From a virus: a stretch of 38,355 nucleotides of DNA. Within the stretch, counting starts at the first letter, position 1. Each line of letters begins with the position of its first letter. The notes below the pieces were generated by a model, which was not told where the DNA came from, searched no databases, and worked only from the letters and a program-made list of their open reading frames with translations. The translations under genes were made by a program, and so were the position numbers. Positions 1 to 38,355 of the stretch are shown one piece after another. The stretch spans positions 117,708 through 156,062 of the IMG/VR virus record IMGVR_UViG_3300031999_007842. One strand, 5' to 3'.

Positions 1-2
1 AT

Positions 3-326
3 CATTCCTTTAGGGAGGATTGGAGAATCACGGCTCCAGTGTGCTTGTACCATGAGCAAGAAGTCATAGCAATTGGCAGGCTAAGTGACTGGGATGATGG
101 ACTTTACCTTTCTTGTCTAGTCGTAAGAGATGATATTCAAAAGAAAGGATTTGGTTCCAAACTCATGAAGTATATGTTTGCTCTAGCTATCCTCAATGGT
201 TCAAAGAAAATGTATCTTGAAGTGAGAACTGATAATCCAGTAGGAATTAGCTTCTTCAAGAGAATGGGATTTCATACTAAGAAAGAACTTGAAATGACTT
301 ACCTAATGGAGAGGAAACTTACATGA
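3..326 (+). CDS. GNAT-family N-acetyltransferase (5' end cut by window edge)
   Basis: The reading frame is open to the left edge, so the N-terminus is missing; an in-frame GTG at 39 follows a GGGAGG and could also be a start, but the fold would then be short. The visible part carries the GNAT core: a beta strand reading YLSCLVVRDD, the acetyl-CoA loop (QKKGFGSKLMKY, a variant of Q/RxxGxG/A) and the C-terminal LEVRTDNPVGISFFKRMGF segment typical of the family. Such enzymes transfer acetyl groups from acetyl-CoA to amines of proteins or small molecules; the substrate cannot be told. It overlaps the next gene by 4 bases. Confidence 0.8.
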   Translation, partial: HSFREDWRITAPVCLYHEQEVIAIGRLSDWDDGLYLSCLVVRDDIQKKGFGSKLMKYMFALAILNGSKKMYLEVRTDNPVGISFFKRMGFHTKKELEMTYLMERKLT

Positions 327-517
327 AGATGACAAAGGCGAGAGCAGAGCAACTACTTGAGAAAGTAGAAGAGCAACTTAAAGGAGCAAGAGGCAACTTA
401 CAGATATGTAAAGATGAGATCGAGATCTGGTCTTGTGCAAAGGCTTATCTCGAATTCATAATAAGTGGGATTAAGCGTAACCCTTCTCTAAAGAGGGGAG
501 AAAAAGAAGATGAGTAA
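323..517 (+). CDS. Small charged helical protein, unknown
   Basis: A 64-residue protein starting in an ATGA overlap with the acetyltransferase. Residues 1-40 are rich in Glu, Lys, Arg and Leu with heptad-like spacing (EQLLEKVEEQL), suggesting an alpha-helical or coiled-coil segment, and the C-terminus is a charged tail. There are no cysteine pairs or membrane segment. I do not recognise a family. It is probably real because it is tightly packed between two genes and shares the local codon use. Confidence 0.55.
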   Translation: MKMTKARAEQLLEKVEEQLKGARGNLQICKDEIEIWSCAKAYLEFIISGIKRNPSLKRGEKEDE

Positions 518-758
518 CGAAACCAAGAAAGTTTGGTGGGACTTCTTTGGGAAGATCTTCCGAGGTCGCAAAGAGGATTTGCCTGAAGGCATGGACTATT
601 GTGACAACTGTGGCAAGATCTATCCGAAAGAAGACCTGCACCATGTCATACAATACTTTGGTAGTAATGAAGAACTGACCTTATGTGAGGATTGTTCGGA
701 ATTACCACCTTCAACATGGAGGAACAGGTTTGGATATAATCGAAAGTCTAGAGAATGA
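510..758 (+). CDS. Small zinc-ribbon protein
   Basis: An 82-residue protein, start ATG 8 bases before the end of the preceding gene and preceded by a purine-rich site (GAGGGGAGA near 493-501). Two CxxC knuckles, CDNCGK and CEDCSE, are separated by about 27 residues, the standard layout of a zinc ribbon. The N-terminal WWDFFGKIF segment is aromatic. Function unknown; a nucleic-acid or protein adaptor role is only a guess from the fold. One of many small CxxC proteins in this window. Confidence 0.65.
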   Translation: MSNETKKVWWDFFGKIFRGRKEDLPEGMDYCDNCGKIYPKEDLHHVIQYFGSNEELTLCEDCSELPPSTWRNRFGYNRKSRE

Positions 759-1146
759 AGCCTACATAGATGGTAGTTCCACTGGAATGTATGGTTATTA
801 TCTAGTCCAGAGTAAAGAGACTTTCATAATCAAGGACCAACCAACAACCAATAATCAAGCAGAATGGTTGGCACTCTATGCTCTAATTCTTGACTTGCCA
901 CAAGGTTGGAAAGGAACAATATATTCTGACTCCCTCCTGGTAGTAAACCAGTTTGGTGGAGGATACAAGATCAAGAACCTTGAACTTAAGAGGATTCATG
1001 ACTCAAGCAAGACTCTCTGTTTCCAGAAGAAGTTATCGTTAAATGTTGTTTGGGTCCCGAGGGAAAGAAACATAGTTGGGAAGAAGCTAGAACGTGAACT
1101 AGCAAAGGAACGGAAGAAACGATGGCAGTTAAGAAACGGAGAATAG
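730..1146 (+). CDS. RNase H-like protein (RNase HI family)
   Basis: RNase HI-type enzymes cut RNA in RNA-DNA hybrids, for example primers. I chose a TTG start at 730 because GGAGGA (718-723) lies at ideal spacing; an in-frame ATG at 685 lacks a good site. The core motifs are present: YIDGSS (Asp14), the helix TTNNQAEWLAL (Glu45) and IYSDSLLVV (Asp67). The C-terminal motif reads VPRERNIVGKKLER, where the family usually has NxxAD, so the fourth acidic residue is not obvious. About 138 residues, normal for the family. It overlaps the zinc-ribbon gene upstream by 29 bases. A role in primer removal fits the replication genes elsewhere in the window. Confidence 0.8.
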   Translation: MDIIESLENEAYIDGSSTGMYGYYLVQSKETFIIKDQPTTNNQAEWLALYALILDLPQGWKGTIYSDSLLVVNQFGGGYKIKNLELKRIHDSSKTLCFQKKLSLNVVWVPRERNIVGKKLERELAKERKKRWQLRNGE

Positions 1147-1556
1147 TCAAGACCCTTTATGCAGAGGATGGAGGCAAGGCTCTTCGTCTTCAATTCACAG
1201 AAGAAGTTGTAGCTAGATTGCGGAAACTACAAGCAACCGTTCAGAATTTACCTCTTGAACAAGGAGAGTATGCATTAATAGAATATTATATGAGAAAAAG
1301 CATAGTTCTTGTCCGGAAGAAATCTATTGATATTGGAAACTGGGGATATGAAGGATGGGAAACCTATCTAGGTGGGTCGGACTCCTTGAAAACAATAGAT
1401 GATCTGCCAGAAGTTCATTTCACTTCGATGTTCTTGTATTATATGCAAGGTGGATATACAGGAGTGGATGACGCGGGAAGGGAAGGATTCACAAAACTTA
1501 TATTGCCTAAACATAAGGAATTGATAGTCTGGAAGAAGATAGAGGGAACTGCATGA
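1122..1556 (+). CDS. Uncharacterised 144-residue protein upstream of topoisomerase IB
   Basis: The ATG lies 25 bases inside the end of the RNase H-like gene and follows AAGGAACGGAAG. The N-terminus is basic (MAVKKRRIVK). The middle is a mixed alpha/beta sequence with many aromatic residues (YALIEYYMRKS, WGYEGWETYLGG, FLYYMQGGY). There are no cysteine motifs, membrane segment or known catalytic signature. It shares an ATGA junction with topoisomerase IB, so the two are probably translated together, but no functional link can be drawn from sequence. Confidence 0.6.
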   Translation: MAVKKRRIVKTLYAEDGGKALRLQFTEEVVARLRKLQATVQNLPLEQGEYALIEYYMRKSIVLVRKKSIDIGNWGYEGWETYLGGSDSLKTIDDLPEVHFTSMFLYYMQGGYTGVDDAGREGFTKLILPKHKELIVWKKIEGTA

Positions 1557-3124
1557 AAAGTCTGGAACACAATGGAATATACCTCCCACACTACAATGTA
1601 GTTGGTTTGTCAGTAAAGTATCGAGGGAAACTGATTCCTCTTACTCCCTTGGCAGAGCAATTATGCATTCAGTTCGTCAAAAAGTTTGATCTACCTTACA
1701 TGCAGGATGAAACTTTTGTTCACAACTTCTTAAATGATCTAATCAGTGAACTTGCAAAGACCGATATAGGAAAGAAGATGCAGTGGGATGAGATAGATCT
1801 AGCAGATTGGGACTGGACTCATATTCAAGAATACATTGCCGATTTGAAAGCTAAAACAGAGGCGATGAGCAAGGAAGATAAAAAGACAGCAAGAGAACTT
1901 AGTAAGAAACTTAGAGAGGATCTCAAAGAGAAGTATGGTTATGCTGTCATGGACGGCAACAAAGTTCCACTTATGAATTGGGCTTCCGAGCCAGCATGTA
2001 TCTTTATGAGCAAAGGCAAGAACCCAAACCGTGGTAAGTGGAAATTACCAGTCACCAAGAGTGACATTACCCTAAACTTGAGTTCAGGGTCTCCTGACCA
2101 GTCATGGGGTGATATAGTGTGGAAACCAGATGAGATGTGGATCGCGTCATGGTCATCTCCGTTAGATGGCAAGATGAAATATGTCTGGTTCTCGCCTTCG
2201 TCAAGTATAAGGCAAGATAAGGAGAGAAAGAAATTCTCCCTCGCTTCTCAGCTAGGAAATGAATTGAATAAACTAGAGCGGTATATTGAAAAGGAGCTAG
2301 GTAGCTCTGACTTAGAAAGAAGGAAATTATCTACAGCAGTGTATTTGATTAAATCTCTCGCACTTCGTGTGGGCGATGAGAAACTAGCAGGAGAACACGG
2401 TACAGTAGGCTGTACTACTTTAAAGAAAGAGAATATAACTATTGAAGACAGTAGAATCCATCTCTCATTCATAGGAAAAGACTATGTTAAATGGGAGAGG
2501 GATTTGGAAGTATCAGAGAAAGTGAAAAGAAACCTAGTTGAGTTTGTCAAGAAAGCGAGGGAGGATTTTATCTTCAAGGGTCTCAATTCAAACAAGATAG
2601 CAGAATTCCTGAGAGAAATAATACCAGGACTCTCTGCAAAAGTATTTAGAACTTACATAGCAGGAACAATCTGGGATGAATACGCTAATAAAAATCTCAA
2701 AATGATTAGTGGTGAAACTTCTATACCAGTGAGGAAGTATCTCTTCAAACTAACTAACCTGGAAGTAGCCAAGAAACTCAATCATAAGAAAGCCTTACCA
2801 AAGAACTATGAGGAAAGACTAGCCAAGAAGAAACTTCAGTTCGAGATGGGAAAGACCAAGCTAGACTTGATAGAAGAAGGAGACTACAAGAAAGTCCAGG
2901 CACAGGAAAGGAAGGTAGAGAAGCTAGCCTGTGACTTCGAACTCTTGAGAGATACAACTGAATGGAACTTGGGGACAAGCCTTACTTCCTACATAGACCC
3001 GAACAAAGCAATGGCTTTTGTAGAGAAGGCCGATCTTGAAGTTGGTGACGTATACTCTAAATCATTGAAGGAGAAATACTCATGGGCAATCAAAGAAAAA
3101 GGAAAGGAAGAAAGCGAAAACTAA
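1553..3124 (+). CDS. Eukaryote-type DNA topoisomerase IB
   Basis: Relaxes supercoiled DNA by a transient 3'-phosphotyrosyl nick. The 523-residue protein follows the eukaryotic/thaumarchaeal Topo IB plan: an N-terminal core half (about 1-230; EPACIFMSKGKNPNRGKWK matches the lip region, KYVWFSPSSSIR the nose-cone region), the catalytic core (about 255-420), a charged linker (about 415-465) and the C-terminal tyrosine domain. All five catalytic residues are seen: Arg272 (ALRVGDEK), Lys309 (FIGKD), Arg366 (AKVFRTY), His411 (LNHKKALPK) and Tyr480 (LGTSLTSYIDP), followed by KEKYSWA. It lacks the long disordered N-terminal region of the human enzyme. This is not the shorter poxvirus/bacterial type. 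It overlaps the next gene by 43 bases. Confidence 0.95.
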   Translation: MKSLEHNGIYLPHYNVVGLSVKYRGKLIPLTPLAEQLCIQFVKKFDLPYMQDETFVHNFLNDLISELAKTDIGKKMQWDEIDLADWDWTHIQEYIADLKAKTEAMSKEDKKTARELSKKLREDLKEKYGYAVMDGNKVPLMNWASEPACIFMSKGKNPNRGKWKLPVTKSDITLNLSSGSPDQSWGDIVWKPDEMWIASWSSPLDGKMKYVWFSPSSSIRQDKERKKFSLASQLGNELNKLERYIEKELGSSDLERRKLSTAVYLIKSLALRVGDEKLAGEHGTVGCTTLKKENITIEDSRIHLSFIGKDYVKWERDLEVSEKVKRNLVEFVKKAREDFIFKGLNSNKIAEFLREIIPGLSAKVFRTYIAGTIWDEYANKNLKMISGETSIPVRKYLFKLTNLEVAKKLNHKKALPKNYEERLAKKKLQFEMGKTKLDLIEEGDYKKVQAQERKVEKLACDFELLRDTTEWNLGTSLTSYIDPNKAMAFVEKADLEVGDVYSKSLKEKYSWAIKEKGKEESEN

Positions 3125-3870
3125 GCACTGAACTTGAGACCCCAAAATGGAAGAGATGGGGCAAGAGGATTCTGACCATAGGGATAATTGCGATTGTAGT
3201 TTTTACACTTTTCAATCTATTCACGACAGGGAGTGAGGCGGGGCATTATAATTATTGTGTAGCACAAATCAATAAAGCGGGGGTTTTGCAAGACCTAAGA
3301 GACTGGGCAACCAAGAATAATGATCCCATAGATGGCTTAAACTTTACAGAACTTCTGAAGTGGGAACATAGGCATCTAGTCTATTGGGGTGGAGAACTTC
3401 AAGCCCGCCCAGAATCTCCAGTATCGATCCTAACTATAAACCAAGCAAAGATCTACCACGACAAGAGTGGAGCAACGTATTGGGCAGTCTACTGCTTAAG
3501 TTACAATTCCCTCCAAGTCATTGCGCCACAAGGAACAAACTTTGAATTCGATTATCTACAAGACTTGGGATTCACATTGGGGAGATGTGGAGAATTCTCT
3601 TTGCTTTACTATAGTCTGGTAACTGCAAATGGTTATATTGCCAGAGTAGTCTTAGACTGTTCAATACTGACTAACTCGTCTAAGAATACTGCAGGAGACC
3701 ATGCGTGGGTAGAACTCAAGAGCACGGATGGAAGTTGGTTACACTGTGACCCCACAGAAGCAATTGTCAATCACCCAGACATGTACAGAGATGAATGGAA
3801 TAAGGATGTCAATAGAGTCTATGCAGTAAATGGGATAGAAACAGTGGATGTGACAAGCACTTATGCATGA
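3082..3870 (+). CDS. Membrane-anchored PNGase-like transglutaminase-fold protein
   Basis: A 262-residue protein with a strongly basic N-terminus (1-30), one transmembrane helix (about 29-49, IGIIAIVVFTLF) and a transglutaminase-fold domain likely outside the cell. The triad is visible: Cys169 in GRCGEF, His207 in GDHAWVE and Asp223 in WLHCDPTEA. The following segment (MYRDEWNKDVNRVYAV then ETVDVTSTYA) matches the part of peptide:N-glycanase that reads YE.GWGKK..Y..A and EVVDVTWRY. PNGases remove N-glycans from glycoproteins; other transglutaminase-fold proteins are proteases or ligases, so the reaction is uncertain. Start ATG 3082 follows AAGGAGA at good spacing although it lies 43 bases inside the topoisomerase gene. 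Confidence 0.8.
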   Translation: MGNQRKRKGRKRKLSTELETPKWKRWGKRILTIGIIAIVVFTLFNLFTTGSEAGHYNYCVAQINKAGVLQDLRDWATKNNDPIDGLNFTELLKWEHRHLVYWGGELQARPESPVSILTINQAKIYHDKSGATYWAVYCLSYNSLQVIAPQGTNFEFDYLQDLGFTLGRCGEFSLLYYSLVTANGYIARVVLDCSILTNSSKNTAGDHAWVELKSTDGSWLHCDPTEAIVNHPDMYRDEWNKDVNRVYAVNGIETVDVTSTYA

Positions 3871-4234
3871 AATTAGACTCGCCAAACTAATTAAAGAAGT
3901 GGGAGAATTCATAGCTAAGAGACTAGAAGCGGGAGAATGGAATTTTGCTGTCTTCTATCAGCACGAGTTAGTCTGGTCCAATGACGAGAAAAGAGTATGG
4001 TGCAGACTATTCAAGAATTACAAGTTCAAAACGAAACATGCCTGGAAGACAGAAGCAATGGCTTTTGAGATATTTCTCCAACCTGAACAAGATACATGGA
4101 TAGATGAGATACAAATTAGTGTAGTGAGAGATAGTGAAATAATCTACTCCCGATCAGTGAACATAGCACCTATACATCTTTGTAAGGGAGATACTTTCAC
4201 AACACTTTTACAATTCAATATAAAAGAGGAGTGA
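3863..4234 (+). CDS. Uncharacterised 123-residue beta-rich protein
   Basis: Starts 8 bases before the end of the PNGase-like gene. An N-terminal amphipathic helix (about 1-25, LAKLIKEVGEFIAKRL) is followed by alternating short strands with many aromatic and hydrophobic residues (WNFAVFYQHELVW, AFEIFLQPEQD, EIQISVVRDSEIIYS, TLLQFNIKEE). There is no signal peptide, membrane helix or cysteine pair. I do not recognise the family. Its position directly after the PNGase-like protein makes co-translation likely. Confidence 0.55.
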   Translation: MHEIRLAKLIKEVGEFIAKRLEAGEWNFAVFYQHELVWSNDEKRVWCRLFKNYKFKTKHAWKTEAMAFEIFLQPEQDTWIDEIQISVVRDSEIIYSRSVNIAPIHLCKGDTFTTLLQFNIKEE

Positions 4235-4240
4235 ATTGAA

Positions 4241-4516
4241 ATGGGAAATTGTCCAATATGTAAAACACCGATTGAAGCATGGCAGGCTCTATGCAAAGAA
4301 TGTTGGCAGAGAGCAGAAGATTCCTACAAAGCCAAGAAGCAAGAAGATGGAGAATTAATTGAGAAGCTTCGAGGCCAGGCCAAGAATGACCTAATGTACA
4401 TCATAAGAGAAATCTGTAGGAAATGCCCCAAGGTCAATAAGGATGTAAATAATCTTGCCTGTACTCTTTGTGTCTTCAAGGAAAAGGAGAAACTGATTAG
4501 AGCATTTGTGGAATGA
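4241..4516 (+). CDS. Small cysteine-rich zinc-binding protein
   Basis: A 91-residue protein with two Cys clusters: CPICKTP...CKECW at residues 4-21 and CRKCPK...CTLCVF near residues 58-77. Each could hold a zinc ion. The segment between them is helical and charged. Start ATG 4241 follows AAAGAGGAGTGAATTGAA. Function unknown. It overlaps the next gene by 4 bases. Confidence 0.65.
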   Translation: MGNCPICKTPIEAWQALCKECWQRAEDSYKAKKQEDGELIEKLRGQAKNDLMYIIREICRKCPKVNKDVNNLACTLCVFKEKEKLIRAFVE

Positions 4517-4824
4517 TAGAAATGAAACGTAACCATAATCACAAAGTCAATGAAACAAGAAAGCGGAGTCTTCTGAAAGCGCTAAGTGGCTATATCTTTG
4601 AAGTAACAGTAGATACTTTCATAATTGGAATAGGGCTAAAACTTCTTGGTCAATTTGAGACTGGAGCTGCATTCGCTGGTGGCTTTACATTAGCAGCAAT
4701 TACGGAAGTGCTTTGCTTCGCAAGTCACTATGTCAATGATAGATTCTGGAACAAAGTACAATGGGGAAGGCAAGTGGAAGATGTCGAAGAAGAATTTGAT
4801 TCAAACAGAGTCGAACATCTCTGA
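4513..4824 (+). CDS. DUF2061-like membrane protein
   Basis: A 103-residue protein with two likely transmembrane helices (about 32-48, VDTFIIGIGLKLLG, and about 52-72, AAFAGGFTLAAITEVLCF). The pattern KRSLLKALSGY...DTFIIG...ITEVLCF.SHYVNDRFWNKVQWG matches the DUF2061 family of small membrane proteins (KALSWR...DTFII...E...Y..HERLW). The role of that family is unknown. The start could be ATG 4513 (ATGATAG overlap with the gene before) or the ATG at 4522. The acidic C-terminal tail lies in the region that also encodes the start of the next gene. Confidence 0.65.
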   Translation: MIEMKRNHNHKVNETRKRSLLKALSGYIFEVTVDTFIIGIGLKLLGQFETGAAFAGGFTLAAITEVLCFASHYVNDRFWNKVQWGRQVEDVEEEFDSNRVEHL

Positions 4825-5176
4825 TGATGCTCATTGTGCCAAGTATTTTATTAAATACAACCGAAGGGCCAGATGCCCTTTCTGTGGATCAATAATGCAT
4901 TTTAGATCTCATGTCTATTATGAAGGACGAGATGAATATTGGACTTGTCCAGAATGTGGCTTAACCTGCCCTAATTGGGAAGACTTTACTGAAGAGCAGA
5001 AAGCTAAGGCAAGAGGAATCTGGCGTAACGTACTCAAGAAAGAAGTAGTAGATCACGAGAACGGTCTCGCCTATTATCAGAGGAAATTGAAACTTTGGGG
5101 TAAGTACATGACTGATGAAGAGAAGGTAGTTTTACTTGCAGAAGAACTCGAAGGCAAACCAGAACATTCCAACTGA
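4781..5176 (+). CDS. Zinc-ribbon protein, unknown
   Basis: The ATG at 4781 follows GTGGAAG; an upstream in-frame start at 4730 would overlap the membrane-protein gene far more and I consider it less likely. The protein has one classical zinc ribbon, CPFCGS and CPECGL about 25 residues apart, followed by a helical, Lys/Glu-rich C-terminal half (WEDFTEEQKAKARGIW...). The 44-base overlap with the membrane-protein gene is read in two frames. Function not recognised. Confidence 0.6.
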   Translation: MSKKNLIQTESNISDDAHCAKYFIKYNRRARCPFCGSIMHFRSHVYYEGRDEYWTCPECGLTCPNWEDFTEEQKAKARGIWRNVLKKEVVDHENGLAYYQRKLKLWGKYMTDEEKVVLLAEELEGKPEHSN

Positions 5177-5822
5177 ATTTACCAAGTTTCCTTGTCCTGC
5201 ATGTGGAATATATTATGAACCTTACATGACAAGGCGAGATGGGAAGGCGATGTGTGATTGCCCTCAACATGGTCTGTATGAAACGAGTATTGCTGTGTCC
5301 AAGAACTTTCGAATCTTTTGTGCTAAGGTTGGCTCTGCTCCCAACAGAGATGCACATTATTACACTTCCTCAGAAGAGAAGATCAAACATTTTCTAGACC
5401 ATAGAGGATTAGTGGAAGGTCTGGATTATTCCCACAATGCTAGAGTAAGGAATGGTCGAAACGCTCATCCGCACAAGTTCATAAATGAGAAGGGAAAGAA
5501 ACGGACTGCCAGGTATGTATACTTCTGGTTTGACTTCGTGATCCCTTCAAAGAAGATGATCCTGGAAGCTAGTCCTTCAGTATGGCATAAGATGTGGAAT
5601 CGTGAATCATCAGATCAAAAGAAGTCTGATTTTGCTTCAGCTATAGGTTGGACTCTTATCAATCTAGACGAGAAAGATCTAGCGCAATTAAATAAACCTA
5701 GAACTGAAGGAAAGAAGTTAGGATTCAACCCCAATGTTAAACCTTATCATAGAACAGAGAACTGTCAGAAGCTAGACAGCCTCTTCGGTAAGCCTCAAAA
5801 AGGAGGAAAATCTATTAAATAG
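5136..5822 (+). CDS. Zinc finger plus Vsr-like (PD-(D/E)XK fold) endonuclease candidate
   Basis: A 228-residue protein with a TTG start after AGAAGGTAG. Residues about 19-43 hold CPACG...CDCPQHG, a likely zinc site. The C-terminal half has the restriction-like pattern seen in Vsr and related phage nucleases: YFWFDFVIPSKKMILEAS (strand Asp, then Glu in the next strand), a basic segment, then SDQKKSDFASAIGWTLINLDEKDL, similar to the K...L...GW.v..l/w end of Vsr-type domains. The family normally nicks or cuts DNA, at mismatches or specific sites. No fused DNA-binding repeats are seen. The nuclease assignment rests on motif order only. Confidence 0.5.
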   Translation: MQKNSKANQNIPTEFTKFPCPACGIYYEPYMTRRDGKAMCDCPQHGLYETSIAVSKNFRIFCAKVGSAPNRDAHYYTSSEEKIKHFLDHRGLVEGLDYSHNARVRNGRNAHPHKFINEKGKKRTARYVYFWFDFVIPSKKMILEASPSVWHKMWNRESSDQKKSDFASAIGWTLINLDEKDLAQLNKPRTEGKKLGFNPNVKPYHRTENCQKLDSLFGKPQKGGKSIK

Positions 5823-5834
5823 GAGGGAGAGCAA

Positions 5835-6083
5835 TTGATCGATATAGCAGGCTATGACTTAATAGGATACGTAGGTATGATACTCGTATTGATCACCATG
5901 GCCTTAACGAGAAAGCACTATCGTAAATCACAGGTAGTTAGTATTCTAGGTTCAGGAACATTGGTGGCTTACTCTATATTAAAATGGGAACCACCATACA
6001 TGCTGTTGAACCTGATCTTGGTACTCATCAGTACCTGGAATCTAGTTAAGGCAAGTGATAAGAAACATGGCAGAGAAAGCTAA
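5835..6083 (+). CDS. Small multi-pass membrane protein
   Basis: TTG start at 5835 with a very strong ribosome site, AGGAGGG at 5821-5827. The 82 residues form about three hydrophobic segments: LIGYVGMILVLITMAL (9-24), VVSILGSGTLVAYSIL (33-48) and YMLLNLILVLISTWNLV (55-71), with a basic loop (TRKHYRKS) between the first two. The DLIGYVGMILVL start resembles small bacterial and archaeal inner-membrane proteins of unknown function. A role at the host membrane is possible but not shown. Confidence 0.6.
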   Translation: MIDIAGYDLIGYVGMILVLITMALTRKHYRKSQVVSILGSGTLVAYSILKWEPPYMLLNLILVLISTWNLVKASDKKHGRES

Positions 6084-6243
6084 GTTTAAGAAGAGCCAAT
6101 GTCCAGAATGTGGATCCATGGATACAAAGGCGATGTTGCTTCCATATGGTGATGAAGAGGATGAATACATATACTGCAATAAGTGCAAGAAGGTTAGTGT
6201 AATTACCAAGGTGAGCATAGTTGTCAAAGAAACAAAGTCCTAA
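6067..6243 (+). CDS. Small zinc-ribbon protein
   Basis: A 58-residue protein from the ATG at 6067 (the in-frame ATG at 6055 is less well placed). CPECGS and CNKCKK, about 25 residues apart with an acidic loop (YGDEEDEYIY), make a compact zinc ribbon like those of transcription factor TFS or ribosomal proteins. The domain occupies nearly the whole protein, so it probably acts as an adaptor or nucleic-acid binder. Specific function unknown. Confidence 0.6.
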   Translation: MAEKAKFKKSQCPECGSMDTKAMLLPYGDEEDEYIYCNKCKKVSVITKVSIVVKETKS

Positions 6244-6523
6244 AGCATGCCCCTTCTGTTTCGGAGAGCCTTATTTCTATAGAACTGGGAATGGCTTGAT
6301 TAGGCATGTCATGAATTCTCACATGTATGATTCGAGACATCGATTAGTGTATCCTCCAACCCAAACAGCTAAATTTGTCAGACAAGACATTACAGCAGGA
6401 ACAAGGTTTCTGGAGATCTCTGATTGGGAGGAGGTAGAGGATTTCCTCAGAGATTATCTTGTAGGATTCAAGAATCCAAGTAAAAGAAACTCGAGGTTTT
6501 GGCAATATGTCAATGAATCCTGA
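6221..6523 (+). CDS. C2H2-type zinc-finger protein
   Basis: TTG start at 6221 with AAGGTGAG just upstream. Residues about 10-34 read CPFCFGEPYFYR...GLIRHVMNSH, a single CxxC...HxxxxH finger of the classical type, which in archaeal viruses is common in small DNA-binding regulators. The remaining 65 residues are helical with an acidic stretch (EISDWEEVEDFL). A transcription-regulator role is plausible but unproven. Confidence 0.6.
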   Translation: MSKKQSPKACPFCFGEPYFYRTGNGLIRHVMNSHMYDSRHRLVYPPTQTAKFVRQDITAGTRFLEISDWEEVEDFLRDYLVGFKNPSKRNSRFWQYVNES

Positions 6524-6887
6524 GGAACAACAATTCTTGGATGAGTTGGAGAGTGTGGCACAGAAATACCAGGACATTCTTTCTGAGATCAACAAGAAGT
6601 TCCGTCAGGAAATGCGTATAGTGGGAGTAAGGAAGAACGTTATTCCTAAGAAGTATATCTTACCAAAAGAATATATTACCAGGTTACTAGAATACTCTCA
6701 GTTTAGAAGAGCATGGGAAAGAAAGCTTCTCTGGGTATATCTGAAAAGTGATGATGAGCTGGAGGGCCACTGGATTAGGATTCAGAGCTCTCCGAATATA
6801 GGAGGAGTTCCAGTTGAGGAAGGATCAGAACTTAAAGTTGTGGTTGAAAGAATACCACGAAGGAAAAGAAAGAGGAAACATCCATGA
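6507..6887 (+). CDS. Uncharacterised 126-residue protein with coiled-coil N-terminus
   Basis: Starts in a 17-base overlap with the zinc-finger gene. Residues 5-38 are predicted helical (EEQQFLDELESVAQKYQD), the middle contains aromatic and basic residues, and the C-terminus ends in a highly basic tail (RIPRRKRKRKHP) that could contact nucleic acid. No known catalytic motif. Function unknown. Confidence 0.55.
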   Translation: MSMNPEEQQFLDELESVAQKYQDILSEINKKFRQEMRIVGVRKNVIPKKYILPKEYITRLLEYSQFRRAWERKLLWVYLKSDDELEGHWIRIQSSPNIGGVPVEEGSELKVVVERIPRRKRKRKHP

Positions 6888-7213
6888 ATAGGGATCTACA
6901 CGCATCTTACAAATATCGACTGCAGAAATACTGCGATGCCAAGAAGATACTGGACTCCGCTCTTTATCCAGAGAGATTCAATATAGATGAAGGAACTTGT
7001 TGGCTATGCTGGATGAGATTAACAGGGCAGGAACTTAGAGGTTGGCGAAAGAAACCATTTTATGAACTGGAACTTACACATGGTAAAAAATGTCCTGCAT
7101 GTGGATATACTCATTGGACAGGAGCCACCTGGTTTCCGTTCAAGTATCTTGAAGAGAAAGGGAAAATACTCGTAGGAAACCCTTCGTTTAGGAGAATGAA
7201 AAATGCCAAGTGA
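6884..7213 (+). CDS. Zinc-ribbon protein, unknown
   Basis: A 109-residue protein in an ATGA overlap with the previous gene. Cys pairs CWLCWM (about 39-42) and CPACGY (about 70-73) are about 28 residues apart and form a likely zinc ribbon; the surrounding sequence is aromatic and basic (GWRKKPFY, HWTGATWFPF). Function not recognised. Confidence 0.6.
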   Translation: MNRDLHASYKYRLQKYCDAKKILDSALYPERFNIDEGTCWLCWMRLTGQELRGWRKKPFYELELTHGKKCPACGYTHWTGATWFPFKYLEEKGKILVGNPSFRRMKNAK

Positions 7214-7772
7214 AGTTGATCTTAAGCATATATTCAAACCAAGAAGAATAGGTAGTTCTCAGATCTACAAGGTACTACATAAGAATGAAATCCATGTCTA
7301 CTTAGCCGGGCCTATTTCATTTGCTGAGGATCTTCAAGATTATAGGAAATCTTTGACAGAAGGATTACAGAAGATCTCTACCAAATTTAAGATACACGAT
7401 CCATGGGAGCGAGAGCAAGTATCTGCTCATGCAGTCAAGTCTCCGATGGAGATAGCAGCTCTCGAAGAAAAGAAAGCTACGGCTGAAGAGATTGTAACCA
7501 AAGACTTGGAAGACATAGAAAGCTGTGATATGTTAATTGCATATATGTTCAGAATAGGTGTGGGGACTTCGATGGAAATCTTCTGGGCCAGTAGAGTTCT
7601 AGGTAAACCAGTGATCGTAGTTTACTCGCCTTCTGAAGAAGGAATTGAGGGTGTACCATTATGGTTATATGGCCATGCTAACCTGATCTTCCAATCGAAG
7701 AGAGGGCTATATAGCTGGTTTAGAAAAGCATTAGAGGAGATTGATGAAGATGGTGAAGACAAAAAAGCATGA
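7203..7772 (+). CDS. Nucleoside 2-deoxyribosyltransferase-like protein
   Basis: A 189-residue protein whose first strand reads VYLAGPISF, followed by HDPWERE, then DLEDIESCDMLIAYM and GVGTSMEIFWASRVLGKPVIVVY. This is the signature of the nucleoside 2-deoxyribosyltransferase / DNPH1-like fold, which exchanges or hydrolyses the N-glycosidic bond of deoxyribonucleosides or their monophosphates. The Glu of GTSMEI is in the position of the catalytic Glu. A role in nucleotide salvage, sanitation or modified-base metabolism fits the RNR, HD, MazG-like and Nmad1-like genes downstream. It overlaps the ClpP-like gene by 29 bases. Confidence 0.8.
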   Translation: MPSEVDLKHIFKPRRIGSSQIYKVLHKNEIHVYLAGPISFAEDLQDYRKSLTEGLQKISTKFKIHDPWEREQVSAHAVKSPMEIAALEEKKATAEEIVTKDLEDIESCDMLIAYMFRIGVGTSMEIFWASRVLGKPVIVVYSPSEEGIEGVPLWLYGHANLIFQSKRGLYSWFRKALEEIDEDGEDKKA

Positions 7773-8355
7773 AGAAGATGAACCGTGCCCAGAAACCTGG
7801 GAAATGATAGAGAAGAAAGGTTGCCTAGACGATGCTATTGACCTTGAACTTCTCAAGCACAGAACCTTAGTTCTTCACGGAGAACTTAATGAAGAACTAT
7901 GTAATAGAGTCTGCAAGAAATTAGTATATCTAGAGCTCAAGAAAGCGAAAGAGATCAACATTGTATTAAACTCAGTGGGTGGTGAAGTCTATCACGGTCT
8001 CTTGATATTCAATACCTTGGAAGACTTGAAGAAGAAGAACATAAAGGTAATTATTGAAGCTAGAGGCCTATGTGCAAGCATGGGTGTATGGGTACTTCTA
8101 GGTGGTTCAGAGAGAACATCATCAAAATACACTAGATTCCTACTTCATGAGACTTCATCCTTTACTTATGGTAAAGTCTCTGAGATGAAGGAAGGAGTAC
8201 AGGAACTTGAGAAACTTAACTTGATGCTAGATGATATTATCGTCAACCGTACCAAGATATCTCTGCAAAGGCTGCAACAGAAGACGAGAAAACGAGAATG
8301 GTGGCTCTCTGCCGAGGAAGCTCTCAAGTATGGACTCATTGATAGGATCACTTAG
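7744..8355 (+). CDS. ClpP-like serine protease
   Basis: ATG at 7744 follows TTAGAGGA; a TTG at 7741 is too close to it. The 203-residue protein has the ClpP/crotonase fold pattern: VLHGELN, NSVGGEVYHGL (oxyanion loop), ARGLCASMGVWVLL with nucleophile Ser112, TRFLLHETSS with His135, and the C-terminal WLSAEEALKYGLIDRI. In bacterial ClpP the triad Asp precedes RFLS; here the aligned residue is Glu185 (REWWLS), an unusual change. No Clp ATPase is visible in the window. Phage ClpP-like proteins often act as prohead proteases, so a capsid-maturation role is possible, but no capsid genes are seen here. Confidence 0.85.
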   Translation: MKMVKTKKHEEDEPCPETWEMIEKKGCLDDAIDLELLKHRTLVLHGELNEELCNRVCKKLVYLELKKAKEINIVLNSVGGEVYHGLLIFNTLEDLKKKNIKVIIEARGLCASMGVWVLLGGSERTSSKYTRFLLHETSSFTYGKVSEMKEGVQELEKLNLMLDDIIVNRTKISLQRLQQKTRKREWWLSAEEALKYGLIDRIT

Positions 8356-8387
8356 TTTATATTACCCAGGCAACAATATGGAGGTAG
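8356..8387 (+). promoter_or_regulatory. Candidate archaeal promoter and leader before the phosphoesterase gene
   Basis: One of the few real gaps. TTTATATTA (8356-8364) looks like an archaeal TATA box, followed by CCAGGCAA (8366-8373) and GGAGGT (8380-8385) before the ATG at 8395. The same order, TATA-like box, CCAGGCAA, then ATGGAGGTAG, recurs at 20289-20329, which argues for a shared regulatory element. Transcription start not determined. Confidence 0.45.
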
Positions 8388-8394
8388 TGATGAA

Positions 8395-9381
8395 ATGGAC
8401 ATAATTCCAGGAGTAGTATTAGACGAGAAAGAATCTGAGATTCCAGTAATAGAACTAAAGAAGAAGCAGGGCACTAACTATGCAGAGATCTGCTTCATAG
8501 GTGACTTTCACTTAGGTTCAGGTAACTTCTCACTCAGTCAATACCTGGAGTACATAAACTTCATTCTCAAACATCCGGAGACAAAGATAGTCTTAATGGG
8601 TGACCTTATTGAGATGGGAAGTCTAAGTGCTTATGGTGCCTCTGAGGAGAAGGTCGGAGCTATCCAGTTACTTGATGTGGTGAGATTACTAGAGCCAATC
8701 AAAGATCGGATAATCTTGATGTTGGAAGGAAACCATGAGGAAAGATTCTGGAGAGCTACTAAGGGAACAGATTCCATCACCAAATCAGTTGCAGATGCTT
8801 TGAGAATAAAACCATTACTTCCTGGCCCAGAAAGAGGACAACTCTTTGTTGTCAAGGTAGGAAGTCAGACGTATTCTATTTATGGTATACATGGAGCCTC
8901 AGGATCTACAGTTAACAAAGCTACCCAACTAAGTAAGATGTTTGGTAACTTGCATACTTCATTAGCAGTTCATGGCCATAATCACCAGATCTTCAAGGAT
9001 CATAGAACTTTCTACGGAGTGAGAGAAATCAATGGCAAGTACTTTACTTCAGTTCATGAACAATACTGGTTAACCACAGGTTGCTTCGTCAAGAACTTAG
9101 GGTATGCTGAGAGAACTTCAATGCCTGTTACTAAGATAGGTGCTCCTTTTGTTAGATTCTATGCAGATAGAGAAGCTATTGAAGTCATTGATGATCCAAG
9201 GATTACATATGGAGTAGGAGACGCTAAGCCTAGTTTACAAGATGCTGGCTTAACCGGATTAGATTTAGCTAAGTACGAAGAACGGGTAGGATTTGGAGGA
9301 ACAGGAGTTATCAGGAAACCTAAATGGAAGGAGGTAAATCTACGCCCCTCAAAGAAATCAGAAGGCAAGAAATCCTCCTGA
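8395..9381 (+). CDS. Calcineurin-like metallophosphoesterase
   Basis: A 328-residue protein with the five-motif metallophosphoesterase signature: FIGDFHLGSG (D.H), LMGDLIEMG (GD), LEGNHEERFW (GNHE), IHGASG and VHGHNH (GH.H). The enzyme would use two metal ions to hydrolyse phosphomono- or diesters; the family includes Mre11-type nucleases, phosphatases and phosphodiesterases, and I cannot pick among them. There is no coiled-coil or Rad50 partner. It is the first gene after the 8356-8387 promoter-like gap and its C-terminal 58 bases overlap the next gene. Confidence 0.85.
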   Translation: MDIIPGVVLDEKESEIPVIELKKKQGTNYAEICFIGDFHLGSGNFSLSQYLEYINFILKHPETKIVLMGDLIEMGSLSAYGASEEKVGAIQLLDVVRLLEPIKDRIILMLEGNHEERFWRATKGTDSITKSVADALRIKPLLPGPERGQLFVVKVGSQTYSIYGIHGASGSTVNKATQLSKMFGNLHTSLAVHGHNHQIFKDHRTFYGVREINGKYFTSVHEQYWLTTGCFVKNLGYAERTSMPVTKIGAPFVRFYADREAIEVIDDPRITYGVGDAKPSLQDAGLTGLDLAKYEERVGFGGTGVIRKPKWKEVNLRPSKKSEGKKSS

Positions 9382-9647
9382 GTTTCCTTAGATATGACAA
9401 GGAAGGATTCATCCACATTCCTCCTCTTTTTAGAAAGTATTTTGGAGCTCGAGTAAGGATCCTCTTCGATGTGAAGGAGAACCTTATTGCACTCCAGCCT
9501 TCACAAGATGAAACAGACTATCCCACTACAAGATGGAGAATCTGGTGTACTTCTTTTTTTAGGGAATATGAAATCCCTAGTCAGAAAGTAAAAGCTTCCT
9601 GGGATAAGAATAAGAATTACCTCATAGCAAAGATAAAGAGAGGCTAA
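9324..9647 (+). CDS. Uncharacterised protein with possible AbrB-like segment
   Basis: A 107-residue protein whose only plausible start (ATG 9324) lies 58 bases inside the phosphoesterase gene. Residues about 26-57 (GFIHIPPLFRKYFGARVRIL...ENLIALQP) resemble the swapped-hairpin DNA-binding fold of AbrB/SpoVT proteins (IxIPxxLRxxLG). The rest is basic and aromatic. A regulator is possible, but the match is a single short motif. Confidence 0.45.
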   Translation: MEGGKSTPLKEIRRQEILLSFLRYDKEGFIHIPPLFRKYFGARVRILFDVKENLIALQPSQDETDYPTTRWRIWCTSFFREYEIPSQKVKASWDKNKNYLIAKIKRG

Positions 9648-9649
9648 AC

Positions 9650-9910
9650 ATGGATCTTATCTTAATCTTAAGTCTTATAGATGTAGGTATCCTGGGGGCA
9701 TTTGCTCTCGTAAGAACTTGTGTCAATTACAAGTCCTTTACTATTCAACGAAAGATACTAGAAGAGTCGAGGACTTATTGGGGTTCTTGGAAAGAACGAA
9801 GTAAAGATGTAGCCGAGAAGGTACTCTCTGAAATATCCACATCTGATCTACGCACTGAACTTAGAAGAAGGAAGAAAAAGGAATGTCAAATCCAAGCACC
9901 AAACCAATAG
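9650..9910 (+). CDS. Small single-pass membrane protein
   Basis: An 86-residue protein with an N-terminal hydrophobic segment (residues 2-21, LILILSLIDVGILGAFALV) followed by a charged cytoplasmic-type helix (KILEESRTYWGSWKERSKDVAEKV) and a Lys/Arg-rich stretch (LRRRKKK). ATG 9650 follows AAAGAGAGGC. Function unknown. Its last 28 bases also encode the start of the next gene. Confidence 0.55.
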   Translation: MDLILILSLIDVGILGAFALVRTCVNYKSFTIQRKILEESRTYWGSWKERSKDVAEKVLSEISTSDLRTELRRRKKKECQIQAPNQ

Positions 9911-10191
9911 TAAATACAAACCTAACCGAAGACTACATAGTGAATGTCGCATATAATCCTAGCCACCACGGATATGAAGTGGTAGTCTCAAGAAAAATCA
10001 ATGGCAACATGTATAATGTTAAAACAATAATCACAGATTACATTTATGAGACAGTGCCGAGTGCTTTGACTGATGTGCTTAATCAGGCCATGATAGCATT
10101 GAATCGGGCAGTTAAAGAAAACATGATAAAGGAGTTTAACAATCCATCTTTTAGAAGGAAGGATTATGATAGAGAGAAACAAGATGTGTAA
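9883..10191 (+). CDS. Uncharacterised 102-residue protein
   Basis: The ATG follows GAAGAAGGAAGAAAAAGG. The sequence looks like a small alpha/beta domain: strands YIVNVAYNPSHHGYEVVVSR and MYNVKTIITDYIYETV, then a helix (SALTDVLNQAMIALNRAVKENMI) and a basic tail (RRKDYDREK). No known motif. Conserved packing with its neighbours supports it as a gene. Confidence 0.5.
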   Translation: MSNPSTKPIVNTNLTEDYIVNVAYNPSHHGYEVVVSRKINGNMYNVKTIITDYIYETVPSALTDVLNQAMIALNRAVKENMIKEFNNPSFRRKDYDREKQDV

Positions 10192-10645
10192 AGCTCTTCG
10201 AAGAAGAAGTCCACATGGTAAGCAAGAATGCCCTATCTGTAAGGTCAAGATGAAAAGAAAGGGCAAGAAAGGAAGTGCTCTTGAATACTTTAAGTGCCCA
10301 AAGTGTAAAGGCAAGATGAGGAGAAATGGACCATTTGTCCCGTCACCAAATCCAGATACCCTCGATGTAAGGGAGCATCAAATAAGGGAATTCCGCAAGG
10401 AAATGTCCAAGAGAACACTCATTGTCAAAATGAAACAACAGAAATATCTAGGGCTCCAAAACTTTGAATGGGGCGGACAGATAATCAATCTCTCTGACTA
10501 TGATGTGGATGGAATAACTTTTGAAGAGAAGAAAAAGATCGAAGAAGAGCTAAAGAAGCAAGCGGAAAAGGCTAAGAAAGAGAAGAACAAGAGGAAGAGG
10601 AAAGAAGCGAAGAAGGCAAAAGTAACCATGGAAGTGAAGAAGTAA
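10166..10645 (+). CDS. Zinc-ribbon protein with very basic C-terminal tail
   Basis: The start may be ATG 10166, after GAAGGAAGG, or ATG 10184. CPICKV and CPKCKG are about 23 residues apart and form a zinc ribbon near the N-terminus, flanked by basic residues (RRRSPHGK, KMKRKGKKG). Residues about 115-159 form a long helix of Lys, Glu and Arg (KKIEEELKKQAEKAKKEK...), which may be a coiled coil or a nucleic-acid-binding tail. Function unknown. Confidence 0.6.
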   Translation: MIERNKMCKALRRRSPHGKQECPICKVKMKRKGKKGSALEYFKCPKCKGKMRRNGPFVPSPNPDTLDVREHQIREFRKEMSKRTLIVKMKQQKYLGLQNFEWGGQIINLSDYDVDGITFEEKKKIEEELKKQAEKAKKEKNKRKRKEAKKAKVTMEVKK

Positions 10646-10971
10646 TGGACTTAAGATACACAGACCCATTAAAAAGACAGCAATATGAAAATCAGTTTCA
10701 CAAGCAAAGAAGAAGAGAATTGAAAGAAAAGATTTTCACGTTATTAGGAGATAAGTGCGTTTGTGGATTTACGGATCGAAGAGCTCTCTGCATAGATCAT
10801 ACTAATAATGATGGCTATCTAGAAATCCATAAAAAAGGATTTAAAAACTATGAATCTTATCTTCGAAAAATTTTGAGATCCGTCGAAAAGAAAGAGGGCA
10901 GATATCAAATTCTATGTGCAAATTGCAATTGGATAAAAAGAAGAGAAAGGAGACATGATAATCTTGTGTAA
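10645..10971 (+). CDS. HNH endonuclease
   Basis: A 108-residue protein with a compact HNH-type layout common in phages: CVCGFTDRRALCIDHTNNDG (first zinc Cys pair and the catalytic His in DH), then YQILCANCNWIKRRE (second Cys pair with the N of the motif). The N-terminal third is a basic helix. Such enzymes nick or cut double-stranded DNA; free-standing phage HNH genes may be homing or packaging nucleases. The codon use is slightly more A+T-rich than its neighbours, which would fit an inserted homing-type gene. TAATG junction with the gene before. Confidence 0.8.
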   Translation: MDLRYTDPLKRQQYENQFHKQRRRELKEKIFTLLGDKCVCGFTDRRALCIDHTNNDGYLEIHKKGFKNYESYLRKILRSVEKKEGRYQILCANCNWIKRRERRHDNLV

Positions 10972-11257
10972 CAATTGCGCTTTCTCTCTTGAGAATAGGC
11001 CAAATGTTTGTGTGGAATGTGAGGTTTGTATTCGAAATCCTACCAATGCTTCAATAAAATTCAAACCTACAAAATATAAAGATACTATCGTAGAGAAGCC
11101 TATTGACATGTACATCTCCAAAGAGTTAATGGAAATAATAAGACAAGAGATCAGGAAGATGTATGAGGAAGGCATTCGTGCTGGGAAGCAACCACAACAA
11201 GACCTTTATCCTTTTGACCCGAATCCTTATCCAGACAAATGGAAGTGCTCTTCATGA
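10955..11257 (+). CDS. Small cysteine-rich protein
   Basis: A 100-residue protein, ATG 10955 after AAAGGAG. Residues 5-25 contain CNNCAF...CVECEVC, a likely zinc site. The C-terminal half is helical and acidic/basic (SKELMEIIRQEIRKMYEEG) and ends with a Pro-rich tail. Function unknown. It overlaps the HNH gene by 17 bases. Confidence 0.55.
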   Translation: MIILCNNCAFSLENRPNVCVECEVCIRNPTNASIKFKPTKYKDTIVEKPIDMYISKELMEIIRQEIRKMYEEGIRAGKQPQQDLYPFDPNPYPDKWKCSS

Positions 11258-11520
11258 CAAGACCTGCATGGATAACTAAGAATGCTAATCTAATGCTAAG
11301 TACAGGCGATACTATATCGATTACTTATACAATTTCAATTCCTACTTACATCCCTCTAACCTCCACTGAAATAGAGGAGAATCTGAATATTTCTAATAAT
11401 CTAGGTGAAGTGACGGAATTAGAAGAGCCCGCAGAGAAGAAAGTTATTAAGACAGTGTGTATAGACTTTCATGAAGTACTCGTTGCTATGGATGGAGTTG
11501 AAGTAGGAGATGCTGTCTAG
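11254..11520 (+). CDS. Uncharacterised 88-residue protein before the AAA+ ATPase
   Basis: ATG 11254 makes an ATGA overlap with the previous gene; an in-frame ATG at 11239 is an alternative. The first half is Thr/Ile/Ser-rich and likely beta (MLSTGDTISITYTISIP), the second half acidic (EIEENL, ELEEPAEKK) and ends with IKTVCIDFHEVLVAMDGVEVG. No known motif. The 11-base overlap with the AAA+ gene suggests coupled translation. Confidence 0.45.
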   Translation: MTRPAWITKNANLMLSTGDTISITYTISIPTYIPLTSTEIEENLNISNNLGEVTELEEPAEKKVIKTVCIDFHEVLVAMDGVEVGDAV

Positions 11521-12712
11521 TTCACCGTTTACAGTCAAGTTCCTAACGGAAGCTAAGAATCGTTACAAGGAAACTGGACTATTCTGGGGTGCACTTACAT
11601 TATTCTCTGGTTGCTTTGTTGCTACTAATGACAAGTGGCTGATGATGAAGTTTGGTTCGTCAGGAGCCGGTAAGACTATCAGTGACAGAGTAGCAATAGA
11701 AGCGTTTGGAGGAAAGCATACTCCATTGACAATTTCTGGCAGATTAACTCCTGCTGGAATGGCCAAAGTCATGAGGAGAGCAGAAGAGAACTTAAAGGTG
11801 AAAGAAGACCTTGAGTCATTCAGAAGAGCAAAGTTAATCTTTGTAGAGGATCTTTCACGTTGTACAACTCATTATCTCAAACTGACTGCATTACAATTCT
11901 TGGCAGGACTTACTAAAACAACAATCTTAGATGACCTCACCTCAGAAGGAGGAACGTTAGGGGGCAACTTAGGTAATGAGCCTAAGAAATGTATGGTAGC
12001 AGGTACTCCCTCTGACTGGGAAGAGATCGCTTCAACCTCGATGTATAATGAATTCATAGATAGAAGATCTCTCACAGGAATAGCACTCATGTCTCCAAAA
12101 GAATGGCAAATCAGGGAAGCAATGGCAAGAGTAAGTACTGTCCACAAGGAAGATTGGAATATTATCCTATCATGGAAAGAGATGATCAGAAGTCAAGATG
12201 TCTCAACCTATAATGGTCCAATGAGACCTGGAGTAGTGGGCCCACATCGAATAATGCTATATGAGAGGCTTGCTTCATTCAAGAGATTCCCTGAGAATGT
12301 CTTTGGGATGATAGACTCTCTTGCAGAAGGGCATGCAAGACTTAATGGAAGAGATACTGTGCTTCCGGAAGATTATGAGGTAATAGACAAACTGTTCACC
12401 AGATTCCTGATAATTGCTGACATGAAGAAGAAAGAGTTATTCATAGTAGAAGAACTAATAAGATCACATGGAATGCTTACTCTAGAAGAGTTATCTTATA
12501 GGCTTAGGAAGAGGGCAAGATCAGAAGACTTACCAGATCTCTTCGTGGTCAGAAGGACAATAAGCAATTATGCTAACTCTTCGAAGTATCTTGAGAAGAC
12601 AAGAGCTTGCAGAAGTAACCCCGCTTTGATTATGCTATCCAAAACTCTAAGGGATCTCTTCAAGCGGTGGGACAATGATGTAGGTGATATGCTCAAATGC
12701 CATTCGAACTGA
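11510..12712 (+). CDS. AAA+ ATPase, candidate MCM-like helicase
   Basis: A 400-residue protein with Walker A GSSGAGKT (49-56), Walker B LIFVEDLSR (109-117), a sensor-1-like strand with MVAGTPSDW and a possible arginine finger in NEFIDRRSL. The region GHARLNGRDTVLPEDYEVIDKL is like the lid of MCM and other helix-2-insert AAA+ proteins, and the C-terminal 80 residues (LTLEELSYRLRKRA...VVRRTISNYANSS) look like a winged helix. The N-terminal OB domain of cellular MCM is absent, so this could be a reduced viral helicase or a helicase loader. No other replicative helicase is visible. Confidence 0.65.
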   Translation: MLSSSPFTVKFLTEAKNRYKETGLFWGALTLFSGCFVATNDKWLMMKFGSSGAGKTISDRVAIEAFGGKHTPLTISGRLTPAGMAKVMRRAEENLKVKEDLESFRRAKLIFVEDLSRCTTHYLKLTALQFLAGLTKTTILDDLTSEGGTLGGNLGNEPKKCMVAGTPSDWEEIASTSMYNEFIDRRSLTGIALMSPKEWQIREAMARVSTVHKEDWNIILSWKEMIRSQDVSTYNGPMRPGVVGPHRIMLYERLASFKRFPENVFGMIDSLAEGHARLNGRDTVLPEDYEVIDKLFTRFLIIADMKKKELFIVEELIRSHGMLTLEELSYRLRKRARSEDLPDLFVVRRTISNYANSSKYLEKTRACRSNPALIMLSKTLRDLFKRWDNDVGDMLKCHSN

Positions 12713-12909
12713 AAGAAGAAACTATTCCAATAGGAGGCAAGACTCTCAAGGAGATCAGGGAGATTGTTGATGATCTTCTGGTGAATCCTGCAGTGATCTC
12801 AGAACTTCATATCTATATTGATCACATTAGAATACTTCGTTTTATTGATCCCTCTCCTCATTTCAATCCTAGTTTGAGAGCCAAATATTTAGGTGGCAAT
12901 AAGAAATGA
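12697..12909 (+). CDS. Small uncharacterised protein
   Basis: A 70-residue protein overlapping the AAA+ gene by 16 bases and the next gene by 4 (ATGA). It has a helix (KTLKEIREIVDDLLVN), a strand-like segment (SELHIYIDHIRILRFID) and a basic end. No motif recognised. Confidence 0.45.
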   Translation: MPFELKEETIPIGGKTLKEIREIVDDLLVNPAVISELHIYIDHIRILRFIDPSPHFNPSLRAKYLGGNKK

Positions 12910-13637
12910 AAGAAGCTGTAGTACTTGCAGGTGGGAAGGGACTCCGGTTAAAGGGCCAGACAGAAGTACCCAAGCCATTTTTAGTAATCAAGCCTGAAAC
13001 AGGCGAGACTTTACTTGAAGCTCAATTGAAATGGTTGGTAGCATATGATTTTGAGCATGTCATTCTAGCTACGTCACGAGAGAACTTTAGGTACATGAGA
13101 GTAAACTATGCAAAGTTTCTGAATGTAGCTTCCATAGATATCTCCGTAGAAGAAGAGCACCTGGGAACAGGTGGAGGACTCAAGAAAGCACTAGAGTTAG
13201 TAGAAGAACCTAATTTCTATTGTTTCAATGTAGATGATGTAGCCTTCTATGATCCCACGGAACTTTACCTAGCTCAACGCCTTCAAAATGTCGTACTCAT
13301 AAAGAAGGCTATTCTTCCGTTTGGGGCTGTAGAATTTGATCAAGACATGAAGGTAACTAACTTCGTGGAGAAGCCTGAAATAGATAAGTTCGTGAGCTGT
13401 GGGCACTATGTCTTCAGCAAGAAGTCTATCGAGGAACTACTTCCAGATGATGGAGACCTGGAACTTACACTTCTGAGAGACCTTGCTAAGATGGGATTCC
13501 TTTATGCAAATGTCTTGAAGGGAAAATGGATAACTATTAATACTTACAAAGAACTAATGCAAGCAAGAGGAAGAATGAAAATAGATGCGATACTTAGAGA
13601 AGATAAAGGACGAGAGACTCAAGAAAGCAGTTCTTAG
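12906..13637 (+). CDS. Sugar-1-phosphate nucleotidyltransferase
   Basis: A 243-residue protein of the NTP_transferase family, which joins NTP and a sugar-1-phosphate to give NDP-sugar. The signature loop reads LAGGKGLRL and is followed by EVPKPFL; then EEHLGTGGGLKKAL (G-T-x-G-x-L), YCFNVDDVAF with the metal-binding Asp, and VEKPE. There is no C-terminal beta-helix, so it is the short, catalytic-domain-only form. It could feed activated sugars to the glycosyltransferase cluster at 28-37 kb. The base and sugar specificity cannot be read from sequence. Start ATG in an ATGA overlap. Confidence 0.85.
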   Translation: MKEAVVLAGGKGLRLKGQTEVPKPFLVIKPETGETLLEAQLKWLVAYDFEHVILATSRENFRYMRVNYAKFLNVASIDISVEEEHLGTGGGLKKALELVEEPNFYCFNVDDVAFYDPTELYLAQRLQNVVLIKKAILPFGAVEFDQDMKVTNFVEKPEIDKFVSCGHYVFSKKSIEELLPDDGDLELTLLRDLAKMGFLYANVLKGKWITINTYKELMQARGRMKIDAILREDKGRETQESSS

Positions 13638-14196
13638 AGCCTATACCGTGTATGGCTATAAGCTATACTTCTTGCCTTCATCTCTAACAGGAAAGCACCA
13701 TCCAAAGAATGAACGTGGAATCAATGGACTCCGGAACCATATTGAGAAAGTATGCTGGTTCCTTGATGGTCTCGCTGATGAATTCCAGTACACTAGCGCT
13801 ACCAGAGACATTCTATTTGCAGCAGCCTATTTCCATGATCTTGGGAAAGTCAAGCAAATGACTGTTTCTCAGGAACTTGAATATAAGCCAGATGGTAAGA
13901 CCACGAGAAGAACCAAAGTAACTAGAAACATTGGTGGCCTTGATCTCCATCCAATCACAAGTGCAAAAATGGCTAGAGAGTTCCTAGAGGATCAAGGTGT
14001 AGAAGAGGAAACAATCAAGGTGATTTGTGATCTAGTAGCAAGACACATGTCACACTGGTATCCAAGTCTACCAAGGCCACAAACAGAATTAGAAAAGATG
14101 TTTGCTTTGGCAGACTTCACTGTGGCGAGGGAAGACTTTAAGATAGAAAGGAAGGAAGGAAAATGGGCAAAGATAAAGAGAAGCCTCAGACATTAA
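13585..14196 (+). CDS. HD-domain phosphohydrolase
   Basis: A 203-residue protein with the full HD signature: His in GLRNHIEKV, His-Asp in AAAYFHDLGKV, His in LDLHPITSAKMA, His in VARHMSHW and Asp in ALADFTVA. HD enzymes hydrolyse nucleotides, cyclic nucleotides or phosphate esters. A nucleotide-pool role fits the neighbours (Nmad1-like, MazG-like, RNR) but is inferred. The 53-base overlap with the nucleotidyltransferase gene is long; an internal GTG at 13648 would avoid it, yet no better ribosome site is seen there. Confidence 0.8.
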   Translation: MRYLEKIKDERLKKAVLRAYTVYGYKLYFLPSSLTGKHHPKNERGINGLRNHIEKVCWFLDGLADEFQYTSATRDILFAAAYFHDLGKVKQMTVSQELEYKPDGKTTRRTKVTRNIGGLDLHPITSAKMAREFLEDQGVEEETIKVICDLVARHMSHWYPSLPRPQTELEKMFALADFTVAREDFKIERKEGKWAKIKRSLRH

Positions 14197-14417
14197 AGAA
14201 TCCTTCTTTACGTGAAAAGGTTCAAGTTGAAGTAGTTGTATCTCCAGTAGAGGAACTTACGAAAAGAATCTGGCATTTGGAGAGTTATATCAAGGAACTG
14301 ACCCAGGAACAGGCACATAGAGAGGGGCATCGGCAGAAGAACTTTTCTCAGATGTGCTTCTTCTTTCTAATAATTGGTTGCATCATAGGTTTCATAGCTG
14401 GAGCAATTCTTCTATGA
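14163..14417 (+). CDS. Tail-anchored coiled-coil membrane protein
   Basis: An 84-residue protein with a basic start, a coiled-coil-like helix at 29-58 (VEELTKRIWHLESYIKELTQEQ) and a single C-terminal transmembrane helix (about 64-84, MCFFFLIIGCIIGFIAGAILL) ending the protein. This is a tail-anchored layout, with the N-terminal part in the cytoplasm. Small phage proteins of similar build include Rz-like and holin-like proteins, but no lysis gene is adjacent, so the role is open. Confidence 0.55.
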   Translation: MGKDKEKPQTLKNPSLREKVQVEVVVSPVEELTKRIWHLESYIKELTQEQAHREGHRQKNFSQMCFFFLIIGCIIGFIAGAILL

Positions 14418-14647
14418 GTGATCTAGTTCTCGAACAGTACATCCTGGATCATTACAAACCAACTCACTGTTTCAAAGTAACTGATACAAAGATAATCATC
14501 AATGCAAATGACCTACCTGAATTCATGAAAGATATACGCTCCTTTGCCATTTATGATTATGGTAATCTAGCAATCTATTTTCTAGGAAAGAAAATCATTA
14601 CCTATTCTACTGATGAGGAATACTTATGGGCAGTGATTTTGCAATAG
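14414..14647 (+). CDS. Tandem small-protein family, copy A
   Basis: A 77-residue protein; ATG 14414 forms an ATGA overlap with the preceding stop. It ends with YSTDEEYLWAVILQ, which matches the ends of the next two genes (YNTPDEYKWKVIL and YHSNEEYVWMKILQ). The middle has an I-I-I strand (KIIINANDLPEF) found in similar form in the copies. I read the three as paralogues produced by tandem duplication. No known family recognised. Confidence 0.6.
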   Translation: MSDLVLEQYILDHYKPTHCFKVTDTKIIINANDLPEFMKDIRSFAIYDYGNLAIYFLGKKIITYSTDEEYLWAVILQ

Positions 14648-14895
14648 AAGAGAGTCTCAAACATATCCGGAAAGCTGTTCTCTCTTGCATTGAACCTAAA
14701 CATAAGATCTATGTGAAGGATCATACTATACTAATCCATCGTGAGGATGCTCTAAAGGATGGTTGGGCTTTAGTAAAGCTTAGCATGATGATTTCTGGTA
14801 CAGATTGGAAGCCTAACTGGTATCTAGAACTTTATAATACTCCAGATGAATACAAGTGGAAGGTGATCTTGTGGGATCCAAAGAAAGGCACTTAA
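14626..14895 (+). CDS. Tandem small-protein family, copy B
   Basis: An 89-residue protein. Its ATG is made from the last base of the Leu codon and the TG of the Trp codon of the EYLW motif in copy A. It carries HTILIHREDAL, like the strand plus DL turn in copies A and C, and the C-terminal motif LYNTPDEYKWKVILW. Function unknown; likely the same as its two neighbours. Confidence 0.6.
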   Translation: MGSDFAIEESLKHIRKAVLSCIEPKHKIYVKDHTILIHREDALKDGWALVKLSMMISGTDWKPNWYLELYNTPDEYKWKVILWDPKKGT

Positions 14896-15122
14896 AAGAA
14901 GAACAGGTATGGGTTGAAGAGAAGATCTTCGAACTGCTTTCCAATCCCTTCTTCTTCAAAAATGACAAGCTAGTGATAGCTTGTGAAGATCTAGAGAATG
15001 TTTATAAGAGGCTGAAAGAACGAATATGGACAGATCGGGATGGACAGGCAAGATTGTGGTATTACAGGATCATCGTATATCATAGTAATGAGGAATATGT
15101 ATGGATGAAGATACTCCAGTAA
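14856..15122 (+). CDS. Tandem small-protein family, copy C
   Basis: An 88-residue protein. I take GTG 14856, which arises at the Trp codon of copy B's EYKW motif exactly as the starts of copy B and of the next gene do; GTG 14871 is an alternative preceded by AAGGTGA. It has KLVIACEDLENV and ends with YHSNEEYVWMKILQ. Function unknown. Confidence 0.6.
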   Translation: MEGDLVGSKERHLKEEQVWVEEKIFELLSNPFFFKNDKLVIACEDLENVYKRLKERIWTDRDGQARLWYYRIIVYHSNEEYVWMKILQ

Positions 15123-15484
15123 CAGAAGCTATGAAAGGCCTAGCCAAACTCCAGTTCAAGAAGATCTGGAAGTATGGTCACCCTGAATTCTATGACCTGA
15201 TTCTCAAGATGGCTGAGATTCATGAAATCAAGAACAAGGGCTATGGGATAGGAAATCCACTTGGTAACTTTGCAGAAAGTGAACGTTTTGGCATTTCTGC
15301 TTGGAAAGGATGTATGGTCAGGATGAGTGACAAGTGGAGCAGACTTTGTAACATGGCTGCTAAGATAGACAATCCAGAATATCAGGATGCAGTGAAGATG
15401 GAGAGTCTGGAAGATACTTTGATTGACTTGGCTTGCTATAGTCTCTTGTGTCTAATCCTTCTCAAGGAGAGCAAGAAACAATGA
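15101..15484 (+). CDS. Nmad1/DUF1599-like protein (nucleotide-modification-associated domain)
   Basis: A 127-residue helical protein with EIKNKGYGIGNPLGNFAESERFG, then VRMSDKWSRLCNM and ESLEDTLIDLACYSLLCLILL. This pattern (KNxxYG..NPLGNF, R.xDKxxRL, D.L.DLA.Y) is that of DUF1599/Nmad1, a MazG-like all-alpha domain linked to phage modified-nucleotide pathways. The conserved Asp/Glu residues (E of AES, D of SDK, E and D of LEDTLIDLA) would bind metal. The reaction has not been shown. Its ATG lies at the Trp codon of copy C's final motif. Confidence 0.75.
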   Translation: MDEDTPVTEAMKGLAKLQFKKIWKYGHPEFYDLILKMAEIHEIKNKGYGIGNPLGNFAESERFGISAWKGCMVRMSDKWSRLCNMAAKIDNPEYQDAVKMESLEDTLIDLACYSLLCLILLKESKKQ

Positions 15485-15798
15485 GCAATGCACCAACCGT
15501 GCCATGCGCCAAAGAAGAAGGGCCTAAGCCGCAGAAGATCTCCAAGAGGAAGAAATACATGGCAGGTGGCGTAACGAGAACAGGCTGGAGTCAGGAAGAA
15601 CTTCCCAAGATACTCAAGAAGATCTGTGAAACGTATCCAGGAATTACATGGATAGAGGTTAGGCCAAATGAGATTCATTGGAACTTTGAATGTAGGAAAG
15701 AAGATCTGTTACCTCAGAAGAAGATAGAGTTTAAATTAGAGAATCCCTCTAAAAGGAAGGAGAAGAAGTTTGATGCAGCAAAGCTTACGATGCCCTAA
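15481..15798 (+). CDS. Uncharacterised basic protein
   Basis: A 105-residue protein starting at ATG 15481 in an ATGA overlap; an upstream frame start at 15448 is unlikely. The N-terminal 40 residues are Pro/Lys-rich and probably disordered (KPQKISKRKKY), followed by a small alpha/beta part (EELPKILKKICETYPGITWIEVRPNEIHWNF) and a Lys-rich tail. No known motif. Confidence 0.5.
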   Translation: MSNAPTVPCAKEEGPKPQKISKRKKYMAGGVTRTGWSQEELPKILKKICETYPGITWIEVRPNEIHWNFECRKEDLLPQKKIEFKLENPSKRKEKKFDAAKLTMP

Positions 15799-15949
15799 AT
15801 GTGGAAACAATTCAGTAGAGAAATGCCCCACATGTGCGGCAGACTATTGGCGTTGTACAAAGTGCAAATTTGTGGCTCCTTTGAAAGTATTTGAAGAAGG
15901 GATTTTACCTTCAGAGAAAGATGAGAAAGCTATCAAGGATGGATTCTGA
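15773..15949 (+). CDS. Tiny zinc-ribbon protein (58 residues)
   Basis: ATG 15773 follows AAGGAGAAGAAG at good spacing, and the frame ends with TGA at 15947-15949, where the next gene starts (TGATGG overlap). The protein has three CxxC pairs, CPKCGN, CPTCAA and CTKCKF, in its first 35 residues, then an acidic-basic tail. It fills what would otherwise be a 150-base gap between tightly packed genes, which is the main argument that it is real. Function unknown. Confidence 0.65.
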   Translation: MQQSLRCPKCGNNSVEKCPTCAADYWRCTKCKFVAPLKVFEEGILPSEKDEKAIKDGF

Positions 15950-16212
15950 TGGATTCAAGGACTACCTGGAAGCAAATCTTAGGCTGGAAAAAAGGAGATC
16001 TCGTTAAGGTCTGGTGTGGGATAGGATATATTGCAGATTATGGATTCTATCTTGAGAATGACAAGCAAGGAACAGATTATCTAGTTCGTTTCTTAATTCC
16101 CAGTTATTGTAGTAAAGTCTTCAAACCCAATGAGATGAGAGATTTGACTCCTTGGGAAAGAAGGATAGGAAAAGAACAGGCGAGGAAGTTTGGACTTAAA
16201 GGAATATGTTAA
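15949..16212 (+). CDS. Uncharacterised 87-residue protein
   Basis: Starts in an ATG overlapping the stop of the zinc-ribbon gene. The segment GDLVKVWCGIGYIADYGFYLEND followed by DYLVRFLIPSYCSKVF looks like a small SH3-like beta barrel; the end is helical (PWERRIGKEQARKFGL). No match to a named family. Its end overlaps the MazG-like gene by 23 bases. Confidence 0.5.
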   Translation: MDSRTTWKQILGWKKGDLVKVWCGIGYIADYGFYLENDKQGTDYLVRFLIPSYCSKVFKPNEMRDLTPWERRIGKEQARKFGLKGIC

Positions 16213-16486
16213 GAAGTGTGGTGAATCAGCCAATCGGAAAGGCTGGTTTATAGTCTGGGAAGATTTACCAGAATATTTAATGGCTACTATTCACGAATTA
16301 ACTGATGGCTTTGATAGAGGCTGGCGGGATGATCTCCATGACAAGATGGAAGAGGAAATAGGGGATTGCCTCGTCAGACTTTTTCACATATGCCATGATT
16401 TGGATGTAGACATAGAAACGATACTCCAGAGACTTATGGAGGAAAATGAGAAAAGACCTCATAAGCATGGCAGGAAGAGAATGTAG
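16190..16486 (+). CDS. MazG-like nucleotide pyrophosphohydrolase
   Basis: TTG start at 16190 with GAGGAAG just before it. The 98-residue all-helical protein has HELTDGFDRGWRDDLHDKMEEEIGDCLVRLFHICHDLDVD and ENEKRPHKHGRKR, the order seen in phage MazG-like proteins (ELxE...EEIGDxLxxL...N..R...H/YG). Glu and Asp of EEEIGD are the likely magnesium ligands. MazG-type enzymes hydrolyse NTPs to NMP and pyrophosphate. The first helix has E-L-T-D where ExxE is usual. Placed just before RNR, which supports a nucleotide-pool role. Confidence 0.75.
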   Translation: MDLKEYVKKCGESANRKGWFIVWEDLPEYLMATIHELTDGFDRGWRDDLHDKMEEEIGDCLVRLFHICHDLDVDIETILQRLMEENEKRPHKHGRKRM

Positions 16487-16509
16487 ACAGATCGGATGGA
16501 CAAATAAAG

Positions 16510-18555
16510 ATGAAGGTTGTTAAGAGAGACGGGAAGGAGGCACACTTCGACCCTCTTAAGATAAGGCAAGCAATCGCAAAAGCTGCTGAATCTGTGGGTG
16601 TTTCTGATCGAAAGAAACTGAAAGAACTTACTGATAAAGTACTAGCTAAACTAGACAAGGAAACAATACAGGTAGAAGAGATTCAAAACAAGATTGAGGA
16701 GACTCTTGTAACTCTGGGAGAGTATAAGATGGCGAAAGCCTTCATACTCTACAGGCAAAAGAGAAAAGAGGCAAGGAGACTAGCTGCTTCATTAGGAGTG
16801 AAGGATGACCTTAAATTACAGACTTCCTCATTGGTCGTGCTAGCTAAACGCTATCTATTGAAAGATGAGAAAGGCAAGGTCAAGGAATCTCCTTTGAAGC
16901 TCTACAGGAGAGTGGCGAAAGCCATTGCCAGTGTTGATGAGCGATACAGAGTTACTCCCAAGGCGTGTAAGCTCCTGTCAAGGGAATTCTTTGACCTAAT
17001 GGTCAATGGTTACTTCTTGCCTAACTCCCCTACATTAATGAATGCAGGTGCGCCGCTTGGGCAACTCTCAGCCTGCTTCGTTTTACCTATAGAAGATTCG
17101 ATAGACAGTATCTTCCAGACTCTACATGCTACAGCAAAGATACACCAGACTGGAGGAGGTACTGGTTTCAACTTCTCTAACTTGAGACCTTCAGGAGACG
17201 TAGTAAAGACAACTGGAGGAGTGGCTTCTGGTCCTGTTTCATTTATGAGAGTGTACGATTCAGCTACCCAAGAGATTAAGCAAGGAGGGAAACGGAGAGG
17301 AGCCAATATGGGTATCTTGAATGTTACTCATCCCAATATTCTAGACTTCATAACTGCTAAGTCAAGAGGTGGTTTAGAGAACTTCAATATCTCTGTGGCT
17401 GTAACTGATAAGTTCATGCATGCAGTCCAGAAAGGTGATCTAATATCTTTATTAAATCCTCGTGGGGGAGAAGTAGTTCAGAATGTCCCTGCACGAGCAA
17501 TATGGGACTTGATCACTGCTGAAGCTTGGAAGTCAGGAGATCCTGGTCTGATATTCCTAGATACTACTAATAGATCTTATTCGAATGTCATACCCAAACT
17601 TGGCCCGATAGGCGCTACTAATCCATGTGGAGAAGTTCCACTTTACTACTTTGAATCCTGTAATTTAGGATCTCTTAATCTATCTAAGTTCGTGAAGATG
17701 AATGGTAAGAAAAAGCCTGAAGTAGACTGGGGAGCTTTCGAGAAAGCAATAAAGATGGCAGTACATTTCCTTGATAACGTGATAGATGCTAACAAGTATC
17801 CCATACCAGAGATAGAGCAAGTCTCCAAGAGAACTAGAAGGATAGGCCTCGGAGTAATGGGCTGGGCTGATTTACTACTGATATTGAATCTCCCATATGA
17901 TTCAAAGGAAGCACTAGATCTTGCAAAGACTATCATGAAGTTCCTAACTGAGAAAGCTAGAGAAGCTTCTATAAAACTAGGTGAGGAACGAGGAGACTTT
18001 CCTGACTTCAAGGATTCTATCTGGCCTAAGAAAGGATTTACACACATGAGAAATGCAACAGTCTCTTGTATAGCTCCAACAGGAAGCATTAGTATCCTAG
18101 CTGGATGCTCATCAGGGATTGAACCACTTTTCTCGATAGTAACAGTAAGGAACCTGGAAGAGTCTTTGGGAACGAAACTGATTGATATTAATTCCTACTT
18201 TGAGAATAGAGCCATTAAAGATGGATTCTATTCAGAGGAACTTATAGACAAGGTCTCCAGGGCATACTCATTGAAAGAAATTAAGGAGATACCAGAAGAC
18301 GTGAGAAGAGTCTTTGTAACTGCACAGGATATTGCTCCTGATTGGCATGTACAGATGCAAGCAGCATTTCAAACATACACGGATAATGCAGTATCAAAGA
18401 CAGTTAATCTACCCAATATAGCTACTCCACATGATGTAGAACAGATATATCTCCTAGCGTGGAAGTTAGGTTGTAAGGGGATCACAGTCTTTAGAGATGG
18501 ATCTAAGGATAGACAGGTGTTTACTACCTGTAGGGAATGTGAAGTTGATTCATAA
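16510..18555 (+). CDS. nrdJ: Class II (adenosylcobalamin-dependent) ribonucleotide reductase
   Basis: Converts ribonucleotides to deoxyribonucleotides. The 681-residue protein has an N-terminal ATP-cone (1-90, KRDGKEAHFD...) for allosteric control, then the catalytic barrel: Cys189 (LSACFVLP), GGGTGFNFSNLRPSG, Asn371/Cys373/Glu375 (NPCGE; Cys373 is the radical site), Cys384 (ESCNLGS) and SCIAPTGSISILAGCSSGIEP. The C-terminal GCKGITVFRDGS is typical of NrdJ, and the CxxC at 674/677 is the likely redox pair. No small subunit is near, supporting class II. Such enzymes need B12, which Nitrososphaeria-type hosts make. Confidence 0.93.
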   Translation: MKVVKRDGKEAHFDPLKIRQAIAKAAESVGVSDRKKLKELTDKVLAKLDKETIQVEEIQNKIEETLVTLGEYKMAKAFILYRQKRKEARRLAASLGVKDDLKLQTSSLVVLAKRYLLKDEKGKVKESPLKLYRRVAKAIASVDERYRVTPKACKLLSREFFDLMVNGYFLPNSPTLMNAGAPLGQLSACFVLPIEDSIDSIFQTLHATAKIHQTGGGTGFNFSNLRPSGDVVKTTGGVASGPVSFMRVYDSATQEIKQGGKRRGANMGILNVTHPNILDFITAKSRGGLENFNISVAVTDKFMHAVQKGDLISLLNPRGGEVVQNVPARAIWDLITAEAWKSGDPGLIFLDTTNRSYSNVIPKLGPIGATNPCGEVPLYYFESCNLGSLNLSKFVKMNGKKKPEVDWGAFEKAIKMAVHFLDNVIDANKYPIPEIEQVSKRTRRIGLGVMGWADLLLILNLPYDSKEALDLAKTIMKFLTEKAREASIKLGEERGDFPDFKDSIWPKKGFTHMRNATVSCIAPTGSISILAGCSSGIEPLFSIVTVRNLEESLGTKLIDINSYFENRAIKDGFYSEELIDKVSRAYSLKEIKEIPEDVRRVFVTAQDIAPDWHVQMQAAFQTYTDNAVSKTVNLPNIATPHDVEQIYLLAWKLGCKGITVFRDGSKDRQVFTTCRECEVDS

Positions 18556-18737
18556 TGCAGAAACCACTATGTAGTGTTTGTTTGAAGGAAGTAAATATAG
18601 ATGAGTTCCTCGAGTGGGGAGGATACTGCAAAGAATGTTCGACAGAGATAGACAAAATCATGAAGAAGGAAGGTCTTGATGGTGTCACAGGATTTTGGAA
18701 AAGAAAACGAGAAGAAGCAGCCAAGAAACCCCAATGA
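18555..18737 (+). CDS. Small zinc-binding protein
   Basis: A 60-residue protein starting in a TAATG overlap with the RNR gene. CSVCLK and CKECST, about 22 residues apart, form a zinc ribbon or treble-clef-like knuckle; the rest is a basic helix (FWKRKREEAAKK). Function unknown. Confidence 0.55.
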   Translation: MQKPLCSVCLKEVNIDEFLEWGGYCKECSTEIDKIMKKEGLDGVTGFWKRKREEAAKKPQ

Positions 18738-18909
18738 AACTGAAGACTTTGCTTGCTTCGGTGAGTATGGCTCTCGCTGGAATTGTGAGACCTGCAGAAA
18801 TGCTGGCACATGCAAGAACTTCTCAAGAGCGAAGCAGAAATCTATATATCTTAAGGCCAAGATGAAGTATCATGGGAAAGGAAAGTGGAGAAGGAAGGAC
18901 TTATACTAA
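18679..18909 (+). CDS. Small cysteine-rich protein
   Basis: ATG 18679 follows AAGGAAGG; TTG 18676 is equally possible. The 76-residue protein has CFGEYGSRWNCETCRNAGTC, four cysteines within about 20 residues, followed by a basic tail. The spacing resembles small Cys-rich phage proteins. It overlaps the previous gene by 59 bases in another frame, so both frames are read there if both genes are real. Confidence 0.5.
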   Translation: MVSQDFGKENEKKQPRNPNETEDFACFGEYGSRWNCETCRNAGTCKNFSRAKQKSIYLKAKMKYHGKGKWRRKDLY

Positions 18910-19259
18910 TGTCAGGCCAGATTAGTAAGGAAGCAATTGATGTTCTTGCCAAGTTAGTACGTTACAAGATGATCCATTGGGAATGGGATAAGATCATCGA
19001 TGGCCGAGAAAAAGAAGTGTGGAATAATCAACAGGTCTTTGAAGCTCTCTCTGCCGCTATTAATTACAAATATGAAGAGAAGAGTCAGGTCGAATACTTT
19101 TATGTGATAACTATGGGCGGCATGAAGTTTGTGATTATCAAGGACATGTTAAATGCCAAGATCAAAGTCTATAATCCTCTTAAAGAAGGTTGTGACTTGA
19201 GAACTGAGAAACCCTTCCTAGAATTTACTGAAGAGATGCTAGAAGATTTAGGAAAGTGA
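18909..19259 (+). CDS. Uncharacterised 116-residue protein
   Basis: ATG 18909 overlaps the stop of the gene before (TAATG) and follows GGAAGGAC. The protein is alpha/beta: an N-terminal helix (SKEAIDVLAKLVRYKMIHW), then strands YFYVITMGGMKFVIIKDMLN and AKIKVYNPLK, and a C-terminal helix. No cysteine or catalytic motif recognised. Confidence 0.5.
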   Translation: MSGQISKEAIDVLAKLVRYKMIHWEWDKIIDGREKEVWNNQQVFEALSAAINYKYEEKSQVEYFYVITMGGMKFVIIKDMLNAKIKVYNPLKEGCDLRTEKPFLEFTEEMLEDLGK

Positions 19260-19263
19260 TTGG

Positions 19264-20256
19264 ATGGAGACTTTAAGCAGAAAGGATATTGAAGAACTAA
19301 GAAAGAAAGTAGAACCTATCAAGAAGCTAGCTTTACATGATGATGCAGATGGTGTCTCTTCGGCAGTACTATTATCATATGTATTCAAGATCCTTAGAGT
19401 ATGGGCGCCTGAAGACTTTGGTGAATGGCCAATCAAGTCATATCTAAAGGACGGGAAGGAAGAGATCCCTCCAGATGCCTGTGTAGATATGGTCCCTCAA
19501 GATCCTAATTGGCAAGGTCTAGCAATAGATCATCACCCAGGTCATCCACCAGAAGACAAGAGAGCATACCAACTTATTCATGGTGATGCACCAACAGCAA
19601 TAGTAGTCTACTCATTATTCAAAGAAGTCATACCTAAAGAACAGAGATGGAAAGTGGTAGTAGGAGCAGTTGGAGATGGGCAACCAGAACTTATACCACC
19701 AGAAATCTGGCGAGAGTTCCCAGTGCTGTTAGAAGAAACTGTGACATCCTGGGAGAAATATGGCAAGATAGAAACAAATAACTTTCCTGTGTATTTAAGG
19801 TTGAGTTCAGGTATTAATGCTGCATGTAAGTTGCCAGAGAAGTGGTACATAGCATATTCAACCTTACGTAATGCAAAGTCACCCTGGGATCTGTTAAAAG
19901 ATTCCTCTCTCAAGTCCGCGAAAGAGATCATGGCAGATGAGAAAAGTAAGGTATATAGGGAATCAACTCCCATACAACTAAGAAATGGAATCCGCGTGTG
20001 GGGTTTCAACTCAGAAACTAAGATAGAAAGAACTGTAGCATGGGAGATATGGGAGAAAGATAAGAGAACTGTTGTAGCAGTAAATATGTCTACAGGAAGA
20101 GGTAGTATTCGCGGAACTTTAGCTACTTTGGTCTATGAACATCTTTCTCAACATGGCTTCAGAGCATCAGGACATCCTGGCTTCGGAGGAATTAGGCTAA
20201 AACCTAATCAAACTTTTGATGAAGTCTATCAATGCCTGGCGGGCCTGAAGTTTTAA
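19264..20256 (+). CDS. DHH/DHHA1 family phosphoesterase
   Basis: A 330-residue protein with motif I LHDDADGVSS (residues 24-33, a variant of DxDG), motif III IDHHPGHPP (DHH at 89-91), GAVGDGQPE and a C-terminal DHHA1 part with RASGHPGFGGIRL near 300-315. DHH proteins include RecJ, the archaeal RecJ-like exonuclease GAN and NrnA nanoRNases; all cleave phosphodiesters with two manganese ions. It ends the RNR-containing block and lies just before the recombination/replication block, so a DNA-repair exonuclease or oligonucleotide recycling role is plausible. Confidence 0.85.
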   Translation: METLSRKDIEELRKKVEPIKKLALHDDADGVSSAVLLSYVFKILRVWAPEDFGEWPIKSYLKDGKEEIPPDACVDMVPQDPNWQGLAIDHHPGHPPEDKRAYQLIHGDAPTAIVVYSLFKEVIPKEQRWKVVVGAVGDGQPELIPPEIWREFPVLLEETVTSWEKYGKIETNNFPVYLRLSSGINAACKLPEKWYIAYSTLRNAKSPWDLLKDSSLKSAKEIMADEKSKVYRESTPIQLRNGIRVWGFNSETKIERTVAWEIWEKDKRTVVAVNMSTGRGSIRGTLATLVYEHLSQHGFRASGHPGFGGIRLKPNQTFDEVYQCLAGLKF

Positions 20257-20260
20257 GGGT

Positions 20261-20287
20261 GATTGTCTTGAAAGATCCAAGGCAATC
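20261..20287 (+). promoter_or_regulatory. Intergenic inverted repeat (hairpin or operator)
   Basis: Arms 20261-20270 (GATTGTCTTG) and 20278-20287 (CAAGGCAATC) pair over 10 bp with one G-U pair, around a 7-base loop. It starts 5 bases after the stop of the DHH gene, and its right arm touches the TATA-like box at 20288-20296. It could stop the upstream transcript, although no T run follows, or be an operator overlapping the TFB/TBP site. Confidence 0.5.
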
Positions 20288-20326
20288 CTTATATAGCCAG
20301 GCAAACTAAGTAATAAGAAATGGAGG
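20288..20326 (+). promoter_or_regulatory. Candidate archaeal promoter of the replication/recombination block
   Basis: CTTATATAG (20288-20296) is a TATA-like box, followed by CCAGGCAA (20297-20304) and GGAGGT (20321-20326) before the ATG at 20338. The CCAGGCAA at the same place relative to the TATA-like box is also found at 8366-8373. Its 81-base gap (20257-20337) is the largest in the neighbourhood, which supports a start of transcription here. Confidence 0.5.
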
Positions 20327-20337
20327 TAGAAGGAAAG

Positions 20338-21450
20338 ATGGACAAGAAAATAGAGGACGTGTTACTGAAGACCTACGCTAAGTCAACAGGCAAAACAGTG
20401 GCTGACTTAAAGCCATTGCTTGAGAAGGCCAAGGAAGAAGCAAAGGACATGGGCTTTCCAGACTCTGAGAATATTATCAAAGGGCGGTTCCGAAGAAAGG
20501 TGAATGGAATGCTCTTTGCTGAGAGGACCGGGAAACCAACCACAAGGAAAGAACCAGTTACCTTTAAGGGATTCTTGCTAGGCGCAGATTCTATAAGAGA
20601 CATCAAAGAGTCTATGCGAAGAAAGGCTCTCAGACGCTTTGATGAAGAAGGAGATACAGCAAAACTAGAGGGCTACATTGATGATGCGGGTACCCCACTG
20701 GATTGGAGACCAACAGCAAGAAACCGTAGAGGAGAAGAGGTAGATAATCCAGATTACCACAAGCCAATACTGGGCAACAGATATGTCAGGGATATCTTTG
20801 GTATAGTAGTGAAAGATGGTGTCAAGACTCCTAAGCTATTCCAGATGTCACTCTGGGAAGGCTTTGCGAGTAAGTTCACTTATAGGCCTTTCACACCCAT
20901 AGAATTCAGAAGCACAGTCAAATCAGAAGGTCACTTCTATATCTTGAACGCTCCAAGAGTTCCGAAAGGAGAAAAAGCCTTCAAGTCTATCACAATGGAA
21001 ATAGACTATGAGGTATGGATCCGAGAAGCTCTTGAAGCAAGAAAGTATGGTCTTGATCAACTTGAGAAAGCTGTCAGTGATACAAAGAATGCAAAGGATC
21101 CCTGGATAATGGTCGAAGCTGTTGTTGACTACATAGACTCAGAAGTCAATCCCAAGACGGGCTCAAGAAGTATTACTCTAGCTGATGTAGACTCAGGTAT
21201 GACAGACACCTTTAGAGTGTTTATACCTAAGGACTTCCCATTAGCATTCAGAGAGTACTCGAAGGTGCTTGTCTTCGGTAGGCCAAGAGCCTGGAGACGA
21301 GATGAAGACACAGAGGATCGTTACTCCTTGAATGGAATATCAATATTCCCAATACCAGGAGAGACGATTGAAGCGAAGGTTGAAGTTGGGCGTCCAGCAG
21401 AAGGAGAGACAGAAGGAGCAGACGAAGGCTGGAATCTCTGGGAAGACTAG
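20338..21450 (+). CDS. Putative single-stranded DNA-binding protein (OB-fold, RPA-like)
   Basis: I chose ATG 20338 because GGAGGT and AAGGAAAG precede it; an in-frame ATG at 20320 adds six residues. The 370-residue protein has a helical N-terminus (about 1-60), a middle with beta strands (FRVFIPKDF, SKVLVFGRP, YSLNGISIFPIPGE) that fits OB folds as in archaeal RPA, and an acidic, aromatic tail (EGETEGADEGWNLWED) like those of phage and bacterial SSBs that recruit partners. It lies directly before RadA and the ERCC4 nuclease. I infer ssDNA binding from the tail and context; the OB fold is not certain. Confidence 0.5.
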   Translation: MDKKIEDVLLKTYAKSTGKTVADLKPLLEKAKEEAKDMGFPDSENIIKGRFRRKVNGMLFAERTGKPTTRKEPVTFKGFLLGADSIRDIKESMRRKALRRFDEEGDTAKLEGYIDDAGTPLDWRPTARNRRGEEVDNPDYHKPILGNRYVRDIFGIVVKDGVKTPKLFQMSLWEGFASKFTYRPFTPIEFRSTVKSEGHFYILNAPRVPKGEKAFKSITMEIDYEVWIREALEARKYGLDQLEKAVSDTKNAKDPWIMVEAVVDYIDSEVNPKTGSRSITLADVDSGMTDTFRVFIPKDFPLAFREYSKVLVFGRPRAWRRDEDTEDRYSLNGISIFPIPGETIEAKVEVGRPAEGETEGADEGWNLWED

Positions 21451-21461
21451 CCTTCCTTTTT
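21441..21461 (+). terminator. Possible terminator hairpin with T run
   Basis: GGAAG (21441-21445) and CTTCC (21452-21456) can pair around a 6-base loop and are followed directly by TTTTT (21457-21461). The stem overlaps the end of the ssDNA-binding gene. It is short, so readthrough into the RadA-like gene 20 bases downstream is likely. Confidence 0.3.
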
Positions 21462-21480
21462 CTATACAAGGTGAACTGAA

Positions 21481-22434
21481 ATGGGAACAATATCAACAGG
21501 AAGCAAATCAATTGACGAAGTAATGGCCGGAGGACTAAAGACACAGGTAACTAGCTTACTCTTTGGGATTCCAAACTTAGGGAAAACATGGCTATGCTAT
21601 CAAATAGCATGCATGTGCACCAGACCTGTGAAGGTCGGTGGACTTGGGAAGAAAGCTGCCTACCTAGATACTGAAGGCTTCTTTTTCACTGAAGATACAA
21701 TAGAAAGATTTGCAACTTATTTCAAGCAAAGATGGCCTGACTGTGACCCTAAGAAAGTTGAGCTCATACAGATCGCTGATATTTTCGAACTAGGAGAGCA
21801 GTTCGCAATGCAGGTCGACATCAAGCAAGAAGAAAACAGAGTCTCAGTGATCACTAAATACCCGACCTCAATACAGAAGAAGTTAGCTACTGGCAAAGGT
21901 AAGAATAAGGTCGATACAACAACTAACAAAGATAAGGACTGGCTAGAGAAGTCCCCATTATTCCAGAAGCTCAAGACAGGTGATTATGGTCTAGTAATCA
22001 TAGATTCAATAACAATACCAATCAAGTCAGAAATGCCCTCGGCAACACAGAATTTCCCTGCAAGAACAAGTTTGGTCTCAGCGATCCTGGGAGCTTGTTA
22101 TCCAATGGCGAGAAGAGCAGATGTAGCAATACTGATCACAGATCACATCACAAGCAACCCAATGTCTCCTGGATATATCTTTGGGACAGGAGATCCCTGG
22201 GGCGGAAGGAATATTCTGTACTACATCAAACACATCTTTGGTCTTTACAAGCCACTGAAAGATCAGGTAATAGCCAATGCACCAGATGGACAAAGAGTGA
22301 GAAGATTCCAGAGATATCGTTATCCTGGTCTAGACACAACAGTTACTGCTGTCAAACTAGAAAAGGATAAGGGCTATGCAGATCTTCCAAATCAAGGAAC
22401 TGCCAAATCGGCAACCGGAGAGGAGGAAGCATAG
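21481..22434 (+). CDS. RadA/RecA-family recombinase-like ATPase
   Basis: A 317-residue protein of the RecA fold: IDEVMAGGL then Walker A GIPNLGKT (29-36), AAYLDTEGFF, Walker B LVIIDSITIP, and VAILITDHITSNP, the order found in archaeal RadA and RadB. It lacks the N-terminal helix-hairpin-helix domain of RadA, so it is closer to RadB or viral recombinases. A basic, low-complexity insert (about 120-160, KLATGKGKNKVDTTTNKDKD) sits before Walker B. It would form filaments on ssDNA for recombination-dependent repair or replication. ATG follows AAGGTGAA. Confidence 0.8.
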   Translation: MGTISTGSKSIDEVMAGGLKTQVTSLLFGIPNLGKTWLCYQIACMCTRPVKVGGLGKKAAYLDTEGFFFTEDTIERFATYFKQRWPDCDPKKVELIQIADIFELGEQFAMQVDIKQEENRVSVITKYPTSIQKKLATGKGKNKVDTTTNKDKDWLEKSPLFQKLKTGDYGLVIIDSITIPIKSEMPSATQNFPARTSLVSAILGACYPMARRADVAILITDHITSNPMSPGYIFGTGDPWGGRNILYYIKHIFGLYKPLKDQVIANAPDGQRVRRFQRYRYPGLDTTVTAVKLEKDKGYADLPNQGTAKSATGEEEA

Positions 22435-22435
22435 C

Positions 22436-22606
22436 GTGGCAAAGCGTGTAGAAGAGAGGGAACAACCTCAAACCTACTACTGCATCTGGTATGATGACAA
22501 GACTGTTTGCAAGATACGGACCCAATACAAACTGAAGCCAGAATCACTTATTCTCTTCTGTCGAAACTGTGCTGAACTTCCTCTCAATAAAACAAAGAAC
22601 AAATAA
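22436..22606 (+). CDS. Small zinc-binding protein (56 residues)
   Basis: GTG 22436 follows GGAGAGGAGGAAGC, a strong site, one base after the RadA-like stop; a frame start at 22376 inside that gene is unlikely. The cysteines (YYCIWYDDKTVC and FCRNCAE) could bind one zinc ion. The tail is basic (LNKTKNK). Function unknown; its place between RadA and the ERCC4 nuclease hints at a role in DNA processing. Confidence 0.55.
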   Translation: MAKRVEEREQPQTYYCIWYDDKTVCKIRTQYKLKPESLILFCRNCAELPLNKTKNK

Positions 22607-22610
22607 ACAA

Positions 22611-22627
22611 TCCCCCTTTTCTTTTTT
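22611..22627 (+). terminator. Pyrimidine-tract terminator candidate
   Basis: The 40-base gap 22607-22646 holds a C5-T4-C-T6 tract on a strand that is otherwise purine-rich. Archaeal RNA polymerase stops at U-rich tracts without needing a hairpin, so this may end the ssDNA-binding/RadA transcript. The AAGAGGA (22633-22639) just after it serves the next gene. Confidence 0.45.
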
Positions 22628-22646
22628 AAATCAAGAGGAAACAAGT

Positions 22647-23474
22647 ATGAGTCAAGTAAGATTGGATCAAAGTCTCTTCCCCGAAAAGAAGAAGGTTAAT
22701 GGTAATAATGGAGCTATATCTGTGACTCCAAGCAAGAACGGTAATGGAGTTAAGACAAATATAGGAGCAAATGATCAAGGACTTAGCAAGTTATATGTAG
22801 ACGTACACGAACCGGAAGAGATCGTAGAGATGTTAAGGAAGGAGAAAGGAATCTACGTAGAAGTGAAAGCTCTTCCAGCAGCAGATTATGCATTTTCAAC
22901 TGTAGGGATAGAACGTAAGACCCTACATGATTTCTATAATTCAATAGTACATGGTGATAAGCACATATGGAAACAGGTTTTTAACTTAAAACATTCTTTC
23001 GAGAAACCTATGTTAATAATAGAGAGATGGGATGATGCGTTTCTATCTTCACCTGCAATGGAACGTACAATCAGGGGAGCAATAGCAAGTATATTCCTGA
23101 TGGGTATTTCAGTCCTAGTTATTCCAGGGAAAGGTCAGAATGCTCAACCTTTCGTGGACCAGATAGCCTATCTATTCTATTCCTCAGATAAGAAAGCTCT
23201 CTCAATGAGGCCAGTTCCAAAGAAAGGAAAGGAGAGACAAAGGAAAGAAGTAATTTCAGATATCTTATGTATGCTCCCTGGGATAGGAAGAAAGCAAGCT
23301 GATCTAATCAGGGATCATGTGAAGTCAATAGAAGAAATCTGCAAGATGCCTGATGAAGAACTTCGGAAGATATGTCCTCGTCTTGGCCCACAAAAACTAG
23401 GGATGCTTAGGTGGATATTAAATGGAAAGGATTGGGAGAAAACAGGAGAAGAGTCTAAGCGAGAGAAAGACTAG
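22647..23474 (+). CDS. XPF/ERCC4-type structure-specific endonuclease
   Basis: I take ATG 22647, after AAGAGGA; the frame runs upstream to 22569, but that part reads through the pyrimidine tract. The 275-residue protein has the ERCC4 nuclease motifs: YVDVHE (Asp52), LPAADYAF (Asp80) and GIERKTLHDF (Glu89, Lys91; the family's ERKxxxD). The C-terminal part has two helix-hairpin-helix motifs (LPGIGRKQADLIRDH and CPRLGPQKLGML). These enzymes cut branched or flap DNA near ss/ds junctions in repair and replication restart; the archaeal XPF short form has the same layout. The N-terminal 45 residues are disordered (VNGNNG..KNGNG). Confidence 0.88.
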   Translation: MSQVRLDQSLFPEKKKVNGNNGAISVTPSKNGNGVKTNIGANDQGLSKLYVDVHEPEEIVEMLRKEKGIYVEVKALPAADYAFSTVGIERKTLHDFYNSIVHGDKHIWKQVFNLKHSFEKPMLIIERWDDAFLSSPAMERTIRGAIASIFLMGISVLVIPGKGQNAQPFVDQIAYLFYSSDKKALSMRPVPKKGKERQRKEVISDILCMLPGIGRKQADLIRDHVKSIEEICKMPDEELRKICPRLGPQKLGMLRWILNGKDWEKTGEESKREKD

Positions 23475-23892
23475 CATTCCCTATGATAAGATAGACAAGG
23501 GAATTCTCAAAACAATTAGACTCTTGAATAAGCTTCCATTCTGTATTACTACATCTTGTTGTCAAGGACATCCAGAGAGTTTAAGCTCCAACGACTGGGT
23601 TGTTGATTCCTACATTACTTTAGAAGTTACTGATGAGGCTAAGTTCCTGGAAATGTTCCAAGAGATCTGCTTTGAATTCGAGAAAGTCACTGAGCATAGA
23701 CTAAACCTAAACAAGTCTTATTTCTTCAATATAAATGGAAACGTTGGCAGGGAATATCATTGGAGAGTTGCCTTCTGGTTTGGGTTTGAAAGCAAGGAAG
23801 TGTTAGAGAAAAACTTATTGAAATGTAGGAAATGCTTGGAACGTCTCTTACATGAATATCAGGAGAAGCAAAAGGATGTACTGGATAGGTGA
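23422..23892 (+). CDS. Uncharacterised protein with SCCxGH motif
   Basis: A 156-residue protein whose ATG lies 53 bases within the ERCC4 gene; no better start is seen. It contains PFCITTSCCQGHPES near residues 40-54, a Ser-Cys-x-x-Gly-His motif also met in small phage proteins and, more loosely, in TYW3, and later strands SYFFNINGNVGREYHWRVAFWF. A metal-binding or nucleotide-related role is possible. I do not assign a family. Confidence 0.5.
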   Translation: MERIGRKQEKSLSERKTSIPYDKIDKGILKTIRLLNKLPFCITTSCCQGHPESLSSNDWVVDSYITLEVTDEAKFLEMFQEICFEFEKVTEHRLNLNKSYFFNINGNVGREYHWRVAFWFGFESKEVLEKNLLKCRKCLERLLHEYQEKQKDVLDR

Positions 23893-24313
23893 TTCGAAAT
23901 GGAATTTCAAGCGACTCTGGATGAAGATACCAGGAGAAATCATCCAAGGCTTAAAAGATGACATTCCTCCCTGTTGTGTCTTCTGGTACACTTTAGCTAA
24001 ACTTATGGCAATGATCCCCACTGCTATCGTGAGAACACTTCTAAAAGAGAAATATGCTACTGGCTTCTCATTAGACTTCTATGTATTCTGTAGAATGTTT
24101 GGAGGTAAGCTCAAAGTAGTGAAAGGAGAAAGAAGATTTGAAGTCCCTGTCTTTTGGAAGCTTCAATATTTTAGATGCCCACTTTGTCGTTGGGCAGGAA
24201 TCGAACATAAGCTAAGATGGAATACTGGCGCCTATTGGGATTGGTGTGGACCATATAAGAAATATTATTGGAAAAAATACAGAGAGAGGAAAGATCTCAA
24301 TGCTACAAAATAA
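23876..24313 (+). CDS. Uncharacterised protein with a CxxC pair
   Basis: A 145-residue protein from ATG 23876 (an in-frame ATG at 23852 is less likely). It is rich in aromatic and basic residues. A hydrophobic stretch (CCVFWYTLAKLMAMIPTAIV) could be a buried helix or a membrane segment. Near the C-terminus CPLCRW and a later WCGP give a possible zinc site. Overlaps the radical SAM gene by 14 bases. No family recognised. Confidence 0.45.
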   Translation: MYWIGDSKWNFKRLWMKIPGEIIQGLKDDIPPCCVFWYTLAKLMAMIPTAIVRTLLKEKYATGFSLDFYVFCRMFGGKLKVVKGERRFEVPVFWKLQYFRCPLCRWAGIEHKLRWNTGAYWDWCGPYKKYYWKKYRERKDLNATK

Positions 24314-25007
24314 AACAGAACTAATGATCCAACTAACCTACAAATGCAATCTCCAATGTAGGCATTGTTCTTATGGGGACCTAGTTGATAGACCAGATAT
24401 TTCATTTGAACAGATCGATCTCTTTCTGAAGAAACAGAAACCTGTCCTTGTTAAACTTAGTGGTGGAGAACCTACCATATCTCCACTCTTCTCTGATGCT
24501 ATTTATCTAGCAAAGAAATGCAATGCTAGGGTGATTTCTTTTACTAATGGAACAGGAAACCCTGAGATAGATCCAGATGCTTATTGGCTTTCTGTATATG
24601 GAAAAGCAGAATGGAATCATAAGATAGTGGGCAAGAATATTTGGAATCAAGTAGATAGTTTCATGAGATCTCACAAGGTAGACTTTCTATGCAGTCCTAT
24701 CTTTAATGAAGAACAAGTGAAATCTCTTGTTGAATTAAAAGAATATTCAGGAATTCCTCTAAGAGTTACACGGCTACTTCCTCATGGTCTAACCAAGGAG
24801 GCGTTAAGTCTTTCTGAACAGAGAAATTTAGTGGAGAAATACGGACTTAATGATCCACCTAATTTAGCTACTTGCAGTCTAGGTTATCCTCCATTCAAGT
24901 GTAATAGAAAAGCTTGTTTAAGGCCCGACAATACTCAGATAGTGTGTACTAGTATGGTAAGGGGAAAGAATCTTTGCCCATACTTCAGAAGGGATACAAA
25001 TGAATAA
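24300..25007 (+). CDS. Radical SAM enzyme
   Basis: I take ATG 24300, after GAGAGGAAAG. The 235-residue protein has the CxxxCxxC cluster-binding motif, YKCNLQCRHC (Cys16, Cys20, Cys23), and KLSGGEPTIS, which binds S-adenosylmethionine. It uses a [4Fe-4S] cluster to make a 5'-deoxyadenosyl radical. The C-terminal 50 residues hold about five more cysteines (CSLGY, CNRKACLRP, IVCTS, NLCPYF), as in SPASM-type enzymes with extra clusters. It lies directly before DNA polymerase B. The substrate (peptide, nucleoside or sugar) is unknown. Confidence 0.85.
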   Translation: MLQNKTELMIQLTYKCNLQCRHCSYGDLVDRPDISFEQIDLFLKKQKPVLVKLSGGEPTISPLFSDAIYLAKKCNARVISFTNGTGNPEIDPDAYWLSVYGKAEWNHKIVGKNIWNQVDSFMRSHKVDFLCSPIFNEEQVKSLVELKEYSGIPLRVTRLLPHGLTKEALSLSEQRNLVEKYGLNDPPNLATCSLGYPPFKCNRKACLRPDNTQIVCTSMVRGKNLCPYFRRDTNE

Positions 25008-27651
25008 GAAGACTAAGGGAGTCTGGACTTGCATCAAATATAAGGATGAAGTTGTAGATGAAAGTCTATCAGAAACAGATCCAAAGAAACGTAGACCTAC
25101 AATCTATCTCTGGGTAAGAGATGAGGATCTTAAGAGGCATAGACTGGTCCTCAAGGGGTTCAAACCTTACTTCTATACGATCACTGCTATCAAAAGCGAT
25201 GCTAACTATATCTTTGAAATGCCCGAAATAGAGAACTATGAACTGGTAGAGTTTGGGAAGAGCAAACTTTACCGTATTTTCACTTATATCCCTGGGTTTG
25301 TAACTAAGGTAAAGAGGGTAATTCAGACTAGCTTTGCCCAAGCTGCTGTTAAGGAAGGTGATGTCCTCTTTGAATTGAGATACCTGATAGACCAAGGACT
25401 TCGGGGAGAGATTGATTGGTATGATATCAGTAATCCTGTTGGTATCAATGAAGATCTAGCAATTCCTCTAAGAAAGATCTATATTGACACAGAGATCTGG
25501 GCAATAAAAATCGTCGATGGTGGACACATGTGGACCAAAGAGTACATCAAATGTCTCACAGCCTATGATAGTTATGAGAAGATCTACTATACATGGTACT
25601 TCAATGACTATAATCTAGAGATAAAGGGAGATGATACCTGGAAGATATTTTGGTGCAGAACCATTGAAGAAATGATGACTGGGTTCCTAGAGTATGTAAA
25701 AGAGAGAGATCCAGATGTCATAACTGGTTACAACGTTGATTTTGACTTACTTAATATTAGACAAGAATCTCTAAGGAGAGGACTTAGCAAAGAGTTCAAT
25801 TATCTATCAGCATTGTCAGATTTACATTATGGAATCAGAGGCCCTGTAATGAAGAAGCATCGTATTAGAGGTGCTGATTGGTCTAGACGCGGGCTTCTTC
25901 TAGATGGAAGAGAAGTAATAGATATTCTGGACTGTGTTCGTATGATCTCACGTTCTCAACTTAGATCTTACACACTAGATTACGTAGCCAAGAAGTTCAT
26001 CGATAAGACAGAAGGCAAGGTAACTTACAAAGGGAAACCAATAGCTCCTAATCTTACTTCAGTCTGGGAAGAAGCTCCAGAGGAAGTCCTGAAGTATAAT
26101 AAACATGACGTAGAACTAATAGTCAAACTCGATCAGAAGAATGACCTCATAGATTTCTTAGACATGCTAAGGAAGACTGTTGGTGTAAGGTTAGAGGACG
26201 CATTCTCTAACCAACGAATGATAGATTCGGAAGCTCTGAGAAGAAGGAAGTTTCCCTTACCATCCAAGTTCTCTAGCAAGAAGGACGAAAAGGGAACATA
26301 CAAAGGTGCCCTAGTCGTCACGCCTATACTAGGTTTGCATAAATGGGTGATTTGTCTAGATTATAGATCTCTATATCCCTCAATCATCAGAACATTCAAC
26401 ATAGATACTGATTCCTACGTTGTTGATCCAAGGTTCCTTCCTAAAGGGAGAGAAGTCTACAAGTTCTCTAATGCAGATGATTCGAAAACCTGGCTATTTG
26501 TCAAGAATCCTAGAGGTCTGTTTCCACAGATGCTAGATGATTTCACTGCTTTACGAGACTCTCTGAGGGCTAAATTAGAGAAGGAGAAAGATCCAGATAA
26601 GAAACACCTTTTGGATACAAAGCAAGAAGTTATCAAAGTCTTGTCTAATGCTGTATATGGAGCATTTGGTTATAGATCCAGGAAGCATAATCTCGAAGTT
26701 GCTGAGGCTATCACAGCCTTCGGTCAGAAGATGATTAAGTTTGCTGCTGACGTAGCTGTCGAAATGGGTTTCACTGTAATCTATGGTGATACAGACTCAG
26801 TGTTTGTCTGTTCAGGGAAGAATAATTATGGTGAAACTTTCAATGAAGGAACTAGGCTACAAGACGAGATCATGAGGAGAATTCCGAAGCTAACCTATCA
26901 ATTTAGTGTAGATGAGAAAAACTTATTTTCCATTTCTCTAGAGAAGGTATACGACAGTTTCTTCATGGCAGTGAAAAAGCGTTACTGTGGAAGAATAATC
27001 CAAAGGGATCGCAAGACGAAACTAGAAGTTAAAGGTCTAGATACCAAGAGAAGCGACACTTCTGAGTTTGCAGGAGAACTACAGCAAAAACTATTGGAGA
27101 CACTTCTAGATGGGAGGTCAAAGACAGAACTTGCTGCGCAGATCTCTACAGAACTAAATGGAATAGACAAGCTTCCTCTAGAGAAGATAGGTGTGCCTTC
27201 TGCTATTTCAAAACCATTGAAGAAAGGCTATAAGAAGAATCCAATTCAGAAGAGAGCTGCTGATAATTCCAACACTTATCTAGACACGCACTTTGACTAT
27301 GGTTCCAAACCATTGAGAATTTATATCAAAGTCCCGGAAAGAGAGAAGATATTTCCAAGAAGTGGAAAGAAGACAGAAGAAGAAAAGACAGAACAGGAAA
27401 GACAGCTCAAAGGTTTGAATGTGATAGCCTTCGACAATACAACTAAGATGCCAGACTGGGCTCAGATAGATTATCCTAAGGTACTAACACTCACAGTCAA
27501 ACCAAAGATAGATAAGTTCCTTGAATCATTGGAGATTGCCTGGGACGAAATCGATATATTATTAAGACCAGAGTTTCAAAGGAAAAAGAAAGGAAAGGAA
27601 GTTCCAAAGACAACTTTAGATGATTTCATGGGAGGAAAAACTATTGCTTAA
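25000..27651 (+). CDS. polB: Family B DNA polymerase with 3'-5' exonuclease
   Basis: An 883-residue replicative polymerase. Exonuclease: ExoI YIDTEIW (Asp163, Glu165), ExoII GYNVDFDLL (Asp247/249), ExoIII YNKHDVEL (Tyr366, Asp370). Polymerase: motif A LDYRSLYPSII (about 453-463), motif B KVLSNAVYGAFGY (546-558), motif C YGDTDSV (595-601), then KKRYCGRI and the KGLDTKRSD region of the thumb. All key residues are present, so it should both synthesise and proofread. No protein-priming (TPR) inserts are evident, so it resembles cellular archaeal PolB. The C-terminal end (KTTLDDFMGG) is like a PIP-box (QxxLxxFF) that binds a sliding clamp. Starts in an overlap with the radical SAM stop. Confidence 0.95.
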   Translation: MNKKTKGVWTCIKYKDEVVDESLSETDPKKRRPTIYLWVRDEDLKRHRLVLKGFKPYFYTITAIKSDANYIFEMPEIENYELVEFGKSKLYRIFTYIPGFVTKVKRVIQTSFAQAAVKEGDVLFELRYLIDQGLRGEIDWYDISNPVGINEDLAIPLRKIYIDTEIWAIKIVDGGHMWTKEYIKCLTAYDSYEKIYYTWYFNDYNLEIKGDDTWKIFWCRTIEEMMTGFLEYVKERDPDVITGYNVDFDLLNIRQESLRRGLSKEFNYLSALSDLHYGIRGPVMKKHRIRGADWSRRGLLLDGREVIDILDCVRMISRSQLRSYTLDYVAKKFIDKTEGKVTYKGKPIAPNLTSVWEEAPEEVLKYNKHDVELIVKLDQKNDLIDFLDMLRKTVGVRLEDAFSNQRMIDSEALRRRKFPLPSKFSSKKDEKGTYKGALVVTPILGLHKWVICLDYRSLYPSIIRTFNIDTDSYVVDPRFLPKGREVYKFSNADDSKTWLFVKNPRGLFPQMLDDFTALRDSLRAKLEKEKDPDKKHLLDTKQEVIKVLSNAVYGAFGYRSRKHNLEVAEAITAFGQKMIKFAADVAVEMGFTVIYGDTDSVFVCSGKNNYGETFNEGTRLQDEIMRRIPKLTYQFSVDEKNLFSISLEKVYDSFFMAVKKRYCGRIIQRDRKTKLEVKGLDTKRSDTSEFAGELQQKLLETLLDGRSKTELAAQISTELNGIDKLPLEKIGVPSAISKPLKKGYKKNPIQKRAADNSNTYLDTHFDYGSKPLRIYIKVPEREKIFPRSGKKTEEEKTEQERQLKGLNVIAFDNTTKMPDWAQIDYPKVLTLTVKPKIDKFLESLEIAWDEIDILLRPEFQRKKKGKEVPKTTLDDFMGGKTIA

Positions 27652-28087
27652 ATTTCCCTGCTTAGCATTCAAAGAGAATAGAATGATATTGTCAAGAGAA
27701 GAACTAGTGACGAAACTTAATGAAGCTAATGAGGTAGGGAAAAGTTGTGAAGTTGGCTTCTATGCATTCTCTACTTGGTGGAATCTAGATCCTGTTAAAG
27801 AAAGTGTAGTTATTGACAAAGTAATCTATCGAGGTTCTCAAGAGGTCCTAGAAAAACTAGCTGAGAGGAAACTGAAGGAAGGAATAGAATCAACACTTAT
27901 CTTTGATGGAGATAGAACTTTACTCTTTACAAAGGAACCTCAAGAGAAACTCACGGATCTAATGCAAATCAAGGAGCCGGGAACAGAGGTTATTTTAGAT
28001 ATAGATAAGAAGTTCATCTTCCCAGGTTACAGGAATCTTAAAACAGGTCAGATGAGTAAGATAGTAAAGAAGTGGAAATTGGAATGA
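27644..28087 (+). CDS. Uncharacterised protein downstream of polB
   Basis: TTG 27644 has GGAGGAA (27631-27637) upstream; ATG 27620 and ATG 27683 are alternatives in the same frame. The 147-residue protein is alpha/beta: VGFYAFSTWWN, VVIDKVIYRGSQEVLEKLAERKL, STLIFDGDRTLLFTKEP, ILDIDKKFIFPGYRNL. The pattern is not that of a known primase or clamp. It sits between polB and the glycosyltransferases. Function unknown. Confidence 0.5.
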   Translation: MLKFPCLAFKENRMILSREELVTKLNEANEVGKSCEVGFYAFSTWWNLDPVKESVVIDKVIYRGSQEVLEKLAERKLKEGIESTLIFDGDRTLLFTKEPQEKLTDLMQIKEPGTEVILDIDKKFIFPGYRNLKTGQMSKIVKKWKLE

Positions 28088-29127
28088 AGAAAGTAGTCTG
28101 GATCTCAGATTTCCCCTTAAGAGGTTCGTCCTTTGGTTCTGTAACCTATGATCTACTTACAAGGATGCCCAAAGAATACTACTTTGAAGTTCTAAGTCTA
28201 GGGTATGAGGGAATGCCACTGAAGATAGCAGACAACATAAGAGTCTTCGAACTCAAGAAGTCATACCAATTAAAATACTATTATTCAAAACTGAAACCAG
28301 ACATTTCTGTAGTTTTCCATTCATTTTGGATGCTCGAGTCAATGATTGATCAAATTGAAAATATGGCAGGAAAGAAGATCCTGTATCTCCCTTGTGAAGG
28401 AGAAGATATCCCATATCAATATCAGAAGCACTTTGCTCGCTTTGACACAATTTGCACGCCTTCAGAGTTCTCTAGAAAGATAATGAAGAAGTGTGGGATA
28501 AATGCAATAGTGATTCCACATGGCGTAGACACTAATTTCTTTGTACCTAAATCGAAGGAATGGCATGAGTTCAGATTTGGCTACATAGGACTTAACGATA
28601 TACGCAAGCAAATCCCTAGAGTAATGGAAGCATACTCTAGAGTTAAACAAGGAATGCTTGTAATAGCTGCTGATAATGTAGGGCACTATGATCTAACCCA
28701 GTTAGCCAAGCAATATCAAATCTCACCAATATTCATTGAAGCTAAACTTAACGGCCTAACTTTGAACAGAGAAGCTGTGCGAGACTTCCTACAATCACTT
28801 GATATCTATATCTCACCTGCTTCAGAATCATTTGGTCTTCCAGCACTTGAGGCTCAGGCTTGTGGTGTACCAGTCATAGCATCTTCTCATGGAGCTGCAC
28901 AAGAAGTGTTAGGAAATGGGGCAGTATATTGTGGAGTATCTGATTTTCTAGAGACTTCAGTAGGCAAGATAGGACTTATAAGTACTGCTGATCTCTATCG
29001 TAAGATGAGATTCATGGTACAAGTCAAGGATGCCTTGGATAGGACTTCAGTAAAAGCTCTCAATAATTCAAAGAAATGGTCCTGGGAGAACGCTGTCAAA
29101 AAGATGGTGGAGGTGTTTGAATCATAA
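28084..29127 (+). CDS. Glycosyltransferase family 4-like protein
   Basis: ATG 28084 in an ATGA overlap. The 347-residue protein has a GT-B fold layout: N-terminal KVVWISDFPLRGSSFGSVTYDLL, the linker VIPHGVDTNFF, and the C-terminal donor-binding motif SPASESFGLPALEAQACGVPVIAS (E-x7-E) as in GT4 enzymes. It would move a sugar from an NDP-sugar to a lipid, glycan or protein acceptor in the cytoplasm. First gene of the glycan cluster. Confidence 0.85.
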   Translation: MKKVVWISDFPLRGSSFGSVTYDLLTRMPKEYYFEVLSLGYEGMPLKIADNIRVFELKKSYQLKYYYSKLKPDISVVFHSFWMLESMIDQIENMAGKKILYLPCEGEDIPYQYQKHFARFDTICTPSEFSRKIMKKCGINAIVIPHGVDTNFFVPKSKEWHEFRFGYIGLNDIRKQIPRVMEAYSRVKQGMLVIAADNVGHYDLTQLAKQYQISPIFIEAKLNGLTLNREAVRDFLQSLDIYISPASESFGLPALEAQACGVPVIASSHGAAQEVLGNGAVYCGVSDFLETSVGKIGLISTADLYRKMRFMVQVKDALDRTSVKALNNSKKWSWENAVKKMVEVFES

Positions 29128-29552
29128 GTACTCGTATAACTGGAACCTTTGCCAATCCTAGATTTTTAGGAGTAAAGGATATTGACCCTATTCTCAAGAA
29201 GCGGAATGACGAATTGACAGATGAAGAACTCTGGGAGAAGATTCTTGGTGGAGGATACGAGCAACCTTATTGCCCAGATTGCCACTTCAAAATGTTAGTT
29301 ACTCAGTTTATTATGGAATATCAACTAAGTTCACCGTACATGGTTGGAATAAATGCACCTTTTTCTGTAGGATCCTGGAACGTGCTAGCCAGTCCACCTA
29401 TTATAAAGATAGAGATACAATGCCCTAACTGTCGTCTTCTCATCAAGGGAGTTGGAATAGGTCTAAGATTTGAAGGGGACGCATATTATCTTGCGATACT
29501 CAAGGTAATCGAGAAACAACGAGCTGATATACCATGGCCCTTCCAGATGTAA
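29124..29552 (+). CDS. Zinc-ribbon protein with probable non-ATG start
   Basis: The frame is open from 29121 and reads (M)STRITGTFANPRFLGVKD before the TTG at 29214 that would be the first standard start. At 29124 an ATA overlaps the TAA stop of the preceding gene, exactly where other genes here have ATGA, with GGAGGTG (29108-29114) at good spacing. One G-to-A change would turn ATGA into ATAA. The protein has CPDCHF and CPNCRLL about 50 residues apart, likely one zinc site. If TTG 29214 is used instead, 29128-29213 is noncoding. Function unknown. Confidence 0.5.
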   Translation: MSTRITGTFANPRFLGVKDIDPILKKRNDELTDEELWEKILGGGYEQPYCPDCHFKMLVTQFIMEYQLSSPYMVGINAPFSVGSWNVLASPPIIKIEIQCPNCRLLIKGVGIGLRFEGDAYYLAILKVIEKQRADIPWPFQM

Positions 29553-30040
29553 GGATACCGCCAATCTATAGAGAAGACTATGAAGTCCACTGGGGCAAGA
29601 TAGACTATAAAGGAAAGAGGGTTCTAGACACCGGCGCCTCAAATGGAGACACTGCAGACTTCTTTCTAAGACATGGAGCAAAGGATGTCGTTGCTGTTGA
29701 AGGCGATGATAAACTTTATCCTCTACTTGAATCAAATGCTAAGAAAATTACAGAAATAATTCCTATTAGTATGTGGATAGAGAATAAAGAGCAATGGCAG
29801 GAATTGATAAATATCTGGAAGCCAGATGTGATCAAGTCAGACTGTGAAGGTTGTGAGGCAACACTCTTTCTGATTGAAAATAACGTCTGGTGTCTTGTTC
29901 CTGAATATATCATTGAAGTACATGGGAAAGAGATAAGAGAACTCATGCTCAAGAAATGTCTTGAGAATAACTATGAGATAGTAAATATTAATGCCTGGGC
30001 AAAAGATGCAGCTACAATCATCTATGCTCGCAAGAAATAA
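29534..30040 (+). CDS. FkbM-like SAM-dependent methyltransferase
   Basis: A 168-residue protein with VLDTGASNGDTADFFLRHGA (SAM-binding motif I), VVAVEGDDKLY (acidic loop), VIKSDCEGCEATLF (the DxEG motif of FkbM methyltransferases) and EYIIEVHG. The family methylates hydroxyl groups of sugars or polyketides, so O-methylation of a glycan is the likely role, in keeping with the cluster. Starts 19 bases before the end of the zinc-ribbon gene. Confidence 0.8.
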   Translation: MALPDVRIPPIYREDYEVHWGKIDYKGKRVLDTGASNGDTADFFLRHGAKDVVAVEGDDKLYPLLESNAKKITEIIPISMWIENKEQWQELINIWKPDVIKSDCEGCEATLFLIENNVWCLVPEYIIEVHGKEIRELMLKKCLENNYEIVNINAWAKDAATIIYARKK

Positions 30041-30076
30041 AAGGGTCTTGGGATGAATAGTAATGGAGGATCGAGA

Positions 30077-30364
30077 ATGAGTACCGAAAAGCCAGAACAA
30101 GAAAAAGTTCGCGAGGTACATGGCTTCCAGTGTATGTTCTGTGGAGAGATCCACACTACCAAAGATGAAGCAGAACTTTGCTGGCAGAGGCATGTCCAAT
30201 TTCAGTTTGAACCTTACTTCACAATGGATGATGAATTCCCTATAGAAGTTCTAGTCAAGAAGATAGAGGGAAATCGTTATACCACAATAGCAACTTACAG
30301 TCTAAAAGGAAAAGAGAAGGTAGACTTACCAGTAAAAGAGGAACCTGCAAATGAGCAAGAATAA
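30077..30364 (+). CDS. Small zinc-finger-like protein
   Basis: ATG 30077 follows GGAGGA; the in-frame ATG at 30053 lacks such a site. The 95-residue protein has FQCMFCGEIHTTKDEAELCWQRHVQ, a C-x2-C...C-x3-H pattern that fits a single zinc finger, followed by a beta-like part (YTTIATYSLKG) and an acidic tail. Function unknown. Confidence 0.55.
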   Translation: MSTEKPEQEKVREVHGFQCMFCGEIHTTKDEAELCWQRHVQFQFEPYFTMDDEFPIEVLVKKIEGNRYTTIATYSLKGKEKVDLPVKEEPANEQE

Positions 30365-31721
30365 AGTATTAGAAGGATATGAAAAGCAGAAGACATCAGA
30401 TGGAAAAGTAATCATGGTGCCTTCAGATCAGAAAATAGAAGCCCTTAAGAAAGATATCAATACCCAAATACAGGCACAGAAGACCTACAAGGACATGAGG
30501 ATCTTGTGGCATTCAGTAGCTCCCTACATCAATTCAGGGTATGGAACCGTCACACGATACTTCATGACTGGACTACTTAATAGAGGCTTTGTAGGAATGG
30601 TCTCGGCCTATTATGGATTGCAGCCAGGAGGCATGATTAACTGGAAAGGCCTTTATGTCTTACCAGTACAAAAAACCAGCAGCGACCAATTAGGGTTTGC
30701 ATCTACAGCGGAGCATTACAAGAGATTCAAATGTGATCTAGGAATATTTCATGCTGACTTCTGGGTATCATACCAGTTCGCTAAGAGAATACCTCATTCA
30801 CTTTGCTATTCGCCAGTGGACCATGAAAAGTACCCCGGGAAATGGCTAGAAGTATTACGAGCTTATAAATGGGTTGCAGTTCCATCCATGCATGCACAGA
30901 AGGAACTTAAGAAGTGCGGACTTGAAGCAACCTTTGTTCCCCATGGAGTAGATACACAAGCTTATCACCCATTAGACCAAGCCCTTAGTAGAAAGGCTTA
31001 CACGCTCTCACCTGACAGGTTTGTAATAGGAATAGTGGCAGCTAACAATGATGATGAGACAAGGAAAGCTTGGGATGCTAATTTCCAGGCAATTAAGTAT
31101 TTCTTTGAACAGAATCCGGAAGCTGTGAAGGATACAGATGTGTTTGTCCACACTGACCCTGAGAATGAGAGAGGTAGAAACCTAGTGGAACTATCCAGAC
31201 AGATAGGCATTGAGAAGTCAATAATCTGGAATGATCGTTACACCGCTTCACTTTTGACCCTGCCAGAAAGTGCAATGTGCAAGCTTTACAATTGCTTCGA
31301 TGTTTTCCTATTACTATCGAGAAGAGAAGGCTTCTGTATTCCTGCTCTTGAAGCTCAGGCCTGTGGAGTACCATGCATACTTAATGACTTCTCAGCATTG
31401 TCTGAGAGAAATGACTTCGGACGATGTGGTTGGTTAACTAAACCTGCTACATACGTGTATTCACCACTTAACGCTATAACTTCAATCCCAGATCCCTACA
31501 AAGGTGCTGATGCATTAGCAGAAGCATATAAGAATGAGGCTAAGAGAAAGATGTTTGGCAAACGAGCATTGGCTTTTGCCAAAAGACAGACATGGGACAT
31601 TGCACTCGATAAACATATGATGCCTTTGCTAAAGAAGATCTTTGAAGAGATCCCAGGGATGGAAGAAAGAGCTAAGGACATGGAGAAACCTAAAGTACTC
31701 ACCACTGGTGAAAAGGAGTGA
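30351..31721 (+). CDS. Glycosyltransferase (GT4-like)
   Basis: A 456-residue GT-B-type protein. A Lys-rich N-terminal extension (1-45) precedes ILWHSVAPYINSGYGTVTRYF. Later come VPSMHAQKEL, FVPHGVDTQAY, IGIVAANND and SRREGFCIPALEAQACGVPCI, the E-x7-E donor site of GT4. The N-terminal Gly-rich loop (SGYGTVT) resembles that of other GT4 enzymes. Acceptor unknown. It shares a GTGA overlap with the next gene. Confidence 0.85.
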   Translation: MSKNKVLEGYEKQKTSDGKVIMVPSDQKIEALKKDINTQIQAQKTYKDMRILWHSVAPYINSGYGTVTRYFMTGLLNRGFVGMVSAYYGLQPGGMINWKGLYVLPVQKTSSDQLGFASTAEHYKRFKCDLGIFHADFWVSYQFAKRIPHSLCYSPVDHEKYPGKWLEVLRAYKWVAVPSMHAQKELKKCGLEATFVPHGVDTQAYHPLDQALSRKAYTLSPDRFVIGIVAANNDDETRKAWDANFQAIKYFFEQNPEAVKDTDVFVHTDPENERGRNLVELSRQIGIEKSIIWNDRYTASLLTLPESAMCKLYNCFDVFLLLSRREGFCIPALEAQACGVPCILNDFSALSERNDFGRCGWLTKPATYVYSPLNAITSIPDPYKGADALAEAYKNEAKRKMFGKRALAFAKRQTWDIALDKHMMPLLKKIFEEIPGMEERAKDMEKPKVLTTGEKE

Positions 31722-32530
31722 GAATAGGCTGGATATCCTCACGCACCTGGCCAACGTCAGTCGGTGGTGCTGAGGCAACAGATTTTACCTACATTCAGGA
31801 AGGAAAGAAAAGAGGACATGAAATTGCTTTCCTTCGCTCTTATGATCCAACATGTGATTTCTTTGTTCTCTCGAATGTTCATGATTGGCCAGTTAAGTTC
31901 GTTGAAGGAATCCTGAGAAATGCCTCTTATGCTCTATACAGGCATGATGCCTTCAATATAATATACCAGCAGCCATACTTCAAGAATCCTTTTGTTGTCG
32001 TCTTTATGTCTCCTCTCCAAAAAGATTTCTACTTACAGAGAATTAATGTCAAGAAATATTTTCTAACACCATGTGCCTTACAGGATCTAGACCAATACAA
32101 GACTGGAGAAAAGAAGACAGATCACTATGTATACATAGGAGATCTTCTTGATCACAAAGGACTTCGCAATATAATTCAATATGCAATAGAAAATCCTCAT
32201 GAGAAGTTTGTACTTTATGGTAAGAGGTTTCAGAGCCTTGACCTCCCGAAAAACACTCAATACCTAGGAGAACTTAAGCCTGAAGAGATCCCTGATATTT
32301 TGAACAAGGCGAAGCACTACATCTCTCTCCCTTCATTAATAGACACATGCCCTAGAACAGTAACTGGAGCTTACTTGAGTGGATGTAAGATAATCTATAA
32401 TAACAATGTAGGACTCTTCTCGTGGGATTGGGATTGGCCTACAATGACAAGAGTGAAACTCAAGCAAATTCTTATGGAAGCTCCAACTAAGTTCTGGGCG
32501 AATCTAGAAGGTGCATACACTGAGCGATGA
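31718..32530 (+). CDS. Glycosyltransferase-like protein
   Basis: GTG 31718 overlaps the stop before it (GTGA) and follows AAAAGGA. The 270-residue protein has RIGWISSRTWPTSVGGAEATDF, a GT-B N-terminal Gly-rich loop, and later YIGDLLDHKGLRNIIQYA and ISLPSLIDTCPRTVTGAYLSGC, which correspond to the donor-binding region but with Asp and Cys where the E-x7-E pair is normal. It is shorter than typical GT4 enzymes (270 versus about 350). It may be a divergent or partly degraded transferase. Confidence 0.7.
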   Translation: MRIGWISSRTWPTSVGGAEATDFTYIQEGKKRGHEIAFLRSYDPTCDFFVLSNVHDWPVKFVEGILRNASYALYRHDAFNIIYQQPYFKNPFVVVFMSPLQKDFYLQRINVKKYFLTPCALQDLDQYKTGEKKTDHYVYIGDLLDHKGLRNIIQYAIENPHEKFVLYGKRFQSLDLPKNTQYLGELKPEEIPDILNKAKHYISLPSLIDTCPRTVTGAYLSGCKIIYNNNVGLFSWDWDWPTMTRVKLKQILMEAPTKFWANLEGAYTER

Positions 32531-32550
32531 ATCCAGAGGAGGAAATCCAG

Positions 32551-33408
32551 ATGAAAGTGGCCCTATTCTTTGATGTGTATGGTTGGTGCTTCGAGACTGA
32601 ATGCGAGGGACTAAAGAAGTATTCAAAATATCAATGTGATACATTCGCTGGAGTTCCAGATGGAAGAATGGAGCTAAGTCCGGAAGTGCTAAGTGACTAT
32701 GACATTGTCTTCTTCTCATGCCCAGAACTATTCGCACCCTATCAAAAGTTTCCTAGAACAGCTAAGGTTGTTTGTGGAGTAGCCTCGTTGAATGGGGTGG
32801 GAGCAACAGATGGAAAAGCTGATGTTTACAATGGAGTATCTAGGGAGATTGCTGATTTAGTGCAAGCACGATTCCCACGGAAGAAGGTAGTGTATATCCC
32901 AGATGGTGTGGATCCTGAAATATTCAAACCTCTGAATCTAGAGCATTCGTTTACGATCGGATGGGCAGGAAACTTTCCGAGAAGAGAGAAACGAACTTAC
33001 CTTCTCAAGAGTCTTGATTATCCGGTCAAAATAAAGAGTGACCTTATCTATCAAACAGGCATGAACAAAATAGCGATGGTGCAGTTCTATAATTCTATAG
33101 ATATAGTCCTCCTTGTCTCTGCTTCAGAAGGATGCTCACTTGTACCTTTAGAAGCTGCTGCTTGCAAGGCTGCATTTGTAGGGACTGCGACAGGAACAGT
33201 ATTGGATTACATCCCTGCCCGTTGGTTAGTACCTTGCAATCCAGAAGAGATAGTAATCAAAGAACTTAATGAAAAGCTACACATGTTAGAGGATAATTCC
33301 AGTCTCCTCCTATCCTACAAGGAACAACTCCATAAGAAGGTACTTGAAGAGTACACCTGGAAGGCTATAGTCAAGCAACATGAAGCACTGTGGGAGAGTC
33401 TAATATGA
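32551..33408 (+). CDS. Glycosyltransferase (GT-B fold)
   Basis: ATG 32551 follows GAGGAGG; an in-frame ATG at 32527 lacks a good site. The 285-residue protein has KVALFFDVYGWCFETECEGL, YIPDGVDPEIFKP, the strand TIGWAGNFPRREKRTYLL, and SASEGCSLVPLEAAACKAAFVGT (E-x7-E). These are the GT4 hallmarks in a compact form. Donor and acceptor unknown. Confidence 0.8.
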   Translation: MKVALFFDVYGWCFETECEGLKKYSKYQCDTFAGVPDGRMELSPEVLSDYDIVFFSCPELFAPYQKFPRTAKVVCGVASLNGVGATDGKADVYNGVSREIADLVQARFPRKKVVYIPDGVDPEIFKPLNLEHSFTIGWAGNFPRREKRTYLLKSLDYPVKIKSDLIYQTGMNKIAMVQFYNSIDIVLLVSASEGCSLVPLEAAACKAAFVGTATGTVLDYIPARWLVPCNPEEIVIKELNEKLHMLEDNSSLLLSYKEQLHKKVLEEYTWKAIVKQHEALWESLI

Positions 33409-33929
33409 GTAGAATCTGGTTCGATGATGGGCATGCCGATGTCTATACCAAGGCTTATCCTCTCATGAAAGCATATAAGCAGATAGGAATTGTTGCTGTA
33501 ATTACTGGGCAGGTTGGACAAAAGATGTATTGGGCAGGTGTACCCCCAAATGAAGAAGAGAGATGGATAGATCTCATGCCTATAGAGCATCTTCAAGAGT
33601 TGGTTACTAATGGTTGGAAGATAGCCAGTCATTCAGTAACTCATAGAGATCTCGATATGTTAACATTAGAGGAAGTCGAGAAAGAAATCCTAGATTCCAA
33701 GAAATGGATCCAAGACAAATTGAAAGTTGAACCTCTAGCTTTTGCTCCACCTAGACATAGAATAACTCCTGAGCAAGAGCAATTAGTTCTCAAGCATTAT
33801 CCCTATTGTAGAACCTGGCCCGGACAAGGAGAGTTTGTCTTCCATACTTTCACATACTTCGGAGAGACAACTAATGAACTAGAGAAGACTCTGCAACATC
33901 TCAAGATGGAGGGAATCAAATGCATCTGA
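33405..33929 (+). CDS. Polysaccharide deacetylase (NodB-like)
   Basis: ATG 33405 in an ATGA overlap. The 174-residue protein has IWFDDGHADVY (Asp7, Asp8), IASHSVTHRDLDML (His76, His80 for zinc) and FAPPRHRITPEQ, the NodB motifs 1-3 of carbohydrate esterase family 4. The enzyme would remove N-acetyl groups from amino sugars. No signal peptide is seen, so it probably acts in the cytoplasm on precursors. Overlaps the next gene by 10 bases. Confidence 0.85.
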   Translation: MSRIWFDDGHADVYTKAYPLMKAYKQIGIVAVITGQVGQKMYWAGVPPNEEERWIDLMPIEHLQELVTNGWKIASHSVTHRDLDMLTLEEVEKEILDSKKWIQDKLKVEPLAFAPPRHRITPEQEQLVLKHYPYCRTWPGQGEFVFHTFTYFGETTNELEKTLQHLKMEGIKCI

Positions 33930-34846
33930 TATGGCTAGGAACACAGAGAGAAATCTATCCTATGAAGTTCTTGAGGCACTCTCTGGAGAAAATAGTACCT
34001 ATGTCTTGCTATGGAGAACCGTGTTTAAGGTCAGGCCAACGATGCGAGGAATTCAAAGAGGATTATGATCTTAAGGGTATATTGGATACTAACAAGGAAG
34101 CTGATGCTCTTATTGTCGATTTCAATAAAGGAACTACTTGGAACTCCTGGAAATACAAAAGTACAGACATCCTTAAGGTGGCCATAATCTACGATGCAAT
34201 CCAAGACTTCGCATCGTTTATACCTAGGTTACAAGAGTGGGAATTTGACATAGTTTGTCTAACCCAAGGTTCGAAAGAACTTACAGCTCTATATGAAACT
34301 CTTTATCCAAGCAAGTATTACACTCTTCCATTTTCAATAGACCCTGAAGTGTTCAAGTGTGAGGAGAGGAAGAGAAGAGATCTAGATTGTGTTTTGATAG
34401 GGGCAATGACTTCAGATGGATATCCATTTAGAATGAAGATCTGTGAATATCTCAACAATGAGAAGAAAGGACCGGTAGTAGCTTCAGATAAAAAACTTGC
34501 CATAGAAACTTACGTTCATTATCTCAACCGAGCTAAGATATCTCCTTTCTGCAGTAGCATCTACAGGTATGTGCTTGCCAAGTACTGGGAAGGAATGTTC
34601 TGTAAGACTTTGGTGATGGCTGATCAGCCGATGGAAGTACCAGGAACATTGCTCAGGTCGGGATATAATTATGTGGAAATATCGGCCAAGAACTTCAAGA
34701 GAGAGATAGATTACTATCTTGAGCATGAAGATGAACGTAATACTATAATTGAGAATGCCTACTCTTATGTAGTCCAGTATCATACTTCAGACATCAGAGC
34801 TAGACAGTTTAAGGAGATAATAGAGGAAGGTCTTGATTCAAGATGA
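33920..34846 (+). CDS. Glycosyltransferase-like protein, copy 1 of a pair
   Basis: A 308-residue protein related to the one that follows: both start with an I-W-x-G-T-x-R-E motif (LIWLGTQRE), have a linker YTLPFSIDPEVFK, the strand CVLIGAMTSDGYPFR, and end with YHTSDIRARQF. The pattern fits spore-protein YkvP/CgeB-like glycosyltransferases. E-x7-E is not clear. It may have arisen by duplication with the next gene. Confidence 0.7.
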   Translation: MHLIWLGTQREIYPMKFLRHSLEKIVPMSCYGEPCLRSGQRCEEFKEDYDLKGILDTNKEADALIVDFNKGTTWNSWKYKSTDILKVAIIYDAIQDFASFIPRLQEWEFDIVCLTQGSKELTALYETLYPSKYYTLPFSIDPEVFKCEERKRRDLDCVLIGAMTSDGYPFRMKICEYLNNEKKGPVVASDKKLAIETYVHYLNRAKISPFCSSIYRYVLAKYWEGMFCKTLVMADQPMEVPGTLLRSGYNYVEISAKNFKREIDYYLEHEDERNTIIENAYSYVVQYHTSDIRARQFKEIIEEGLDSR

Positions 34847-35799
34847 AGATAATCTGGATGGGAACTTATAGAGAAGATTCGTGTACCCGCTACTTCAGAA
34901 GAGAACTGGCAAGACAAGCTGAAGTCAAGTTCTATGGAGAGAATCCGTCGGGAGGAGGATCTCCAGATCATGGATACAGTTCCTCGGAGAACCACCAAGA
35001 ATGGATCGAGGAATATGACTTGGCTGAGATAGAAAAGGTTGAGAAACCAGACTGGTTTGTAGTCTATTGCTATGTAAGCGAACACTTCTTCTGGCCAAAA
35101 ATCAAGGTCAATTCTCTCAAGACTCCTATAGCTCTAATCATAAATGATCCTATCCAAGACAAAGATAGAATCCTAGAAAAACTAAGAACCTGGCAAGTAG
35201 AGAAAGCTTTCCTCGTCTATTGGAGTGGAGGCCTCTGTGAAATGTTTGAACAGAACTATCGTGCCCAGTACTACCATCTTCCGTACTCAATAGACCAGAC
35301 TATCTTCAAGCCATTGCAGGAGCCTAAGATTGCAGATGTGTGTTTCGTAGGGGTTACAGATAGTTATTGGTACCCACTGAGAAGTAAGATACTCAAAGAC
35401 ATAGAGCAGGGAGTCACAGAAGCAGGAATGAAATTAAAAGTAAGGATAGAGATCGGTCACAAGTTCTCTACTTCAGATTATGTAAAGTTCATCAACTCAG
35501 GATATATCTTTCCTGTCGATGGAGGACGCTATGAATATCCTGTAGCAAAGTACTTCGAAGTGATGGCTTGCAAGACTCTAGCACTTGGCCCTGAACCTCT
35601 TGATGCAAACCTTCTCCACTTCAAAAGTGGAGAGAATCTTGGTGTCCTTTCCCATCAGAATATAAGAGCAGACATTCGACAATATCTCTTGGATCATAAA
35701 GAGAGGGAAAGGATAAGTGAAAATGGATATAAGACCGTACTAAAGTACCATACTAATGAGATAAGAGCAAGATTCTTCTTGGAGATGCTAAAGAAATGA
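34843..35799 (+). CDS. Glycosyltransferase-like protein, copy 2 of a pair
   Basis: A 318-residue paralogue of the gene before it: IIWMGTYREDSC at the start, YHLPYSIDQTIFKP, the strand CFVGVTDSYWYPLR, AKYFEVMACKTLALGPEP and YHTNEIRARFF at the end. In both copies the two-domain GT-B layout and the CgeB-like end are kept, while the N-terminal acceptor part has diverged (PSGGGSPDHGYSS is unique). This suggests two related sugars or acceptors. ATGA overlaps on both sides. Confidence 0.72.
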   Translation: MKIIWMGTYREDSCTRYFRRELARQAEVKFYGENPSGGGSPDHGYSSSENHQEWIEEYDLAEIEKVEKPDWFVVYCYVSEHFFWPKIKVNSLKTPIALIINDPIQDKDRILEKLRTWQVEKAFLVYWSGGLCEMFEQNYRAQYYHLPYSIDQTIFKPLQEPKIADVCFVGVTDSYWYPLRSKILKDIEQGVTEAGMKLKVRIEIGHKFSTSDYVKFINSGYIFPVDGGRYEYPVAKYFEVMACKTLALGPEPLDANLLHFKSGENLGVLSHQNIRADIRQYLLDHKERERISENGYKTVLKYHTNEIRARFFLEMLKK

Positions 35800-36620
35800 T
35801 CAAGACACGGACCATAATAAAAGGAAACTATGTAGACATAGATCCTTCAGCAGACATAGAATGTAATGAACTAGAGATTGGCGACTGTGTCACTATCCTC
35901 AAAGATGTAAAGATTAGAGGCAATAAGATAAAGATAGGAAACTATGTGAGATTCTGCCCTAATTCTGAGATAGGAGGCGGTGGAGGAGTTCCCAATGTTC
36001 ACTCGAATGTTACAATAGGAAATAATGTTTTGGTCTGTGCTTATGTCCTAATCAACAATGCAAGAGAAGTTGTCATTGGAGATGATGTAGGCCTAGGACA
36101 GTACGTACATATCTGGACTCATGGAGGATGGCTTAACACTCTAGATGGATACCCTTGCAAATTCGCTCCTGTCAAGATTGGCTCACATATCTGGATTCCT
36201 GAAAGAACTTCTGTTTTGGCAGGAGTTACAATCGGAGATCATGTGATAGTGGGAAACAATTCATTGGTTGATAAGGACATACCAGGAGGATCCTTTGCTG
36301 CTGGAATTCCAGTCAAAATCTTAAAAGAAGGAGTGTTCCCAAAGCCTCTCTCACAAGAAGAGAAAGATAAACTTCTGGAGAGACTAGTGAAGGAATGGGT
36401 GGATGAACATCCCTTCCATATCCCAATTGCTGCTTACCTAGGAGGAGGAAGAATTAGATTCAAAGCTCTAATCTTTGATACAAACAGCATGGAGATCTCT
36501 GGAGAACTCGATGAGGAAGGTGAGGACTTAAGAGATCATCTGAGACGGAATGGAATCAAGTTCTTTACTGGAAAGCCATTCAGGTCTATGGTATATAACG
36601 GAGAAAGGGGATCTAATTAG
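35796..36620 (+). CDS. Left-handed beta-helix acyltransferase (hexapeptide repeat)
   Basis: A 274-residue protein made of hexapeptide repeats ([LIV]-G-x4): LEIGDCVTI, IKIGNYVRF, VTIGNNVLV, VVIGDDVGLG, VKIGSHIWI, VTIGDHVIVGNNSLV and the usual PGGSFAAGIPVKIL at the end. WIWHG-like features appear in YVHIWTHGG. The family includes sugar O- and N-acetyltransferases, for example of 4-amino sugars. With the DegT-type gene it may make an N-acylated amino sugar. The C-terminal 75 residues (after IPVKIL) are not part of the repeat and are unexplained. Confidence 0.85.
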   Translation: MIKTRTIIKGNYVDIDPSADIECNELEIGDCVTILKDVKIRGNKIKIGNYVRFCPNSEIGGGGGVPNVHSNVTIGNNVLVCAYVLINNAREVVIGDDVGLGQYVHIWTHGGWLNTLDGYPCKFAPVKIGSHIWIPERTSVLAGVTIGDHVIVGNNSLVDKDIPGGSFAAGIPVKILKEGVFPKPLSQEEKDKLLERLVKEWVDEHPFHIPIAAYLGGGRIRFKALIFDTNSMEISGELDEEGEDLRDHLRRNGIKFFTGKPFRSMVYNGERGSN

Positions 36621-36622
36621 GT

Positions 36623-37246
36623 ATGAAGACTGCACTAGTTTTAGCAGCACATGGTGATGATGAGACTTCCATGGCAGGGACAATTCGCAAACTGGTCCTG
36701 AATAAATGGAAGGTTCATTTGATAGTTGGAACATTGGAAATAGGGAATATAAATAGAACTAGTGAGGAACTTGAACAAGCACTCAAATTGCTAGGAGTTT
36801 CTGGTTATGATCTTCTGGATTTCAGAAGCTGGGTCAGGGATGATAGAACCCTCATCTCTGTACTGGATCAGAAGATAGAGAATATAAAGCCTGATGTAAT
36901 CTTTTCTCATTGGCTGGGAGATACTCACCTTGAGCACCAGCTACTTACTAAGGCTGCAATGACAGCCATAAGAAGAACTGGGATTAGTCTTTTGATGTAT
37001 AAGGAACCAAACACAGGTGGACCTTCATCTGAAGCATTTAGACCTGATATCCTTATTGACATCACTGAAACTTATGATCTGAAGATCAGGACGTTGGAAG
37101 CCTATAAGAGCCAGATATCTAGATACAAGTTCTGGAGGCAGGCAACTGAAGGAGCTGCCAAGTATTATGGTTCAATGATGATGGTTCCCTATGCAGAAGC
37201 ATTTCAAGTTGTTAAGTTCATCTGGAATGAGGATTGGAAAATATGA
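36623..37246 (+). CDS. PIG-L/LmbE-like N-deacetylase
   Basis: A 207-residue protein with LVLAAHGDDETSMAGTI (A-H-x-D-D-E, zinc and catalytic residues 9-14) and IFSHWLGDTHLEHQ, the second zinc site (HxxH). The family removes acetyl groups from GlcNAc-containing lipids and sugar precursors. It acts in the cytoplasm (no signal peptide). It complements the NodB-like deacetylase and the acyltransferase in a pathway that edits N-acyl groups. Confidence 0.85.
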   Translation: MKTALVLAAHGDDETSMAGTIRKLVLNKWKVHLIVGTLEIGNINRTSEELEQALKLLGVSGYDLLDFRSWVRDDRTLISVLDQKIENIKPDVIFSHWLGDTHLEHQLLTKAAMTAIRRTGISLLMYKEPNTGGPSSEAFRPDILIDITETYDLKIRTLEAYKSQISRYKFWRQATEGAAKYYGSMMMVPYAEAFQVVKFIWNEDWKI

Positions 37247-38355
37247 AGATACCTCCTGTCAAACTCTACTTTCCTCCTGAAGATATCGTGAAGATTCAAG
37301 AGGATGTCAAGAAGATCCTAGAAAGTGGCATGCTAACTCTAGGAGAGTATACAAGAAGATTTGAAAAGAAGTTTGCTCAGTTGAGCCAAACGAAGTTTGC
37401 AGTAGCAACCAATAGTGGAACAAGTGCTTTAGAGATTATTTTGCGTTCTTTACCTATCCCCAAATCTGCTATAGTACTTGTTCCCACCAATACATTCACT
37501 GCAACTGCTGCTACTGTAATACTTAGTGGGCATAAACTCAAGTTAATAGATGTTAATCCAGTCTCGGCTTGCCTAAGTCTAAAGGCAATAGAGGCCAACT
37601 TGAATCCAAAGCCTGCTGCTATAATAGTAGTCCATATCGGTGGGCTAATGGCACCAGAGATCTTTGAAATAAGAGAGTATTGTACATCGCATGGTATTTA
37701 CCTAGTAGAAGATGCTGCTCATGCTCAAGGTTCTATAGCAAGAGGTAGTCCTGCAGGATCATTAGGGATTGCGGGTGCGTTCTCATTCTATCCCACGAAG
37801 GTTATAACTTCCGGAGAGGGAGGAATGGTGGTCACTAATGACAAACACATCTATGAGGAAGGCCTCAGACTTAGAGATCAAGGTAAGGACAGTTTCCTTT
37901 GTAATGATATAGTAAGGATCGGAAATAATTGGAGACTTCCAGAGATCAGTGCTGCTGTGGGGCTTCGCCAACTAAAGCGATTGGATAAGATCATACAGGA
38001 TAGAACTGAGGCGGCTTCTTACTTTGAAGGAGGCTTAGCTGAGATTCCATCTATTGAAACAAGAGATACACCAAATGACTTTAGGAACAATTACTACAAG
38101 TATATCTTGTATACCAAGAACAGAGATAGACTTTCTAAGTTCCTGAACGAGCAAGGAATTTCATGCTCAGGTGCAGTATATGATCCACCATTACATCTCC
38201 AGCCTATCTATAGGAACTTACTGGGGATGAAGGAAGGAGATCTTCCCAACGCGGAGATGGTCAGCAAGACCATGTTATGTCTCCCTATGTTCAAGATGAC
38301 TCAAGAAGAGAAAGAGTATATAGTAAATAAAATAAAAGAGTGTGAAATGAAGTGA
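37243..38355 (+). CDS. DegT/DnrJ/EryC1/StrS-type sugar aminotransferase
   Basis: ATG 37243 in an ATGA overlap; TTG 37234 is an alternative. The 370-residue PLP enzyme has ATNSGTSALEIILR, PTNTFTATA, VEDAAHAQGSIA and the Lys186 motif FSFYPTKVITSGEGG, and later RIGNNWRLPEISAAVG, all standard for DegT-type proteins. It transfers an amino group from glutamate to a keto-sugar nucleotide. No NDP-sugar dehydratase is visible in the window, so its keto-sugar must come from another gene or from the host. The stop codon is the last three bases of the window. Confidence 0.92.
   Translation: MKIPPVKLYFPPEDIVKIQEDVKKILESGMLTLGEYTRRFEKKFAQLSQTKFAVATNSGTSALEIILRSLPIPKSAIVLVPTNTFTATAATVILSGHKLKLIDVNPVSACLSLKAIEANLNPKPAAIIVVHIGGLMAPEIFEIREYCTSHGIYLVEDAAHAQGSIARGSPAGSLGIAGAFSFYPTKVITSGEGGMVVTNDKHIYEEGLRLRDQGKDSFLCNDIVRIGNNWRLPEISAAVGLRQLKRLDKIIQDRTEAASYFEGGLAEIPSIETRDTPNDFRNNYYKYILYTKNRDRLSKFLNEQGISCSGAVYDPPLHLQPIYRNLLGMKEGDLPNAEMVSKTMLCLPMFKMTQEEKEYIVNKIKECEMK

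Follow-up and report, generated by a model that had tools for sequence, protein, structure and literature searches.

A membrane-anchored, zinc-free protein of the PNGase branch encoded by a tailed virus that most likely infects a bathyarchaeon

The stretch of DNA analyzed in this study (hereafter the window; 38,355 bases) covers positions 117708–156062, the last 38 kb of a 156,062-base IMG/VR virus record. Genes for a terminase large subunit, a portal, an HK97-type major head protein and a head-maturation-type protease were identified in this record, which indicates that it represents a tailed virus. At 7741–8355 of the window, a gene for a ClpP/head-maturation-type protease is surrounded by small accessory genes, at a long distance from where the record encodes its structural proteins. 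The gene considered here (Table 1) starts with ATG, preceded by the ribosome-binding-type sequence GGAG, and overlaps both the upstream gene for topoisomerase IB and a small downstream ORF (3863–4234) to which no family could be assigned. The topoisomerase gene of this tailed archaeal virus is complete, with N-terminal, catalytic and C-terminal Pfam domains.

A glycan cassette, comprising genes for GT4-type glycosyltransferases, a polysaccharide deacetylase, a hexapeptide transferase, a PIG-L deacetylase and a DegT aminotransferase, starts at 28.1 kb of the window, and replication and nucleotide genes lie between it and the PNGase-like gene. The preliminary description of this DNA had placed the PNGase-like gene beside a glycan-synthesis set. 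The two do occur in the same virus, but they are about 24 kb apart and the next gene encodes topoisomerase IB; membership of the PNGase-like gene in the cassette was rejected on this distance. No STT3-type oligosaccharyltransferase was identified in the record of the window virus.

Table 1. Features of the PNGase-like gene and its surroundings (window coordinates).
Feature	Position	Strand	Basis
Membrane-anchored PNGase-branch transglutaminase-fold protein, 262 aa	3082..3870	+	ORF, Pfam, PDB sequence search
Basic N-terminal tail, residues 1-29, net charge +11, predicted cytoplasmic	3082..3168	+	Charge count
Single transmembrane segment, residues 30-48	3169..3225	+	Hydropathy 2.45; helix 22-48 in model
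Conserved pre-core element NFTELLKWEHRHLVYW...RPESPVSIL	3340..3435	+	Alignment
Insert of ~45 residues (122-166), directly before catalytic Cys	3445..3579	+	Alignment, model
GRCGEF motif, catalytic Cys169 (codon 3586-3588)	3580..3597	+	ORF translation, alignment
GDHAWVE motif (from Asp206), catalytic His207 (codon 3700-3702)	3697..3717	+	Translation, alignment
WLHCDPTEA motif, catalytic Asp223 (codon 3748-3750) and conserved Glu226	3736..3762	+	Translation, alignment
PNGase-type post-triad segment (P.MY...W.K....VYA.....VDVT..Y)	3775..3864	+	Sequence alignment
Eukaryotic-type topoisomerase IB, upstream neighbor	1553..3124	+	Pfam
Glycan cassette of the window virus	28072..38355	+	Encoded proteins

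Within the ORF, the motifs GRCGEF, GDHAWVE and WLHCDPTEA are followed in this order by MYRDEWNKDVNRVYAVNGIETVDVTSTY. The window contains a single occurrence of a degenerate DNA pattern for the Cys motif, and 100 shuffles yielded no occurrence. The window protein matched Transglut_core (PF01841) in Pfam with an E value of 1.8e-7 (31.8 bits against a cut-off of 23), and this model matched all 23 members of the family at E values up to 0.01. Only three PDB sequences, from mouse and yeast PNGase, were matched by the window protein at E values up to 10 (5.8e-7, 0.01 and 0.011), and the aligned residues 166–261 include the post-triad segment. A profile of the 23 family members matched mouse PNGase at 2e-32 and yeast PNGase at about 7e-28, followed by a bacterial "putative cysteine protease" (3isr) at 5.5e-5, and retrieved no XPC/Rad4 chain up to an E value of 0.1. 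The Rad4 model of Pfam matched 13 of the 23 members, the window protein not among them, while searches of NCBIfam and PHROGs yielded no named family for the window protein. The preliminary description of a PNGase-like transglutaminase with an intact Cys-His-Asp triad and PNGase-matching segments after it is therefore supported by the motifs at Cys169, His207 and Asp223, by the exclusively PNGase matches in the PDB, by the profile and by an alignment that reaches VDVT..Y.

Besides the triad, R188, W209, E211, W219, E226, Y235, W239 and VDVT..Y align with yeast and mouse PNGase, and several of these positions presumably face the sugar or take part in activity in yeast Png1. Upstream of the core, the archaeal R-H-N-D-P....GRCGEF corresponds to R-Y-N-D/N-P....GRCGEW of PNGase and, in a weaker alignment, ELLEW-H corresponds to ELLHWFKEE. 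The pre-core element is thus the counterpart of LLELLHWFKEE...RYNNPEKLL without the zinc insert between its two parts; the intervening stretch (about residues 75–123 of the mouse enzyme) is absent from the zinc-less archaeal branch. The insert before Cys169 is found at full length in no relative and is specific to the window protein, with the copy in virus L101 having about seven residues there, and it could reshape the substrate groove.

Fold comparisons were consistent with these results. A mean pLDDT of 67.5 was obtained for the window protein with AlphaFold2, and the model of the related protein L008 was better (83.9); confidence is low ahead of the Cys in both, within the insert in the window protein. 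In the PDB, the window model was closest to four PNGase chains (2.8e-7 to 2.2e-5), followed by XPC/Rad4 (7e-4 or worse) and transglutaminase 2/factor XIII (2.5e-2 or worse). For the L008 model, XPC and PNGase were about equal, and ligase and peptidase types scored 3e-3 or worse. In neither search did a protease- or ligase-type transglutaminase match more closely than PNGase, the result that the preliminary description had named as evidence against its assignment. A BFVD fold search returned weak, mostly unnamed matches only, and profile–profile comparison with hhalign gave a match of 99.4% to zinc-type archaeal PNGases. Together, these comparisons identify the window protein as a predicted membrane-anchored, PNGase-branch domain of the transglutaminase fold with an intact triad and without the zinc module.

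The membrane anchor suggested earlier corresponds to one hydrophobic segment, with a net charge of +11 before it and 0 over the 20 residues after it. From these charges we infer that the catalytic domain sits outside the cell membrane on a type II anchor. Positive-inside charges were also found in the membrane homologs L033, L040 and L042, in which helices flank the domain on both sides. The charges flanking the helix in the viral-type copies L006 and L008 do not favor an outside domain.

No CxxC motif was found anywhere in the window protein or in the viral relatives checked. Seven full-length, zinc-type archaeal PNGase homologs (L081–L085, L087 and L088) were recovered from Thermoproteota genomes; they contain two CxxC motifs before the Cys, G[RK]C[GS]EW and a DVT-type end, and have no membrane helix. 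Their two CxxC motifs fall in the gap that is missing from the zinc-less branch. In one class of this phylum, 11 of 150 genomes matched the profile at a strict cut-off. A tree was constructed from 43 core domains, with the mouse and yeast enzymes representing the eukaryotes. In this tree, the zinc-type archaeal proteins form a clade with mouse and yeast PNGase (support 98/90), and the viral copies form a single clade (97/94) among membrane-anchored Bathyarchaeia proteins. Support is lower for the deeper branch that joins the viral clade to the anchored Bathyarchaeia proteins (82/87) and reaches only 80/65 for the whole zinc-less group, which includes the window protein.

The lack of CxxC motifs and the tree placement indicate that the viral enzyme belongs to a zinc-less sister branch of PNGase and is not a Png1/NGLY1 orthologue, as judged from sequence comparison. 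The PNGase identity proposed in the preliminary description is thus retained for the branch and the core, but the two CxxC motifs are absent and the protein groups beside, rather than within, the zinc-bearing PNGases. Because of the missing zinc motifs and the sister-branch position, glycanase activity is not deducible from homology.

With a profile of viral-type sequences, relatives were recovered at E values up to 1e-3 from 65 of the 257 genomes of the Bathyarchaeia class; the weaker ones may be other transglutaminases. Two kinds were present among the relatives sampled: zinc-less proteins that are about 160 residues long and lack a membrane helix (15 of 15 sampled) and membrane-anchored proteins (L016, L017, L033, L037, L040–L043, L094 and L095). 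The latter appear to be the nearest cellular lineage of the viral gene. In the neighborhoods of 20 cellular homologs, the commonest neighbor was an MFS-type transporter, recognized by eye in six regions, and no steady link to glycan or proteolysis genes was found; in view of this lack of a steady neighbor, nothing was inferred from these neighborhoods. The host of the window virus is most likely a bathyarchaeon, as suggested by the kinship of its genes with Bathyarchaeia sequences. That the gene is carried by an archaeal element, as stated earlier, agrees with the tailed-virus record and with the position of the viral clade beside Bathyarchaeia proteins.

When the same gene was searched for in other archaeal viruses, it was found in four further IMG/VR records (L005, L006, L007 and L101) and on a 3.5-kb contig in a Bathyarchaeum MAG (L008). 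A viral origin of this contig is probable, given that the gene next to its PNGase-like gene is 45% identical to one located immediately upstream of the PNGase-like gene in L101. All viral copies have an intact triad and are 39–43% identical to the window protein, and they mostly lie in differing neighborhoods, in which some genes were named by eye from their sequences and not by profiles. The PNGase-like gene follows genes for a Lon-type protease and a Cas4-like protein in L005 and L006, lies among small ORFs in L007, and is near RNA-ligase-like and NUDIX-like genes in L101. Scans of viral contigs with the single window protein, its DNA polymerase or its topoisomerase gave no match, probably because the query stretches were too specific, since alignment queries did retrieve relatives. 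Phage records yielded only tail-protein matches (24–25% identity, E 0.08–0.3), which were dismissed as chance.

Other genes also connect these viruses. The Lon protein of the window virus is 63% identical to that of L005 and 50% identical to that of L006, and further proteins share 56–72% identity with L007. The order of Lon-type protease with membrane segments, Cas4-like and PNGase-like genes is seen at L005:2294-6309 and L006:2880-6282, and the same Lon adjoins the portal gene in the window virus (record positions 31502-33673). Proteins encoded at G000:101503-102468 and L007:4105-5094 are 61% identical between the two viruses and, by eye, look like an archaeal release factor. Many small ORFs at L007:1433-12123 end in NPS.R or similar, perhaps because the ribosome-binding signal of the following gene (AAYCCNTC..AGGAGG) is translated; this pattern showed no coding-strand enrichment in the window (9 versus 8). 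A frameshifted viral-type copy is present in a Bathyarchaeota chromosome (L009:5809-6290, MAG Yes71-20), adjoining genes that resemble, by eye, a cdv (ESCRT-type) division cluster. Decay of a viral gene or an error in assembly may explain this broken copy.

Our working interpretation, possible although somewhat short of probable, is that the protein is an outward-facing, anchored amidase of Bathyarchaeia origin that performs a PNGase-type reaction on N-glycoproteins of the host surface. The viral gene would have been acquired from Bathyarchaeia. Cys169 would attack the side-chain amide joining Asn to the first sugar of the N-glycan, His207 and Asp223 would assist, and water would free the glycan. 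Host N-glycosylated surface proteins (S-layer, pili) would be the likely substrates, and their loosening or masking late in infection might help exit or stop re-infection.

The weakest step of this proposal is the one from a PNGase-branch amidase to an enzyme that removes N-glycans. It is favored by the specific kinship to PNGase and by the oligosaccharyltransferase STT3, which was identified in 39 of 41 genomes of the Bathyarchaeia class and suggests that N-glycoproteins should exist there. The missing zinc module weakens it, as do the zinc-less relatives without a membrane helix; these look cytosolic, and N-glycoproteins are not expected in the cytosol, so the ancestral reaction may have been another amide hydrolysis. 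The poorly modeled 45-aa insert beside the active Cys also counts against N-glycan removal, and the viral neighbor genes (topoisomerase, Lon/Cas4-like, RNA ligase-like and NUDIX-like) provide no pointer to glycans. Mutation C165T of yeast Png1, at one Cys of the second CxxC, abolished activity (PMC2866665), whereas fly Pngl, reported to lack the second CxxC motif, does deglycosylate according to a later review (PMC8997433), so that the absence of the zinc module is not decisive.

The main rival to the N-glycanase reading, which we consider rather doubtful, is a surface peptidase or endoisopeptidase whose anchored Cys domain would serve exit by cleaving an amide, either peptide or isopeptide, of the S-layer protein or its anchor in the host envelope, similar to PeiW/PeiP. 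The same triad chemistry has a viral, envelope-directed precedent in these enzymes (PMC4592898), 3isr is the next profile match after PNGase, and the missing zinc module together with the insert suggests a changed substrate. However, sequence and fold are nearest to PNGase and not to peptidase-type members, the PNGase-type post-triad segment is retained whole, and no PeiW/PeiP match surfaced in the Pfam, NCBIfam and PHROGs searches.

A transglutaminase or deamidase that modifies Gln/Asn, or crosslinks proteins, of the host surface or virion appears quite improbable. Ligase-type transglutaminases score far below PNGase, even though transglutaminase 2 and factor XIII share the fold with weaker scores, and PNGases differ in this respect: that of Arabidopsis was reported with both activities (PMC2866665), but that of Dictyostelium was without such activity (PMC3502110). 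It is very unlikely that the anchor places the protein at the membrane for a mainly cytoplasmic-side function in the host cell, or for a non-catalytic binding role as reported for fungal PNGase. Such roles would suit the zinc-less relatives without a membrane helix, which are common in Bathyarchaeia, and the charges of L006 and L008, but every viral copy retains the triad and the +11 before the helix of the window protein argues against them.

Knowledge of a transglutaminase superfamily with archaeal members reportedly dates from 1999. We found no description of an archaeal PNGase or of such a viral enzyme in the open-licence part of the literature that was searched. A transglutaminase has been marked in archaeal pleomorphic viruses (PMC10919331), and the main text of a survey of Bathyarchaeia viruses does not mention a transglutaminase or glycanase (PMC10848311). 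It might even be, although we regard this as unlikely, that tailed archaeal viruses show on the infected cell an anchored, zinc-free N-glycanase, a sister lineage of the ERAD enzyme, that strips host surface N-glycans. If the activity is confirmed, tailed viruses would have a self-encoded enzyme for removing archaeal N-glycans and a means of coping with a glycosylated S-layer. Regardless of activity, the zinc-less and zinc-bearing archaeal branches offer a concrete path to testing the origin of eukaryotic PNGase, on which the zinc-type archaeal homologs bear, and what the PNGase core did before the zinc module was gained.

Among known systems, PeiW/PeiP of methanogen viruses are similar in having a viral Cys-His-Asp transglutaminase-type triad and an archaeal envelope target (PMC4592898), but they cut an Ala-Lys isopeptide bond and no specific relationship to the window protein was found. 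XPC/Rad4, the second fold match of the window model, shares the transglutaminase fold and the branch; it is DNA-binding and catalytically inactive, whereas the triad of the window protein is intact. Png1/NGLY1 (EC 3.5.1.52) has the same triad order and spacing, with GRCGE[FW], DH.W.E and W.H.D, an R-[YH]-N-[DN]-P-type segment of the family before the Cys, and the full post-triad segment ending in VDVT..Y. Different from this cytosolic and soluble enzyme, the window protein lacks the two-CxxC zinc module as well as PUB/PAW and Rad23-binding parts, falls in a sister branch of the tree, and has an N-terminal anchor that probably places it outside the cell. The zinc-type archaeal homologs have the same core and end segment, but contain two CxxC motifs before the Cys, lack a membrane helix and group with the eukaryotic enzyme. 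The membrane-anchored Bathyarchaeia proteins are cellular, some with extra membrane helices and several with changed motifs such as ARCGGY, and they share with the window protein both the zinc-less core and the N-terminal anchor.
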